Assembly (NCBI RefSeq): GCF_022843985.1
Contig: NZ_JALHMP010000018.1
Location: forward strand, 1-64,000
Direction: 5' to 3'
DNA: 64,000 bases
DNA from: Phreatobacter sp.
GTDB lineage: Bacteria; Pseudomonadota; Alphaproteobacteria; Rhizobiales; Phreatobacteraceae
The notes below the pieces were generated by a model. It saw only the letters and a program-made list of their open reading frames with translations, was not told where the DNA came from and did not search any database. The translations under genes were made by a program, and so were the position numbers. Below, piece after piece: positions 1 to 64,000 of the stretch (position 1 is the first letter of the stretch; each line of letters opens with the position of its first letter).

Positions 1-2
1 AG

Positions 3-119
3 ATCAAGCAGTTCCGCCGTATCGCCACCCGCTTCGATAAGACGGCGGAAAACTTCCTCGCCGCCGTGAAGCTCGCATCTGTCCGCATTTGGCTACGCGG
101 TAATGAGTCTACGGCCTAG
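3..119 (+). pseudogene. C-terminal end of an IS5-family transposase, cut by the window edge
   Basis: The first 119 bases encode the last 38 residues of a transposase and a TAG stop. The reading includes TRFDKTAENFLAAVKLAS and SVRIWLRGNESTA, the ending typical of IS5-family DDE transposases of alphaproteobacteria. Only the tail is visible, so whether the element is intact to the left cannot be judged. It lies 340 bases upstream of a tyrosine recombinase in an AT-richer stretch, so it belongs to the only region here with signs of gene transfer. The right terminal inverted repeat should lie just after position 119 but I could not define it. Confidence 0.72.
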
Positions 120-458
120 CGATGGCGGTAAAATGCTGCCACTATTGAACTTTACTTCAGCTTAATCGCGCAATGGTGGCGCCGCTCCGACCGCGTTGGG
201 CAGCAGCAGGCCCCTGAAGGGCGCGACGTATTCGGCATAGGCGACTGCAAGAAGAAATACCTATATTGTCATGGTATAGTTGCGTTTTTTTCGCTGTCGC
301 GTGCGCTTTCTGTTGATCGTGGTGCGCGGAGGGGGTATAATCAATCTATAAACGCTGAAGTATTCAATCAATACATGGATGTCCGGTGCTTGAATACCCT
401 TTCGCTTGAAAGGTTTCGATGCCGCTCTTGAATAAGCATCGATCTTGTTGTCTTACTG
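120..458. other. AT-richer gap between transposase tail and integrase
   Basis: No complete gene is seen. Visible items are an inverted repeat ATACC...GGTAT (257-277), a strong promoter at 313-341, and two small hairpins in the presumed leader of the integrase (about 397-414 and 417-443). The minus strand between about 162 and 260 reads as a 32-residue open stretch containing YAEYVAPFRGLLLPN and ending in TAA. It looks protein-like but has no start, and may be a gene fragment left by the insertion. The DNA is visibly richer in A and T than the rest of the window. Confidence 0.5.
313..341 (+). promoter_or_regulatory. Sigma-70-type promoter upstream of the integrase
   Basis: TTGATC at 313-318 is followed after 17 bases by a perfect TATAAT at 336-341. 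Transcription would start near 348, giving a leader of about 110 bases before the integrase ATG at 459. The enterobacterial-like consensus and AT-rich setting are unlike the other promoters here and fit acquired DNA. Confidence 0.6.
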
Positions 459-1832
459 ATGTCTTCCCTAGAGGAACTAGGAAAACTATCAATGTATCGC
501 AGTCTTGATATCCGCATTGATCGGGAGGGGCGTGTGTTTTTCGCGCTGCCGCTGCCGTCGCCGGTTATCAATAAGTATAAAAATTTCTCGGTCGATGTTG
601 TCTACGACTGTTTTCGGTTTTGTGTTGATGTTGATGATGAAATTTCTCTTCCACTGGCGAGTAATTCATTCGCAGACGCGCGCAGCGCTGTCACAGCGGT
701 TGCAGACCAGGTGATGGCGCGGCTGCTTGAATTGGAGAAATCAGCTCATGCTGATTTGATTGTCGCGCCTGATGTCCAATTGGCTCCGCGATCTGATCTA
801 TGCGGGACTGTGCTGGCCGGTAGCGGTTCCATTGCTCCGAGAGGGGCCTCCCCGTCTTGCGCAGCCGATCCGCAGACGCTGACCTTCGCGGAGCTGTTCG
901 AGGCCTGGGCCCTCCAGCATGTGCAGACGGGCGGCGCGCCGACAACGCCGCCCTACTGGCGCGTTCTCATCCAGCGCTTCGTGGTTTTTCTCGGCCACGA
1001 CCGGCCGCAGGACGTTACCGCCCATGACATCCGGGCCTATCGCGACCATCTCATCGCCACGGGGCGACGGCTGCGAACGGCCCGCCATTCCGACTTCGCG
1101 GCGCTCCGCGCGCTGTTCCAGTTCGCGGTGGAAAACGAGGTCGTGACGGGCAATCCGACGACCGGCATCCGCTTCAAGCCGGAACGGCTGGCGGCGACGC
1201 AGGCGATGAAGGCCTTTTCGCCGGTTCAGGCGCGCGGCATTCTGGCCGCGGCTGACCGCGAGACTGTCGCGGCGCGCCGCTGGATTCCGTGGCTGACGGC
1301 GCTGACCGGCAGCCGTGTTGCGGCCATCGCCAATCTGCGCAAGCAGGATGTGGTCGAGGTCGAGGGCATCTGGTGTCTCAGGATCAGCCGCCAGGCGGGG
1401 CCGATCAAGACCGCCGCCTCGGAGCGGCTGGTGCCGATCCATTCCGCCATTCTGGCGCGGGGCTTCCTCTCCTTCGTCGACAAGACCGACAGGGAGCGGC
1501 TGTTCATCGAAAAGCCCCTCGTGGGCAACGGGTTGCAGCCGATGATCGCCGCCGAAACCGGGCCGCCGGTCTATCATCCGGGGCGCAGCACGTTGCGCCG
1601 CCTGACCGACTGGCTCCATGGGCTGGATCTCGGCATCGGCCGTGACGCGAAAATCGACCCCAATCATGCCTGGCGGCACTGGTTCAAGGAGCAGGCCTTC
1701 GCCGCGGCGGTGCCGGAGAAGATCACCGATGCCATTGTCGGTCATGCGCAGGCGACGACGTCGCGCCGCTACGGGTCCGTCTCCATGGTGATGATGGCCG
1801 AGGCTTTGGAGAAAATCCGCCCGCCGGTCTGA
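459..1832 (+). CDS. Tyrosine recombinase / site-specific integrase
   Basis: This 457-residue phage-type integrase should cut and join DNA through a tyrosine nucleophile. A core-binding domain spans about residues 141-235 and the catalytic domain about 250-455. All catalytic residues are visible: R286 (in TGSR), K317, H403 and R406 (in HAWR), H429 (in VGHA) and Y438 (in RRYG). Residues 1 to about 115 are encoded by clearly AT-richer DNA with different codon use, while the rest is GC-rich like the chromosome, so the gene looks composite. No tRNA or obvious att duplication adjoins it, and no excisionase or cargo lies downstream, since the porin pair follows at once. The ATG at 459 is the first in frame; a later start is possible. 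Confidence 0.88.
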   Translation: MSSLEELGKLSMYRSLDIRIDREGRVFFALPLPSPVINKYKNFSVDVVYDCFRFCVDVDDEISLPLASNSFADARSAVTAVADQVMARLLELEKSAHADLIVAPDVQLAPRSDLCGTVLAGSGSIAPRGASPSCAADPQTLTFAELFEAWALQHVQTGGAPTTPPYWRVLIQRFVVFLGHDRPQDVTAHDIRAYRDHLIATGRRLRTARHSDFAALRALFQFAVENEVVTGNPTTGIRFKPERLAATQAMKAFSPVQARGILAAADRETVAARRWIPWLTALTGSRVAAIANLRKQDVVEVEGIWCLRISRQAGPIKTAASERLVPIHSAILARGFLSFVDKTDRERLFIEKPLVGNGLQPMIAAETGPPVYHPGRSTLRRLTDWLHGLDLGIGRDAKIDPNHAWRHWFKEQAFAAAVPEKITDAIVGHAQATTSRRYGSVSMVMMAEALEKIRPPV

Positions 1833-1870
1833 CGCGGGGAGGGGGACGCCTCTGTTCTCAAGGTCCGAAA

Positions 1871-1902
1871 CGCAAAGAACCCCGGCGGTTGCCCGCCGGG
1901 GT
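1871..1902 (-). terminator. Rho-independent terminator of the left porin
   Basis: A perfect 9-bp stem (CCCCGGCGG, loop TTGC, CCGCCGGGG, 1880-1901) lies just past the left porin's stop. Read on the minus strand it is followed by an interrupted T-tract (TTCTTTGCGTTT). It is the mirror image of the terminator after the right porin. Confidence 0.75.
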
Positions 1903-1937
1903 CTTTGAGACTGGAACCGGTCTGAGACCGGACCCGA

Positions 1938-3347
1938 TCAGAAGTTGCGCTGGACGCGCAGCATGCCCGACCAAGCCGAGGCAGAACCGGTCGTCCGCGC
2001 GCCGGACACAGCCGGCGCAACGAAGCCGCCCGCATTGGTGCGCGAGGAAAGGCTCTGGTACACAATCTCAACACCGAGGTCGAGGTTACGCACCGGCGAC
2101 CAGACCGTGTTGGCGCCAACGGCCCAATAACGGATGTCGTTCAGGCTGGCACCCTGAGTGTTAACCGACGGGCTGTCGATCGCCACGTAACGGCCCCAGA
2201 GAGCGCTGCGCAACGCCGGGGTCCAAAAGTGCCGGAAGCCGCCGAACACACCCCAAGCCGTCGACTTGCGGATACCCGTACCAGCCGCGTTAAGCGCTCC
2301 GTCGGCGTATGTCGCCGTCAAAATGCCAACAGCCTGGGTCTGACGGGTCTGGGAAATTCCGTCCGAGTTATCGTTCGTAAAGACGTAGGCGAGAGCGCCG
2401 TCGGCATAGGCTGCCTGCAACCACAGCACGTCGCCACGGGCAAGCATGTCGAGGTTCAGACGGACGCCACCACCGACAGCCCAACCGGCCGCAGAGGCGC
2501 TAGCAGCCGGGACGAGAGCGTTAGTGTTGGTCCGAACCTCATGATAGGCCGCCATAATCTGGGCGGAACCCCACCCCTGATCGACGCGGAGGTTTGCGAC
2601 CACATCCGGAAGGCTGTTGCCATTGTAGATGACGCCATTCGCCGCCGCTGCAGCGGTAAACGTACCGGTCGCTGCCGCGAAAGTCGGCAAGGAACCGATA
2701 CGGCGGAACTGCGGATCCTCGATCGAGACCGTGGCCGAGAAGCCCGAACCGAACGACGCCGTGTAGGCGATGAGGTTTGAGGATTGACGCGACGCATCAA
2801 GCGCTGCACCGCCACCACCGACAAACTGAACATCGCCCTGGTAGAAGTTGAAGAACGAGGCCGAGTTACCGAACGTGAAGCCAGCGAACTGGATGAACGC
2901 GCGGGACATGTAGGCGGCCGAGGCCTGAACCGTGGCGCCCTGGCCGGTGTTGCCGAGAGTAAACGGCAGCGCAGCATTTGCCGGGCCGCGCTGGATGAAG
3001 AACTCACCGTAGGCGCGGAGGAGGCCGTACTCGGTGTTCGAGCGGGCGTCGAAGTTCAGCAGCACGCGGGAACGGGTCGAGTAGACGTTCGTTGCGCCGC
3101 CAAAAGCTTGCGCAACGTAGAAGTCGGCGCGGACATAGCCGCCGATGCGAAGGCAGGTGTCGGTGCCCGGGATGAAGAAGAAGCCCGCGCCGTAGGTGTC
3201 GCAGATGCGCACGTACTCGGCGGGAGCAGCCTTGCCCGGGAGATCCGCTGCCTGAGCGCCGGTGAGGGCAACGAAGCCCGCCGCAGCGCCGAGAAGAAGG
3301 CTCTTCGCAGCACCCCGACTCTGGCCGCGCGAGGGGCGAATCCCCAT
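1938..3347 (-). CDS. Porin, Omp2/Rhizobiales type, with a replaced leader start
   Basis: This 469-residue outer-membrane beta-barrel porin would let small hydrophilic solutes diffuse into the periplasm. After the signal peptide (cleavage near AQA-AD) it carries the conserved CDTYGAGFFFIPGTDTC segment and ends in FRVQRNF with the C-terminal aromatic that barrel proteins use for assembly. It is a close paralogue of the porin on the opposite strand at 3897-5258. The paralogue begins MKTV-KSLLLG, but here similarity starts only at KSLLLG. The first 14 codons come from unrelated DNA (MGIRPSRGQSRGAA), and the usual start region is absent. An AAAGGGG 5 bases before this ATG could serve as ribosome site, and the longer arginine-rich n-region could still act as a signal peptide, so expression is possible but uncertain. 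It may be a silent recombination partner. Confidence 0.85.
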   Translation of the reverse strand: MGIRPSRGQSRGAAKSLLLGAAAGFVALTGAQAADLPGKAAPAEYVRICDTYGAGFFFIPGTDTCLRIGGYVRADFYVAQAFGGATNVYSTRSRVLLNFDARSNTEYGLLRAYGEFFIQRGPANAALPFTLGNTGQGATVQASAAYMSRAFIQFAGFTFGNSASFFNFYQGDVQFVGGGGAALDASRQSSNLIAYTASFGSGFSATVSIEDPQFRRIGSLPTFAAATGTFTAAAAANGVIYNGNSLPDVVANLRVDQGWGSAQIMAAYHEVRTNTNALVPAASASAAGWAVGGGVRLNLDMLARGDVLWLQAAYADGALAYVFTNDNSDGISQTRQTQAVGILTATYADGALNAAGTGIRKSTAWGVFGGFRHFWTPALRSALWGRYVAIDSPSVNTQGASLNDIRYWAVGANTVWSPVRNLDLGVEIVYQSLSSRTNAGGFVAPAVSGARTTGSASAWSGMLRVQRNF

Positions 3348-3896
3348 TCGGGCCCCTTTGCGCCGAGTCGCAGGGGGCCTGGGACTGGATCGGGGTCATG
3401 GTGCCGATTCGCAGCCATATCCGGGGGAAACAGGCCGCCGAGAGACCGGATCTGTGGCATTCCGCCTGAAACCGGCCTTCCGGGGCAGGAGTCGCTGCGC
3501 CATGGCCCGGCGGGCCCGACACGCCCGTAGCAGCGGGCGGGGCCATTAACGCCCTCACGCCGCGGTGACTGGTGGAATTCCGTTTTTTTTCATAAACTTG
3601 TCATCAATTGCCACGGCACTGTTGTGGTTAAGAGGCGCGTGTCCTTCCTGCAACAGTTCCCCCCAAAGCCGGCCCGGGACCCGTCTGGAGCCGTTCTTTC
3701 GATTGATCGGCGCGGGGGCATCGGTAATGGTGACCTTGCGACGAAGGGGGGCACCCCGGTCGCACCGCCCTTCCTGGGGTCGAACGGCAGATCGCCACGA
3801 CAGCAGAAAAGGCGGCCACACGGGGAATATCGGAACCAAAGCCGTCAAAGGCGCGGAACCAGGCTCCCTCAGGAGAAACATTTGGAGGTCTACACA
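3348..3896. other. 549-bp divergent region between the two porins
   Basis: This region holds the 5' flanks of both porins. There is a T8 run and AT-rich segment near 3581-3635, and the long leader of the right porin ends in the ribosome site GGAGG at 3884-3888. The half next to the left porin (about 3350-3540) is GC-rich and does not resemble the right porin's leader. I found no convincing -10/-35 pair and no separate gene. Confidence 0.5.
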
Positions 3897-5258
3897 ATGA
3901 AGACGGTTAAGAGCCTTCTTCTCGGCGCTGCGGCGGGCTTCGTTGCCCTCACCGGCGCTCAGGCAGCGGATCTCCCGGGCAAGGCTGCTCCCGCCGAGTA
4001 CGTTCGCATCTGCGACACCTACGGCGCGGGCTTCTTCTTCATCCCGGGCACCGACACCTGCCTTCGCATCGGCGGCTACGTCCGCATGGATGCCTACCTG
4101 ACGCAGACGTTCGCGCCGGGCAACAATGCCTACACGACCCGTACCCGCCTGCTGCTGAACTTCGACGCCCGCTCGAACACCGAGTTCGGCCTCCTCCGCG
4201 CCTATGGCGAGTTCTTCGTCCAGCGCGGCCCGGCCAACAACGTCCTGCCCTTTAACGTCGCCACCGGCGCTGGTATCACTGGACAGGCCTCGGCCGCCTA
4301 CATGTCCCGCGCGTTCATCCAGTTCGCTGGCTTCACGTTCGGCAACTCGGCCTCGTTCTTCAACTTCTACCAGGGCGACGTCCAGTTCGTTGCTTCGTCG
4401 GGCGCCGCCATGGACCCGTCGCGCAACTCGTCGAACCTCATCGCCTACACGGCGTCGTTCGGTTCGGGCTTCTCGGCCACGGTTTCGGTTGAGGATCCGC
4501 AGTTCCGCCGCATCGGTGCTCTGACGACCACCAGCGTCGTCGGTGGCATTCAGACGTTTACCGCTCCGATCGCTGCCAACGGCGTCATCTACAACGGCAA
4601 CGGCATCCCGGACGTCGTCGGTAACCTCCGCGTCGATCAGGGCTGGGGCTCCGCTCAGGTCATGGCTGCCTTCCACGAGGTCCGCTCGACCATCGGTGGC
4701 ATCGGCCGCTCCTCGACCGGCTGGGCCGTCGGCGGTGGCGTCCGTCTGAACCTCGACATGCTCGCCCGCGGCGACGTGCTCTGGTTGCAGGCGGCCTACA
4801 CGGACGGCGCTCTCGCCTATGCCTTCACGAACGATAACTCGGACGGTCTGGTTCAGACCCGTCAGACGGTTGGCGTTGGTCTCCTGACCTCCACCTACGC
4901 TGATGGCGTGTCGAACGCCGCCGGCACCGGCATCGTGAAGTCGAAGGCCTGGTCCATCCACGGTGGTTTCCGCCACTTCTGGACCCCGGCTCTCCGCTCC
5001 GCCATCTGGGGCAAGTACGTCAACGTCGACGCCCCGGGCGGTGCCGCTGCTCTCGCCAACAACCTGACCGACTTCCGGTTCTGGCAGGTTGGCGTGAACA
5101 CCATCTGGTCGCCGGTTCGTAACCTCGACCTCGGTGTTGAGGTCGTCTATTCGAACCTCACCTCGCGCAACAACCTCAACGGTGGCGTCGCCAACGGCAC
5201 GACCATCGGCAATGCCAACGCCTGGTCGGGCATGTTCCGCGTCCAGCGCAACTTCTGA
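3897..5258 (+). CDS. Porin, Omp2/Rhizobiales type (intact copy)
   Basis: This 453-residue porin has a clean signal peptide (MKTVKSLLLGAAAGF through AQA), the disulphide-type segment CDTYGAGFFFIPGTDTC, and a barrel ending FRVQRNF. The ATG at 3897 is chosen because GGAGG sits 8 bases upstream and the signal peptide starts there; in-frame codons back to 3624 have no ribosome site. It should form trimeric general-diffusion pores in the outer membrane. It stands head to head with its paralogue at 1938-3347, and the two coding regions plus terminators form a large imperfect inverted repeat. They differ mainly in the variable surface loops, for example residues after QTFAPGNNAY, as seen in Brucella omp2a/omp2b. 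Confidence 0.93.
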   Translation: MKTVKSLLLGAAAGFVALTGAQAADLPGKAAPAEYVRICDTYGAGFFFIPGTDTCLRIGGYVRMDAYLTQTFAPGNNAYTTRTRLLLNFDARSNTEFGLLRAYGEFFVQRGPANNVLPFNVATGAGITGQASAAYMSRAFIQFAGFTFGNSASFFNFYQGDVQFVASSGAAMDPSRNSSNLIAYTASFGSGFSATVSVEDPQFRRIGALTTTSVVGGIQTFTAPIAANGVIYNGNGIPDVVGNLRVDQGWGSAQVMAAFHEVRSTIGGIGRSSTGWAVGGGVRLNLDMLARGDVLWLQAAYTDGALAYAFTNDNSDGLVQTRQTVGVGLLTSTYADGVSNAAGTGIVKSKAWSIHGGFRHFWTPALRSAIWGKYVNVDAPGGAAALANNLTDFRFWQVGVNTIWSPVRNLDLGVEVVYSNLTSRNNLNGGVANGTTIGNANAWSGMFRVQRNF

Positions 5259-5295
5259 TCGGGTCCGGTCTCAGACCGGTTCCAGTCCAAAAGAC

Positions 5296-5326
5296 CCCGG
5301 CGGGCAACCGCCGGGGTTCTTTTTTG
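5296..5326 (+). terminator. Rho-independent terminator of the right porin
   Basis: A 9-bp perfect stem CCCCGGCGG, loop GCAA, CCGCCGGGG is followed by TTCTTTTTT. It is the mirror copy of the hairpin after the left porin, showing that the duplication includes the 3' flank. Confidence 0.9.
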
Positions 5327-5689
5327 CGCCGGGTGGTCGCCATGAACCAGCCTCCCACCGGGAGCCGCGGCCAAAGCGGCGATGTCTTTCTGGGATGGGC
5401 GGTGGTCCTGGACCCCGCCGCGTCCGGGCAGGCCAGCGTCGTTCCAGGGCGTCATGGCCAGTTTCGCGCGCCGCGTTACGCGAGACGATATATCAAATAT
5501 GCCATGTAGTTGTGGTGAAATCCTCAAGCGGACTGGGTGAATCCGCCTGTCGGCCTCCCTTGCGCGGCGCATGGCCCGGCTGCATGCGAGACGCTAGTCT
5601 GCATCCGGGATTCGCCGGTGCTGGCACCGGCAGCAAGGCCTGGACGGCAAGGGGAGATGGGGATGGTGACGATCCGCGGGGATGACATC
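5327..5689. other. Gap between porin terminator and OmpA-family gene
   Basis: About 360 bases without a supported gene. A short AT-rich patch lies around 5485-5520. In-frame codons upstream of the OmpA-family gene reach back to 5537 but lack the look of coding sequence. I see no clear promoter pair. Confidence 0.4.
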
Positions 5690-7291
5690 ATGAGTCGGGC
5701 CCGCCGCCCCGTCTTCGGCCTGGCATTCCTGGCCGCTTTGTTCCTTTTCTACGGATCCGGTGCCACTCGCGCCCAGACCGTCGCCGAACCCTATCAGCTC
5801 TCCCTGGTGCGGGAGGGTGATCTCGTCGCCCTCGGCGGTTCCGTGCCGAGCGAAGCGGTGCGCGAGGCGGTGCTCGCCGCCATCCGGGCCGCGGCCGCCG
5901 ACACGTCCGTCATCGACATGACGGCAGTGGCGGAGGGGGCGCCGGCGGGTTTCGCGCCGGCCGCCGCTTTCGCGGCAGGGCTCGCCGCCCGGCTCAAGCC
6001 TGGCGCGGTCCTGCTGTCGGGCACAGCCATCCATGTCGAGGGTCGGCCCGACGGGCTTGCCGGGCAGGCGGCCGTCAGCGCCGCGCTTGCCGCCCTTCCG
6101 GAGGGTTTCAGGCTGCAGCGTCAGGCGCTGTCGCCGCCGCTGGTTCGCCCCTTCCTGTTGTCCGTGGCCCGCAGCGGGGAGGGGCTGGTGCTGTCAGGCG
6201 CCATCGCCTCAGCGGAGGGGAAGGCGGCCCTCGTCGCCTTCGCAGGGTCGCTCGGGCTGGGGCCCGTCACCGACCGTCTGGTTGTCGCGGCGGGTGCGCC
6301 CGACGCCTTCGACCAGCTGGCAGCGTCACGTTTCGCCCTGACGCAGATGACGCGCCTGGCGACGGGGACGGCGTCCATCGCCGATCGGACGCTGACGATG
6401 GAGGGGCAGGCCGCTGACAGGGCGGGTTTCGTTGCTGTCCATCTCGCCTTGCGCGCGGCGTCCCTGCCGGCCGGTCTGACGCTGGCCGGCGCCACCATCA
6501 GCGCCCCCGTCATTGCGCCCTATGGTTGGTTCGCCGAGAAACAGCCCGAGGGCGTGCGCCTGCAGGGCTATGTGCCGACCGCGGCGGCGCGGGCCGAGAT
6601 CCGCGCCGCTGCCGAAGCCCTTTTCGCGCCGCTGGCTGTGACCGAGGCACAGGAACTGGCGGCCGGGGCGCCGCAGGGCTTCGTCGCGGCGGCCGTCGCC
6701 GCCATGGGCAAACTGGTCCTGCTCGAGCGCGGCCGGGCGACGCTGCAGGATTCGCACCTGAGCGTGACGGGACAGGTCGCGTCGCCGACGGCCGCCTTGG
6801 CCGCGAGGGCCGCCATCGAGGGGTCGGCGCCGTTCGGCTTCACCGTTGCCCATGGGATCACCGCACCGGCCATCGCCGCACCGGCGTCTGCGGTGCCGGT
6901 GGTCGCGGCCCCGGTGGCCACGCCGTCACCGGCGGCCTGTACCGGACAGATCGCCCAGGAAATGGCGGCCGGCGGAATCGTGTTCCAGTTCGGCCGCGAG
7001 GTGATGCGCCCCGAGAGCCAGGCCCGTCTGCGGCGTATCGCGGCGCTGATGGCGCAATGTCCGACCGTGCGCTTCTCGGTGGAGGGCCATACCGATTCCG
7101 ATGGCAATCCCGCGCAGAACGTCGATCTCAGCCACCGCCGTGCGCAAGCCGTGGTGGCTCTTCTGGTCCGCCAGGGGGTTGAGGCGAGCCGCCTGCTCTC
7201 CGAGGGGCACGGGGCGAGCCGGCCGCTCGTGGCGAACGATTCGCCGGCCAACAAGGCGCGCAACCGCCGCATCGAGATCATCCCACGCTGA
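5690..7291 (+). CDS. OmpA-family exported protein with three internal repeats
   Basis: This 533-residue envelope protein starts with a signal peptide (residues 1-29, ending TRAQ). Three tandem repeats of about 125 residues follow (about 33-147, 148-272, 273-395), each with a BON-like beta-alpha pattern and the recurring words GAP-x-GF and L-x-G-x-(V/I). A proline- and alanine-rich linker leads to an OmpA/MotB peptidoglycan-binding domain (about 418-533) with VEGHTDSDGN and ARNRRIEI. It probably anchors the outer membrane or periplasmic structures to the cell wall. GGGGA sits 7 bases before the ATG at 5690; in-frame ATGs at 5657 and 5663 would give a longer n-region and cannot be excluded. It is transcribed toward aspS but separated by 165 bases. 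Confidence 0.85.
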   Translation: MSRARRPVFGLAFLAALFLFYGSGATRAQTVAEPYQLSLVREGDLVALGGSVPSEAVREAVLAAIRAAAADTSVIDMTAVAEGAPAGFAPAAAFAAGLAARLKPGAVLLSGTAIHVEGRPDGLAGQAAVSAALAALPEGFRLQRQALSPPLVRPFLLSVARSGEGLVLSGAIASAEGKAALVAFAGSLGLGPVTDRLVVAAGAPDAFDQLAASRFALTQMTRLATGTASIADRTLTMEGQAADRAGFVAVHLALRAASLPAGLTLAGATISAPVIAPYGWFAEKQPEGVRLQGYVPTAAARAEIRAAAEALFAPLAVTEAQELAAGAPQGFVAAAVAAMGKLVLLERGRATLQDSHLSVTGQVASPTAALAARAAIEGSAPFGFTVAHGITAPAIAAPASAVPVVAAPVATPSPAACTGQIAQEMAAGGIVFQFGREVMRPESQARLRRIAALMAQCPTVRFSVEGHTDSDGNPAQNVDLSHRRAQAVVALLVRQGVEASRLLSEGHGASRPLVANDSPANKARNRRIEIIPR

Positions 7292-7456
7292 TGTGGCGGT
7301 GGCGGCGCCGGGTGCGGCGGAATTTCGCCGTTCCCTCCGACGCTTGCAATTGCGCGGCTTCCGTTTGAAGCGAGCGCATCCATCCGCTAAAGGGACGCGA
7401 CGTTCGAATTTTTGGGCCGCGCCCTCCGCGCCGTCTGCGAGACCTCCGAGGCTAAT

Positions 7457-9235
7457 ATGCACCGCTATCGCTCGAAAACCTGCGGCGAGCTGCGTTCGGC
7501 CCATGTGGGCGAGACCGTCCGCCTGTCCGGCTGGTGCCACCGCATCCGCGATCACGGCGGCATTCTCTTCGTCGACCTGCGCGACCATTATGGCATCACC
7601 CAGTGCCTGGCCGATCCGGATTCGCCCGCCTTCAAGGCGCTGGAGGCCTGCCGCGCCGAATGGGTCATCCGCATCGACGGCCGCGTCAAGGCGCGCGACG
7701 AGGGGCTGAAGAACCCGAAGATCGGCACCGGCGATGTCGAGGTCTTCATCACCGAACTCGAGGTGCTCGGCAAGGCGGACGAACTGCCGCTGCAGGTCTT
7801 CGGCGAGCAGGACTATCCGGAAGAGACGCGGTTGAAGTACCGCTTCCTCGACCTGCGGCGTGAGAAGCTGCACAAGAACATCATGACGCGCGGCGAGGTG
7901 GTGGATTCGATCCGCCGCCGCATGAAGGGGCAGGGCTTCTTCGAATTCCAGACGCCGATCCTCACCGCGTCGAGCCCCGAGGGCGCGCGCGACTTCCTCG
8001 TGCCGAGCCGCATCCATCCCGGCAAGTTCTACGCCCTGCCGCAGGCCCCGCAGCAGTACAAGCAGCTCATCATGATGAGCGGCTTCGACCGCTATTTCCA
8101 GATCGCGCCCTGTTTCCGCGACGAGGACCCGCGCGCCGACCGCCTGCCGGGCGAATTCTACCAGCTCGACCTGGAAATGAGTTTCGTCGAGCAGGAGGAC
8201 GTCTTCGCGGCGGTGGAACCGGTGATCCGCGGGGTCTTCGAGGATTTTGCCGGGGGCAAGCCGGTGACGCAGCGCTTCCCGCGCATCCCCTACGCCGAAT
8301 CCATGCGCAAATACGGCTCCGACAAGCCGGATCTGCGCAATCCCCTCGTCATGCAGGATGTCTCCGAGCATTTCCGCGGCTCGGGCTTCAAGGTCTTTGC
8401 CCGCATGCTGGAGGATCCGAAGAACCAGGTCTGGGCGATCCCTGGCCCGATCGGCGGGTCCCGCGCCTTCTGCGATCGCATGAATGCCTGGGCGCAGGGC
8501 GAGGGCCAGCCCGGCCTCGGCTATATCATGTGGCGCGAGGGGGGCGAGGGCGCCGGCCCGCTCGCCAACAATATCGGCCCGGAGCGCACTGCGGCGATCC
8601 GCGAGCAGCTCGGCCTCAAGGAGGGCGATGCCGCCTTCTTCGTCGCCGGCGATCCCGAGAAGTTCGTGAAGTTCGCCGGCATGGCCCGCACCAGGGTCGG
8701 CGAGGAGCTCAACCTTATCGACAAGGACCGGTTCGAGCTCGCCTGGATCGTCGATTTCCCCTTCTACGAGTGGAACGAGGACGAGAAGAAGGTCGATTTC
8801 TCGCACAACCCCTTCTCCATGCCGCAGGGCGGTCTTGAGGCCCTGAAGACGCAGGAGCCGCTCTCGATCAAGGCGTTCCAGTACGACATCACCTGCAACG
8901 GCTACGAGATCGCCTCGGGCGGTATCCGCAACCATCGCCCGGAGGCCATGGTGAAGGCCTTCGAACTCGCCGGCTATGACGAGGCGACGGTGATCGAGCG
9001 GTTCGGCGGCATGTATCGCGCCTTCCACTACGGCGCGCCGCCCCATGGCGGCATGGCGGCGGGCGTCGACCGCATCGTCATGCTGATCTGCGGCACGCAG
9101 AACCTGCGCGAGATCTCGCTGTTCCCGATGAACCAGCGCGCCGAGGATCTCTTGATGGGGGCGCCCAACGAGGCGAGCCCGAAGCAGCTGCGCGAACTCT
9201 CGATCCGCATCGCCGTCGATCCGAAGAAACCATGA
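7457..9235 (+). CDS. aspS: Aspartyl-tRNA synthetase
   Basis: This class II synthetase charges tRNA-Asp with aspartate in the cytoplasm. At 592 residues it has the normal bacterial length. It has an N-terminal OB-fold anticodon-binding domain (about 1-105), the class II core with motif 2 around [10 protein letters not shown], the bacterial GAD insertion (about 280-410), and motif 3 in [12 protein letters not shown] near the C terminus. [13 protein letters not shown] is chosen as start because a GAGG box precedes it and homologues begin there; an upstream in-frame start at 7412 lacks support. The stop overlaps the start of the next gene (ATGA), so the two are probably co-translated. Some alphaproteobacterial AspRS enzymes also charge tRNA-Asn; that cannot be decided here. 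Confidence 0.97.
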
Positions 9236-10116
9236 TGGCGGAGCCGGGCGAGGGCACCTTCGAGAGCCGTTTCGTCACGGCGAGCGACGGGTTGAGGCTC
9301 CACGCCCGTCTCTACGGGCACCCGGTTGCCGGTCGGTTGCCGTTGCTTTGCCTGGCCGGGCTGTCGCGCAATTCCGGGGATTTCGACGTGCTCGCGCGCG
9401 CGCTTGCGCCCGAGCGCCAGGTGATCGCCCTCGACTATCGGGGGCGGGGTCTATCGGACTCGGACGCCGACTGGCGGAACTATGCCCTGCCGGTGGAACT
9501 CGACGACATGCTGACGGTGACGACCGTCCTCGGCGTTGCCCGTGCGGTCTTTCTCGGCACATCGCGCGGCGGGCTCCTCACCATGATGACGAGCGCGGTG
9601 AGGCCCTCGCTGCTCGCCGGCGCGATCCTCAATGATATCGGACCGGTGATCGAGGGTGCGGGGCTGGCACGGATCAAGAGTTATCTCGGGCGGTTGCCGG
9701 CGCCGGCGACCTGGGACGAGGCGGTGGCACTGCTGAAAAGCATCGGCCAGTCACGCTTTCCGGTTCTCACCGATGCCGACTGGCGCGGCCAGGCGGGCAG
9801 CATCTGGCTGGAGCGGGAGGGCCGGCTCGTGGCCGCCTTCGATCCGGCGCTCACCAAGACCCTGGACAGCGTCAGTTTCGATCAGCCCATGCCGACACTG
9901 TGGCCCCAATTCGACGGTCTGGCGGGGGTGCCAGTCATGGTCATCCGCGGCGAGAACTCCGACATCCTCAGCGCGGCGACCGTCGGGGCCATGGCCGACA
10001 AGCGGCCCGATCTCGACGTGCTGACGGTTTCCGGCCAGGGCCATGCACCGCTGCTGACCGACGCCGCCTCCATCGGCCGGATCCAGAGCTTCATCCGGCG
10101 CGCCGAGGCTGCGTGA
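9232..10116 (+). CDS. Alpha/beta-hydrolase family protein
   Basis: This 294-residue protein has an alpha/beta-hydrolase fold. The nucleophile elbow is GTSRGG with S111, and D244 (in ENSD) and H271 (in GQGHAP) complete the catalytic triad. The oxyanion region lies near LCLAGLSRN and the sequence [11 protein letters not shown] is typical of the esterase/epoxide-hydrolase branch. It begins inside the aspS stop codon, so it is probably translationally coupled. An ATG three bases later is an equal alternative start. The substrate cannot be told from sequence. Confidence 0.85.
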
Positions 10117-10216
10117 GTCGTCCGACGCCTGACCGGGCTTATCCCCGTCTCTGGCTTGGCAGCCTCCGGCCGGCACATTAATGTCTCCGTCCCGGGGCCA
10201 TCGCGACTGCGCAACA

Positions 10217-10747
10217 GTGAACATTCCCAACCTCCTGACCCTGCTGCGCATCCTGCTGGTGCCGGTTGTGGTATGGGCCATCTCGCAGGGGCAAATGGCG
10301 CTCGCCCTGGCGGCCTTCGTCATCGCCGGGATCACCGATGCGGTGGACGGCTATATCGCCAAGCATTTCGATCAGCAGACCGAACTCGGCGCCTATCTGG
10401 ATCCACTCGCCGACAAGACTCTGATCGTCTCGATCTATGTGTCGCTGGCGATCTTCGGCTTCATCCCGCCCTGGGTCGCGATCCTCGTCGTGTCGCGCGA
10501 CATCATGATCGTCGGTGCCGTGGTGCTGTCGACCCTGATGGAGAGGCCGCTGGCCATCCAGCCGCTGATGGTCTCCAAGGCCAATACGGTGGCGCAGATC
10601 GTCTTCGCCGCCCTGGTCCTGGCGGCCAAGGGGCTGGAGATCAACCTCGACGGGGCGATTTTCCTGTGCATGTGGGCCGTAGCGATCCTCACCCTCGCGT
10701 CCGCCGCCGCCTACCTGGTCAGCTGGACGCGCCATATGTCCAATTGA
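10217..10747 (+). CDS. CDP-alcohol phosphatidyltransferase (PgsA-like)
   Basis: This 176-residue membrane enzyme transfers a phosphatidyl group from CDP-diacylglycerol to an alcohol acceptor. The family motif is complete: D41-x2-D44-G45-x2-A48, then G58-x3-D62-x3-D66. Several hydrophobic helices follow, consistent with the usual six membrane segments. The start NIPNLLTLLRIL is typical of PgsA-type phosphatidylglycerophosphate synthases, but members with other acceptors look alike. I prefer the GTG at 10217 because homologues start at this point; an in-frame ATG at 10181 would add 12 polar residues. It lies in a run of co-directional genes from aspS to ppx. Confidence 0.85.
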   Translation: MNIPNLLTLLRILLVPVVVWAISQGQMALALAAFVIAGITDAVDGYIAKHFDQQTELGAYLDPLADKTLIVSIYVSLAIFGFIPPWVAILVVSRDIMIVGAVVLSTLMERPLAIQPLMVSKANTVAQIVFAALVLAAKGLEINLDGAIFLCMWAVAILTLASAAAYLVSWTRHMSN

Positions 10748-10850
10748 GCCCGGTCGTGGTGGCCAGTGGGGCGAATCGCCGCTTGAAAGCCGGCGCCTGC
10801 CTTGCGACGGTGCCGGGACGGCGGCCATTGCTCCGTATCGACCGGGAAAG

Positions 10851-11963
10851 GTGTCGCCCTTGACGTTGCAGAGACAGGTCGGCTTCTGGATCGGCGGGCT
10901 CGCCGTGCTGGCGCTGTCACTCTATGTGCTGCGCGGCATTCTTCTGCCCTTCGTCGCGGGGCTGGCTTTGGCCTATTTCCTCGATCCTATGGTCAGCCGG
11001 CTGGCCGCGATCAGGGTTCCGCGTGCGGTCGGAGCACTGGCTGTCATCGGCACCTTCGTCGTTATCTTCATCATCCTGACGGTGGTGATCGTTCCGATCC
11101 TCGCCAACCAGCTGACGTCTTTCGTGGCGCGGCTGCCCAGCTATGTCGTCCAGCTCCAGGCGCTGGCCACCGAACAGAACCGCGAATGGCTGCAGCACCT
11201 TCTCGGTGACCAGTTGCCGGATGTGTCGCGCAGTGTCGCCGATCTCGTCACCCAGTCGACCGGCTGGATCGCCGGCTTCGTCCAGCAGAGCCTGTGGACG
11301 GGCGGGGCAACATTCATTTACATTTTTAGCCTGTTTATTATCACGCCCGTGGTTGCCTTCTACCTGCTGAAGGATTGGCCGCGCATGATGGACAAGGTCG
11401 ATTCCTGGCTGCCGTTGCAGCATCGCGAGACCATCCTCGGCCTGATGCGCGAGATGAATGTCGCCATGGCCGGTTTCGTGCGCGGACAGGCGACGGTCTG
11501 TCTCATCCTGATGATCTATTATGGCATGGCCCTGACCGGGGCGGGGCTCAATTTCGGCCTGCTGATCGGGCTGGGAACCGGTTTCCTCAGTTTCATCCCC
11601 TATGTCGGGTCGATCATCGGCCTGACGCTCGCGGTCGGCGTCGCCATCGTCCAGTTCTGGCCCGACTGGACCATGGTCCTGGTCATATTGTCGATCTTTG
11701 CCATCGGAATCTTTTTCGAGTCCTACGTCCTCTATCCCAATCTTGTCGGCGAATCCGTCGGCCTCCACCCGGTCTGGCTGATGTTCGCGCTGTTTTCCTT
11801 CGGTGCTCTGTTCGGGTTTGCCGGCCTGATGCTGGCGGTACCGCTGGCCGCCTCGGTCGGTGTCTTGACGCGGTTCGCCATCCGGCAGTACCTCGCCAGC
11901 CCGCTCTTTACAGGCGTGGCGCGGCTGCGGACGCATGAGGGTCCGGTCCGGCCGGAGAATTGA
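10851..11963 (+). CDS. AI-2E / PerM-type permease
   Basis: This 370-residue inner-membrane protein of the AI-2E transporter (PerM/YdgG/YhhT) family has about eight hydrophobic helices. A two-helix start (about 10-50), a periplasmic or cytosolic helical stretch (about 100-165), and a dense C-terminal membrane block (about 205-345) contain the family words LGTGFLSFIPYVGSIIG and PNLVGESVGLHP. Family members move small molecules or ions, and the name does not prove AI-2 transport. The start is a GTG at 10851; a TTG at 10860 is possible. Only one base separates its stop from hdaA, a pairing common in alphaproteobacteria. Confidence 0.88.
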   Translation: MSPLTLQRQVGFWIGGLAVLALSLYVLRGILLPFVAGLALAYFLDPMVSRLAAIRVPRAVGALAVIGTFVVIFIILTVVIVPILANQLTSFVARLPSYVVQLQALATEQNREWLQHLLGDQLPDVSRSVADLVTQSTGWIAGFVQQSLWTGGATFIYIFSLFIITPVVAFYLLKDWPRMMDKVDSWLPLQHRETILGLMREMNVAMAGFVRGQATVCLILMIYYGMALTGAGLNFGLLIGLGTGFLSFIPYVGSIIGLTLAVGVAIVQFWPDWTMVLVILSIFAIGIFFESYVLYPNLVGESVGLHPVWLMFALFSFGALFGFAGLMLAVPLAASVGVLTRFAIRQYLASPLFTGVARLRTHEGPVRPEN

Positions 11964-11964
11964 G

Positions 11965-12666
11965 ATGGTTGCCACAGCACCCCGGGCAGGGCCGCGCCAG
12001 ATGGCGCTGGACCTCGCCCTGCCAGAAAGCCTGTCGCGGGACGATTTCCTCGCCGCACCCTGCAACGTGACGGCGCTCGAACTCGTCGACTCTTGGCCGG
12101 ACTGGCCGGCCCGGGTCATGGCCCTGGTTGGCCCCCCTGGTGCGGGCAAGAGCCATCTCGGCGCCATCTGGGCGGATCTGGCGGGTGCGAGGCGCCTCGC
12201 GGCCCGGGATCTCGCGGGAACCGCTCCGGGCGATGCGCTGGCGACCGGCGCCCTGCTGCTCGAGGACGCGGGACCGAGAACCTCGGAGGTTGCCCTGTTT
12301 CATCTCCTGAACAGCGCGCGGGAGGAGGATGCCTTCGTCCTGATGACAGCCCGCGAGGCGCCGGTGTCCTGGGGCGTTGGCCTGAAGGACCTCGCCTCAC
12401 GGCTGCGGGCCCTGCCGGCTGTTGCCCTTGCGGAGCCGGAGGACGGGCTGCTGCGGGCCGTGCTGGTGAAGCTCTTCGCTGATCGCCAGCTCGTGGTCGA
12501 GGCCGAGGTGGTGGAATATCTCGCCCGCCGGATGGAGCGATCGCTCGATGCCGCCCGCCGCCTCGTCGCCGCGCTCGATCGCGAGGCGCTGGAAACCGGG
12601 CGCCGGCTGACACGGCCCCTGGCGGCGCAGGTTCTCGACCGCATCATGCAGCCGACCCTGATCTGA
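11965..12666 (+). CDS. hdaA: HdaA, DnaA-inactivating AAA+ protein
   Basis: HdaA works with the DNA polymerase sliding clamp to trigger ATP hydrolysis by DnaA and so prevents re-initiation of replication. This 233-residue protein has a clamp-binding motif near the N terminus (Q12-x2-L15-x-L17 in QMALDLALP), a P-loop GPPGAGKS at about 56-63, a Walker B-like LLLEDAG, and the DnaA-like sensor region to the end. It is short, as Hda proteins are, and lacks DnaA's DNA-binding domain. The ATG at 11965 follows the permease stop by one base, with GGAGAA upstream; an upstream in-frame start at 11935 would overlap the permease. It sits just before ppk1. Confidence 0.88.
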   Translation: MVATAPRAGPRQMALDLALPESLSRDDFLAAPCNVTALELVDSWPDWPARVMALVGPPGAGKSHLGAIWADLAGARRLAARDLAGTAPGDALATGALLLEDAGPRTSEVALFHLLNSAREEDAFVLMTAREAPVSWGVGLKDLASRLRALPAVALAEPEDGLLRAVLVKLFADRQLVVEAEVVEYLARRMERSLDAARRLVAALDREALETGRRLTRPLAAQVLDRIMQPTLI

Positions 12667-12752
12667 GCCGAGGCGGCGCAAGCCCTCTTTGACGGCCGTC
12701 ACAGTCACGTCATGATGGCAGGTGATGGGTGGCGCTGTTCACCCTTGGGGGC

Positions 12753-15023
12753 ATGATGACCGCTGGCGAGACCAAGAAGGATGTGACAGCCCGGGTGGCT
12801 GCCGAGGTCAAGGGCTTCGGCCGCAGCCAGGCGGCGGCTGCGGCCTCTGCTGTGCGCGACGTGGCGCAGGCGGTTGCGACAAGCGACCTGCGCGACAAGC
12901 CCGAGCGCTTCATCAACCGCGAACTCTCCTGGCTGCAGTTCAACCGCCGCGTCATGGAGGAAGCCTCCAACCGCAACCATCCGCTGCTCGAACAGCTGCG
13001 GTTCCTGTCGATCTCGGCGAACAACCTCGACGAATTCTTCATGGTCCGCGTCGCCGGTCTGCGCGGCCAGGTGCTGCAGGGCATCGGTACGGTGTCGCCG
13101 GACGGTCTCACCCCTGCCGAGCAGCTCGCCAAGATATCCGAGGCGGTGGCCAGCCTTGCTTCCGACCAGCAAAAGCGCTGGCGCGAGCTGCGCGAGGAGG
13201 TGCTTCACGAGGGCATCGTGCTGGTCGATGCTCCGGACGTCACCAAGGCGGAGCGTGCCTGGCTCGAGGACCATTTCCTCGGTCATGTCTTCCCGGTCTT
13301 GACGCCGCTCGCCATCGACCCGGCCCACCCCTTTCCCTTCATCCCCAATCTCGGCTTCACCGTCGCGCTGGCATTGCAGCGCATCGCCGACGGCCGCCCG
13401 ATGCGCGCGCTCATCCGCGTCCCCGCCAAGATCGACCGGTTCATCAAGCTGCCCGATCTCGCCGAGACCGGCGCCCGGCGCTTCGTCACGCTGGAGCAGA
13501 CGGTCGGCCTGTTCATCAACCGCCTCTTTCCCGGCTATGACGTCAAAGGGCAGGGCGCCTTCCGCATCATCCGCGACAGCGACCTGGAAATCGAGGAAGA
13601 GGCCGAGGATCTCGTCCGCCACTTCGAATCTGCGCTGAAGCGGCGTCGTCGCGGCTCGGTGATCCGCCTTGAGGCTGAGGCGTCGATGCCCGACGACCTT
13701 CGCCATTTTATCGCGGGAGCGCTCGGTGTCGTCGACGACGAAATCTTCCGGGTCGAAGGCGTGCTGGCGCTGAACGAATTGTCCCAGCTCGTCTCGCTGG
13801 AGCGGCCGGACCTCAAGTTCGTACCCTATGCGCCGCGCTATCCCGAGCGCATCCGCGACCAGGGCGGCGACTGCTTCGCCTCGATCCGGCAGAAGGATCT
13901 GGTCGTCCACCACCCCTATGAGAGCTTCGATGTGGTGGTGCAGTTCCTCAACCAGGCGGCGCGCGACCCCAATGTCGTCGCCATCAAGCAGACGCTGTAC
14001 CGGACCTCCTCGGACTCGCCGATCGTCAAGGCCCTGGCCGAGGCGGCCGAGGCCGGCAAGTCGGTCACGGCCCTCGTCGAGCTCAAGGCGCGCTTCGATG
14101 AAGAGGCCAATATCCGCTGGGCCCGCGACCTGGAGCGCGCCGGCGTGCAGGTCGTCTTCGGCTTCATCGAGCTGAAGACCCATGCCAAGCTGTCGATGGT
14201 GATCCGCCGCGAGGGCGAGAACCTCGTCACCTACTGCCATGTCGGCACCGGCAATTATCACCCGATCACGGCGCGCATCTATACCGACCTGTCGTACTTC
14301 ACCGACGATCCGGTGATCGGCCGCGACGTCGCCCGCATCTTCAACTTCATCACCGGCTATGCCGAGCCGCAGGAGCTCGAGGCCATGGCGATCTCGCCGC
14401 TGAGCCTCAAGAAGAAGCTGCTCGAGCACATCGCCGAGGAGATCGCCTTCGCCAAGGCCGGCAAGCCGGCCGCGATCTGGCTGAAGATGAACTCGCTCGT
14501 CGACCCGATGATCATCGATGCCCTCTACGACGCCAGCCAGGCCGGCGTGCGCGTCGATCTCGTCGTGCGCGGCATCTGCTGTCTCAGGCCCGGCGTGCCC
14601 GGCCTGTCCGACAATATCCACGCCAAGTCCATCGTCGGCCGTTTCCTCGAACACAGCCGCATCTATGCCTTCGGCGGTGGTCACGGCCTGCCTCACGCCA
14701 AGGCCAAGGTCTATATCTCCTCGGCCGACCTGATGCCGCGCAACCTCGACCGGCGCGTCGAGGTGCTCTGCCCGCTGGTCAACCCGACGGTGCATGAACA
14801 GGTGCTCGACCAGATCATGATCGCTAACCTCAAGGACAACGAGCAGAGCTGGCGTCTCTTGCCCGACGGGACCTCGGAGCGTATCAAGCCGGCCAAGGGC
14901 GAAGAGGCCTTCAACGCCCACAAATACTTCATGACCAATCCGAGTCTGTCCGGACGTGGAAAATCGCTCAAAGAATCGTCTCCCCGCCGCTTTGCCAGCA
15001 GGGCCGAGCGGTCAGACGAGTGA
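12753..15023 (+). CDS. ppk1: Polyphosphate kinase 1
   Basis: PPK1 builds inorganic polyphosphate from ATP through a phosphohistidine intermediate, working at the inner membrane. The 756-residue protein has the N domain ([15 protein letters not shown]), the head domain, and two phospholipase-D-like C domains. H477 in [10 protein letters not shown] is the expected phosphorylated histidine, and H634 in [10 protein letters not shown] is the second conserved histidine. Tandem ATGs at 12753 and 12756 follow a GGGGG tract; a GTG at 12729 is also in frame. The adjacent ppx starts within a few bases of the stop, so synthesis and breakdown of polyphosphate are encoded in one unit. Confidence 0.96.
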
Positions 15024-15024
15024 C

Positions 15025-16536
15025 GTGTTCGAGATCGCCCCGGGCCGGTTGCAGCTCGGCCCGACCATCGGCGTCATCGACATCGGATCGAATTCGGTCC
15101 GTCTCGTCGTCTACGAGGCGCTAACGCGATCCCCGACACCGATCTTCAATGAGAAGACCCTTTGCGGCCTTGGCCGCAACGTGCAGACCTCCGGCCGCCT
15201 TGCCGATGACGCGGTGGTGCGGGCCCTGGCCTCGATCCGACGGTTTCGGGCGCTGTGCACGCAGCTGCGGGTGGGCGAACTCCATATCCTCGCCACCGCC
15301 GCGGTCCGCGACGCCAAGAACGGCCCGGAATTTGTCGCCGCATGCGAGGCGATCTGCGGTGTCCCGCTGCAACTCCTGTCGGGCCGGGACGAGGCGGCCT
15401 TCGCCGCGCTCGGCGTCGTCTCCGGCATGTATCGGCCCCACGGCCTCGTCGGCGATCTCGGTGGCGGATCGCTCGAACTCGTCGACATCAATGGTGGCGC
15501 CATCGGTACCGGTGTGACCCTGCCGCTCGGCGGCCTCGCGCTGCAGGACACGTCCGGCCAGTCGGTGAAGAAGGCGGAGCGCATCGCCGCCAAGCTGGTC
15601 GGCAAGGTCGATCTCCTCAAGAAGAACCGGGGCCAGACCTTCTATGCGGTCGGTGGCACCTGGCGGTCGCTCGCCAAGCTGCACATGGCCCAGCGCGGCT
15701 ATCCCCTCAACGTGATGCACGGCTATGCCCTGACCGGCCGGGAGGTCGCCGACTTCTGCTATCTCGTCAGCCGGCAGCCGACCGATACGATTTCCCGCAT
15801 CGACGTGGTCGCGGAGAGCCGGCGGCCGCTGCTCGCCTATGGCGCCCTGGTGCTGGAGGCGGTGGTCCGCACCGCGCGGATCGAGCGGGTGGTCATCTCG
15901 GTCACCGGTGTGCGCGAGGGATTGCTCTACTCATTGCTCGACCCGGACGAGAGAGCGGCCGATCCGCTGATCGCGGCGGCGCGCGAGCTCTGTCTGCTCA
16001 GATCGCGATCGCCGCGCCACGGCGAGGAACTGATCGCCTGGACCGACCGGTTCATGGAGGTCGCCCATCTCGAGGAAAGCGCGGAGGAGAAAAGGCTGCG
16101 CCATGCTGCCTGCCTGCTTGCCGATATCGGCTGGCGCGCCCATCCGGACTATCGCGGCGAGCAGAGCCTCAACATCATCGCCCATGCCAATTTCGTCGGG
16201 GTGGACCATCCCGGCCGCGCCTATCTGGCGCTCGCCAGCTTCTACCGGCACGAGGGCCTGCTCGACGAGTTCATGTCACCGCGGATCCGCGAGTTGGTGG
16301 GCGTCAGGCTTCTCGATCGCGCCCGCATTCTCGGCGCGGCGATGCGGGTCGCTTATCTCGTCTCCGCTGCCATGCCGGGTGCGCTGCCGCGCGCGCCGCT
16401 CGGCGTCGAGGACCGCCGGCTGGTCCTGACGCTGGCCGGCGACCTCGCCGGCCTCGCCGGCGACCGGCTCTCGAACCGACTGCGTACGCTCGGACGGCTG
16501 GTCAGCCGCGAGAGCGAATTGCGGGTCATTCCCTAA
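15025..16536 (+). CDS. ppx: Exopolyphosphatase / guanosine pentaphosphatase family (Ppx/GppA)
   Basis: This enzyme removes terminal phosphates from polyphosphate, and family members may also hydrolyse pppGpp. The 503-residue protein has the ASKHA-fold phosphate loop at its start (IGVIDIGSNSVRLVVYE), the second phosphate loop GDLGGGSLEL, and a C-terminal helical HD-like region (about 310-500). I chose the GTG at 15025, one base after the ppk1 stop. An ATG at 14956 is in frame but overlaps ppk1 by 68 bases and would add residues not typical of the family. It is the last gene of the co-directional run begun at aspS. Confidence 0.93.
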   Translation: MFEIAPGRLQLGPTIGVIDIGSNSVRLVVYEALTRSPTPIFNEKTLCGLGRNVQTSGRLADDAVVRALASIRRFRALCTQLRVGELHILATAAVRDAKNGPEFVAACEAICGVPLQLLSGRDEAAFAALGVVSGMYRPHGLVGDLGGGSLELVDINGGAIGTGVTLPLGGLALQDTSGQSVKKAERIAAKLVGKVDLLKKNRGQTFYAVGGTWRSLAKLHMAQRGYPLNVMHGYALTGREVADFCYLVSRQPTDTISRIDVVAESRRPLLAYGALVLEAVVRTARIERVVISVTGVREGLLYSLLDPDERAADPLIAAARELCLLRSRSPRHGEELIAWTDRFMEVAHLEESAEEKRLRHAACLLADIGWRAHPDYRGEQSLNIIAHANFVGVDHPGRAYLALASFYRHEGLLDEFMSPRIRELVGVRLLDRARILGAAMRVAYLVSAAMPGALPRAPLGVEDRRLVLTLAGDLAGLAGDRLSNRLRTLGRLVSRESELRVIP

Positions 16537-16647
16537 GGGGGCGCGGCGCGGTCCGCGGGCTTCGAGGGCCTGCGCTCACGCCTTTGTTCCCTGCTTTCTC
16601 CGCCCTGCCTTCTTGCGCGATGCAACATGAATTACCAGACTACCCCC

Positions 16648-16664
16648 GGTTACAGACAGTAACC
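16648..16664. promoter_or_regulatory. Palindromic operator GGTTAC-N5-GTAACC before the FMN reductase
   Basis: A perfect 6-bp inverted repeat with a 5-base centre lies 51 bases upstream of the FMN reductase start. The shape is that of a binding site for a dimeric winged-helix repressor, such as HxlR/MarR-type regulators of quinone and flavin reductases. No regulator gene is adjacent. Confidence 0.45.
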
Positions 16665-16714
16665 ACGAATTCGGTATCGCGGCTGCCGGCAGCGGCACCG
16701 CCCAGGAGAACAGC

Positions 16715-17281
16715 ATGAGCCTCAAGCTCCACACGATCGTCACCAGCACACGGCCGGGACGTGTCGGCCCCCAGGTCGGCAAGTGGTTCAACGACGTCGC
16801 GGTCGCCCATGGCGGCTTTTCGGCCGAACTGGTCGACCTCGCCAGTTTCAATCTGCCGGTCTTCGACGAGCCCAACCATCCGCGCATGGCGAAATACGAG
16901 AAGGCCCATACCAAGGCCTGGTCTGAGAGCGTCAAGGCGGCCGATGCCTTCGTCTTCGTCACGCCTGAATACAATTACGGCGTCTCGCCGGCGCTCTACA
17001 ACGCCCTGACCTTCCTGGCCGGTGAATGGGCCTACAAGCCAGTGGGCTTCGTCGGCTATGGCGGCGTGTCCGGTGGCCTGCGCGCCGTGCAGCAGATCAA
17101 GCCGACGCTGACCACGCTGAAGATGATGCCCATCCCGCAGGCGGTGGCCGTTCCCGGCTTCGGCTCCTTCCTCGGCCCGGATGCGACCTTCAAGCCCAAC
17201 GACCTGATGGCGACGAGCGCCAAGGAGGTCCTCGACGAACTCGTCAAGTGGGCCGGCGCCCTGAAGCCGCTGCGGGCCTGA
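16715..17281 (+). CDS. NADPH-dependent FMN reductase family protein
   Basis: This 188-residue flavodoxin-fold protein should use NAD(P)H to reduce FMN, quinones or similar acceptors (ChrR/SsuE/azoreductase-like group). The FMN phosphate loop STRPGR is at residues 11-16 and the flavin-ring loop PEYNYGVSPALYNALT near 83-98; both are intact. AGGAG stands 7 bases before the ATG. The palindrome 51 bases upstream suggests regulation by a repressor responding to electrophiles or quinones, but the physiological substrate is not shown. Confidence 0.9.
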   Translation: MSLKLHTIVTSTRPGRVGPQVGKWFNDVAVAHGGFSAELVDLASFNLPVFDEPNHPRMAKYEKAHTKAWSESVKAADAFVFVTPEYNYGVSPALYNALTFLAGEWAYKPVGFVGYGGVSGGLRAVQQIKPTLTTLKMMPIPQAVAVPGFGSFLGPDATFKPNDLMATSAKEVLDELVKWAGALKPLRA

Positions 17282-17316
17282 ACGCCATCTTTCGGCAGGC
17301 GATTTGCATGGGACGG

Positions 17317-17345
17317 GACGATCCGGCCGATCAAGCCGGATCGTC
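17317..17345. repeat. Strong 11-bp hairpin between FMN reductase and pccA
   Basis: GACGATCCGGC, a 7-base loop, and GCCGGATCGTC form a perfect stem just past the FMN reductase stop. No T-tract follows, so it is more likely an mRNA-end stabiliser or factor-dependent stop than a classical terminator. Confidence 0.5.
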
Positions 17346-17436
17346 ATCCCATTAGCTGAGTGGACGTCCGGGCGGCCTTGGCTCTAGAAACCGTCCGAAC
17401 TGCTCCATTTTGCGTGCTGCCCGAAAGACTTCCCGC

Positions 17437-19458
<2,022 letters not shown>

Positions 19459-19540
19459 GGTTGCCGGCGGGCGTTGTTTGAGCCTTGCGGCGACGGAAAC
19501 GCTCTGCTAGACAGCCGCCTCGCTAGGTCAACCTGGCACT

Positions 19541-19625
19541 GCGGTCGTGGCGGAACTGGTAGACGCGCTACCTTGAGGTGGTAGTTCTTAACCGAGTGGA
19601 GGTTCGAGTCCTCTCGACCGCACCA
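19541..19625 (+). tRNA. tRNA-Leu, anticodon GAG
   Basis: Acceptor GCGGTCG pairs with CGACCGC and the CCA end is encoded. The anticodon stem CTACC/GGTAG encloses TTGAGGT, so the anticodon is GAG and reads CUC and CUU. The variable arm is long (13 bases), as expected for tRNA-Leu, and the T-arm contains TTCGAGT. Confidence 0.96.
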
Positions 19626-19630
19626 AATTC

Positions 19631-19666
19631 AAAGCCCCGGTGGACGAAGGTCCGCCGGGGCTTTTT
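19631..19666 (+). terminator. Terminator of tRNA-Leu(GAG)
   Basis: A 12-bp stem (AGCCCCGGTGGA with TCCGCCGGGGCT, one G-T pair) and loop CGAAGG are followed by TTTTT, six bases after the tRNA CCA end. Confidence 0.88.
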
Positions 19667-19981
19667 GCCGTTCGCCGCGGGCGTCGCCACCGTCTCTCGC
19701 CGCATCGATACCCGGGGCTACCGGCCGGGTGTTGCGCTAACAGCTTCTCGGCGCGCCGCTCGTCGTAAGGCGGCGGGCATCCAAATCCGGCACGGGCTGC
19801 ATCTCAACATCAATCGTATCGCTGAGCGATAGTGCTGTGTCGTTCCTGGTCATCAGTCTTGCCAACTTCGCATGTCTGGCAGGCGGTTAAGTTTCATAGG
19901 CTCGACGGGTCAAGGGCCGCGTCTTCTGTCGGGGAGGGCGGTCTGAACAGTCCCCGAAGACCCGACGAGAGGGAGCCTTCC
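19667..19981. other. Gap between tRNA terminator and binding-protein gene
   Basis: About 315 bases with no supported gene. A perfect 15-base palindrome TATCGCTGAGCGATA lies at 19817-19831 and could be an operator for the downstream binding-protein gene. An imperfect GC-rich hairpin involving GTCGGGGA and TCCCCGA lies in the presumed leader near 19930-19970. Confidence 0.45.
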
Positions 19982-21574
19982 ATGCGCATCACCCGCCGCC
20001 AGGGCCTTGTCGCAGCCGCCGCGCTCATTGCCGCGCCGAGGGTCGGTTTCGCCCAGAGCGCAGAAAGACCGCTGCGTTTCGTCGTCAATGTCGGCCTGCA
20101 GAATCTCGACCCGATCGCCTCGCCGTCCTTCGTGACGCGCAATTTCGGCTATCTGGTCTTCGACACGCTCGTCTCGCTCAACGGCAAGGGCGAGTACAAG
20201 CCGCAGATGCTGGAGGGCTGGGAGGTCAGCGCCGACCGCCTGACGTGGAAATTCAAGCTGCGCGGCGGCCTCATGTTCCACGATGGCGCCAAGGTCACCT
20301 CCGCGGACGTCATCGCCTCGCTGAGGCGCTGGGGCAGCCGCGATTCCATCGGCCGGCGTCTGATGGCGGCCACCGCCGAACTGACCGCCGACGGCCCCGA
20401 TGCCTTCACGCTGAAACTGTCGCGGCCCTTCGGCGGTGTCATCGACGCACTCGGCAAGCCGTCGGTCCATGTGCCGATGATCATGCCGGCCCGGATCGCC
20501 TCAGCGACGCCGCCGACGCAGCAGGTTTCCGAGATCGTCGGCTCCGGCCCCTATGCGTTCCAGCGCAGCGAATGGATCCCGGGTGACCGCGCCACCTTCC
20601 GCAAGTTCGACAAATACGTGCCGCGGAACGAGGCGGCGGACGGGCTGGCCGGCGGCAAGATCGCCAAGATCGACCGCGTGGAGATGCTCACCATGCCCGA
20701 TATCGCGCTGCGCTATGCGGCGCTGACGCGCGGCGAGGTGGACTATCTCGAATATGCGCCGGTGGACCTCATTCCGCGCATGCGCCGCGACCGCAACCTC
20801 ACCTTCGCCCAGGCGAGCGGCCGCGCCAACCTCATGTATGCGGTGTCGATCAACCACTTCCAGGCGCCGATGGACAATGTCCTGGTGCGGCGGGCGATCC
20901 AGCAGTGCCTGGATCGCGGCGAGGTGCTGGCCGGTGCCGGCTTCGGCGGCGAACTCGGCAAGCCCGACTGCACCGCCATGTTCATGTGCGGCGCGCCCTA
21001 CGAGAACAAGGGCGGCAGCGACATGATCGCCAATCCGAGCATTGACAAGGCCAAGGCGCTGCTGGCGGAGGCCGGCTACAAGAACGAGAAGATCGTCGTT
21101 CTCCATCCGCTCGACAGCCCGCTGCTCAATCCCTTCGGCGCGGTGCTCATCGACCGCATGAAGCGGGCCGGGTTCAATGTCGATGTCCAGGGTCTGGAAT
21201 GGTCGGCCATCGCCCAGCGCTGGGTGCAGAAGAACCCGCTGGACCAGGGCGGCTGGAGCGTCATTCCGGTCGTCTATACCGGCTTCGACATGTCGGACCC
21301 GCTGTCCAATCTTGGCGTCGGGTTCAACTGCACCGGCAACCAGCCCTGGGGCTACTGCGTGCAGCCGATGGTGCCGGCCATCGAGCGTTTCGAGGCGGAA
21401 AGCGACCCGGTGAAGCGCAAGGCGATCGCTGAGGAGATCCAGAAGTTCGCGCTGGAGAACGCGACCTTCCCCATCGCCGGTCAGTTCCAGAGTCCGGCCG
21501 TGTGGCGCAGCGAGCTGCAGGGCGTGATCGACTTCGGTTTCCCGGTGATCTGGAACATCGAGCGCAAGGCCTGA
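19982..21574 (+). CDS. ABC transporter substrate-binding protein, family 5 (peptide/nickel type)
   Basis: This 530-residue periplasmic binding protein belongs to the DppA/OppA-like solute-binding family 5. The export signal MRITRRQGLVAAAALIAA ends near GFAQ and contains twin arginines (TRRQGLV), so Tat export is likely. The body has the family's early segment FVTRNFGYLVFDTLVSLNGKG and the WKFKLRGGLMFHDG motif with SADVIASLRRW. GAGGGAG precedes the ATG at 19982 by 6 bases; codons further upstream lack a ribosome site. No permease or ATPase gene is adjacent, so it is an orphan that must use a transporter encoded elsewhere. The ligand is unknown. Confidence 0.9.
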   Translation: MRITRRQGLVAAAALIAAPRVGFAQSAERPLRFVVNVGLQNLDPIASPSFVTRNFGYLVFDTLVSLNGKGEYKPQMLEGWEVSADRLTWKFKLRGGLMFHDGAKVTSADVIASLRRWGSRDSIGRRLMAATAELTADGPDAFTLKLSRPFGGVIDALGKPSVHVPMIMPARIASATPPTQQVSEIVGSGPYAFQRSEWIPGDRATFRKFDKYVPRNEAADGLAGGKIAKIDRVEMLTMPDIALRYAALTRGEVDYLEYAPVDLIPRMRRDRNLTFAQASGRANLMYAVSINHFQAPMDNVLVRRAIQQCLDRGEVLAGAGFGGELGKPDCTAMFMCGAPYENKGGSDMIANPSIDKAKALLAEAGYKNEKIVVLHPLDSPLLNPFGAVLIDRMKRAGFNVDVQGLEWSAIAQRWVQKNPLDQGGWSVIPVVYTGFDMSDPLSNLGVGFNCTGNQPWGYCVQPMVPAIERFEAESDPVKRKAIAEEIQKFALENATFPIAGQFQSPAVWRSELQGVIDFGFPVIWNIERKA

Positions 21575-21610
21575 CGGCCCGACAGGGACGGGCGGTGATG
21601 CCGCCCGTCC

Positions 21611-22381
21611 TCACGCCGGGACGATATTGACCGCCCGGAAGCCCTCCTGCCGCATGGCCTGCAGGAAGGCCGGCAGCATCACCGCCGTCTGCGGCCGCGT
21701 GTCGTGGAACAGCAGGATGCCGCCACGCGCCTGTCTGAGGCGGCGCATGACGAGGCCGAGCTGGGCATCCGGCGCCATGTCGTTCCAGTCGCTGGCCCAG
21801 AGGTCGGCGCCGAAAATGCCGATGCGCCGGGCCGCCAGTCCCTGGTTGAGCGGCTCTGAATCGCCGAAGCCTGGATAGCGGAAGAACGGGGTCCGCGGCT
21901 GGCCCGTATAGCGCCCGTAGAGCGCCTGATCGACGGCGGCGAAACCGGCCTCGATATCGGCTTCGGCTGCGGCCTGCGGCAGTTGCGCCAGCGTCATCGG
22001 ATGGGTGTTCGAATGGTGGCCGACCGTATGGCCCTCCGCCAGGACACGGCGGGCGAGGGCAGGGTGCGCGGCCGCCTGGCGGCCGATCATGAAGAAGGTG
22101 GCCTTGACGCATTCCTCCGCCAACGCGGCGAGGATCGGCTCGGTCGTTCCCGGATGGGGTCCGTCGTCGAAGGTCAGCAGCACCTCGCCGGCTTCGAGGG
22201 GCAGGGTGCGCGGATAGCTCCTGCGACCGACGCGCAGGCCGTTTGCGGTGGAGACCTGCAGCACACGCGCCGTGCCGAGCCGGCCCGGCCCGCAGGACGC
22301 CGCGCCGGCGGCGGCCGGCACCAGCGTCAGCGACAGGGCGCCGAGAAGGGCGCGGCGCGAGGGTGAGTGAGCGGACGTCAT
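21611..22381 (-). CDS. Exported polysaccharide deacetylase (NodB/CE4 type)
   Basis: This 256-residue metal-dependent carbohydrate esterase removes acetyl groups from an envelope or extracellular polysaccharide. The CE4 motifs are visible: TFDDGP (residues 70-75) with the catalytic base and metal aspartates, HHSNTHP for the metal histidines, RYPGFG, DLWASDW, and a late LLFHDTR. The N terminus MTSAHSPSRRALLGALSL resembles a Tat signal with cleavage near AGAA. The start at 22381 is preferred because the signal peptide begins there; the frame stays open much further upstream but crosses the opposite-strand mgtE locus. It faces the binding-protein gene tail to tail with a 36-base gap. Confidence 0.86.
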   Translation of the reverse strand: MTSAHSPSRRALLGALSLTLVPAAAGAASCGPGRLGTARVLQVSTANGLRVGRRSYPRTLPLEAGEVLLTFDDGPHPGTTEPILAALAEECVKATFFMIGRQAAAHPALARRVLAEGHTVGHHSNTHPMTLAQLPQAAAEADIEAGFAAVDQALYGRYTGQPRTPFFRYPGFGDSEPLNQGLAARRIGIFGADLWASDWNDMAPDAQLGLVMRRLRQARGGILLFHDTRPQTAVMLPAFLQAMRQEGFRAVNIVPA

Positions 22382-22505
22382 GGCGTCGCCATCCTTCTGC
22401 AGGCACTGTCGGTGGCCATGCGCCACCTCTGCTAGCCAAATCGTTGCCGTGCATCCAAGAACGACCGATCCCTGATCCGAGAGCTGCGCTTCGCCTGGAG
22501 GCCCC

Positions 22506-23362
22506 ATGGCCGTCACCACGTCGCCCGCCGCCATGGCCGAACAATGGCGTGACCAGGATTGGCGCGACGAAGATGGTGAATTGCTGCCCGCCGTCGTCCA
22601 TCTGGTCCAGTCGATCCTGCGCGCGGATGACCGCGACAGCCTGAAGAGCCTCGTTTCCGAGGCCCATGAGGCCGATCTCGGCGCCTTGCTCGCCCAGCTC
22701 GACGCGGAGGACCGCAGCAGGGTCGTGTCCCTGCTCGGCGCCGCCTTCGACTTCAACGCGCTGAACGAGATCGACGAGACGATCCGCGCCGAAATTCTCG
22801 AGGACATGGCGCCGGCGGCGGGCGCTGGACTATCCAGAGCGTCTGGACCACGGCCAAGAGCCGCTTCCGCTGGTTGCTCATCAATCTCGTCACCGCCTTT
22901 CTCGCGACGACCGTGCTCAAATCCTCCGAGAACCAGCTCGAGACCATGGTCGCACTCGCCGTGTTCGCGCCGATCGTCGCCAGCCAGGGCGGCAGTGCGG
23001 CGACGCAGACCATGACGGTCGCGGTCCGCGCGCTCGCGACCCGCGCGCTCGGTCCGCGCAACGCCTGGCGCGTCGTTCGCCGCGAGATGCTCGTCGGCCT
23101 GTTCAACGGCATCGCCTTCGCGCTCATCACCGGAACGGTGGCGAGCTTCTGGTTCACCAATGCCGGCATCGGCATGGTGATCGGGCTCGCCCTCGTCTGC
23201 AACCTGGTGGCCGGCTCGCTCGGTGGCGTGCTGGTCCCCCTGGCGCTCGACCGGATGAAGGTCGACCCGGCGATCGCCTCCGGCCCCTTCGTGACGACGG
23301 TGACCGACGTGACCGGGTTCTTCAGTTTCCTGATGATCGCGACATGGTGGTTCAGATTGTGA
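22506..23362 (+). pseudogene. mgtE: Broken mgtE magnesium transporter (internal deletion plus frameshift)
   Basis: The first part (22506 to about 22810) reads as the start of the MgtE N domain, up to ETIRAEILEDM, with GGAGG before the ATG. The frame then runs into unrelated residues. From about 22825 a different frame (+2) reads WTTAKSRFRWLLINLVTAF and continues through all five membrane helices to a stop at 23362, with the conserved ASQGGSAATQT and GPFVTTVTD segments. Most of the N domain and the whole CBS pair, roughly 180 residues, are missing between the two parts. A normal MgtE has about 450-470 residues. This looks like a deletion with frame loss, either a true pseudogene or an assembly error. 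A TTG at 22874 opens a frame for the membrane part alone. Confidence 0.82.
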
Positions 23363-23632
23363 ATCAGCCGCGCTGTCCTGTTTGTTGATCCCGCTCGCAA
23401 AAGTCCCACGCCTCGCGTCTGCGGCCGTGGCCGCGTTCGGCAGGTGGCGCCCAAGCCAGCCCGGTGCGCGCATTCTCGCCTGCCGCTGGCCGTGACAACG
23501 CCGGGCATCGTGTCCGGAAGGGCGGTGTCAGGCCGGGTATGAGGGGGCTGTCCGGCGTTTTGTGTCCTCGACAGCGCCGCTGACGTCGGGCAGGGTCGCG
23601 GCCTTCCTTCAGCCTTCCGACGGACCCCTGCC

Positions 23633-24352
23633 ATGACTGACGTCCTGCCCCTCGATCCCGCCATCAAGGCGAAGCTCGAGACGATCACCACCGCGACGCT
23701 GACGACGGTCCTGCTCAAGAAGGGCCTGCGGAAGATCTGGATGGCCGGGACACAGCCTTTCTCCCATGCGGGGAAGCGCACGGTCGGGCGGGCTTTCACG
23801 TTGCGTTTCGTCCCCGCGCGCGAGGATCTGGCGACACCGGCGAGCTGGTCGCATCCGATCTCGACCCGCGGCGCCATCGAGGCCATGCCCGAGGGCGTCA
23901 TCGCCGTGGTCGACGCCATGGGCTCGAAGGAAGCCGGCATTTTCGGCGACATCCTCTGCGCCCGCATGGCCAAGCGCGGCGTTGCCGCGCTGGTCACCGA
24001 CGGCGTGGTTCGCGATGCCGACGGGGTGCGCGGCACGGGTCTGCCGGTCTGGTGCTCGGGTGCTGCTGCGCCGGCTTCCGTCGCGGCGCTGACCTTCATC
24101 AACTGGCAGGAGCCGATCGGCTGCGGCGGCGTCGCCGTCTTCCCGAACGACATTGTCGTCTGCGATGGTGACGGCGCGGTTCTGATCCCGCAGGACATGG
24201 TCGAGGCGGTGCTCGAGGCAGCCGAGGCGCAGGAACATCTCGAAGGCTGGCTGATGGGCGAGATCGACAAGGGCGTGCCGCTGCCGGGCCTCTATCCGCC
24301 GAACGCCGAGACCAAGGCCCGTTACGAAAAGGAAACGGGTCGTAAAGCATAA
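23633..24352 (+). CDS. RraA-like protein / 4-hydroxy-4-methyl-2-oxoglutarate aldolase family
   Basis: This 239-residue protein belongs to the RraA/HMG-aldolase family. It carries the pattern GDILCARMAKRG...VTDGVVRD with the acidic and arginine residues that bind divalent metal and pyruvate-like substrates in class II aldolases of this family. Family members are either RNase E inhibitors or aldolases and oxaloacetate decarboxylases. In this lineage a metabolic aldolase or demethylmenaquinone-methyltransferase-like annotation is common, and sequence alone does not decide. The 270 bases before it contain no gene that I can see. It reads away from the broken mgtE. Confidence 0.82.
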   Translation: MTDVLPLDPAIKAKLETITTATLTTVLLKKGLRKIWMAGTQPFSHAGKRTVGRAFTLRFVPAREDLATPASWSHPISTRGAIEAMPEGVIAVVDAMGSKEAGIFGDILCARMAKRGVAALVTDGVVRDADGVRGTGLPVWCSGAAAPASVAALTFINWQEPIGCGGVAVFPNDIVVCDGDGAVLIPQDMVEAVLEAAEAQEHLEGWLMGEIDKGVPLPGLYPPNAETKARYEKETGRKA

Positions 24353-24407
24353 GGGATGAGAGAAGGCCGCCATTTCGCAGCCGCAATCCTTGGCCACATC
24401 CTCGACC

Positions 24408-25379
24408 ATGAACCGACGCTCCATCGCCTTCACCGCCGTGACCCTGATGGGGCTGATGCTCGCCGGCTGCGGCAGCGTGCCGACGGATGTTGCCGCGCCG
24501 CCGACCGGTGACCATCCCTTCCCGACCATCACCCATACGGTGGGCCATCACGCCCATCCGGTGCATGGCATCGATGTGTCGAAATATCAGGGCCGGATCG
24601 ACTGGGAGCAGGTGAGGGCGGCGGGCGTGTCCTTTGCTTTCATCAAGGCGACGGAAGGCGGCGATCTCCTCGACAGCCGCTTCCGCGAGAACTGGGAGGC
24701 ATCGCGCCGGGCCGGCATTCCACGCGGTGCCTATCACTTCACCTATTGGTGCCGGCCGATGGCGGACCAGATCGCCTGGTTCAAGCGCCATGTGCCGGTC
24801 GAGCCGGACGCGCTGCCGCCAGTGCTCGACGTCGAATGGAACTTCCAGTCGCCGACCTGCCCGCGGCGCGTTCCGGTCGCCGTGGCTCAGGCGAAGATGC
24901 GCGAGTTTCTTCGGGCCATGGAGCGGCATTACGGCAAGAAGCCGATCATCTATGCCGATATCAAGTTCCACCGCGAGATTCTGGCCAACAACGAGTTTGC
25001 CGAATATCCGTTCTGGGTCCGCTCGGTGGCGGCCGTGCCGCATGAGCGCTATCCGGGCCGCCGCTGGGCCTTCTGGCAGATCACAGCCACCGGCCGTGTC
25101 GCCGGTATCAACACTCCGGTGGACCGCAACGTCTTCGCCGGCACGCCCCAGCAATGGCAGCAGATCGCCCAGACGGGGTTCCGTCACCGCGGCCAGCCGG
25201 TGACGGCGGTGGCGGCAGCGCCGGCGGCTGCGGCCCCGCCCATGGCGTTCGCCGCGGCCGAGACGAGCCCGGCACAGGTGCCGACGGCGACGACATCGGT
25301 GCCCGCCGCCGCTGTCCCCGCCGCCGATGCGCCGGCCATGACGACGGCGCCTCTGCCGGCATCGCGGCCGCGCTTCTAG
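24408..25379 (+). CDS. Glycoside hydrolase family 25 lipoprotein (lysozyme-like)
   Basis: This 323-residue muramidase-type protein is predicted to cleave peptidoglycan glycan strands. A lipoprotein signal ends in the lipobox LAGC with C21, so it should be anchored in a membrane. The GH25 barrel spans about residues 50-260: HGIDVSKYQG with D56, FAFIKATEGG, GAYHFTYW, and the catalytic DVE triplet (D141 and E143 in LDVEWN), then WAFWQIT. A low-complexity alanine/proline/threonine tail fills about 265-323. The ATG at 24408 is chosen because it starts a normal signal peptide; a TTG at 24390 is in frame. Confidence 0.9.
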   Translation: MNRRSIAFTAVTLMGLMLAGCGSVPTDVAAPPTGDHPFPTITHTVGHHAHPVHGIDVSKYQGRIDWEQVRAAGVSFAFIKATEGGDLLDSRFRENWEASRRAGIPRGAYHFTYWCRPMADQIAWFKRHVPVEPDALPPVLDVEWNFQSPTCPRRVPVAVAQAKMREFLRAMERHYGKKPIIYADIKFHREILANNEFAEYPFWVRSVAAVPHERYPGRRWAFWQITATGRVAGINTPVDRNVFAGTPQQWQQIAQTGFRHRGQPVTAVAAAPAAAAPPMAFAAAETSPAQVPTATTSVPAAAVPAADAPAMTTAPLPASRPRF

Positions 25380-25423
25380 GGGCCGCGGCGGTCTGCCTCA
25401 GCGGCGCGCAGGGCTGATCGCGG

Positions 25424-25906
25424 TCACACCCAGCGCCGGACCCTCGCCGCATAGGCCTGCCAGTCGGCGCCGAACCGCGCCGCCAGATGCGCTTCCTCGC
25501 GCACGATCGCGAAATGCGTCATGGCCATCACGAAGACCGCCGCCGCCACGAGATAGCCGAGCGCCCCCTCGACCCCGCCGAACCCGCCGATGATCAGCGC
25601 CTCACCGAGATAGATCGGATTGCGGCTCCAGCCGAACGGCCCTGTCGTGACCAGGCGCCGCGCGGCGTGGTGCGGCAGGATCGCGGTCCCCGCCCGCGAC
25701 AGGGCGGAGGAGGCCCAGAGGATCAGCGCCAGGCCCGCTCCCAGCGCCAGGGCGCCGGCGGCCTTGAAGACGATCGCCACCGGCAGCACCACCGGCGCCA
25801 GCCAGTTCAGGCCGTAGCCGAGGGCCAGCGCGCCGACGAAAATGAGCGGCGGCAGCGGAAAGCGGTTCGGTCGATCGGCATAGGGTGTGTCTGGCGCGTC
25901 CGTCAT
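25424..25906 (-). CDS. Isoprenylcysteine/phospholipid methyltransferase-family membrane protein
   Basis: This 160-residue protein has about four hydrophobic helices and the signature [14 protein letters not shown] followed by a late [11 protein letters not shown]. These place it in the broad PEMT/ICMT group of small membrane S-adenosylmethionine-dependent methyltransferases. The acceptor is unknown. The reading frame continues upstream past 25906 opposite the ivd gene, but the ATG at 25906 gives the normal family length. It is divergent from ivd. Confidence 0.8.
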
Positions 25907-26008
25907 CCTCGTCTCCCTGCCGCAAGGCCGATCATGACAGCCCGGCATACCGCTTCTATAACCTTCCCGAAGCCGCCGCACGAAGCCCGTACCGCCGAGG
26001 ACCATGCC

Positions 26009-27181
26009 ATGCTGAGGAATATGCCGCGCTCCTTCGATTTCGACCTCGGAGAGACCGCCGACATGCTGCGCGACACGGTCTTCGCCTTCGCGCAGGCGGA
26101 GATCGCGCCGCGTGCCGCCGAGATCGACAAGACCGATCAGTTCCCCATGGACCTGTGGCAGAAGTTCGGCGGGCTCGGCCTGCTTGGCGTCACCGTCGAG
26201 GAGGAGCATGGCGGCAGCGGGCTCGGCTATCTCGAGCACTGCATCGCCATGGAAGAGATCTCGCGCGCCTCGGCCTCGGTGGGGCTGTCCTACGGCGCCC
26301 ATTCCAACCTCTGCGTCAACCAGATCCGCAAGAACGGCTCGGAAGAGCAGAAGCGGCGCTACCTGCCGCAGCTGATCAGCGGCGCCCATGTCGGCGCCTT
26401 GGCCATGTCGGAGCCCGGTGCCGGCTCCGACGTCGTCTCGATGAAGCTGAAGGCCGAGAAGAAGGGCGGTCGTTACATCCTCAACGGCACCAAGATGTGG
26501 ATCACCAACGGTCCCGATGCCGATGTCCTCGTCGTCTATGCCAAGACCGATCCCGCTGCCGGCGCCCGCGGCATGACGGCCTTCCTCATCGAGAAGGGCT
26601 TCAAGGGCTTCTCCTGTGCCCAGAAGCTGGACAAGCTCGGCATGCGCGGCTCGCACACCGGCGAACTCGTGTTCGAGGACTGCGAAGTGCCGGAGGAGAA
26701 CGTGCTCGGACAGGTCGGCCGCGGCGTCAACGTGCTGATGAGCGGCCTCGACTATGAGCGCGCCGTGCTGGCGGCCGGGCCGATCGGCATCATGCAGGCC
26801 TGCATGGACGTGGTCATGCCCTATGTCCACGAGCGCAAGCAGTTCGGCCAGGCGATCGGCGAATTCCAGCTGGTCCAGGGCAAGATCGCCGATATGTATG
26901 TCTCGATGAACGCCGCCCGCGCCTATGTCTATGCGGTCGCCAAGGCCTGCGACCGCGGCCAGACGACGCGCGAGGACGCCGCCGGCGCCATCCTCTATGC
27001 CGCGGAGAACGCGACGAAGATGGCGCTCGATGCCATCCAGCTCCTCGGCGGCAACGGCTATATCAACGACTATCCGACGGGACGGCTGCTGCGCGACGCC
27101 AAGCTCTACGAGATCGGCGCGGGCACGAGCGAGATCCGCCGCATGCTGATCGGACGGGAACTGTTCAACAAGACCATGTGA
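26009..27181 (+). CDS. ivd: Isovaleryl-CoA dehydrogenase
   Basis: This FAD enzyme oxidises isovaleryl-CoA to 3-methylcrotonyl-CoA in leucine breakdown. The 390-residue protein has the acyl-CoA dehydrogenase N-terminal helical, middle beta ([15 protein letters not shown]) and C-terminal helical domains. The catalytic glutamate lies in helix G (E250 in [13 protein letters not shown]), which separates isovaleryl-CoA dehydrogenases from those using the glutamate near the end. The end reads [17 protein letters not shown], again IVD-like. GAGG stands 8 bases before the ATG at 26009. Its metabolic partners mccB (29661) and mccA (33823) follow on the same strand, interrupted by other genes. Confidence 0.93.
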
Positions 27182-27242
27182 GGCGGTTCGTGACCGGGGC
27201 GCTCGTCCCGGGCCCTCGCGTTCCGCGCCGCCGGGAGCGCCA

Positions 27243-28061
27243 GTGACCTTCGCCAACCACGTCTTCTTCTACCTGTCCAAGATCCTCTGGTGGTTCGCGG
27301 CGCCCTCCAACGTGCTGACCGCCCTGGTGCTGGTCGGCGCTGTGCTGCTCTTCACCCGCTGGAGCCGGGGCGGGCGGCGCCTCGTCGTCGCCGGGGCGCT
27401 TGGCCTCGCCGTCTGCGGCCTCTCGCCTCTCGGTCTCTGGCTCGCGACGCCGCTGGAGAGCCGTTTCCCGATCCCGGGACCGGACTTGGCGGCGCCGATC
27501 GGCATCATCGTCCTCGGCGGTTCCATGGACCCGCTGACCACGGCGGCGCGGGGACAGCCGACCATGGGGTCGGCGCCCGGCCGTATCACCGAGGCGGTGG
27601 CGCTGGCGCGGCGCTTTCCCGCCGCGCGGCTGGTCTTCACCGGCGGTTCGGCCGCCGTCTTCCGGGGGGAGGCTCTGGATGAGGCCGGGGCGGCGGAGGC
27701 GCTGTTCCGTCAGCTCGGCATCGATCCCGCCCGGCTCACGCTGGAGCGCGACAGCCGCAACACCTTCGAGAACGCCGTCCTGACCAGGGCGCTCGTCCAG
27801 CCGCGGCCGGGCGAGACCTGGCTGCTGGTGACATCGGCCTGGCACATGCCGCGCTCCTTCGGCATCTTCCGCAAGGCGGGCTGGACCGTGATCGCCTATC
27901 CCACCGATTTCGAGACGCGGGGGCGGCCAGGCGAGCTCTGGCGGCCGATCCTGCCGGTCAGCCGCGGCCTCGATCTCGTCGACCGCATGGTGCGGGAATG
28001 GCTGGGGCTTCTCGCCTATCGCCTCGGCGGCCGCAGCGACGCCCTGCTGCCGGGGCCGTGA
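27243..28061 (+). CDS. YdcF/ElyC-type DUF218 membrane protein
   Basis: This 272-residue protein has two N-terminal membrane helices (about 5-30 and 45-70) and a DUF218 domain (about 85-260) with IIVLGGS, FTGGSAAV, ERDSRNTFENA and VTSAWHMPRS. ElyC and related proteins affect envelope polysaccharide and cell-wall precursor handling, but the biochemical role is unsettled. The start is a GTG with GGGAG 6 bases upstream. It follows ivd by about 60 bases but is not a recognised part of leucine breakdown. Confidence 0.85.
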   Translation: MTFANHVFFYLSKILWWFAAPSNVLTALVLVGAVLLFTRWSRGGRRLVVAGALGLAVCGLSPLGLWLATPLESRFPIPGPDLAAPIGIIVLGGSMDPLTTAARGQPTMGSAPGRITEAVALARRFPAARLVFTGGSAAVFRGEALDEAGAAEALFRQLGIDPARLTLERDSRNTFENAVLTRALVQPRPGETWLLVTSAWHMPRSFGIFRKAGWTVIAYPTDFETRGRPGELWRPILPVSRGLDLVDRMVREWLGLLAYRLGGRSDALLPGP

Positions 28062-28063
28062 GG

Positions 28064-28330
28064 TCAGTCCTGGCGCGGCACGGTGAGGCGGTAGACGCCA
28101 CGGAAATCATCGGGGTCGACCGGCTTGCCCTTGCGCAGGATGACGAGCCGGCCCTCGCGCGCCAGTCCGACAGCCGCCCGCCGCACCGGCTGCATGAGGC
28201 TGTGCCAATCGACGTCGCGGGCCGCCGCGACATGCTTGGCAGCCTCCGAAGGGCAGATGGACTTGTCCGGTCCGCGTCCCTGGGTGAGGAGCAGGATGGC
28301 GGCCTGGAGATCGGAATCGCTGGGGGTCAT
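28064..28330 (-). CDS. DUF3253 small protein
   Basis: This 88-residue protein matches the DUF3253 pattern: an N-terminal helix (DSDLQAAILLLTQGRG), ICPSEAAKHV, LMQPVRRAAVGLAREGRL and a C-terminal beta strand RGVYRLTVPR. The layout suggests a winged-helix fold. The role is not known. The ATG at 28330 has GAGGGC just upstream; an in-frame ATG at 28348 has no ribosome site. Its stop is two bases from the stop of the DUF218 gene, so the two converge. Confidence 0.72.
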   Translation of the reverse strand: MTPSDSDLQAAILLLTQGRGPDKSICPSEAAKHVAAARDVDWHSLMQPVRRAAVGLAREGRLVILRKGKPVDPDDFRGVYRLTVPRQD

Positions 28331-28373
28331 GGCGCCCTCATGCACCACGGCGGGCCGGCCGTCGAGCCTTGGC

Positions 28374-29051
28374 CTAGAGCAGCGCCTGCCGGCTCTCGGA
28401 ATGGAACTGCCGCCGGTAGAGCACGGCGAAGACGGCGGTGGTCGCCGCCATGAACACGAGCGGGCCGGCGAACCAGCCGAGATAGCCGAGGGCGAAGAAG
28501 AAGGCCCGCTGTCCCCGGTTGAAATGGGCGGCGGCGATGGTGTTCATCCGCGCCGCGCGCTCGGCCATGGCCTTGGCCTCGTCGCTGCCGCGCCCGTCGC
28601 CCTCCGGTGTCGCGCCGATCAGGATGGCGCAGTAGTTGAACAGCCGGTAGGCCCAGCCGAACTTGAAGAAGGCATAGACGAAGATCACCAGCAGCCCGGC
28701 GAGCTTGATCTCCCATTGCTGGCGCGATCCGGCATGGCCGAAGGAGAGCGACTGGAGGACTTCCAGGGCGCGATCCGAGGCATTGATCAGGCCAAGACAG
28801 GCGCCGACCGCCAGCAGCGAGGTCGAGGCGAAGAAGGACGAGCCCTGCTGCAGCGTCATGTTGATCTGGGTGTCGACGATGCGGTTGGGACGCACCAGCA
28901 TCTCGGTCATCCAGGCCCGGCGGTAGTCGGCCATGATGGCGGTCAGCCCGCGCCGCCCGCCGCCCCAGACCTCCACCAGCCAGGCATAGGTGGCCCAGGC
29001 CACTGCGAAATAGCCGAAGGCGACGCCGTCGAGGAATGTCAGTCCAAGCAT
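28374..29051 (-). CDS. DUF599-type membrane protein
   Basis: This 225-residue inner-membrane protein has four or more hydrophobic segments (about 5-25, 75-95, 110-135, 185-215) and the DUF599 features WMTEMLVRPNRIVDTQI, NMTLQQGSSFFASTSLL and FFKFGWAYRLFNY. No function is established for the family. It is transcribed away from the rhodanese gene, with a gap of about 110 bases that must hold both promoters. Confidence 0.78.
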   Translation of the reverse strand: MLGLTFLDGVAFGYFAVAWATYAWLVEVWGGGRRGLTAIMADYRRAWMTEMLVRPNRIVDTQINMTLQQGSSFFASTSLLAVGACLGLINASDRALEVLQSLSFGHAGSRQQWEIKLAGLLVIFVYAFFKFGWAYRLFNYCAILIGATPEGDGRGSDEAKAMAERAARMNTIAAAHFNRGQRAFFFALGYLGWFAGPLVFMAATTAVFAVLYRRQFHSESRQALL

Positions 29052-29162
29052 CGATCATCGGTAGCAAGCGGTGGGCATCCGCGTCTACTCGTCCGCCGTC
29101 CGGCGGGTGTCCGGCAGGCCCGGCTTGGTGCTAGGCTCGCCCCGACACGCCGGAGAGAATCC

Positions 29163-29576
29163 ATGCCGCAGACCATCACCAAGGGCTACAAGGCGCTGAT
29201 TGCCGAGGCCAATGCCGCCATCGAGACGCTGAGCATCGACGCCGCCAAGGCCCTGCATGGGCGCGACGACGTCGTTCTGGTCGACATCCGCGACCCGCGC
29301 GAGCTGGAGCGGGACGGCAAGGTTCCCGGTGCCTTCCATTGCCCGCGCGGCATGCTGGAATTCTGGATCGACCCGGAAAGCCCCTATGCCAAGCCGCTTT
29401 TTCAGGAGGACAAGAAGTTCGTCTTCTTCTGTGCCGGCGGGATGCGGTCGGCGCTTGCCGCCAGGACGGCGCAGGACATGGGGCTGAAGCCCGTCGCCCA
29501 TATCGAGGGGGGCTTCGGGGCCTGGAAGAAGACCGGCGGTCCGGTCGAGGACTGGGCGCCGAAGGCGAAGGGCTGA
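29163..29576 (+). CDS. Rhodanese-domain protein
   Basis: This 137-residue single-domain rhodanese probably moves sulfane sulfur. The active-site loop CAGGMRS has its cysteine at C90, and the upstream DIRDPRELERDGKVPGAFH segment is typical. An N-terminal extension of about 25 residues forms a helix before the domain. GGAGAG precedes the ATG. The gene lies 84 bases before mccB on the same strand, but no functional link is evident. Confidence 0.88.
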   Translation: MPQTITKGYKALIAEANAAIETLSIDAAKALHGRDDVVLVDIRDPRELERDGKVPGAFHCPRGMLEFWIDPESPYAKPLFQEDKKFVFFCAGGMRSALAARTAQDMGLKPVAHIEGGFGAWKKTGGPVEDWAPKAKG

Positions 29577-29660
29577 ACCTCCCTCTCTCCGCCCGGATGA
29601 CAGGGGGCGCGGGCCGCGCTAACCAAGGCGTCCCGCAGTCCCTGCCGGAGCCGTGACGCC

Positions 29661-31268
29661 TTGGCCATCCTGAAGTCATCCTTCAACGCCGCGACGCCCG
29701 ATGCCCGGGCCAATGCCGAAGCCTGGCAGGTGATCATCGCCGACCTGCAGGCCAAGCGCGCCGAGGCCGCACTCGGCGGCAACGAGAAGAGCCGCCAGCG
29801 CCATGTGGCCCGCGGCAAGCTCCTGCCGCGCGACCGGGTGATGGGCCTGCTCGACCCCGGCTCGCCCTTCCTCGAACTCTCCCAGCTCGCCGCCAACGGC
29901 ATGTATGGCGAGGCGATCCACGGTGCCGGTGTCATCACCGGCATCGGCCGGGTCGAGGGGCGCGAGGTGATGATCGTCGCCAATGATTCCACCATCAAGG
30001 GCGGCACCTACTATCCCATGACGGTGAAGAAGCACCTGCGGGCGCAGGAGATCGCGCTGCAGAACCGGCTGCCCTGCGTCTATCTCGTCGATTCCGGCGG
30101 CGCCAATCTGCCGCACCAGACCGAGGTCTTCCCCGACCGCGAGCATTTCGGCCGCATCTTCTTCAACCAGGCCAACCTCTCGGCCGCCCGCATCCCGCAG
30201 ATCGCGGTGGTGATGGGCTCCTGCACGGCCGGCGGCGCCTATGTGCCGGCCATGTCGGACGAGACGGTGATCGTGCGGCGGCAGGGCACGATCTTCCTCG
30301 GGGGACCGCCGCTGGTGCGGGCGGCGACGGGCGAGATCGTCACCGCGGAGGATCTCGGCGGCGCCGACGTTCATGCCCGCCAGTCCGGCGTCGCCGACCA
30401 CTATGCGGTGGACGATACCCACGCGCTTGCCATCGCCCGGCGCATCGTCGCCAACGTCAATTCGGTCAAGACCGTCGACATCGCGCTCGCCGAGCCGCGT
30501 GAGCCGAAATACGACCCGGCCGAGCTCGAGGCGCTGGTGCCGACCAATCTCAAGACCCAGTACGACATCCGCGAGGTCATTGCCCGGCTGGTGGACGCGT
30601 CAGAGTTCGACGAGTTCAAGGCGCTCTTCGGCACGACGCTGGTCACGGGCTTTGCCCGCCTGCACGGCATGCCCGTCGGCATCATCGCCAACAACGGCAT
30701 CCTGTTCTCGGAAAGCGCCCAGAAGGGCGCCCATTTCATCGAACTGTGCTGCCAGCGGCGGATTCCGCTGCTCTTCCTGCAGAACATCACCGGGTTCATG
30801 GTCGGCCGCCAGTTCGAGGCCGGCGGCATCGCCAAGGACGGCGCCAAGCTCGTCACGGCGGTGGCCTGCGCGCAGGTGCCGAAGATCACGCTGCTGGTGG
30901 GGGGGAGCTACGGCGCTGGCAATTACGGCATGTGCGGGCGGGCCTATTCGCCCCGCTTCCTCTTCACCTGGCCGAATTCGCGCATCTCGGTGATGGGCGG
31001 CGAACAGGCCGCGAGCGTGCTCGCCACCGTCAAGCGCGAGAATTTCGAGGCCGAGGGCAAGGACTGGAGCGCCGAGGAGGAAGAGGCCTTCAAGGCGCCG
31101 ATCCGGGCGAACTATGAAGCAGAAGGGCATCCGTACTACGCCACGGCGCGGCTCTGGGACGATGGCATCATCCTGCCGTCGGAGACCCGGCGCGTGCTGG
31201 CGCTGGCGCTGTCGGCATGCCTCAACGCGCCGGTGCCGGAGACGCGGTTCGGCGTGTTCCGGATGTGA
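29661..31268 (+). CDS. mccB: Methylcrotonyl-CoA carboxylase beta subunit (carboxyltransferase)
   Basis: MccB transfers the carboxyl group from biotin to 3-methylcrotonyl-CoA in leucine degradation. The 535-residue protein has the two crotonase-fold halves of acyl-CoA carboxyltransferases: [12 protein letters not shown]...[43 protein letters not shown], and the second half with [16 protein letters not shown] and [15 protein letters not shown]. The QNITGFMVG and [11 protein letters not shown] words are MCC-type. The start appears to be a TTG at 29661 with GGAG about 8 bases upstream. The alpha subunit is 2.6 kb downstream, separated by an SDR gene and an opposite-strand amidase. Confidence 0.93.
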
Positions 31269-31401
31269 GGGCGGTCCGCCAACACGGTTGCTGCACGACG
31301 CACTTGCGTCATGCAGTACAGCCGCTCGCCTGATCCCCGCGGAGCCGTCTAGTCTCGTCCCGACAAGGGCCGGCGAACGGCCGGCATGAGGGACGAAACG
31401 C

Positions 31402-32130
31402 ATGAGAACCCCTGAACCTGCCGCCCTGGTGACCGGCGGCTCCCGCGGCATCGGCGCGGCGATCGTCCGCAAGCTGCTGGCCCGCGGCCTGAAGGTCGTC
31501 ATTCTCGACCGGGAGGCGCCGGCCGAGCCCTCGGCGGCGCGTTTCGTCCAGTGCGACCTCACCGACCTCGCATCGACACAGGCCGCGCTCGCCGCGATCA
31601 GCGCGGAGAACGCCATCCTCTGGCTGGTCAACAATGCCGGCATCGCCGCCCCCGCGACGCTGGAAGACACCACGATGGAGGATTTCGACAAGGTCGTCGC
31701 CATCAACCTGCGTGCCTGCATCCTGGCGGCGCAGGCTGCGCTGTCGGCCATGAAGGCGGCGGGCAAGGGGCGGATCGTCACCATTTCAAGCCGGGCGGCG
31801 CTGGGGAAGGAACTGCGCACCGCCTATTCCGCCACCAAGGCGGGGGTCATCGGCCTCACCCGCACCTGGGCACTGGAACTCGCGCCCCACGGGATCACGG
31901 TGAACGCCATCGGGCCGGGGCCGATCGAGACGGAGCTGTTCAAGTCGGCCAACCCGCACAATTCGCCGCGCACCCAGGCGATCATCCGCGGCGTGCCGGT
32001 GCAGCGTCTCGGGCAGCCCGAGGACATCGCCCATGCCGCGGATTTCTTCCTGTCGGAGGGCGCGAGCTTCGTGACGGGGCAGGTGCTCTATGTGTGCGGC
32101 GGGATGACGGTGGGTGTCGCGCCGATCTGA
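31402..32130 (+). CDS. Short-chain dehydrogenase/reductase
   Basis: This 242-residue Rossmann-fold oxidoreductase has the NAD(P) loop TGGSRGIGAA (residues 11-20), NNAG at 77-80, and the catalytic S129/S130, Y142 and K146 (YSATK). The ending PEDIAHAADFFLSEGASFVTGQVLYVCGG is typical of classical SDRs. The arginine in GGSRGIG mildly favours NADP. The substrate is unknown. It lies between mccB and mccA on the same strand, so a role in branched-chain acid metabolism is possible but unproven. Confidence 0.88.
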   Translation: MRTPEPAALVTGGSRGIGAAIVRKLLARGLKVVILDREAPAEPSAARFVQCDLTDLASTQAALAAISAENAILWLVNNAGIAAPATLEDTTMEDFDKVVAINLRACILAAQAALSAMKAAGKGRIVTISSRAALGKELRTAYSATKAGVIGLTRTWALELAPHGITVNAIGPGPIETELFKSANPHNSPRTQAIIRGVPVQRLGQPEDIAHAADFFLSEGASFVTGQVLYVCGGMTVGVAPI

Positions 32131-32150
32131 GGGCTGAGGCTGCCTTCACT

Positions 32151-32242
32151 GCGTCATGCCCGGGCTTGTCCCGGGCATCCACGAATTCTTTGAGGGGCGG
32201 TGGTCAAGTCGTGGATGCCCGGGACAAGCCCGGGCATGACGC
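32151..32242. repeat. Palindromic intergenic repeat (34-bp arms, 24-base loop)
   Basis: The arms 32151-32184 and 32209-32242 are perfect inverted copies, each containing the smaller palindrome GCCCGGGC and the word GTCATGCCCGGGC. This is the form of the dispersed palindromic elements common in Hyphomicrobiales intergenic DNA. It lies exactly between two convergent genes (SDR and amidase), where such a hairpin could end transcription in both directions. A related single arm occurs near 38486-38510. Confidence 0.9.
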
Positions 32243-32263
32243 GCAGAGGTTGAGCGCGTCCGG

Positions 32264-33661
32264 CTACCCCACCACCGGCCAGGGCTTCTGCTCCGGCCGC
32301 AGCGTCTCCATCGCCGCACAGAGCCTGATCACCCCTACATCGTCGAAGCGGTGGCCGGTGACCTGCACGCCGATGGGGAAGCCGGTCCGGTCGTAGCCCC
32401 AGTTGACGCTCGCGGCGGGCTGCTCGGAGAAGTTCTGCGCCACGGTGAAGGGGATGTGCTCCAGCGCCCGGTGCGGGTCGTCGGTGGGCGAATGGGCCTC
32501 GGCGGCATAGTTCACCGGGCAGGTGCAGGGCGACAGGAGGACGTCGAAGCCCTGGATCGCTTGGATCGCCGCCTCGCGCATGGCCTGCACGGCGAGGAAG
32601 CCGCTCATCACGTCCGCGCCGGTGAAGGCGCCGGCGCGCCAGGTCGCCCATTCGACGATATAGGGCAGGATGCGTGCCTTCTCCGCAGCGGAGAGCTTCG
32701 CAACGTCGCCGTGGGAGCGTGCCTCGAAGAAGCGGCAGATGCCGTCGAGCATGGCGGGGGTGAGGTAGCCTTCGACCGGCGTGACCAGGGCGCCCTCGGC
32801 GGCCAGTGCCGCGGCCGCCGCCTCCACCGCCGCAACGATGGCGGGATCGGCGGGCAGGCCCGCCGGCATGGCGGTGATGACGCCGACCCTCAGGCCCTTC
32901 AGCGACAGGCCCTCCAGACCCGCGGCGAAATCCTGGCCGTCATAGGGGAGGCTCGCATAGTCGCGCGGGTCGGGCCGGGCAATGACGGTCATCAGCAGCG
33001 CGCCATCCTCCACCGTGCGGGTCATGGGGCCGGCGACGCGGCCGAGGAAGGGCGGGTGGATCGGCACGCGGCCATAGGAGGGTTTGAGGCCGAACAGGCC
33101 GCAATGGGCGGCGGGCAGGCGGATGGAGCCGCCGATATCGGTGCCGACATGCAGCGGCCCGTAGCCCGCCGCCGCCGCTGCGCCGGCGCCGGAAGATGAG
33201 CCGGCGGGGTTCTTCGAGAGGTCCCAGGGGTTGCGGGTGATGCCGTGGAGCGAGGAGAGTCCGGAGGACATCATGCCGTAATCGGGCATGGTGGTCTTGC
33301 CGAGGATGACGCAGCCCGCCTCGCGCAGGCGCGCGGGCACGGGCGTGTCCTCCGCCCGCGGCGTCATGTCGGCGATGGGCACGCCGATGGGGGCGGGGTC
33401 GCCCTTCGTGCCGATATTCTCCTTCACCGTCACCGGCACGCCGTCGAGGGCGGAGAGCGGCGCGCCCTTCGCCCAGCGGGCCTCCGCTGCACCGGCTGCG
33501 GCGAGGGCCGCATCGGCCGAGACGAGGTACATGGCGTTGATGGCGGGCTCCGAGGCCTCGATGCGGGCGAGGACGGCGCGGGTCACCTCCACCGGCGAGA
33601 GCGTCTTCGCCGCATAGGCTTTGGACAGGGCGGCGGCGGTGAGGTCGGCGAGGTCGGTCAT
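32264..33661 (-). CDS. Amidase (amidase-signature family)
   Basis: This 465-residue amide hydrolase has the Ser-cisSer-Lys triad of the amidase signature family: K80 in VTVKEN, the cis-serine at about S155 in NPAGSSSGAG, and the nucleophile S179 in GTDIGGSIR. The substrate is not predictable; family members act on aryl amides, acyl amides or Glu-tRNA-Gln. It is not GatA, since the partner subunits are absent and the sequence lacks GatA features. GGAG lies 7 bases before the ATG. It is divergent from mccA and interrupts the mccB-mccA pair. Confidence 0.9.
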   Translation of the reverse strand: MTDLADLTAAALSKAYAAKTLSPVEVTRAVLARIEASEPAINAMYLVSADAALAAAGAAEARWAKGAPLSALDGVPVTVKENIGTKGDPAPIGVPIADMTPRAEDTPVPARLREAGCVILGKTTMPDYGMMSSGLSSLHGITRNPWDLSKNPAGSSSGAGAAAAAGYGPLHVGTDIGGSIRLPAAHCGLFGLKPSYGRVPIHPPFLGRVAGPMTRTVEDGALLMTVIARPDPRDYASLPYDGQDFAAGLEGLSLKGLRVGVITAMPAGLPADPAIVAAVEAAAAALAAEGALVTPVEGYLTPAMLDGICRFFEARSHGDVAKLSAAEKARILPYIVEWATWRAGAFTGADVMSGFLAVQAMREAAIQAIQGFDVLLSPCTCPVNYAAEAHSPTDDPHRALEHIPFTVAQNFSEQPAASVNWGYDRTGFPIGVQVTGHRFDDVGVIRLCAAMETLRPEQKPWPVVG

Positions 33662-33822
33662 GGCAGGCTCCGGCAGATGCGCCCTTGTCCCGCCGCGCGG
33701 GCCCCGGTGCAAGCCGCGGGGCAGGGGGCATGCCATGCACGCGCTTCGTCCCTTCGGCATGCTGGCATCGGCGCGCGAACGGGTTACATTCACAGACCCC
33801 TGATCCAGCAGCCGAGGCGCGC

Positions 33823-35871
33823 ATGTTCTCCTCCGTCCTCATCGCCAACCGCGGCGAGATCGCCGTCCGGGTCATGAAGACGGCGAAGCGCCTGGGGCTC
33901 CGGACCATCGCGGTCTATTCGGAGGCCGACGCCGATGCCATGCATGTGCGCATGGCCGACGAGGCCTATGGCATCGGCCCGGCCCCGGCCCGCGACAGCT
34001 ATCTGGTCATCGACAAGATCATCGCCGTCGCCCGCGAAGCCCATGCCGAGGCGATCCATCCGGGCTACGGCTTCCTCTCCGAGCGCGCCGAATTTGCGGA
34101 AGCCTGCGAGGCCGCCGGCATCGTCTTCGTCGGCCCGCCCGCCTCCGCCATCCGCGCCATGGGCCTCAAGGACGGCGCCAAAGCCCTGATGCAGAAGGCC
34201 GGCGTGCCGGTGGTGCCGGGCTATCACGGCGCCATGCAGGAGCCGAAATTCCTCAAGGAGAAGGCCTACGAGATCGGCTATCCCGTGCTGATCAAGGCGG
34301 TGGCCGGCGGCGGCGGCAAGGGCATGAAGCGCGTCGACAAGGCGGTTGATTTTGATGAAGCGCTGGCCTCGGCGCAGCGCGAGGCGCAAGGCGCCTTCGG
34401 CGATCCGCGCGTGCTCATCGAGAAATATGTCCTGTCGCCCCGCCACATCGAGATCCAGGTGTTCGGCGACAGCCAAGGCAACGTCGTTCACCTGTTCGAG
34501 CGCGACTGCTCGCTGCAGCGCCGCCACCAGAAGGTGATCGAGGAGGCGCCGGCGCCCGGCATGCCCCAGGCCATGCGCGAGGCCATGGGCCGCGCGGCGG
34601 TCGAGGCAGCGCGGGCCGTCGGCTATGTCGGCGCGGGAACGGTCGAGTTCATCGCCGACGGGTCGCAGGGGCTGCAGCCTGACCGGTTCTGGTTCATGGA
34701 GATGAACACGCGCCTGCAGGTGGAGCATCCGGTGACGGAGGCGATCACCGGGCAGGATCTCGTTGAGTGGCAGCTCCGCGTCGCGTCCGGCGAGCGCTTG
34801 CCGCTGTTGCAGGAGAACCTGTCCATCGAGGGCCATGCCGTGGAGGCCAGGCTCTATGCGGAAGACCCGGAGAAGGGCTTTCTGCCGTCGACCGGCACGC
34901 TGCACGCGCTCGAGTTCGGCAAGGCGGAGGGCGTGCGCATCGATACGGGTGTGGAGGAGGGCGCGGAGGTCTCGCCTTACTATGACCCGATGATCGCCAA
35001 GGTGATCGCCCATGGCGCGACGCGCGACGAGGCGCTGGACCGGCTGGGGCAGGCGCTGGCGGGGACGGTGGTGGCGGGTCCGCGCACCAATGTGCGGTTC
35101 CTGAAGGCGCTGACCGAGGCGGAGGGGTTCCGCGAAGGGGATTTCGACACGGGATTCATCGACCGGAACGTCGAGGCGCTCGGGGCCGTGCCGCAGCCGA
35201 TGGATGCGAAAGCGGCGGCGGTGGGGGCGCTGCGGTTGATCCAGGGGGAACTCAAGCGGCTGGACCAAGTCCGCGCTGACCTGCGGGGGAGTCCATGGGA
35301 GCCGGCTTCGGGGGACGGGTTTCTGCTTTCCAAGAGTGTTTGGAGGCGCAGGTGGGCCGTGGTTGTCGACGGTGAAACCCAGACTGCAGATGTGACGTGG
35401 TCCCAATCGGGGCCTGCAGTGGTTTTCGGTGCAGGTGCTCCAGTCAGTCCCGCTACGCCAATGCTGTCCGGCTTCGGTCAGCTTTTTGACTTCATCTATG
35501 TAGGCGAAAGGGTGTCGTATCCCGATGAGGTCAAACTCGTGTTCGCCGACGACCGCGTCTTCGTCATTCGCGATGGCCGCCAGACCGAGGTCCGCGCCTT
35601 CGACCCGCTCGACGTCGATCTCGACCATCTCGATGGTGGCGGGTCGGTGAAGGCGCCGATGCACGGCAAGGTCGTGCAGGTCTTCGTCGAGGCGGGTCAG
35701 CAGGTGGCCAAGGGCGACCGCATCGCCGTGATCGAGGCAATGAAGATGGAACACACGCTGGTGGCGCCCTCGGACGGGACCGTGACGATGGTGGCGGTGC
35801 TCGCCGGCGAACAGGTGGCCGAGGGGGCACCGGTCGCCTCCATCGAGGCGGCCGAGGCGCAGGCGGCGTGA
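33823..35871 (+). CDS. mccA: Methylcrotonyl-CoA carboxylase alpha subunit (biotin carboxylase + biotin carrier)
   Basis: This subunit carboxylates its own biotin for MccB. The 682-residue protein has the biotin carboxylase domains (LIANRGEIAVRVMKTA, KAVAGGGGKGMK, EMNTRLQVEHPVTEAITG), a BT linker domain (about 460-600) and a biotin carrier domain with K641 in EAMKMEH. The EAMKMEH form is characteristic of MccA. MFSSVLIANRGE gives the ATG at 33823; upstream in-frame codons read into the amidase promoter region. Bases about 35320-35540, coding for the linker domain, use clearly different codons with more A and T at third positions than the rest of the gene. Confidence 0.92.
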   Translation: MFSSVLIANRGEIAVRVMKTAKRLGLRTIAVYSEADADAMHVRMADEAYGIGPAPARDSYLVIDKIIAVAREAHAEAIHPGYGFLSERAEFAEACEAAGIVFVGPPASAIRAMGLKDGAKALMQKAGVPVVPGYHGAMQEPKFLKEKAYEIGYPVLIKAVAGGGGKGMKRVDKAVDFDEALASAQREAQGAFGDPRVLIEKYVLSPRHIEIQVFGDSQGNVVHLFERDCSLQRRHQKVIEEAPAPGMPQAMREAMGRAAVEAARAVGYVGAGTVEFIADGSQGLQPDRFWFMEMNTRLQVEHPVTEAITGQDLVEWQLRVASGERLPLLQENLSIEGHAVEARLYAEDPEKGFLPSTGTLHALEFGKAEGVRIDTGVEEGAEVSPYYDPMIAKVIAHGATRDEALDRLGQALAGTVVAGPRTNVRFLKALTEAEGFREGDFDTGFIDRNVEALGAVPQPMDAKAAAVGALRLIQGELKRLDQVRADLRGSPWEPASGDGFLLSKSVWRRRWAVVVDGETQTADVTWSQSGPAVVFGAGAPVSPATPMLSGFGQLFDFIYVGERVSYPDEVKLVFADDRVFVIRDGRQTEVRAFDPLDVDLDHLDGGGSVKAPMHGKVVQVFVEAGQQVAKGDRIAVIEAMKMEHTLVAPSDGTVTMVAVLAGEQVAEGAPVASIEAAEAQAA

Positions 35872-35909
35872 GGGTGGTGCCTTGCATCGGCCAAGGCCCT
35901 GCATCACCC

Positions 35910-36142
35910 AAGTGCGTCCTTCGAGGCTCGCCCCAGCATCGAGCGAACGCGAGATGCGTTCGCTTCTCGCCGAGGCTCGCACCTCAGGATGAGGAGTGGA
36001 GTGCATGGCATCTATGTTGATGAGGCGTCGGCGCCGCGCTTTGAGCTTGGCGTGTGCAAGTCTCCGCCCTCCTCATCCTGAGGTGCGAGGCCCCGGCGAT
36101 GCGTCCGGCATCGTCCGGAGCCGAGCCTCGAAGGACGCACTT
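35910..36142. repeat. Inverted pair of Hyphomicrobiales-type dispersed repeats
   Basis: The left copy (35910-35996) begins AAGTGCGTCCTTCGAGGCTCG and ends with CACCTCAGGATGAGGAG. The right copy (36069-36142) is its inverted relative. The outer 21 bases and an inner 21-base block (CTCCTCATCCTGAGGTGCGAG) pair perfectly. The left copy also carries an internal hairpin (GCGAACGC...GCGTTCGC, about 35943-35963). The 72 bases between the copies and the whole right copy are read as the start of the next gene. Confidence 0.85.
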
Positions 36143-36529
36143 GCCTTCCTGCAGGGCGGATCCGCCATCGGACTTGTCCTCGCCGGACTCACCCTCGCCC
36201 TCGCCACCCCCGCTTCCGCCTGCCAGTGCTTCAATTTCTCCCGCGCCGAGATTGTCCAGCGCGCCGATATCGTCTTCGAGGGCACGGTCGCCGTCGTCAC
36301 CGTGGTGCGCGGCCAGCTGCAGGCGACGATCGACGTGCAGCGGCTGGAAAAGGGCCCGGAGGTCACCTCCATTACCCTGCTGACGCCGGCGAGCCCGGCG
36401 GCCTGCGGCGTCAACTTCCAGGTGCCGCAGCGGGTGGTCGTCGCGGCGCGGCGCGACGGGCGCGTCTGGCGCACCGACCTGTGCATGGCACTGGCGCTGC
36501 GGCCGCTGCCCTTTGTCCCCAGCCGGTGA
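36005..36529 (+). CDS. Cysteine-rich secreted protein, TIMP/NTR-like, with repeat-derived N terminus
   Basis: The recognisable protein begins at a hydrophobic signal-like stretch (GLVLAGLTLALATPASA) followed by CQCFNFSRAEIVQRADIVFEGTV, the pattern of bacterial NTR/TIMP-like domains with an N-terminal Cys-x-Cys. That hydrophobic stretch starts only around residue 55. Residues about 20-48 are translated from a dispersed repeat element, and no normal start lies between the element and the signal peptide. The ATG at 36005 has GAGGAG 8 bases upstream, supplied by the left repeat. Either the repeat displaced the original start and lends its own, or the gene is no longer properly exported. Function unknown. 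Confidence 0.6.
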   Translation: MASMLMRRRRRALSLACASLRPPHPEVRGPGDASGIVRSRASKDALAFLQGGSAIGLVLAGLTLALATPASACQCFNFSRAEIVQRADIVFEGTVAVVTVVRGQLQATIDVQRLEKGPEVTSITLLTPASPAACGVNFQVPQRVVVAARRDGRVWRTDLCMALALRPLPFVPSR

Positions 36530-36575
36530 GATCGCGGCGCTTGGGGCGGCGGCTGCGGCGCGCTAGATTGGGGCC

Positions 36576-36989
36576 ATGACCCTGCACCTCATAAAGCTCT
36601 GCGTCGGCGCCGATTCCGTCGAGGACCTGCAGGAATGGATCGACTGGCGGATCAAGAGTTTCGGCGAGCAGGTCCACACGACGCGGATGCAGCCGAAGCG
36701 CGCCGACGAGATCATCGGCGAGGGGTCGCTCTACTGGGTGATCAAGGGCCAGGTGCAATGCCGGCAGAAGCTGATCGGCGTGCGTCCCTTCACCGATGGC
36801 GAGGGGATCTCGCGCTGCGACCTGATCCTCGAGCCGGTGATCCACCGGGTGCAGCCGCGCCGCAAGGGGCCGTTCCAGGGCTGGCGCTATCTCGCGGCTT
36901 CTGATGCCCCGCCGGACCTGAATTCCGGGGCCACCAAGGGCATGCCGCCGGAACTCGCGAGGGAACTCTCCGAACTCGGGCTGCTCTGA
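36576..36989 (+). CDS. DUF1489-family protein
   Basis: This 137-residue protein matches the alphaproteobacterial DUF1489 family: a start of MTLHLIKLCVG, then QEWIDWR, TRMQPKRADEIIGEGSLYWVIKGQVQCRQ, and a late PPELARELSELGLL. The family is highly conserved in this class but has no assigned function; it is predicted to be cytoplasmic. It converges on the DUF2842 gene with an 8-base gap. Confidence 0.85.
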   Translation: MTLHLIKLCVGADSVEDLQEWIDWRIKSFGEQVHTTRMQPKRADEIIGEGSLYWVIKGQVQCRQKLIGVRPFTDGEGISRCDLILEPVIHRVQPRRKGPFQGWRYLAASDAPPDLNSGATKGMPPELARELSELGLL

Positions 36990-36996
36990 GGGCCGC

Positions 36997-37218
36997 TCAG
37001 GCCTCGTCCTCCTCGGGGTCCGGACGGGTCATCCACCAGATCACCAGCATGGCGACCGGGATCCAGGCGAAACCGGCGACGGCGTAGAAGACCGGCTCGC
37101 CGATCGGCCCGAAACGGCGGACGGCATTGTGCGTGATCGCCATGACGATGAGGGCGTAGAAGGTCACCCAGGCCAGGAGCAGGAGCGTGCCGATGAGTTT
37201 GCGGGTGCGTTGACGCAT
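36997..37218 (-). CDS. DUF2842-family small membrane protein
   Basis: This 73-residue protein has two membrane helices (about 10-30 and 43-65), a basic N terminus (MRQRTRKLIG) and an acidic C terminus (DPEEDEA), matching DUF2842 of alphaproteobacteria. The charge bias suggests both ends face the cytoplasm. Function is unknown. It is divergent from ctaA. Confidence 0.82.
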   Translation of the reverse strand: MRQRTRKLIGTLLLLAWVTFYALIVMAITHNAVRRFGPIGEPVFYAVAGFAWIPVAMLVIWWMTRPDPEEDEA

Positions 37219-37311
37219 GCGTGAAGACCGGGTCAGGTTGCCGCCTTGTCGGGCGGGAGGTGAGGGCTATATCTCTCCCCGTACGCTCATCACAAGCTGG
37301 AGGATCGCCGT

Positions 37312-38397
37312 ATGACGGCGACAGCGGACCTTTCGTCCCGCCCCGATACCGATCGCATCATCCGTCTCTGGCTGCTGGTGGTGGCCGTGCTCGTCTTCGC
37401 CATGGTGGTGGTGGGCGGCGCGACGCGCCTCACCGATTCCGGCCTGTCGATCACCGAATGGAAGCCTGTCACCGGTGCCCTGCCGCCGCTGACCGCGGCG
37501 CAATGGGCGGAGGATTTCGCCAAATACCGCGCCAGTCCGCAATATGAGGCCATCAACCGCGGCATGAGCTTCGCCGACTTCCAGTTCATCTACTGGTGGG
37601 AGTGGGGCCATCGTTTCCTCGGCCGTCTCCTCGGCGCCGCCATGCTGCTGCCCTGGCTGTTCTTCGCCGCCAAGGGCTGGATGTCGGTGCGCCTTGCCGC
37701 CGGCACTTTCGCCATCGGCCTGATGATGGGCCTGCAGGGTTTCGTCGGCTGGCTGATGGTCGCCTCAGGGCTGCAGCCGGGCATGGTCTATGTGGCGCCG
37801 CTCAAGCTGATGTTCCACCTGTCGCTGGCCTGCGTCATCTTCGCGCTGCTGGTCTGGACAGCGCTCATGCTGGGGGCGCCGCGCGACCGCGAGCCGGCGC
37901 CCGACGCGGTGCGCCGCGGTGGCATCGCCGTGCTTGCGGTGTTGGGGCTGCAGATCGCCCTCGGTGCCCTCGTCGCCGGCAACAAGGCGGGCATGCGCTT
38001 CAACGACTGGCCGCTGATGGACGGCGCCCTCGTTCCGCCGATGGCCGTGCTGTTCGACAAGCCGAGCGTCTTCGAGGCCTTCATCGACTCGCTGGCCCTC
38101 GTCCAGTTCAACCATCGCCTCGTCGCCTATGGGCTGGTCGCCCTGGCGCTCTGGCACATGCTGTCGGCGCGGGGCACGGCCTATTTCAAGAGCGCGACCG
38201 TGCTGTTCGGGCTGATGCTGGCGCAGGCGGTCATCGGCATCGTCACGCTGATGCTGGTCGTGCCGCTCTGGGCTGGCCTGCTGCACCAGGGCTTCGCGGT
38301 GGTCCTGCTGGGCCATGCCCTGGCGCATGTCTTCGCCCTGACCCACGCGCCGCGGATGCAGATGGCGCCGGTCGGGCGGGTGGTCGCGGCGGAGTAG
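37312..38397 (+). CDS. ctaA: Heme A synthase (COX15/CtaA)
   Basis: CtaA oxidises heme O to heme A for cytochrome c oxidase in the inner membrane. The 361-residue protein has eight membrane helices in two four-helix halves. The expected heme-binding histidines are visible in YWWEWGHRFLGR, MFHLSLA, QFNHRLVAY and LHQGFA. The opening VVGGATRLTDSGLSITEWKPV is a strong family signature. No other oxidase assembly gene is adjacent. Confidence 0.95.
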   Translation: MTATADLSSRPDTDRIIRLWLLVVAVLVFAMVVVGGATRLTDSGLSITEWKPVTGALPPLTAAQWAEDFAKYRASPQYEAINRGMSFADFQFIYWWEWGHRFLGRLLGAAMLLPWLFFAAKGWMSVRLAAGTFAIGLMMGLQGFVGWLMVASGLQPGMVYVAPLKLMFHLSLACVIFALLVWTALMLGAPRDREPAPDAVRRGGIAVLAVLGLQIALGALVAGNKAGMRFNDWPLMDGALVPPMAVLFDKPSVFEAFIDSLALVQFNHRLVAYGLVALALWHMLSARGTAYFKSATVLFGLMLAQAVIGIVTLMLVVPLWAGLLHQGFAVVLLGHALAHVFALTHAPRMQMAPVGRVVAAE

Positions 38398-38428
38398 CAG
38401 GCCGGGCTTTTCCTCGGGTTAAAGGCTG

Positions 38429-38515
38429 CGCTGCACCTCTCCCCGGCGGGGAGAGGTGAACGTGTGTGCCAAGGGCGCACTGTCCGGGACGCGCCCGGGC
38501 ATGACGACGCTGGAC
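38429..38515. repeat. Short palindromes between ctaA and metY
   Basis: CACCTCTCCCC...GGGGAGAGGTG near 38432-38457 is a perfect hairpin suited to ending the ctaA transcript. About 30 bases on, GGGACGCGCCCGGGCATGACG resembles one arm of the palindromic repeat at 32151-32242. Both genes converge here. Confidence 0.6.
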
Positions 38516-38526
38516 GCCGCGTGGCC

Positions 38527-39810
38527 TCACACCGCCGCCAGCGCCTTCTCCAGGTCGGCGATGATGTCGGCGGGGTCCTCGATGCCGACCGAGAGGCGCA
38601 CCACTTCCGGCCCGGCGCCGGCCACCGTCTTCTGCGCGTCGGAGAGCTGGCGGTGGGTGGTCGAGGCGGGGTGGATGATCAGCGACCGCGTATCGCCGAC
38701 ATTGGCGAGGTGGGAGAAGAGCTGCACCTCCGAGACCAGCTTCACGCCGGCGTCGAAGCCACCCTTGAGGCCGAAGGTGAAGACCGCGCCGGCCCCCTTG
38801 GGGGCATATTTCCTGGCCAGGGCATGGCCCTTGTCGCCGGCAAGGCCGGGATAGGAGACCCAGGCCACCTTGGCATGGGTGGAGAGGAATTCGGCCACTT
38901 TCAGCGCATTGGCGCAGTGCCGCTCCATGCGCAGCGGCAGGGTCTCGATGCCGGTGAGGATCTGGAAGGCGTTGAACGGCGAGAGGGCCGGGCCGAGGTC
39001 GCGCAGGCCGAGCACGCGGGTGGCAATGGCGAAGGCGAAGTTGCCGAAGGTTTCGGCGAGGACAATGCCGCCATATTCCGGCCGCGGGGCGGTCAGGAAG
39101 GGGTAGCGGCCCGACTTGATCCAGTCGAAGGAGCCGCCGTCGACGATCACGCCGCCGATGGAATTGCCGTGGCCGCCGAGGAACTTGGTGGCGGAATGGA
39201 CGATGATGTCGGCGCCGTGCTCGAAGGGGCGGATGAGGTAGGGTGTCGCCAGCGTGTTGTCGACGATGAGCGGGAGGCCGTGCTTTTTCGCGATGGCCGC
39301 GATGGCGGCGATGTCGGTGATCTCTCCGGCGGGGTTGGCGATGCTCTCGATGAAGATCGCCTTGGTCTTCGGCGTGATGGCGCGCTCGAACGAGGACACG
39401 TCGTCCTGATCGGCCCAGACGACGGTCCAGTTGAAGCTCTTGTAGGAATGGTTGAACTGGTTGATCGAGCCGCCATAGAGCTTCTTCGAGGCGACGAACT
39501 CGTCACCCGGCTGCAGCAGGGCGTGGAAGACGAGGAATTCGGCGGCATGGCCGGAAGCGACGGCGAGAGCGGCGGTGCCGCCCTCGAGCGCCGCCACACG
39601 CTCCTCGAGCACCGCATTGGTCGGGTTGCCGATGCGCGTGTAGATGTTGCCGAAGGCCTGGAGCCCGAACAGGGACGCCGCATGGTCGACGTCATCGAAG
39701 ACGAAGGACGTCGTCTGGTAGATGGGTGTGGCGCGGGCGCCCGTGGTCGGGTCCGGCTGGGCGCCGGCATGAACGGCGAGGGTCGCAAAACCGGGAGCGC
39801 GGTCGGCCAT
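38527..39810 (-). CDS. metY: O-acetylhomoserine aminocarboxypropyltransferase (O-acetylhomoserine sulfhydrylase)
   Basis: This PLP enzyme makes homocysteine from O-acetylhomoserine and sulfide, a direct sulfhydrylation step of methionine synthesis. The 427-residue length is typical of MetY. The PLP lysine is K209 in [11 protein letters not shown], and [29 protein letters not shown] and [16 protein letters not shown] are MetY-type segments. AGGA stands 7 bases before the ATG. A promoter with an overlapping GTTCG-N6-CGAAC palindrome lies 54-87 bases upstream, so the gene is probably controlled by a DNA-binding repressor or activator. Confidence 0.93.
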
Positions 39811-39863
39811 GGGGTGTCCTCCTTGGGTGCCGCCCTGAGGCTGGCTTGATTGGCGAACGAGAT

Positions 39864-39897
39864 GTTCGTTTTATCGAACGGTCGGTCGGCGGGTCAA
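39864..39897 (-). promoter_or_regulatory. metY promoter with overlapping GTTCG-N6-CGAAC operator
   Basis: On the minus strand TTGACC (39897-39892) is followed after 16 bases by GATAAA (39875-39870). The palindrome GTTCG-TTTTAT-CGAAC (39864-39879) covers the -10 box, and a third half-site CGAAC at 39854-39858 repeats the pattern. The spacing resembles IclR-type operators. No regulator gene is adjacent. Confidence 0.5.
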
Positions 39898-39965
39898 GGA
39901 GAGAGAATTTTCTTTTCTAGGGCCGCCGCAGATGGATGGTTTCCGCCGGCCGTCCGCGGCGAGAC

Positions 39966-40259
39966 TTAGCGCTTCGGACGGGCGGCTGGCGATGTCGGTC
40001 GGCGCGGCCGGCGATTCTCGAACATGTCCGCGGCGGTGAAGATGACGATGGTGGTGAGGGCCAGCGCCGCGGCGGCGAGGGCGAGGACGATCAGAAGCGG
40101 ATAGCCGAAGAGATAGACGGCGAGGACGATGGTCAGCAGCACATTGCCGATGAAATAATACTTGGCGTCGTCGCGGCCGGTCACGGCGTCGTTCACCATC
40201 CAGCCAAGGACCGGGAACTTCGCGACGGCGGGAGGCAGGGCAATGGCGGCAGTGGTCAT
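39966..40259 (-). CDS. Small two-helix membrane protein of unknown function
   Basis: This 97-residue protein has a polar N-terminal third (FPVLGWMVNDAVTGRDDAKYY), two close hydrophobic helices (about 36-57 and 58-75) and a basic C terminus (ENRRPRRPTSPAARPKR). I do not recognise the family. No clear ribosome site precedes the ATG. Its coding look (third-position GC, sensible hydrophobic pattern) supports a real gene. It lies between metY and the CoA-binding protein gene, all on the minus strand but with gaps. Confidence 0.6.
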   Translation of the reverse strand: MTTAAIALPPAVAKFPVLGWMVNDAVTGRDDAKYYFIGNVLLTIVLAVYLFGYPLLIVLALAAAALALTTIVIFTAADMFENRRPRRPTSPAARPKR

Positions 40260-40333
40260 GGGGGCTCGCGGGGAGAGCTGGGAGGGAACGTTGCTGTCCT
40301 AGCACGACATGACGGCCGCCGCAGCGGCGACGG

Positions 40334-40876
40334 TCAGTCGCTGCCCTCGAAGGTCTGCCGCAGGCCGAGCTTCTGGAACTTGCCGGACTTCAGCTGCGGG
40401 GCGCGTTTGGCCGAGATGGTGCGCGAATTGACGCCCATCCAGGAGATTTCCGAGGAGAGGCGGCCGAGCTCGATTTTCGGGCAGCGGTTCATCACCACCT
40501 TCAGGCCGGCGGCCTCGGCCCGCGCCGCGGCCTGATCGTTGCGGACGGAAAGCTGCATCCAGACGACCTTTGGCGGCGTGGGCAGGGCGAGGGCCTCGTC
40601 GACGACGGCTGCGGCGGCCTCCGCATTGCGGAAGATGTCGACCATGTCGACCGCCTCGGGAATGGCGGCGAGGCTGTGATGGACCCGACAGCCGAGGATC
40701 TCCTGTCCGGCGAGGCCCGGATTGACCGGATGGACGCGGTAGCCCCGGTCGAGGAGGTATTTCAGCACGAAAAAGCTGGGACGCACGGCATTGGCCGAGG
40801 CGCCGACCATGGCAACGACCTTCACCTCGCCAAGGATGGTGCGGATATAGGCGTCGGGATAATGGTCGTGGTTCAC
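40334..40876 (-). CDS. CoA-binding domain protein (YccU-like)
   Basis: This 180-residue protein has a Rossmann-like CoA-binding fold: VAMVGASANAVRPSFFVLKYLLDRGYRVHPVNPG, then VDIFRNAEAAAAVVDEAL and VVMNRCPKIELGRL. Family members bind CoA or CoA disulfide, and the role is unclear. I chose the GTG at 40876 (VNHDHYPDAYIR) because it overlaps the crotonase stop in the form GTGA, indicating translational coupling. An in-frame ATG at 40888 would overlap further. Confidence 0.85.
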   Translation of the reverse strand: MNHDHYPDAYIRTILGEVKVVAMVGASANAVRPSFFVLKYLLDRGYRVHPVNPGLAGQEILGCRVHHSLAAIPEAVDMVDIFRNAEAAAAVVDEALALPTPPKVVWMQLSVRNDQAAARAEAAGLKVVMNRCPKIELGRLSSEISWMGVNSRTISAKRAPQLKSGKFQKLGLRQTFEGSD

Positions 40877-41691
40877 CGGTCTTCCCACAGCGGCTGGCGC
40901 TTGGCGAGGGTGGCACCGATGCCTTCCTCAGCGTCGCGGGCGAGCATGTTCTCGACCATGACGGCGCTGGCGTGGTCGTAGGCATCGGCCAGGCCCATGC
41001 CGCTCTGGTCGTAGAAGGCGCGCTTGCCGATCTTCACGGTGAGGGTGGACTTGGCGGCGATGCGGGCGGCGAGGGCCTCGGCCGCGGCCAGTTCCTCGCC
41101 GGCCGGGACGACGCGGTTCACGAGGCCCATGCGGAAGGCGTCCTCCGCCGCCACCATGTCGCCGAGCAGCAGCATTTCCATGGCGTGTTTGGGCGCGACG
41201 TTGCGCGACAGGGCCACCATCGGCGTCGAGCAGAACAGGCCGATATGGACGCCGGGCGTGCAGAACCGGGCCGCGGCGGAGGCGACGGCGAGGTCGCAGG
41301 TGGCCACCAGCTGGCAGCCGGCGGCGGTCGCCAGGCCCTGGACGGCGGCGACGACCGGCTGGGGCAGATGGACGATCTGCTGCATCATGGTGGAGCAGCG
41401 GGCGAGGATGTCGGCGAAATAGGCGCGGCCGCGGTCCGGGTCGGCGCGGCGGGCCGTCATTTCCTTGAGGTGGTGGCCGGAGGAAAAGCAGGGACCGACG
41501 GCGGTGAGGATCACGGCGCGCACGGACCGGTCCGCGGCGATGGCGGTGAAAGCGTCGGACAGACCGGCGAGCATCGCCTCGGACAGCGCGTTGCGGCTGG
41601 CGGGATCGTCGAGGGTCAGCGTCGTCACGCCGTCGTGGTCCCGACGGTCGAGGATCGGGCGCGTCGAGAGGGCCGGCGCGTTCATCGCCAT
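40873..41691 (-). CDS. Enoyl-CoA hydratase/isomerase family protein (ECHDC3-like)
   Basis: This 272-residue crotonase-fold protein has the oxyanion-hole segments CFSSGHHLKEM and GLATAAGCQLVATCDLAVAS. The two catalytic glutamates of true enoyl-CoA hydratases are not seen at their usual places: the first region reads ATAAGC rather than with Glu, and the second reads CTPGVHIGL where hydratases have an acidic residue. It therefore resembles ECHDC3-type proteins and may act as another CoA-ester enzyme. Its stop overlaps the start of the CoA-binding protein gene, and a thioesterase and an acyl-CoA ligase are near. Confidence 0.83.
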   Translation of the reverse strand: MAMNAPALSTRPILDRRDHDGVTTLTLDDPASRNALSEAMLAGLSDAFTAIAADRSVRAVILTAVGPCFSSGHHLKEMTARRADPDRGRAYFADILARCSTMMQQIVHLPQPVVAAVQGLATAAGCQLVATCDLAVASAAARFCTPGVHIGLFCSTPMVALSRNVAPKHAMEMLLLGDMVAAEDAFRMGLVNRVVPAGEELAAAEALAARIAAKSTLTVKIGKRAFYDQSGMGLADAYDHASAVMVENMLARDAEEGIGATLAKRQPLWEDR

Positions 41692-41784
41692 CCGCCTTTC
41701 GCAAGAGGAGCGGCGGGGACTGTCGCCCGCTATCGTCGCGCCCGCAAGGCTGTCGAACGACCGCCGTCGGGATCCGCTCGTGCC

Positions 41785-42231
41785 ATGTCACAGACCAAGC
41801 CGCCGCCGAAACTCGATGCCGCCGCGATGGAGGCCTTCCTCGAGAGGGAGTTCCCGCAGGTCTTCGGCGCCGGCAAGACCTTCCTGGTCGAGGCGGTGGA
41901 GCACCGCTTCGCCCGGATGCGCTGCCGCTATGATCCGCGCCAGCTCCGCCCCGGCGGAACCATTTCCGGTCCCACCATGATGACCCTCGCCGATACCGGG
42001 CTCTATGTGGCGATCCTCGCCTCGATCGGGCCGGTGGCGCTGGCGGTGACGACCAATCTCAACATCAACTTCCTCAGGAAGCCCGACCAGCGCGACCTGA
42101 TCGCCACATGCCGGCTCATCAAGCTCGGCAAGCGGCTGGCCGTCGGCGAGGTGTCGATCTGGTCCGAGGGCGAGCCGGACGACCTCGTCGCCCATGCGAC
42201 GGGCACCTATTCCATCCCGCCGGAGCGGTGA
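41785..42231 (+). CDS. PaaI-type hotdog-fold thioesterase
   Basis: This 148-residue protein has the hotdog-fold thioesterase pattern: RPGGTISGPTMMTLADTGLYVAI contains the central helix with its acidic residue, followed by NLNINFLRKP and the strand-rich C half. Such enzymes hydrolyse acyl-CoA thioesters in the cytoplasm. The start MSQTKPPPKLD at 41785 is the first ATG with a coding look; the frame is open far upstream opposite the crotonase gene. It is divergent from the crotonase and convergent with the acyl-CoA ligase. Confidence 0.85.
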   Translation: MSQTKPPPKLDAAAMEAFLEREFPQVFGAGKTFLVEAVEHRFARMRCRYDPRQLRPGGTISGPTMMTLADTGLYVAILASIGPVALAVTTNLNINFLRKPDQRDLIATCRLIKLGKRLAVGEVSIWSEGEPDDLVAHATGTYSIPPER

Positions 42232-42237
42232 GGGGCC

Positions 42238-43827
42238 TCAGGCCTCCAGCCGCTTCCTCAGCTCGGCCTTGGCGATCTTCTCCAGCGTCGAGCGCGGCAT
42301 GTCGTCAACGAGATGCACCGCGCGCGGCACCTTGAAATCGGCGAGGGCGGCGCGGCAGGCGGCGAGAACCGCGTCGGCAAGGCCCGGCGCCGCGCCGGCA
42401 ATGCCGCCCTGCGGGATGATGAAGACGACGGGGACCTCGTCGAGCATCGGATGTTTCTGGGCCACCACCGCCACCTCGCGCACGCCCTGAACCGCCACGA
42501 TGACCTGCTCGATCTCGGAGGCCGCGACATTCTCGCCGCCGACCTTCAGCATGTCCTTGTCGCGGTCGGCGAATTTCAGGAAGCCGTCGGGCAGGAGGGT
42601 GATGCGGTCGCCGGTGATGAAGTAGCCGTCCTCGTCGAAGCTCTCGGCCATGGCCTTGGCATTGAACAGGTACTCCTTGAACAGCGACAGGCCGGGAATG
42701 CCGCGGATGCGCAGGTGCCCGGTGCCGCCGAGCGGCGTCGGCCGGCCATCGTCGTCGCTCACGCGGATCTCGTATTCCGGCGCTGCCCGGCCGATGGCCA
42801 AGGGCGTGTTCGGCTGGTTCGCCTCGCCGATGATGCCGTGGGTGATGGTCTCGGTCATGCCCCACCAGCCGATCGTCTTCACCCCGAAGATCGCATCGGT
42901 CGGCGGCTCGCAGACGGCGCTGCCCCAGAGCCGGAACGTGTGGACCTTCGGGATGTCGCGCTCCATGAGGGCGCGGGTGCAGAAGGGGACGACGGAGGTC
43001 CAGGTGCAGCGGTGCGCGGCGGCAATGGTCCAGAAGCGGCTCGCCGAGAAGCGCGGCATGACGACGGCGGTGGCGCCGACCCAGAGGCTCGCGAGCACCG
43101 AATAGGCGAGGGCGTTGGTGTGGAAGAGGGGCAGATGGACGAGATGGACGTCCTCGGGCCGAAGATCCTCGTGGACGGCGTTGACCTTCGCCCCCCACAG
43201 CGCGTTGGCGTGGGTCCAGAGCACGGCCTTGGGCCGGGCGGTGGTTCCGGAGGTGTATTGCACGCTGCAGGGCCAGAGCGGGTCGTGCGGCCGCACGGGC
43301 CGGTCGGACTCCTCGGCGAAGAGGGCGTCGAAGCGCATCGCCGTCTCGGGGGTCGTGCCGGCCGGGGAGGGCTCGCCGCTGTCGTTGTCGGTGACAGCGA
43401 TCCAGCGGAGGCCCGGGCAATGGGCGGCCACCGCGCCGGCATAGGCCGGCTGGGTGATGGCGGCAACCGCCCCGCAATGGCCGGCGAAATAGGCGATTTC
43501 GGGACCCGCCGAGCGGGTGTTGGTGGTGACCGCCACGGCGCCGAGCTCGACGCAGGCATACCAGGCGAGGATCGCCTCGAGGCAATTGTCGAGGTGGATC
43601 AGCACGAACTCGCCGGGCTTCACACCGCGCTTCACCAGCCCCGCGGCGAGGGCGCCGACGCGGGCGTGAAAGGCGCCGTAGGTGAGGATGACTGCGGGCC
43701 GCTCGAAGGGCGCCCAGACGATGAAGGGATGGTCGCGGCGGGTGCGGGCCCGAAGCTTCAGGAGCCAGGGGACGTCGAGGCCGGCGAAGGGACCGACATG
43801 GCCCGCGGGCGGGGTGACCATCGGCAT
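42238..43827 (-). CDS. AMP-forming acyl-CoA synthetase
   Basis: This 529-residue adenylate-forming ligase activates a carboxylic acid as an acyl-AMP and then an acyl-CoA. The core motifs are all present: YTSGTTARPKAVLWTH, GWWGMTET, GYFITGD and DKDMLKVGGENVAASEIE, with the C-terminal lysine in RSTLEKIAKAEL. The acid used cannot be predicted. I chose the ATG at 43827 (MPMVTPPAG) because AGAGGAAAG stands 5 bases upstream; an upstream in-frame ATG at 43911 adds unlikely residues. It is next to a thioesterase and a crotonase. Confidence 0.9.
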   Translation of the reverse strand: MPMVTPPAGHVGPFAGLDVPWLLKLRARTRRDHPFIVWAPFERPAVILTYGAFHARVGALAAGLVKRGVKPGEFVLIHLDNCLEAILAWYACVELGAVAVTTNTRSAGPEIAYFAGHCGAVAAITQPAYAGAVAAHCPGLRWIAVTDNDSGEPSPAGTTPETAMRFDALFAEESDRPVRPHDPLWPCSVQYTSGTTARPKAVLWTHANALWGAKVNAVHEDLRPEDVHLVHLPLFHTNALAYSVLASLWVGATAVVMPRFSASRFWTIAAAHRCTWTSVVPFCTRALMERDIPKVHTFRLWGSAVCEPPTDAIFGVKTIGWWGMTETITHGIIGEANQPNTPLAIGRAAPEYEIRVSDDDGRPTPLGGTGHLRIRGIPGLSLFKEYLFNAKAMAESFDEDGYFITGDRITLLPDGFLKFADRDKDMLKVGGENVAASEIEQVIVAVQGVREVAVVAQKHPMLDEVPVVFIIPQGGIAGAAPGLADAVLAACRAALADFKVPRAVHLVDDMPRSTLEKIAKAELRKRLEA

Positions 43828-44039
43828 GGGCTTTCCTCTGGACTCATGCGGGGCGGGTTGATCCCGCCTCCCGGATCGGACGAGCGTGGGGCAGGGCGGA
43901 GCGCCGCTCAACTGGGCCGTGCGGCGTAGGAGGCCGGGCTCGAAGCAGCGACGCTTGCGCGGCGTCCATTGATCGCCGAGGTTTGCCGCCCATTTGTCGC
44001 AGGGTCAGCCGTCGCAGTGACGGCCGAGGAGCTTCCCCG

Positions 44040-44744
44040 ATGTCCGATCTTTCCGCCTTCGCCGTCACCCGCCGCTGGCCCGCCGCCCATCCCGACCGCA
44101 TCCAGCTTTATTCGCTGCCGACGCCGAACGGGGTGAAGGTGTCGATCATGCTGGAGGAGACGGGGCTGCCCTACGAGCCGCATGCGATCAATATCGGCCA
44201 GAACGAAACCTGGACCCCGGAATTCCTGGCGCTCAACCCGAACGGCAAGATTCCGGCGATCATCGACCCCGAAGGGCCCGGCGGACAACCGCTCGCTCTG
44301 TTCGAATCCGGAGCGATCCTGCTCTATCTCGCCGAAAAGACCGGTCGCTTCCTGCCGGCCGATCCGGTTGCCCGGATCGAGACCATCCAGTGGGTCTTCT
44401 TCCAGATGGCGGCCGTCGGCCCGATGTTTGGCCAGCTCGGCTTCTTCTTCAAGTTCGCGGGCCGGGAATACGAGGACAAGCGCCCCCTGGAGCGCTACCG
44501 CGCCGAGGCCCACCGCCTGATCCGGGTGCTGGAGACGCGGCTCGCCGGGCGCCGCTTCATCATGGGCGACGACTACACCATTGCCGACATCGCGCTGATC
44601 GGCTGGGTGCGCAATCTCGTCGGCTTCTATGGGGCCGGCGATCTCGTCGCCTATCACGACCTCAAGGAGGTTCCGGCCTGGCTCGAGCGCTGTCTCGCCC
44701 GTCCCGCGGTCCAGCGGGGGCTCGAGATCCCGGCGCGCCCCTGA
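44040..44744 (+). CDS. Glutathione S-transferase family protein (YghU/YfcG-like)
   Basis: This 234-residue protein has an N-terminal thioredoxin-like GST domain (QLYSLPTPNGVKVSIMLEE, LNPNGKIPAI, LFESGAILLYLAEK) and a C-terminal helical domain (FMGDDYTIADIAL-type segment). The TPNGVK start with an asparagine-threonine type active site places it in the Nu-class group, which includes disulfide-bond reductases. The ATG at 44040 follows GAGGAG by 7 bases. It is divergent from the acyl-CoA ligase. Confidence 0.88.
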   Translation: MSDLSAFAVTRRWPAAHPDRIQLYSLPTPNGVKVSIMLEETGLPYEPHAINIGQNETWTPEFLALNPNGKIPAIIDPEGPGGQPLALFESGAILLYLAEKTGRFLPADPVARIETIQWVFFQMAAVGPMFGQLGFFFKFAGREYEDKRPLERYRAEAHRLIRVLETRLAGRRFIMGDDYTIADIALIGWVRNLVGFYGAGDLVAYHDLKEVPAWLERCLARPAVQRGLEIPARP

Positions 44745-44945
44745 GCCGGGACGGGGGCAAGCCCTTGCAAAATCGGCCATAAAATCAAGGTATCAAAATA
44801 CCTATTTTATAAGTCATTGGTTTTGCTTTTCTTTTTGCCGGTTGCCCGCGTTGACGCCGCGGCCGGTCTCGCCTATAGCCCTCCCGACGCGACGGGCGAT
44901 CTGCGCACCGCCGCTTCCGATTTCTCAATTCCGGAAGACACGACC
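44745..44945. promoter_or_regulatory. AT-rich region upstream of rplM
   Basis: An AT-rich segment (44765-44840) contrasts with the flanking GC-rich DNA and probably holds the ribosomal-protein operon promoter. A palindrome AGGTA-TCAAAA-TACCT lies at 44788-44803. TTGCAA at 44765 and several TATTTTAT-like words are present, but no pair with normal spacing is clear. Confidence 0.4.
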
Positions 44946-45407
44946 ATGAAGACCTATGTGGCGAAACCCGCCGAGGTCGACAAGAAGTGGGTTCTGATCG
45001 ACGCGAAGGGCCTGGTTGTCGGCCGCCTCGCGACGATCGTGGCGACGCGCCTGCGCGGCAAGCACAAGGCCACGTATACCCCCCATGTCGATTGCGGTGA
45101 CAATGTCATCATCATCAATGCGGATAAGGTGGTCTTCACCGGCCGCAAGTGGGACCAGAAGGCCTACTACCATCACACCGGCTATCCGGGCGGCATCAAG
45201 GAGCGGATCGCCAAGACCATCCGCGACGGCAAGTTCCCCGAGCGTATCGTCGAGAAGGCCGTGGAGCGCATGATCCCGCGCGGTCCGCTTGGCCGCCGGC
45301 AGATGTCGAACCTGCGCGTCTATGGCGGCGACAAGCACCCCCATGAGGCCCAGGCGCCCGTCGTCCTCGACGTCGGCGTGTTGAACTCCAAGAACGTGAG
45401 GGCCTGA
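44946..45407 (+). CDS. rplM: 50S ribosomal protein L13
   Basis: L13 is an early-assembly protein of the large ribosomal subunit. The 153-residue sequence has the family words [40 protein letters not shown], and [30 protein letters not shown] fixes the ATG at 44946. rpsI follows 2 bases after the stop, the conserved L13-S9 operon. Confidence 0.98.
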
Positions 45408-45409
45408 TC

Positions 45410-45886
45410 ATGGCTGAGACCGTTTCGTCTCTCGAAGGCCTGAGCGCCCTCAAGCCGGCGGCCGCCGAGGCCCCCCGGCATGTGCAGAAGCTCGACAAGC
45501 AGGGCCGCGCCTATGCCACCGGCAAGCGCAAGGACGCGGTCGCCCGCGTCTGGGTCAAGCCGGGTTCCGGCAAGATCACCGTCAATGACCGTACGCTCGA
45601 AGTCTACTTCGCCCGTCCGGTTCTGCGCATGTTGCTCCGCCAGCCGCTCGTTCTCGTCGGCCGCGACACGCAGTACGACATCAATGTGACGGTCGCCGGC
45701 GGCGGCCTGTCCGGCCAGGCCGGCGCTGTGCGCCACGGCATTTCCAAGGCTCTGACCTATTACGAGCCGGATCTGCGCGGCGCGCTGAAGAAGGAAGGCT
45801 TCCTCACCCGCGACAGCCGCGTGGTCGAGCGCAAGAAGTACGGCAAGGCCAAGGCCCGCCGTTCCTTCCAGTTCTCGAAGCGCTGA
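45410..45886 (+). CDS. rpsI: 30S ribosomal protein S9
   Basis: S9 is part of the small-subunit head and its C-terminal tail touches the P-site tRNA. The 158-residue protein has an alphaproteobacterial N-terminal extension of about 30 residues, then [17 protein letters not shown] and the ending [23 protein letters not shown]. It is co-transcribed with rplM and followed by a strong terminator. Confidence 0.98.
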
Positions 45887-45904
45887 TCGCTCTTCACGAC
45901 ATCG

Positions 45905-45933
45905 AAAAGCCGGGCCCTGGGCCCGGCTTTTTT
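45905..45933 (+). terminator. Terminator of the rplM-rpsI operon
   Basis: AAGCCGGGC and GCCCGGCTT form a stem with a short CCTGG loop, followed by a run of six T residues, 18 bases after the rpsI stop. Confidence 0.92.
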
Positions 45934-45966
45934 CGTTTCCGGGGAGAGGCTGCCCAAGCACGCCTA

Positions 45967-46194
45967 AGCGCCCTTAGGCACGAGCCGATCATGGGCCGGG
46001 ATCGTGGTGCCGGCCTCGGTCGCCGTCGAATGGGCTTCCTTCAGCACCGTCCGGCGCTGCATAGCCTCCGCGCCGCCGGTCTCGACCGGCTTGTCGTGCG
46101 CCGGGATCGTGGTGTCCGCTTCGGTGGCGATGGTCTGCGCCTCGCGGGTGATGGTGTTGCGGGTGGTCACACTCGTCGTCTTGCCGTTCGGCAT
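45967..46194 (-). CDS. Small protein made of two related repeats, unknown function
   Basis: This 75-residue soluble protein contains two copies of a unit of about 30 residues. The first includes EAQTIATEADTTIPAHDKP and the second EAHSTATEAGTTIPAHDRL; both share the core TEA-(D/G)-TTIPAHD-(K/R). An almost ideal ribosome site GGAGG lies 6 bases before the ATG, supporting translation. I do not recognise the family, and no membrane or signal segment is present. A 7-bp hairpin GCCTAAG/CTTAGGC (45962-45979) overlaps the stop. It is flanked by the rpsI terminator and a divergent exported protein. Confidence 0.7.
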
Positions 46195-46427
46195 GCCAGG
46201 TCCTCCTCGGTTGCCCAGATCAAGAACATCAGGATCGTCCGGATGTTCCGGTCGATGGCCCTGGGCCGGGGCCGGCCCCCGTCAGACGGCTATGGCTCCC
46301 GCCACCGCCAGGGCGGCGCTGCGCGGGTATGACCGGCGGCGCTGGATCGTTTTGTGCGTCAATAAGACGTGAATTGCGGCGACGGTCATTGTCGGCATGC
46401 TGATCTGGTAACGCGAAGGGTCGGCCC

Positions 46428-47354
46428 ATGGTTCTGCATCGTCGTCATGTCCTGCTCGCGGCGACCGGCTTTGTGGCCTCGGTGCCGACACTGGCCTGGG
46501 CGGAGGTCACCCGGCGCTATCACTCCGACTATTTCTCCTTCGTCGGTTCCGACGCGCAGGGCACCGTCTACCTCGCGCACGACAACAACCGCGGCCAGAC
46601 CGGAGACCGCTTCTTCGCCGACCACTGGATCGCGATGTTCGCCGACGGCCAGGGTGTCGTGCCGGTCGCCGGCAGCGCGCATTACCCGAATCCGGACAGG
46701 ATCCTCGAGACCATTCCGGATTCCGAGCATTTCCAGTTTCGCGGGACGGTTGCCGGCGGCTTGCGCATGGTGAGCGCGACCAACGACATCGACATGGCCG
46801 TGGAAGGACTGACACCGATCCTGCGGCGGCAGATGCCGGACAATGACTACTGGATCGGCGCCGCGTCCGCGACGATGCGCTGGAAGGGGCGGGAGCTTCG
46901 CGGGCGGGTCATCTTCGAATTCATCGCGCGCACCGGCTTCAACCGGTTCACCAGCGATTTCGGCGCCAACTGGAACAATTTCAACGGCCTTTACCTGTGG
47001 ACCGAGGACAACCGAGACATCTATCTGCGCTACCACGACCGGGCCCAGCCGGGCGTGCCGCGCGAGAGCGGCATGACCACCGTCGACGGCGCAGGCGTCC
47101 TGTCGGACATCGATTTCAAGATCCGCGACAGCCGCGCCGTCGCTGATCGCCCCTATCGCTGGCCGACAGACTGGCGGGTCGGTTTCACCCACCGGGGAGC
47201 GGCGTGGCAGCTTGAGGCCGGGACCGTCGCGCTGGAGGAGGTTGCCGACTGGCGGACTGGCGGGTTTGCCATGGCGGTGATCCACGGCACCCTCGCCCGA
47301 TCCGACGGATCAGCGCGGCGCAGCTTCAAGGGTTGGGCCGAATTGCTGATTTGA
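46428..47354 (+). CDS. Exported beta-rich protein of unknown function
   Basis: This 308-residue protein has a clear signal peptide (MVLHRRHVLLAATGF, cleavage near AWA-EV, with a possible twin-arginine-like RRH). The mature part is rich in beta-strand patterns and aromatic residues, for example YFSFVGSDAQGTVYLAHDN, DHWIAMFADG and GLYLWTEDNRDIYLRYHD. The layout weakly resembles two-lobed lipocalin-like proteins of the CrtC/AttH type, but I cannot confirm that. GAAGGG stands 7 bases before the ATG. No linked metabolic genes hint at a function. Confidence 0.7.
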   Translation: MVLHRRHVLLAATGFVASVPTLAWAEVTRRYHSDYFSFVGSDAQGTVYLAHDNNRGQTGDRFFADHWIAMFADGQGVVPVAGSAHYPNPDRILETIPDSEHFQFRGTVAGGLRMVSATNDIDMAVEGLTPILRRQMPDNDYWIGAASATMRWKGRELRGRVIFEFIARTGFNRFTSDFGANWNNFNGLYLWTEDNRDIYLRYHDRAQPGVPRESGMTTVDGAGVLSDIDFKIRDSRAVADRPYRWPTDWRVGFTHRGAAWQLEAGTVALEEVADWRTGGFAMAVIHGTLARSDGSARRSFKGWAELLI

Positions 47355-47532
47355 TCCCGAGGAGCCTTGTTCAGAGCCGGCCAATCTGCGGCCGCCGCTG
47401 CTGGTCGCGGGGGGTGTGGGCGGGCGTCGTTCTCCGGCTCCGCAGACAGGTTGTCACCTGGGGCGTCATGGCAGTCGGTCCGGGGATTGTTCCAGGGGCG
47501 CCGAGCAGGCCGGCTGGGTCCCCCGCGGCGGC

Positions 47533-47922
47533 TCATCTGACCGGCGTCGCGATCCACCAGGTATTGCCGCAGGCGTCGCGGAAGCCGCCGCGCTGGTCGC
47601 CGTCGCCCTTGGCGGACGGCGCCCAGACCTCGGTGGCGCCCTTGGCCAGCGCCGCGGCATGGGTGGCGTCGACATCGTCGACATAGACGTGCAGCCAGGT
47701 GGGGAAGGCGGGGTAGTCGGCAGTGGCCTCGGCGATCATCACCACCGAATCGCCGATCCTGAGCGAGGCATGCATGAGGCTGCCATCCTCACGGTCGATG
47801 GCCATCAGCGCCTTTGCGCCGAAGACGGTGCCGAGGAAGTCCATCAGGTCGCGTGCGCCCTGCGCCATCACATAGGCTGAGACGGTGGAATGGTCGGCGG
47901 GCTGGCTGGCCGGTCGGGTCAT
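47533..47922 (-). CDS. VOC-family (glyoxalase/bleomycin-resistance type) protein
   Basis: This 129-residue protein has the beta-alpha-beta-beta-beta units of the vicinal-oxygen-chelate superfamily: VSAYVMAQGARDLMDFLGTVFGA, SLRIGDSVVMIAEA, WLHVYVDDVDATHAAALAKGA, and the ending GDQRGGFRDACGNTWWIATP. It looks like the PhnB/glyoxalase-like branch. The ligand is unknown. GAGGAGAT lies 6 bases before the ATG at 47922. It is divergent from the alpha/beta hydrolase gene. Confidence 0.85.
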   Translation of the reverse strand: MTRPASQPADHSTVSAYVMAQGARDLMDFLGTVFGAKALMAIDREDGSLMHASLRIGDSVVMIAEATADYPAFPTWLHVYVDDVDATHAAALAKGATEVWAPSAKGDGDQRGGFRDACGNTWWIATPVR

Positions 47923-48023
47923 GGCGATCTCCTCATCCGCGGGTGAACCGCATGCGGTCGCGGCGGTTCCCCCCGGCGCGTTCCGTGCGACACTGGCCAT
48001 TGTTCCCGACCGGATACCCGATC

Positions 48024-48845
48024 ATGGCCATAGACGTCTCGCCCGTCCCGCAGGCCCTGCGCGACGCCGCCTACAATAACGGCCAGGCCGTGCCGAGCTG
48101 GGTCGCAACATTCGCCGGCTGGACAGCGGAATCCGCCGATATCCGGGCGCGCTACCCGACCACCATGGACCTGCCCTATGGCAGGGCGGAGCGGCAGAAG
48201 ATCGACCTCTATCCCGGGCAGGACCCGGCCGCCCCCTGTCTCGTCTATTTCCACGGCGGCTACTGGATGCGCAATTCCCGCGAGATGTTCGCGGTTCTGG
48301 GTGAGGGGGTTGCGGCCCGTGGCTGGTCGGTGGCGATGCCCGGCTACACCCTGGCGCCGCAGGCCTGCCTCGCCGACATCGTCGGCGAATGCAGCGCGGC
48401 GCTCGACTGGCTGGCGGCGCATGCCCCCGCCCATGGCGTGGTCGGCCCGCTGATCGTCGCCGGCTGGTCGGCCGGCGGGCACCTCGCCGCCATGGCGCTG
48501 AGCCATGGGGCGGTGACAGCCGGGCTCGCCATTTCCGGCATCTTCGAGCTCGCGCCGCTCGCCGACACCTATCTGAACGAAACCCTCAGGCTCTCCCCAG
48601 CCGAGATCGCCGACTTGTCGCCGCTGCGCCGCCCGCCTGTGATGAAGCCGTTGGCCATCACCTATGGCGCGCGGGAATTGCCGGCGCTGGTGGCGAATTC
48701 CCATGCCATGCAGGCGGCGCGGCTGCGGGCCGGCGCGCCAGGGACACTCCTGCCGGTCGCCAATACCGACCATTTCTCCATCCTCGACACGATGCGCCGT
48801 CCCGACGGCGCGCTGACGCGGGCGCTCCTCGCGCTGGCGCCCTAG
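48024..48845 (+). CDS. Alpha/beta hydrolase (arylformamidase/esterase-like)
   Basis: This 273-residue protein has the HGGYW oxyanion segment, the nucleophile elbow GWSAGGH and a late histidine in NTDHFSI, the arrangement of the kynurenine formamidase / HSL-like esterase group. It could hydrolyse N-formylkynurenine, but no kynurenine-pathway gene is adjacent, so a general esterase is equally likely. The ATG at 48024 starts MAIDVSPVPQALRDAAYNN; the frame is open upstream without a ribosome site. It converges on phoX. Confidence 0.85.
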   Translation: MAIDVSPVPQALRDAAYNNGQAVPSWVATFAGWTAESADIRARYPTTMDLPYGRAERQKIDLYPGQDPAAPCLVYFHGGYWMRNSREMFAVLGEGVAARGWSVAMPGYTLAPQACLADIVGECSAALDWLAAHAPAHGVVGPLIVAGWSAGGHLAAMALSHGAVTAGLAISGIFELAPLADTYLNETLRLSPAEIADLSPLRRPPVMKPLAITYGARELPALVANSHAMQAARLRAGAPGTLLPVANTDHFSILDTMRRPDGALTRALLALAP

Positions 48846-48858
48846 CCGCCGCCGGTGT

Positions 48859-50886
48859 CTAGCTGCCGATCTTGCCGCCGCCCTGCCGGGTGATGGCGAG
48901 GACGGAGGGCCTGGGCGGCATGTCAGGCGCGAAGTCGGGCCAGCGGGTCGCCGGGTTCTCGAAGGTCGCCGGTGTCGCCCTGGCGTCTTCCGGATCGGCT
49001 TCGCCGGGATGCTGGATGGCGACGAAGAAGGTTTCGCCGTCGGGGGTGAATTCCGGTCCGCAGAGTTCGGCACCGAAGGGGCATTTGAAGAAGAGCTTGG
49101 CGGTGCCGCGCGCCGCGCCTTCCGTCTCCATGGCCCAGACGCCGTCGTTGCGGCCGGTGCGGGAGGGGAAGTTGCCGTCGGTGGCGATCCATAGCCGCCC
49201 ATCGGCATCGATGGCGCAATTGTCGGGCATGCCGAACCAGCCGTCCTGGCTCGTGCGGCTGTTGAAGGTGGCGCCGACGGTTGCCACCGACGGGTCGCCG
49301 CAGCGCACGAGGATGTCCCAGGTGAAGCGCGGTGCGGCATGGTCGCGGCCGTCGGGGAGCATCTCGACGATATGGCCGAAGCGGTTGTCGGCGCGCGGAT
49401 TGGCGGCGTCGACCTCCTCCGGCTTGCGGCGGCTGTTGTTGGTGAGCATGACATAGACCTTGTCGGTCGCAGGGTTCGCCTCGACGTCTTCCGGCCGGTC
49501 CATCCGGGTGGCGCCGAGGAGATCGGCGGCCCGGCGCGTCTCGATCACCACATCCGCCTGGGAGTGGAAGCCGTTGGCCTGTGTCAGCGGCCCTTCGCCG
49601 AAGACCAGGGGCAGCCAGTCGCCGGTGCCGTCGGCATTGTAGCGGGCGACGGAGAGCGTGCCGGCATCGAGGAGGTCGCGGTCGCGCGCCCGGTCGCCGG
49701 TAACGCGCCCCGCGGTGACGAAGCGATAGACATAGTCGTAGCGCTCGTCGTCGCCCGAATAGAGCACGTAGCGCCCGTCGCGGCCGACGATGCCCGCCGC
49801 GCCCTCGTGTTTGAAGCGGCCGAGTGCGGTGCGCTTCTTCGGAATCGATGCGGGATCGAAGGGGTCGATCTCCACCACCCAGCCGAAGCGGTTCGCCTCG
49901 TTCGGCTCCTTCTCCAGGTTGAAGCGGTCGACATGATCGCCCCAATTGTACCAGCGGCCCGGGATGCCCATACGGCGGTAATTGACGGCCTCGGCATGGC
50001 CCTCGGGCAGGCGGCCGGTGAAGTAGCCGTTGACGTTCTCCTCGCAGCTCAGCCAGGTGCCCCAGGGCGTTATGCCGCCGGCGCAGTTGTTGAGCATGCC
50101 GAGGACGCGCCGGCCGGCCGGGTCGGCGGCGGTGCGCATCCGCGGATGACCGGCGGCAGGGCCGGTGATCTCCATCGCTGTCTCGGCGGTGATGCGCCGC
50201 GCATAGCGCGAGCCGGCGACCACCTGCCAGCGCCCATCCTCGCGCCGGACCTCGATGACGCTGCCGCCATGGGCCATCATCTCGATCGCGACGAGTTCGG
50301 GCGTCATGCCGGAAAAGGCCCTGGCGCGGCCGAGCGGTCCGCCGGCATCCTGGCGGCCGATGCCGGGGAACATCAGCTCTTCGTTGGTGTACTCGTGGTT
50401 GACGCAGAGCAGACCGTGACGCGACGGGTCCGATGCGCCCGGCACAGGGAAATAGCCGAGATAGTCGTTGTTGTAGCCGAACTGGCGCGCCTGGGCCGCC
50501 CCGCTCTGGTGGCGCGGATCGAAGGCCGGCGCATCGGCCAGCACCGCATCGCCCCAGCGGATCAGCACGTCGGCGTCGTAGCCCGCGGCCACTTCGGCGC
50601 GGTCGGTGGGGGTGGAGGAGAGTTCGCGGAAGCCGAAGGAGGGCGTGGCAGCCGCCGTCTGCGCCGCAGCGGTCCGGGAGGCGAGGGCGGCGGGGCCAAG
50701 CGCTGCGGTGATGGCGCCGACACCAAGGACGCCCTTCATCAACTCGCGGCGGTGGAATCGGGTGGCAACCACGTCGCCGAAGGTCGGCGCGCCAGCCGGG
50801 CTAGTGCCCCGGTCTTCCGCTGCCTCAGCCCGCTGCGAGGCATTGCAGAGGCCATCATCATCCGGCCTGTCGGCGTCGCGCATCAT
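48859..50886 (-). CDS. phoX: PhoX-type alkaline phosphatase
   Basis: PhoX is a calcium- and iron-dependent periplasmic phosphatase that frees phosphate from organic esters. The 675-residue protein has a twin-arginine signal (HRRELMKGVLGVGA) after an unusually long N-terminal region of about 45 residues. The body carries PhoX features such as LCVNHEYTNEELMFPG, NNCAGGITPWGTWLSCEENV, RFGWVVEIDPFDP, DVEANPATDKVYVMLTNNS and the ending with PDGETFFVAIQHPGE. AAGGAG stands 6 bases before the ATG at 50886; an ATG at 50943 is in frame but poorly placed. I saw no clear Pho box upstream. Confidence 0.92.
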   Translation of the reverse strand: MMRDADRPDDDGLCNASQRAEAAEDRGTSPAGAPTFGDVVATRFHRRELMKGVLGVGAITAALGPAALASRTAAAQTAAATPSFGFRELSSTPTDRAEVAAGYDADVLIRWGDAVLADAPAFDPRHQSGAAQARQFGYNNDYLGYFPVPGASDPSRHGLLCVNHEYTNEELMFPGIGRQDAGGPLGRARAFSGMTPELVAIEMMAHGGSVIEVRREDGRWQVVAGSRYARRITAETAMEITGPAAGHPRMRTAADPAGRRVLGMLNNCAGGITPWGTWLSCEENVNGYFTGRLPEGHAEAVNYRRMGIPGRWYNWGDHVDRFNLEKEPNEANRFGWVVEIDPFDPASIPKKRTALGRFKHEGAAGIVGRDGRYVLYSGDDERYDYVYRFVTAGRVTGDRARDRDLLDAGTLSVARYNADGTGDWLPLVFGEGPLTQANGFHSQADVVIETRRAADLLGATRMDRPEDVEANPATDKVYVMLTNNSRRKPEEVDAANPRADNRFGHIVEMLPDGRDHAAPRFTWDILVRCGDPSVATVGATFNSRTSQDGWFGMPDNCAIDADGRLWIATDGNFPSRTGRNDGVWAMETEGAARGTAKLFFKCPFGAELCGPEFTPDGETFFVAIQHPGEADPEDARATPATFENPATRWPDFAPDMPPRPSVLAITRQGGGKIGS

Positions 50887-51110
50887 GTCGGGCTCCTTGT
50901 GGGCATCGTCGACGATGTCAGCAGAGGCCGGCGACAACGCCATGACGGCGGTGATCCTCTATCCGGTGAAGCCAAAATGCCACAGCTCGCCGTCATCCGC
51001 GTCATCATGCTGATGGCGCACGCGTCCCCGGGCCGATTGCAAAGACCTCGTTTACGCCTGCACGTCCACAGTCCGCGACTGGGTAGGGTGAGGCGTTCCG
51101 GAGTTGCGTC

Positions 51111-51323
51111 ATGGACCGCGTATTGGGACTGGTGACCGTCGAACAGGACATGGCGAAGCTGATGCGCGCGGCCGAGCGCGCCGGCCTCGCCCTGGGTTGC
51201 ATCGACCCCGAGGAGACGAGCCTCGTGCTCCCCGGAGATGAAAAGAGCACGGAGTGGACGCTCGGGCGCATCGGCGCCTGGGTGGTGACCGTGGCACTGG
51301 CGGCGACGTTCCTGGTGCTCTGA
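51111..51323 (+). CDS. Small protein with a C-terminal membrane anchor, unknown function
   Basis: This 70-residue protein has a charged N-terminal part (about 1-50) and one C-terminal hydrophobic helix (GAWVVTVALAATFLVL), the shape of a tail-anchored protein. GGAG stands 8 bases before the ATG. I do not recognise it. It lies divergent from phoX with no other gene near. Confidence 0.5.
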   Translation: MDRVLGLVTVEQDMAKLMRAAERAGLALGCIDPEETSLVLPGDEKSTEWTLGRIGAWVVTVALAATFLVL

Positions 51324-51817
51324 GGGAGGGCGTTAGGGCCGCGGGAGAGCCCCAGGTGCACCCGGCCGAATGGACGATCCAACCCGTCCAGGAACCCGGC
51401 GGCGCCGCCGTCGCCATGCAGCATGCTGCGTAATGCAGGGACCGGACGGCTCCGCGATCCACCGGTCTGAAGCGTGCAGAGGCGGCACATTCTGATCTTC
51501 CCTTCGGGAATGGACGTTTCGTCGTCGTTTTCGGCATGGCAGTTCCGCCGGCACCGGCATGCTGCCGTGAATCCGATCCTCAGCATACGCCGCCCGTGAC
51601 CAAGTGGCCCCCAGGGGCTTCACCTGCAGTCGATCATCGATAATCCGCGAGCAGGAGCCGCGGTGGCCGCGGCCGACCCGGCGGCCTAACCGCCACGCCG
51701 GCGGTTGCACGACCGTGAGCAACACAGCGCATAACGGGAGTTGCCACCGTCCGTGGTTCGTGGCCCGATATCGGTCGACGGGCACCGATGCCCGCTGTCG
51801 ATCGGAGAGGGGCCGGA
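51324..51817. other. 494-bp gap without a supported gene
   Basis: Open frames occur on both strands but have poor residue composition (arginine- and proline-rich) and no ribosome sites. Several GC-rich hairpins are visible, for example around 51666-51705. I see no convincing RNA gene or promoter. Confidence 0.45.
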
Positions 51818-52411
51818 ATGAAGACCTTGACTGTCGCAATGACACTGGTCCTGTTTGCCATGGGCGCCTCTGGCGCCGACGAATGCCGCGACCGTCTGGT
51901 GCGCTATCTCGAGAGTGCTCTCGACGGCCGGCCGGGCCAGAGCCGCACCACCGTGCAGCAGGGCGCTTCGACCCAGGAGAGCCTTTTCATCTTCGTCTCC
52001 CGCGACCACCACATGTTCAAGCCGGTCAATCCGGACAACATTCCCTGGGTGCTCACCTACCAGAGCGCAATGTACCAGTCCGCCGACCAGGGCCGCAGCT
52101 GGACGAAGGTTCACAGCTTCGACCGGGACAAGCAGCATGCCGAAGCCAAGGAGGCGATCAGGTCCCAGGCGCGGTCGGCGACGGGGGTGGTCTGCGGGAC
52201 CGAGACGCTCGACGGCGTGGTCCACGATACCTACGAGGCGCGCATGACCATGGAAGGGTCGGTGCGGGTGGAGATGCACAACCGCTACTGGATCAGCCGG
52301 GAATCGGGGATCGCAACCCAGGCGATCTCGACCTCGCGGTTCAGCGGTGTCGAAATGATCACCACCCAGCGCTGGCAGCCGCTTGGGGACATGACGCTGC
52401 CGGTGCCGTGA
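51818..52411 (+). CDS. Exported protein of unknown function
   Basis: This 197-residue protein has a short signal peptide (MKTLTVAMTLVLFAMGASG, cleavage near SGA-DE) and a mature region with two cysteines (in ADECRDR and GVVCGTE). The second half is beta-rich, with EARMTMEGSVRVEMHNRYWISRESG. I do not recognise the family. GGAGAGGGG stands close before the ATG at 51818; an upstream in-frame ATG at 51788 is less likely. It converges on glnA. Confidence 0.68.
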   Translation: MKTLTVAMTLVLFAMGASGADECRDRLVRYLESALDGRPGQSRTTVQQGASTQESLFIFVSRDHHMFKPVNPDNIPWVLTYQSAMYQSADQGRSWTKVHSFDRDKQHAEAKEAIRSQARSATGVVCGTETLDGVVHDTYEARMTMEGSVRVEMHNRYWISRESGIATQAISTSRFSGVEMITTQRWQPLGDMTLPVP

Positions 52412-52485
52412 CAGGGCCCCCATGTCACGCCCGGCAGGGCGCGCACATGCATGAAGACGGGGCGCCGGCGAAGCTGTGACCCCAA

Positions 52486-52515
52486 GAGAAAGGGGCGGGC
52501 CCGAAAGCCCGCCCC
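52486..52515 (-). terminator. Terminator of glnA
   Basis: GGGGCGGGC (52492-52500) and GCCCGCCCC (52507-52515) form a 9-bp stem around CCGAAA. Read on the minus strand it is followed by TTTCTCTTGGGG, a weak T-tract, just after the glnA stop. Confidence 0.75.
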
Positions 52516-52522
52516 GTCCGGA

Positions 52523-53932
52523 TCAGACCGAGTAGTACATGTCGTACTCGACCGGGTGCGGCGTCATTTCGAAGCGCATCACCTCGGTCATCTTCAGCTC
52601 GATGTAGCTGTCGATGAAGTCGTCGTTGAAGACGCCACCGGCCTTGAGATAGGCGCGGTCCTTGTCGAGGTTGGCGAGGGCCTCGCGCAGCGAGCCGCAG
52701 ACCGTCGGGATCTTCTTCAGCTCCTTCGCCGGCAGGTCATAGAGGTCCTTGTCCATGGCCGCGCCGGGGTCGATCTTGTTGGTGATGCCGTCGATGCCGG
52801 CCATCAGCATGGCCGCGAACGCCAGGTAGGGGTTGGCGGTCGGATCGGGGAAGCGGACCTCGACGCGCTTGGCCTTCGGGTTCGCCGTCCACGGAATGCG
52901 GCAGGACGCCGAGCGGTTGCGGGCCGAATAGGCGAGCAGCACCGGGGCCTCGTAGCCCGGGACCAGACGCTTGTAGGAGTTGGTCGACGGGTTGGTGAAG
53001 GCGTTCAGGGACTTGGCGTGCTTGATGATGCCGCCGATGTACCAGAGGCATTCCTGGCTGAGGTCGGCATATTTGTTGCCGGCGAACAGCGGCTTGCCGC
53101 CCTTCCAGATCGACTGGTGCACGTGCATGCCCGAGCCGTTGTCGCCATAGACCGGCTTCGGCATGAAGGTGGCGGTCTTGCCGTAGATGTTGGCGACCTG
53201 ATGGATGCAGTACTTGTAGATCTGCATCTGGTCGGCCATGTGCGTCAGCGTGTCGAACTTCATGCCGAGCTCGTGCTGGGCGGAAGCGACCTCGTGGTGG
53301 TGCTTCTCGACCTTCACGCCCATCTTGGCCATGGAGGCGAGCATCTCGCCGCGCATGTCCTGCAGGCTGTCGATCGGGGGAACGGGGAAGTAGCCGCCCT
53401 TGACGCGGACGCGGTGGCCGAGATTGCCGCCCTCGTAGTCGGTGTAGGAGTTGGTCGGCAGCTCCGAAGAGTCGACCTTGAAGCCCGTGTGGTAGGGCTC
53501 GGCAGCGAACTTCACGTCGTCGAAGACGAAGAACTCGGCCTCGGGGCCGACGAAGATGGTGTCACCGATCTTGGTGGACTTCAGATAGGCCTCGGCCTTC
53601 TTGGCGATGCCGCGCGGGTCGCGGTTATAGGGCTCGCCGGTGGAGGGCTCGAGAATGTCGCAGACGATCGACATGGTCGTCTCGGCGAAGAACGGGTCGA
53701 TCTGCGCCGTCGTCGGGTCGAGCATGAGCAGCATGTCCGACTCGTTGATCGCCTTCCAGCCGGCGATCGAGGAGCCGTCGAACATCGTGCCCTCGGCAAA
53801 GATATCCTCGTCGATCATGGTGATGTCGAAGGTGACGTGCTGCCACTTGCCACGCGGGTCGGTGAAGCGGAGATCGACGTACTTCACGTCGTTCTCCTTG
53901 ATCATTTTCAGGACATCCTTGGCAGTCGTCAT
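52523..53932 (-). CDS. glnA: Glutamine synthetase, type I
   Basis: GlnA makes glutamine from glutamate, ammonia and ATP as a dodecamer. The 469-residue protein has the beta-grasp start ([21 protein letters not shown]), the catalytic EAEFFVFDD and [10 protein letters not shown] segments, and the flexible loop. [14 protein letters not shown] near residue 400 contains the tyrosine expected to be adenylylated by GlnE. It lies just downstream of glnB on the same strand with a 61-base gap, the classical glnBA arrangement of alphaproteobacteria, so nitrogen control by NtrC and PII is expected. Confidence 0.97.
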
Positions 53933-53993
53933 TTAGTGCTTCCTCTTGGTTTGCACGTTTGCATTTGCGGCAGGCGGACCCGCCGAATTCCGT

Positions 53994-54664
<671 letters not shown>

Positions 54665-56200
54665 ATGACACGCCGCTCCAGCGCTCTCCTCACGCCCCTG
54701 GCCATGGCCGAGGCCGACCGCCTGACCATCGCCGCGGGTACGCCAGGCGCGGTCCTGATGCACCGCGCGGGTGTTGCCATCGCCGATGTGGTGGCACGCG
54801 CGACCCCCCTCGGCACCCGCATCGTCGTGTTGTGCGGGCCCGGCAACAATGGCGGAGACGGCTATGTGGCGGCCAAGGTTCTGCGCGAACGCGGCTTCGG
54901 CGTGACGGTTGCGGCCAGCGCGCCGCCGCGGGCGCAGGCGGGCGATGCCGTGGCCGCGGCGGAAGCCTGGGGCAGGGCGGCGGTCCCGCTGGCGGACTGG
55001 GCTGCCGTGCGGCCGGGCGTTGTGGTCGACGCGCTCTACGGTGCCGGTCTGTCCCGCGCCATTACCGGAGTCGAGGCCGAGGTGATCACCGCGGTCAATG
55101 CCTCGGGCTGCCGGGTCGTCGCGGCCGACATCGCCTCGGGCGTTGACGGAGCGACGGGCGCGGTGCGCGGCGTCGCCATGATGGCGCGCGAGACCGTCAC
55201 CTTCTTCCGCCGCAAACCCGGCCATCTTCTGATGCCCGGTCGCCTGCATGGCGGCACGGTCCGGGTGGCCGATATCGGCATCCGGCCGGCGGTCCTGGAC
55301 CGGCTCGCCATCCGCGATTTCGCCAATGACCCGGCGCTCTGGGGTGACGCCTTCCCGCTGCCGCGGGCGGACGGGCACAAATATCACCGCGGTCATGCGG
55401 TCGTCGTGTCGGGCGGGCTGGCGCGGACCGGCGCGGCGCGCCTTGCCGCCCGCGGCGCCCTGCGCGCGGGCGCGGGCCTTGTGACGCTCGCCTCACCCCC
55501 CGAGGCGCTGGCCGTCAACGCGTCCCATCTCACGGCGATCATGCTGGAGCGGATGGACGGGCCCTCCGGCCTTGCCGCCAGCCTCGCCGACCGCCGCCGC
55601 AATGCCGTCTGTCTCGGTCCGGCGCTGGGGACGGGCGAGGCAACGCGGGCGCTGGTCGCCGAGGCGCTGGCGAGCGGGGCGGCGACCGTCATCGATGCCG
55701 ACGGCCTCACCGCCTTCGCAGCCGATCCTGCGGCGCTCTTCGCCGGCATCCGCGCCTGGCCGGATCGTCCGGTGGTGCTGACGCCCCATGCCGGCGAGTT
55801 CGTGCGCCTGTTCGGTGCCGATCCAGGCCTCGCGAAGCCCGATGCGGCGCGCCGGGCTGCCGCGCTGGCGGGCGCCGCCGTGATCCTCAAGGGGCCGGAT
55901 ACGGTGGTGGCCATGCCCGACGGCACGGTGTCGATCGCCGCCAATGCGCCGCCCTGGCTGGCGACGGCCGGGTCCGGCGACGTTCTGGCGGGAATCGTGA
56001 CCGGCCTTCTGGCGCAGGGCATGGCGCCTTTCGCCGCGGCGAGCGCCGCGGTCTGGCTGCATGGCGAGGCCGGCCAGGCCGCCGGTCTCGGGCTGATCGC
56101 CGAGGATCTTCCGGAGGTGCTGCCGCGGGTTCTCGGTATGCTGGCGGGCCGTCTCGCCGAGGCGAGAGACGCTGTCGTAGATCCTGCCGACGATGACTAG
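54665..56200 (+). CDS. nnr: Bifunctional NAD(P)HX epimerase/dehydratase
   Basis: This repair enzyme converts hydrated NADH and NADPH back to usable cofactors. The 511-residue protein fuses a YjeF N-terminal epimerase domain (about 1-210, with VVLCGPGNNGGDGYVAAKVL and DALYGAGLSR) to an ADP-dependent dehydratase domain (about 225-505). The latter has HRGHAVVVSGG, DADGLTAFA, LTPHAGEFVRLFG, VILKGPDTVVA and the catalytic loop ATAGSGDVLAG. MTRRSSALLTPLAM gives the ATG at 54665. Its stop overlaps the stop of the opposite-strand gene in a CTAG. Confidence 0.94.
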   Translation: MTRRSSALLTPLAMAEADRLTIAAGTPGAVLMHRAGVAIADVVARATPLGTRIVVLCGPGNNGGDGYVAAKVLRERGFGVTVAASAPPRAQAGDAVAAAEAWGRAAVPLADWAAVRPGVVVDALYGAGLSRAITGVEAEVITAVNASGCRVVAADIASGVDGATGAVRGVAMMARETVTFFRRKPGHLLMPGRLHGGTVRVADIGIRPAVLDRLAIRDFANDPALWGDAFPLPRADGHKYHRGHAVVVSGGLARTGAARLAARGALRAGAGLVTLASPPEALAVNASHLTAIMLERMDGPSGLAASLADRRRNAVCLGPALGTGEATRALVAEALASGAATVIDADGLTAFAADPAALFAGIRAWPDRPVVLTPHAGEFVRLFGADPGLAKPDAARRAAALAGAAVILKGPDTVVAMPDGTVSIAANAPPWLATAGSGDVLAGIVTGLLAQGMAPFAAASAAVWLHGEAGQAAGLGLIAEDLPEVLPRVLGMLAGRLAEARDAVVDPADDD

Positions 56201-57483
56201 CCGACGTCGAGGAGGGCGACCAGTGGCCCCTCCGCGGCGTTGATCGCCTGGGCCGTCAGGCGGAACCGTCCGGTCCGCTCCGCCACGAAGGCGATGCGGG
56301 CGGTGCTGCCGGGCGCCACCAGCACCGTATCAAGGAAGAAGGGCTTCCAGCCGTCGTCAAGGCCGTCGAGAAGGCGGGCAGGGTGGCCTTCGACGTGGAC
56401 GGCGTGAAAGGCCGCGCTGTCGTTGCGGATCGCGGCGAGGACCACCGTGCCGCGGCGCAGGCGAAGGACCGTGGCGCCCGCCGCATCGTGGGTGCGCCGC
56501 CCGGCGAAGCCTGCCGCTCCGATCGGCAGGTCGATCCGTGTCGCGCGCCGGAAATCCATGGCCTGGGGCAGCGGATTGGCAGCGAGCGGTGCCGGCGGCG
56601 GCAGAGGCGCCGGGCGCAGGGGCGAGCCCTCCACCCGCATCCGGCCGGTCAGGGTCGTTCCGGCGAAACTGGCAAGGGCGATCGGCAGGGCCGTAACGGC
56701 CGCCGCAGCGACATCCCACATGACTTCGGCGCGCTGTCCGGGCGCCAGCATCAGCCGGCCCTGGTCGAGGGGAAAGGGTTCGCAGGGCTGGCTGTCGAGG
56801 GCGACGAGGGTGAGGCGCTGGTCAGGCACGGTCCATTGCAGGATGCGGCTCGCGGTGGCGTTGGCGAAGCGCAGCCAGAGGCGCTCGTGCGGGCGCGCGG
56901 AGAGGGTGAGGTCGGTACGGCCGTTGACGAGGAGGCCCGCCGGCGATGCCGCCGCGCCACCGGGCGGCTCGGAGAGGAGCAGGGGCACCTCGCGGTCATG
57001 GACCGGCGGCGTCGCGTCGGCAACAATCAGCAGTCCGGCAAGGCCCGCCCGCAACTGCGCCTCGCCGCCGGCAAGCCGCGGCCGGTAGAGAAAGGTGCCG
57101 GCATCGGGCGAGGTCAGGTCGTGGCGCTGGGTGGCGCCGGCCGCGATATCGGGAAGGGCGAGCACCGCCGGGTCCCGGAGGCCCAGCCAATGGAGGCCTG
57201 TCGGTTCGGCCAGCGCATTGGTGACGTCGATCGCCAGCCGAACGTTGCGCTGCGCCCGTAGCACCGGACCCGGCAGAAGCCCGTCATAGCCGGTGAACGG
57301 CGTCGTCGGGCCGTCAGCGGCCCCAAGCGGAAGCTTGCCTGCTGCGGCGGTGAGCCGCAGCCCCTGTGCCATGGCGCGGTCCGGTAACGCCAGCGTTGCG
57401 AGCGTCAGGACCGCCGGAGCGGCGAGCAGGCGGCGGCGGTTCAAGCGGCGGTCGGTGGGCGCGGAGGGAGTCTGGGAAGGCAA
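56197..57483 (-). CDS. Multicopper-oxidase-fold exported protein lacking copper ligands
   Basis: This 428-residue protein has the three-cupredoxin layout of multicopper oxidases and a twin-arginine export signal (NRRRLLAAPAVLTLATLAL, ending AMAQ). The usual copper motifs are degenerate. The first reads GLHWLGL instead of HWHG, the second GTFLYRPR instead of WYHSH, the third FHAVHVEGH keeps some histidines, and the C-terminal HCH motif is absent. It therefore resembles SufI/FtsP, a structural multicopper-oxidase relative without copper used in cell division, more than an active oxidase. The start is probably a TTG at 57483; an ATG at 57627 is in frame but has no signal peptide after it. Confidence 0.78.
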   Translation of the reverse strand: MPSQTPSAPTDRRLNRRRLLAAPAVLTLATLALPDRAMAQGLRLTAAAGKLPLGAADGPTTPFTGYDGLLPGPVLRAQRNVRLAIDVTNALAEPTGLHWLGLRDPAVLALPDIAAGATQRHDLTSPDAGTFLYRPRLAGGEAQLRAGLAGLLIVADATPPVHDREVPLLLSEPPGGAAASPAGLLVNGRTDLTLSARPHERLWLRFANATASRILQWTVPDQRLTLVALDSQPCEPFPLDQGRLMLAPGQRAEVMWDVAAAAVTALPIALASFAGTTLTGRMRVEGSPLRPAPLPPPAPLAANPLPQAMDFRRATRIDLPIGAAGFAGRRTHDAAGATVLRLRRGTVVLAAIRNDSAAFHAVHVEGHPARLLDGLDDGWKPFFLDTVLVAPGSTARIAFVAERTGRFRLTAQAINAAEGPLVALLDVG

Positions 57484-57558
57484 GGGCGGCCCTGTCTCAC
57501 AACGGGATGGCACGGGACTTGAGATGGAGAGCGTCCCTGTCCCGAATGGAGGCGTTCC

Positions 57559-57705
57559 ATGGTGAAAATAGCATTGATCGGCATCGCCGGTCTGGTGGCA
57601 GCCGGATCTTTCGGCCTGTTGCCGCACAGCCCGGCCACGGTTGCGCTCGGCGCCGCAGGCGCGACGGTCATCCTGGTCTGGGTCGGCCTCTTCGCCCGCA
57701 CCTGA
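57559..57705 (+). CDS. 48-residue membrane protein
   Basis: This small protein (MVKIALIGIAGLVAAGSFG...VWVGLFART) has two hydrophobic helices joined by a short turn with LLPHSPATV. GGAGG stands 6 bases before the ATG, an excellent ribosome site, and the codons match the local bias. I do not recognise it. It is divergent from the cupredoxin-like gene and lies 110 bases before tRNA-Leu(UAG). Confidence 0.62.
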   Translation: MVKIALIGIAGLVAAGSFGLLPHSPATVALGAAGATVILVWVGLFART

Positions 57706-57816
57706 TGGCGGGGGAGCGATTTTCTTGGTGCAATCGCCCAGAGCCGGTGTTATGAGGCCGCGCCCGAGGGATGACTTGCATCCACCGGGTCGAGAAGCTA
57801 TTTCGAGCGGCCCTCG

Positions 57817-57901
57817 GCGGGCGTGGTGGAATTGGTAGACACGCGGGATTTAGGTTCCCGTGGCGAAAGTCGTGGGGGTTCAAGTCCCTCCGCCCGCACC
57901 A
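57817..57901 (+). tRNA. tRNA-Leu, anticodon UAG
   Basis: Acceptor GCGGGCG pairs with CGCCCGC and CCA is encoded. The anticodon stem CGGGA/TCCCG encloses TTTAGGT, giving anticodon UAG, which reads CUA and other CUN codons. A long variable arm (class II) and a TTCAAGT T-loop are present. It lies 43 bases upstream of tig. Confidence 0.96.
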
Positions 57902-57944
57902 TCCTGCCGGCCGCGCCGATCATGAACACGAAAGAAACGAAGCC

Positions 57945-59303
57945 ATGCAGGTGACCGCCACCCTGTCCGAAGGTCTGAAGCGCGAATTCCGCGTGGTGGT
58001 TCCTGTGACCGACCTTGCGGCCCGCGCCGATGCCCGCCTCGACGACCTCAAGGGCCGCGTCAACATCAACGGCTTCCGCCCGGGCAAGGTGCCGACCGCC
58101 CATCTGAAGAAGCTCTATGGTCGCGCCGTTCTGGCCGAGACGATCGAGGCGCTGGTCGGCGAAGCCAACCAGAAGATCGTCGCCGACAACGGCTTCAAGC
58201 TCGCCCAGGAGCCCTCGGTGAAGCTGCCCGAGGCCGAGGCCGAGGCGAAGGCCGTCTTCGACGGCACCGCCGACCTCGACTATACGGTCGCCTTCGAGGT
58301 GCTTCCGACGATCCAGCTTGCCGACTTCAAGGGCATCAAGGTCGAGCGCCCGGTGGTCGAGCCGGCCGAGGCCGACGTCCAGGCGATGCTGGAGACCATG
58401 GCCAAACAGAACCGCCCGTTCGAGGCCAAGCCCGCAGGCGCGACCGCCGAGAGCGGCGACCGTCTCACCATCGGCTTCGTCGGCACGATCGACGGCGAGA
58501 AGTTTGAGGGCGGCACGGACGAGGACATCCAGCTGGAGCTTGGCTCCAACTCCTTCATCCCGGGCTTCGAGGACCAGCTCGTCGGCGTCAAGGCCGGTGA
58601 GGACAGGGTCGTGAAGGTCAAGTTCCCGTCGAACTACATGGCGGAAAACCTCGCCGGCAAGGACGCCGAATTCGCCGTCACGGTGAAGGCGATCGAGAAG
58701 CCGGGCGAGCGCGCCATCGACGAGGAGTTCGCCAAGTTGGTGGGCTTCGAGGATCTCGCCAAGCTGAAGGCCGCCGTCTCTGACCGGCTGAAGAGCGAGT
58801 ATGCGGCCGCCTCGCGCCGCAAGGTGAAGCGCGCCCTGCTCGATGCCCTCGACGAGAAGCATGCGTTCGACCTGCCGCAGACGCTGGTCGACCAGGAGTT
58901 CGAGAGCGTCTGGCGTCAGGTCAGCCAGGATCTCGAATCCCGCGGCAAGACCTTCACCGATGAAGAGACGACCGAGGAGAAGGCGCGCGCCGAATACCGC
59001 GCCATCGCCGAGCGCCGCGTCCGTCTCGGCCTCGTCCTTGCGGAAATCGGCGAGAAGGCCCAGATCAAGGTCAGCGACGAGGAAGTGTCGCGCGCCGTGG
59101 TCGAGCGGGCGCGCCAGTTCCCCGGTCAGGAGCAGCAGGTCTGGGACTATTACCGCAAGACTCCCGAGGCGCTGGCTTCACTCCGCGCCCCGATCTTCGA
59201 GGAGAAGGTCGTGGACTACATTCTCGAACTCGCCGACGTGACCGAGAAGCCCGTCTCAAAGGATGAGCTGTTCAAGGATAACGACGACGAGGAAGCCGCC
59301 TGA
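57945..59303 (+). CDS. tig: Trigger factor (ribosome-associated chaperone)
   Basis: Trigger factor binds the ribosome exit and helps nascent chains fold, with peptidyl-prolyl isomerase activity. The 452-residue protein has the ribosome-binding domain with the signature GFRPGKVP, an FKBP-type isomerase domain (about 160-245, with GDRLTIGFVGTIDGEKFEGG and IPGFEDQLVG), and the C-terminal helical chaperone arms, ending in an acidic tail. MQVTATLSEGLKREF fixes the ATG at 57945. tig-clpP-clpX-lon is a conserved order in this class. Confidence 0.96.
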   Translation: MQVTATLSEGLKREFRVVVPVTDLAARADARLDDLKGRVNINGFRPGKVPTAHLKKLYGRAVLAETIEALVGEANQKIVADNGFKLAQEPSVKLPEAEAEAKAVFDGTADLDYTVAFEVLPTIQLADFKGIKVERPVVEPAEADVQAMLETMAKQNRPFEAKPAGATAESGDRLTIGFVGTIDGEKFEGGTDEDIQLELGSNSFIPGFEDQLVGVKAGEDRVVKVKFPSNYMAENLAGKDAEFAVTVKAIEKPGERAIDEEFAKLVGFEDLAKLKAAVSDRLKSEYAAASRRKVKRALLDALDEKHAFDLPQTLVDQEFESVWRQVSQDLESRGKTFTDEETTEEKARAEYRAIAERRVRLGLVLAEIGEKAQIKVSDEEVSRAVVERARQFPGQEQQVWDYYRKTPEALASLRAPIFEEKVVDYILELADVTEKPVSKDELFKDNDDEEAA

Positions 59304-59335
59304 AGGGCGCTGCGACCGGACAATTCCTTGTGAGG

Positions 59336-59367
59336 GAAGGGCCGCCGCGTGCGGCCCTTCGCTTTTT
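59336..59367 (+). terminator. Terminator of tig
   Basis: GAAGGGCCGC and GCGGCCCTTC form a perfect 10-bp stem around CGCGT, followed by GCTTTTT. It separates tig from clpP. Confidence 0.88.
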
Positions 59368-59473
59368 CGGGAAACCGGGCGGTTTCACCGCGGATGCGCA
59401 TTGCCGTTAGGATGGCGTCAAAGAGATTCGGGCGATGCTCCGCCCGAATCACGATCCCGAAGGACCGAAGACG

Positions 59474-60109
59474 ATGAGAGACCCGCACGACACGCTGATG
59501 AACTACCTGGTGCCGATGGTGGTCGAGCAGACCAACCGCGGCGAGCGGTCCTACGACATCTATTCCCGTCTCCTGAAGGAGCGGATCATCTTCCTGTCGG
59601 GCCCGGTCGAGGATGGCATGGCGACGCTGATCGTCGCCCAGCTGCTGTTCCTCGAGGCGGAAAACCCGAAGAAAGAGATCAACATGTATATCAACTCACC
59701 GGGCGGTGTCGTCACGGCGGGCATGTCGATCTACGACACGATGCAGTTCATCAAGCCGGCCGTCACCACGCTGTGCATGGGCCAGGCCGCCTCGATGGGC
59801 TCGCTCCTGCTCACCGCCGGCGCCAAGGGCCAGCGCTTCGCCCTGCCGCATTCGCGCATCATGGTCCACCAGCCCTCGGGCGGCTATCGCGGCCAGGTGA
59901 CCGACATCCTGATCCATGCCGAAGAGGTCAAGGAACTGAAGCGGCGCCTGAACGAGGTCTATGTGAAGCACACGGGCCGGACGCTGAAGGAGATCGAGGA
60001 GGCGCTCGAGCGCGACAATTTCATGTCGGCGCAGAAGGCGCAGGAGTTCGGCCTCATCGACAAGGTCATCGAGGAGCGGGCCGAGGAAGCCGAACCCGCC
60101 AAGGCCTGA
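59474..60109 (+). CDS. clpP: ATP-dependent Clp protease proteolytic subunit
   Basis: ClpP is the serine peptidase ring that degrades proteins delivered by ClpX or ClpA. The 211-residue protein has the catalytic triad S107 (in GQAASMGS), H132 (in MVHQPSGG) and D181 (in EEALERDNF), and the NSPGG oxyanion strand. [19 protein letters not shown] fixes the ATG at 59474. clpX lies about 290 bases downstream with its own leader. Confidence 0.97.
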
Positions 60110-60128
60110 CGATGGTCCCTGGGCGGAC

Positions 60129-60166
60129 GGGATGGCGGGTGCCGCCATCCCCCCGGTGTCACTTTT
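60129..60166 (+). terminator. Possible clpP terminator
   Basis: GGGATGGCGG and CCGCCATCCC form a perfect 10-bp stem with a GTG loop. The T-rich stretch (CACTTTTGGG) comes about 10 bases later, so it is an imperfect terminator. Confidence 0.45.
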
Positions 60167-60400
60167 GGGTCACCACGGGCGGTCCGCCCTTTGCATAGAC
60201 TGATCCGAATGCGCCTGCGGTCCCTAGATGAACCGCATGTGACGAAATAGCGTTAATCCTTTCTTGATCCCGCGGTGCGCACCATGGTTGGCTACGGAGC
60301 CAATCGGCGCACCGGGGGGCCGAGGCACCGAGAGACCCGATGGGGTCTCGCGTCAGACGATCCTGATCCCAAGGGTGACGGGTTGCGTTGGAGAGAGATG
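60167..60400. other. Leader region of clpX
   Basis: No separate gene. A perfect hairpin GAGACCC-GATG-GGGTCTC lies at 60332-60349, and an AT-richer patch with GTTAATCC and CTTGATCC (about 60250-60275) is the likeliest promoter area. The frame of clpX is open back to 60275 but lacks conserved residues. Confidence 0.4.
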
Positions 60401-61657
60401 ATGAGCAAGGCCGGCAGCGACGCGAAGAACACCCTTTACTGTTCCTTCTGCGGCAAGAGCCAGCACGAGGTCCGCAAGCTGATCGCCGGGCCGACGGTGT
60501 TCATCTGCGACGAGTGCGTCGAGCTCTGCATGGACATCATCCGCGAGGAATCGAAGTCGTCGCTGGTCAAGTCCAAGGACGGCATCCCGACGCCGAAGGA
60601 AATCTGTAAGGTCCTCGACGATTACGTGATCGGCCAGTTCCACGCCAAGCGCGTCCTGTCCGTGGCAGTCCACAACCACTACAAGCGCCTCAATCACGCG
60701 ACCAAGCACAACGACGTCGAACTGTCGAAGTCGAACATCCTGCTGATCGGGCCGACCGGTTCGGGCAAGACGCTGCTCGCGCAGACCCTGGCGCGCATCC
60801 TCGACGTGCCCTTCACCATGGCCGACGCGACGACGCTCACCGAGGCAGGCTATGTCGGCGAGGATGTCGAGAACATCATCCTGAAGCTGCTCCAGGCCTC
60901 CGACTACAATGTCGAACGGGCGCAGCGCGGCATCGTCTATATCGACGAGATCGACAAGATCTCGCGCAAGTCCGACAACCCGTCGATCACCCGCGACGTG
61001 TCGGGCGAGGGCGTGCAGCAGGCGCTGCTGAAGATCATGGAGGGCACCGTTGCCTCGGTGCCGCCGCAGGGCGGGCGCAAGCATCCCCAGCAGGAGTTCC
61101 TGCAGGTCGACACCTCCAACATCCTGTTCATCTGCGGCGGCGCCTTCGCCGGCCTCGAGAAAATCATCTCGACCAAGGGGCAGGGGTCCTCGATCGGCTT
61201 CGGCGCCACCGTGCGCGCGCCGGAAGAGCGGCGCACTGGCGAGATCTTCCGCTCGGTCGAGCCCGAGGACCTGCTGAAGTATGGCCTCATCCCCGAATTC
61301 GTCGGCCGTCTGCCGGTACTGGCGACGCTGGAAGACCTTGACGAGGCGGCACTCAAGAAAATCCTCACCGAGCCGAAGAACGCGCTTGTCAAGCAGTACC
61401 AGCGCCTTTTCGAGATGGAGAATGTCGACCTCACCTTCCACGAGGACGCGCTCGGCGCGGTCTCGCGCAAGGCCATCGAGCGCAAGACCGGCGCCCGCGG
61501 CCTCAGGTCCATCATGGAGAGCATCCTGCTCGACACGATGTATGACCTGCCCGGTCTCGAGGGCGTCGAGGAGGTGGTGATCTCTGACGAGGTCGTGCAG
61601 GGCAAGGCCCGGCCGCTCTACATCTATGCGGAAAAGGAGAAGGCGCAGAGCGCCTGA
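60401..61657 (+). CDS. clpX: ATP-dependent Clp protease unfoldase ClpX
   Basis: ClpX unfolds tagged proteins and feeds them to ClpP. The 418-residue protein has the N-terminal C4 zinc-binding domain (C14, C17, C36, C39), Walker A GPTGSGKT, Walker B VYIDEIDK, and the ClpX-specific [16 protein letters not shown]. The pore-loop tyrosine lies in [10 protein letters not shown]. Tandem ATGs at 60398 and 60401 follow [17 protein letters not shown] is the usual start. Confidence 0.97.
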
Positions 61658-61680
61658 TTCCCGGTCCGGTATTGTCGGCG

Positions 61681-61708
61681 AGGGCGGGTCCGTGGGCCCG
61701 CCCTTTGT
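61681..61708 (+). terminator. Probable clpX terminator
   Basis: AGGGCGGG and CCCGCCCT form a perfect 8-bp stem around an 8-base loop that can pair further, followed by TTGTCGTT, a weak T-tract. Confidence 0.6.
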
Positions 61709-62048
61709 CGTTCAGGGACAGGGCGACAGCCTGTGGCAACGTGGATTTCCGCAGCGTTTGAAATGGCTTCGGCCTCCGGCCTTTCGTCGCCTTGACACCC
61801 GGGGTGTGCAGCGCCACCTAATGAATACCGACAGACCCCCGGGCAGGGATTTGTGCCCGAGGTCGGCCAAGCGCGTCGAGACCTCCGAGCAAGCCGCAGA
61901 GCTTCCGGGCCGGCCTCAATCCCGCCGCCGTCCCCGCGCGACAAAAGCGTAAAGCCGCGTGACCCTGCCAGGAATCATCCGAGCGCCGCCGTCGGCGCGG
62001 GCCCGTGAGGGCCGCATCGCGGCGTGTCGAGGAAAGGACGAGTGAACC
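61709..62048. other. Region upstream of lon with a candidate promoter
   Basis: About 340 bases without a supported gene. CTTGACA at 61791-61797 and CCTAAT at 61817-61822 are separated by 19 bases and could form a heat-shock-type or sigma-70-like promoter. An imperfect-centred palindrome ACACCC-G-GGGTGT (61795-61807) overlaps it. GAGGAAAGG just before 62040 provides the lon ribosome site. Confidence 0.4.

Positions 62049-64000
<1,952 letters not shown>

Follow-up and report, generated by a model that had tools for sequence, protein, structure and literature searches.

The window, the stretch of 64,000 bases analysed here (bases 1-64000 of a 95.7-kb contig from a draft Phreatobacter genome of 4.33 Mb in 53 contigs), shows at 22506-23362 an mgtE locus that is very probably a recent pseudogene of a dispensable gene, whose loss would be tolerated beside CorA. 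Half of an MgtE_N domain is encoded there, and in another frame an MgtE membrane domain of full length. The orthologue is intact at the same place in relatives and the window gene has a frame-breaking lesion, two marks of a pseudogene; the lesion is probably recent and real, and the case one of ordinary gene decay.

The 5' mgtE remnant (22506..22821, + strand) retains the start codon with roughly half of the N domain and corresponds approximately to residues 1-105 of the 470-aa relatives (up to about 107, the last few being common to the joint). From ATG 22506, which is preceded by GGAG, this piece shows an MgtE_N match of 30.7 bits over profile positions 2-51 of 102, and no NCBIfam match. The frame now opened by the original start (22506..23015, + strand, in the ORF list) encodes 169 aa: the N piece and then out-of-frame residues. 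Next to the N piece is a block retained from the lost stretch (22822..22839, + strand), in a third frame, where the relatives encode ALDYPE. The 3' mgtE remnant (22838..23362, + strand) spans residues 297-470 of the relatives, from the end of the linker through the complete membrane domain; no start belonging to this piece is recognisable. Read in the frame of TTG 22874-23362, the membrane domain matches PF01769 with 119.2 bits over positions 2-125 of 125. The P(D/A)x4Px6D motif, as given in a part of PMC9276622, is kept in its translation, and the second membrane motif is PX6GS, not PX6GN, as it is also in the congeners G003, G009 and G007. Neither piece shows a CBS match in the profile search, and no single frame of the window mgtE encodes the N domain together with the CBS region and the membrane domain. 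The window sequence 22874-23359 scores 115.4 bits with TIGR00400, below the curated cut-off of 232.75, while the intact gene of G003 scores 318. Compared with the intact relatives, this gene has lost the CBS region and one half of the N domain, so the loss of the regulatory region claimed in the earlier note is confirmed. The plug helix would be lost too, by its position between the CBS and membrane domains in the architecture given in a part of PMC8104411. The genome contains only one PF01769 match, and the same profile search shows no second mgtE elsewhere. Two more MgtE_N (PF03448) matches, without the MgtE membrane domain, are found in contigs C19 and C27: one of 26.6 bits at G000:C19:31528-31683 (L032), above the cut-off, and one of 23.2 bits at G000:C27:6492-6800 (L033), below it.

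Five congeners were aligned (G003, G009, G007, G005 and G006), and the window mgtE is shorter than theirs by 556 bp, close to the 550 missing bases estimated earlier; all five show one open mgtE frame and the two anchors at identical positions. Comparison of the window with G003, G009 and G007 shows three diagonals: the N part to 22821, the block to 22839 and the membrane part from 22838. The diagonal steps are 125 and 431 bp, which add up to 556 bp. None of these lengths is divisible by three; N piece, block and membrane domain therefore each have a frame of their own, and the internal loss with a frame shift first noticed in the sequence is thus borne out. At the joint of the 125-bp deletion (22815..22821, + strand) 7 nt (GCGGCGG) are found on both sides and the diagonals overlap in the comparison with G003; at the joint of the 431-bp deletion (22838..22839, + strand) 2 nt (AG) are found on both sides, with overlapping diagonals in the comparison with G009. 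The block 22822-22839 matches G009 at 16 of 18 positions, a value reached in none of 2000 shuffles. A single deletion was considered and rejected, as one diagonal step cannot account for this block. On the evidence of the three diagonals and of the block match to G009, the lesion is taken to be two deletions or one complex event, not one simple deletion. The earlier claim of one deletion joining the N domain to the membrane domain therefore stands as to the loss and falls as to the single event. Short-homology deletions can give rise to ordinary bacterial pseudogenes. The window gene resembles these in its out-of-frame deletions, in the short common sequence at the joints and in the alternative transporter that remains, and differs from them in having two deletions with a short block retained between them.

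The intact genes of G003 (L035) and G009 (L036) show MgtE_N at residues 54-154, CBS at 220-275 (one Pfam CBS match each) and MgtE at 341-463. They encode the MgtE channel (TIGR00400; PF03448, PF00571, PF01769), and the window shares with them the locus and the neighbours on both sides; their single frame encodes 470 aa and includes a CBS match, whereas the window gene has 556 bp missing in two places and its pieces in three frames. DNA identity in the N part is 93% to each of G003 and G009, and in the membrane part 93% to G003 and 89% to G009. The two best named loci for the membrane domain belong to Phreatobacter MAGs (95% and 91% identity), which points to Phreatobacter as the genus. The flanks of the locus are collinear with G003, G009 and G007. 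Elsewhere in the window, 881-5335 has its matches in two sets of places that overlap, both in G007 and in G009, as neighbouring paralogous genes would.

Across the 12 genus genomes mgtE is intact in eight, broken in one and not found in three. The eight, out of 11 other genus genomes, contain it in one frame of at least 480 codons from stop to stop; with the frame-breaking deletions of the window, this favours the plain pseudogene that had been put forward as one option. The genomes G001, G004 and G011 show no DNA match to this mgtE longer than 48 nt: G004 shows none, G001 a single one of 48 nt and G011 a single one of 33 nt. By profile, G001 has only a match below the cut-off, and G004 and G011 have a distant MgtE, 32-33% identical. 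G001 is 89% complete, which makes the absence of mgtE there uncertain. G004 and G011 have genes from either side of the locus in place, with no long match around 19.8-23.4 kb. The wider comparison contains 86 loci: 80 kept of 471 found, and six genus loci; some share a genome, and both G003 and G009 are included. The 84 relatives are not mutually independent. The membrane domain lies within at least 465 codons in 84 of the 86 loci, and the other two (L053 and L066) run off contig ends. Short open frames with a PF01769 match were observed in G024:C2:184908 (186 codons, profile positions 91-125) and, at a contig edge, in G025:C374:2 (53 codons). G008 shows a second match to the N part of mgtE at a contig start (G008:C1:401-570), besides one near the contig end, perhaps a repeated contig end.

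The integrity of neighbouring genes was used as a control. ORFs were initially chosen by length, and 16 of 39 were flagged against G007, five of 19 against G009 and four of 12 against G003; many of these ORFs are antisense frames of GC-rich DNA, and this control was replaced by one requiring a third-position excess. With the replacement, small indels account for most of the flags, which fall on five of 19 genes in the comparison with G009 and on 18 of 41 in that with G007. Coverage below 80% is shown against G009 by mgtE alone among the 19 control genes, and against G007 by three of 41: mgtE (0.59), a 244-aa ORF (0.12) and a 448-aa ORF (0.66).

Between mgtE and the RraA-like gene, G003 contains a GGDEF-EAL gene and a frame with DUF1330 sequence, assigned by its likeness to that of G009; G009 contains the DUF1330 gene only and the window neither, and the absence of both from the window speaks for the pseudogene reading. 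The window spacer 23363-23632 shows about 140-160 bp without clear match in G003 or G009, and a search of 23363-23545 for remnants of the missing downstream genes gave only short matches at chance level. In the tract 22838-23137, which was picked after the data were seen, 28 informative sites group the window with G003 and six group it with G009, whereas in the compared flanks it groups with G009 (G003 130 versus G009 299 sites). The change-over begins at the joint of the 431-bp deletion. This arrangement is consistent with foreign Phreatobacter DNA having given rise to the 431-bp deletion, by homology on one side and short common sequence on the other. Such homology-facilitated illegitimate recombination would explain how the pseudogene came about and does not compete with that reading; we consider it unlikely. 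Of the 28 sites, 13 show the outgroup G007 in agreement with the window and 13 in agreement with G009, which does not single out the lineage that recombined, and this, with the post hoc choice of the tract, weakens the proposal.

The membrane part of the window gene shows five residues found only in the window, four of which occur in none of the 84 relatives; two sit at invariant columns, F in 84/84 and L in 84/84. The same count gives 0/1 for G003 and 1/7 for G009 (one-sided Fisher p = 0.03); the value for G007 (0/6) is uninformative, as G007 itself is among the 84. These counts are small and support that the membrane remnant has begun to gather unusual residues. The membrane domain, called intact earlier, is full-length by PF01769, but with two invariant columns changed the word is too strong. 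A branch test with a purpose-written codon model gives for the membrane part an omega of 0.048 on the window branch and 0.025 elsewhere (LRT 1.03, not significant), and omega = 1 is rejected (LRT 8.84). With the alternative tree the values are 0.059 and 0.026, with LRT of 1.44 for the difference and 6.61 for omega = 1. In the N part the window branch is no different from the rest and omega = 1 is not rejected (LRT 2.04). A clear relaxation on the window branch was therefore not found by branch dN/dS, and most of this branch was under constraint. Since omega = 1 is rejected without significant relaxation, the break, if real, is recent; our reading is that the gene was long under constraint and broke late. 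The same branch result would equally be expected from an assembly error or from a membrane part still in use.

An assembly error, with mgtE intact in the cell and 125 and 431 bp dropped by the assembly, would agree with the draft state of the genome and with a membrane part that looks largely constrained. It would need two separate wrong joins within one gene, where the common joint sequence of just 7 and 2 nt would offer little for an assembler to collapse. The residues found only in the window fit a gene that no longer matters, and mgtE is the only gene of 19 poorly covered against G009. Taken together, these data make an assembly error quite improbable.

The earlier note also proposed an ungated channel, re-initiated for instance at TTG 22874. 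The membrane domain would then be translated alone, from such a start or through a -1 shift, as an unregulated magnesium channel. No stop interrupts the membrane frame between 22670 and 23362, omega = 1 is rejected for this part, the P(D/A)x4Px6D motif is kept, and archaea and metazoa have MgtE relatives that lack CBS, as stated in a part of PMC9276622. These SLC41 and archaeal relatives resemble the window remnant in having a membrane domain without the cytosolic CBS part, but in them the motifs are doubled (same part of PMC9276622), whereas the window encodes a single domain that is out of frame and lacks a start signal. TTG 22874 is the first ATG, GTG or TTG in the membrane frame, and the 20 nt before it contain no Shine-Dalgarno-like motif; no slippery heptamer is found in 22660-23010. 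The codon at this position is CTG in the five aligned relatives, so there is no conserved start. Since the upstream frame ends at 23015, 141 nt beyond the TTG, a restart coupled to termination would be implausible. No magnesium riboswitch or other such RNA was found, as Rfam at gathering thresholds gave two tRNAs only. The changes at two columns invariant in 84/84 relatives and the long frames in 84/86 loci also argue against a gate-less product. The published results on the loss of the gate disagree, in the parts of the sources available: removal of the N domain stunted growth in TRPM7-deficient cells, that is, lowered function, while an opposite earlier result is cited in the same paper (PMC3435302), and Mg-free MgtE, with its cytosolic part disordered, has a membrane domain open inside, closed outside and non-conductive (PMC8104411). 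From these results, a gate-less MgtE domain, even if made, need not be open. The proposal is not supported, and we hold a gate-less channel to be highly improbable. The same very low credence is given to a freed membrane domain translated at low level as an unregulated magnesium leak, with main uptake via CorA; if this were true, the rejected neutrality on the window branch would be real constraint. In the upstream spacer 22430-22440 the five aligned congeners show CTTGCC and the window CTAGCC, a change which could be decay of the mgtE promoter or could belong to the divergent gene at 22381-21611.

A recent pseudogene, the preferred reading, would have arisen by two deletions of 125 and 431 bp, or perhaps one complex event, with short common sequence at the joints, which took away the CBS region, one half of the N domain and, judged by its position, also the plug helix. 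As the original start remains, translation would give about 105 N-domain residues and then nonsense to 23015, and the membrane remnant, on small counts, has begun to collect unusual residues. CorA is found in all 12 genus genomes, with one copy in this genome, and the loss of mgtE would be borne because this genus-wide channel remains. The earlier note had named a second intact mgtE or a corA as support for decay; corA is present and a second mgtE was not found. Eight of the 12 genomes contain both CorA and an intact MgtE of this type, two proteins that seldom co-occur according to the part of the review PMC9276622 available. In G004 and G011, congeners without this mgtE, the counterparts of window 17281 and 17409 flank a corA (L150 in G004:C21 and L151 in G011:C27), which lies a few kb from the expected mgtE site. 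The MgtE literature searched, available in part, gave nothing on this locus, which is no proof of its absence from print. The main consequence is for annotation: a functional MgtE should not be attributed to this genome, nor should 22874-23362 be labelled a short transporter. In Phreatobacter mgtE is variable, whereas CorA is present in every genome of the 12.
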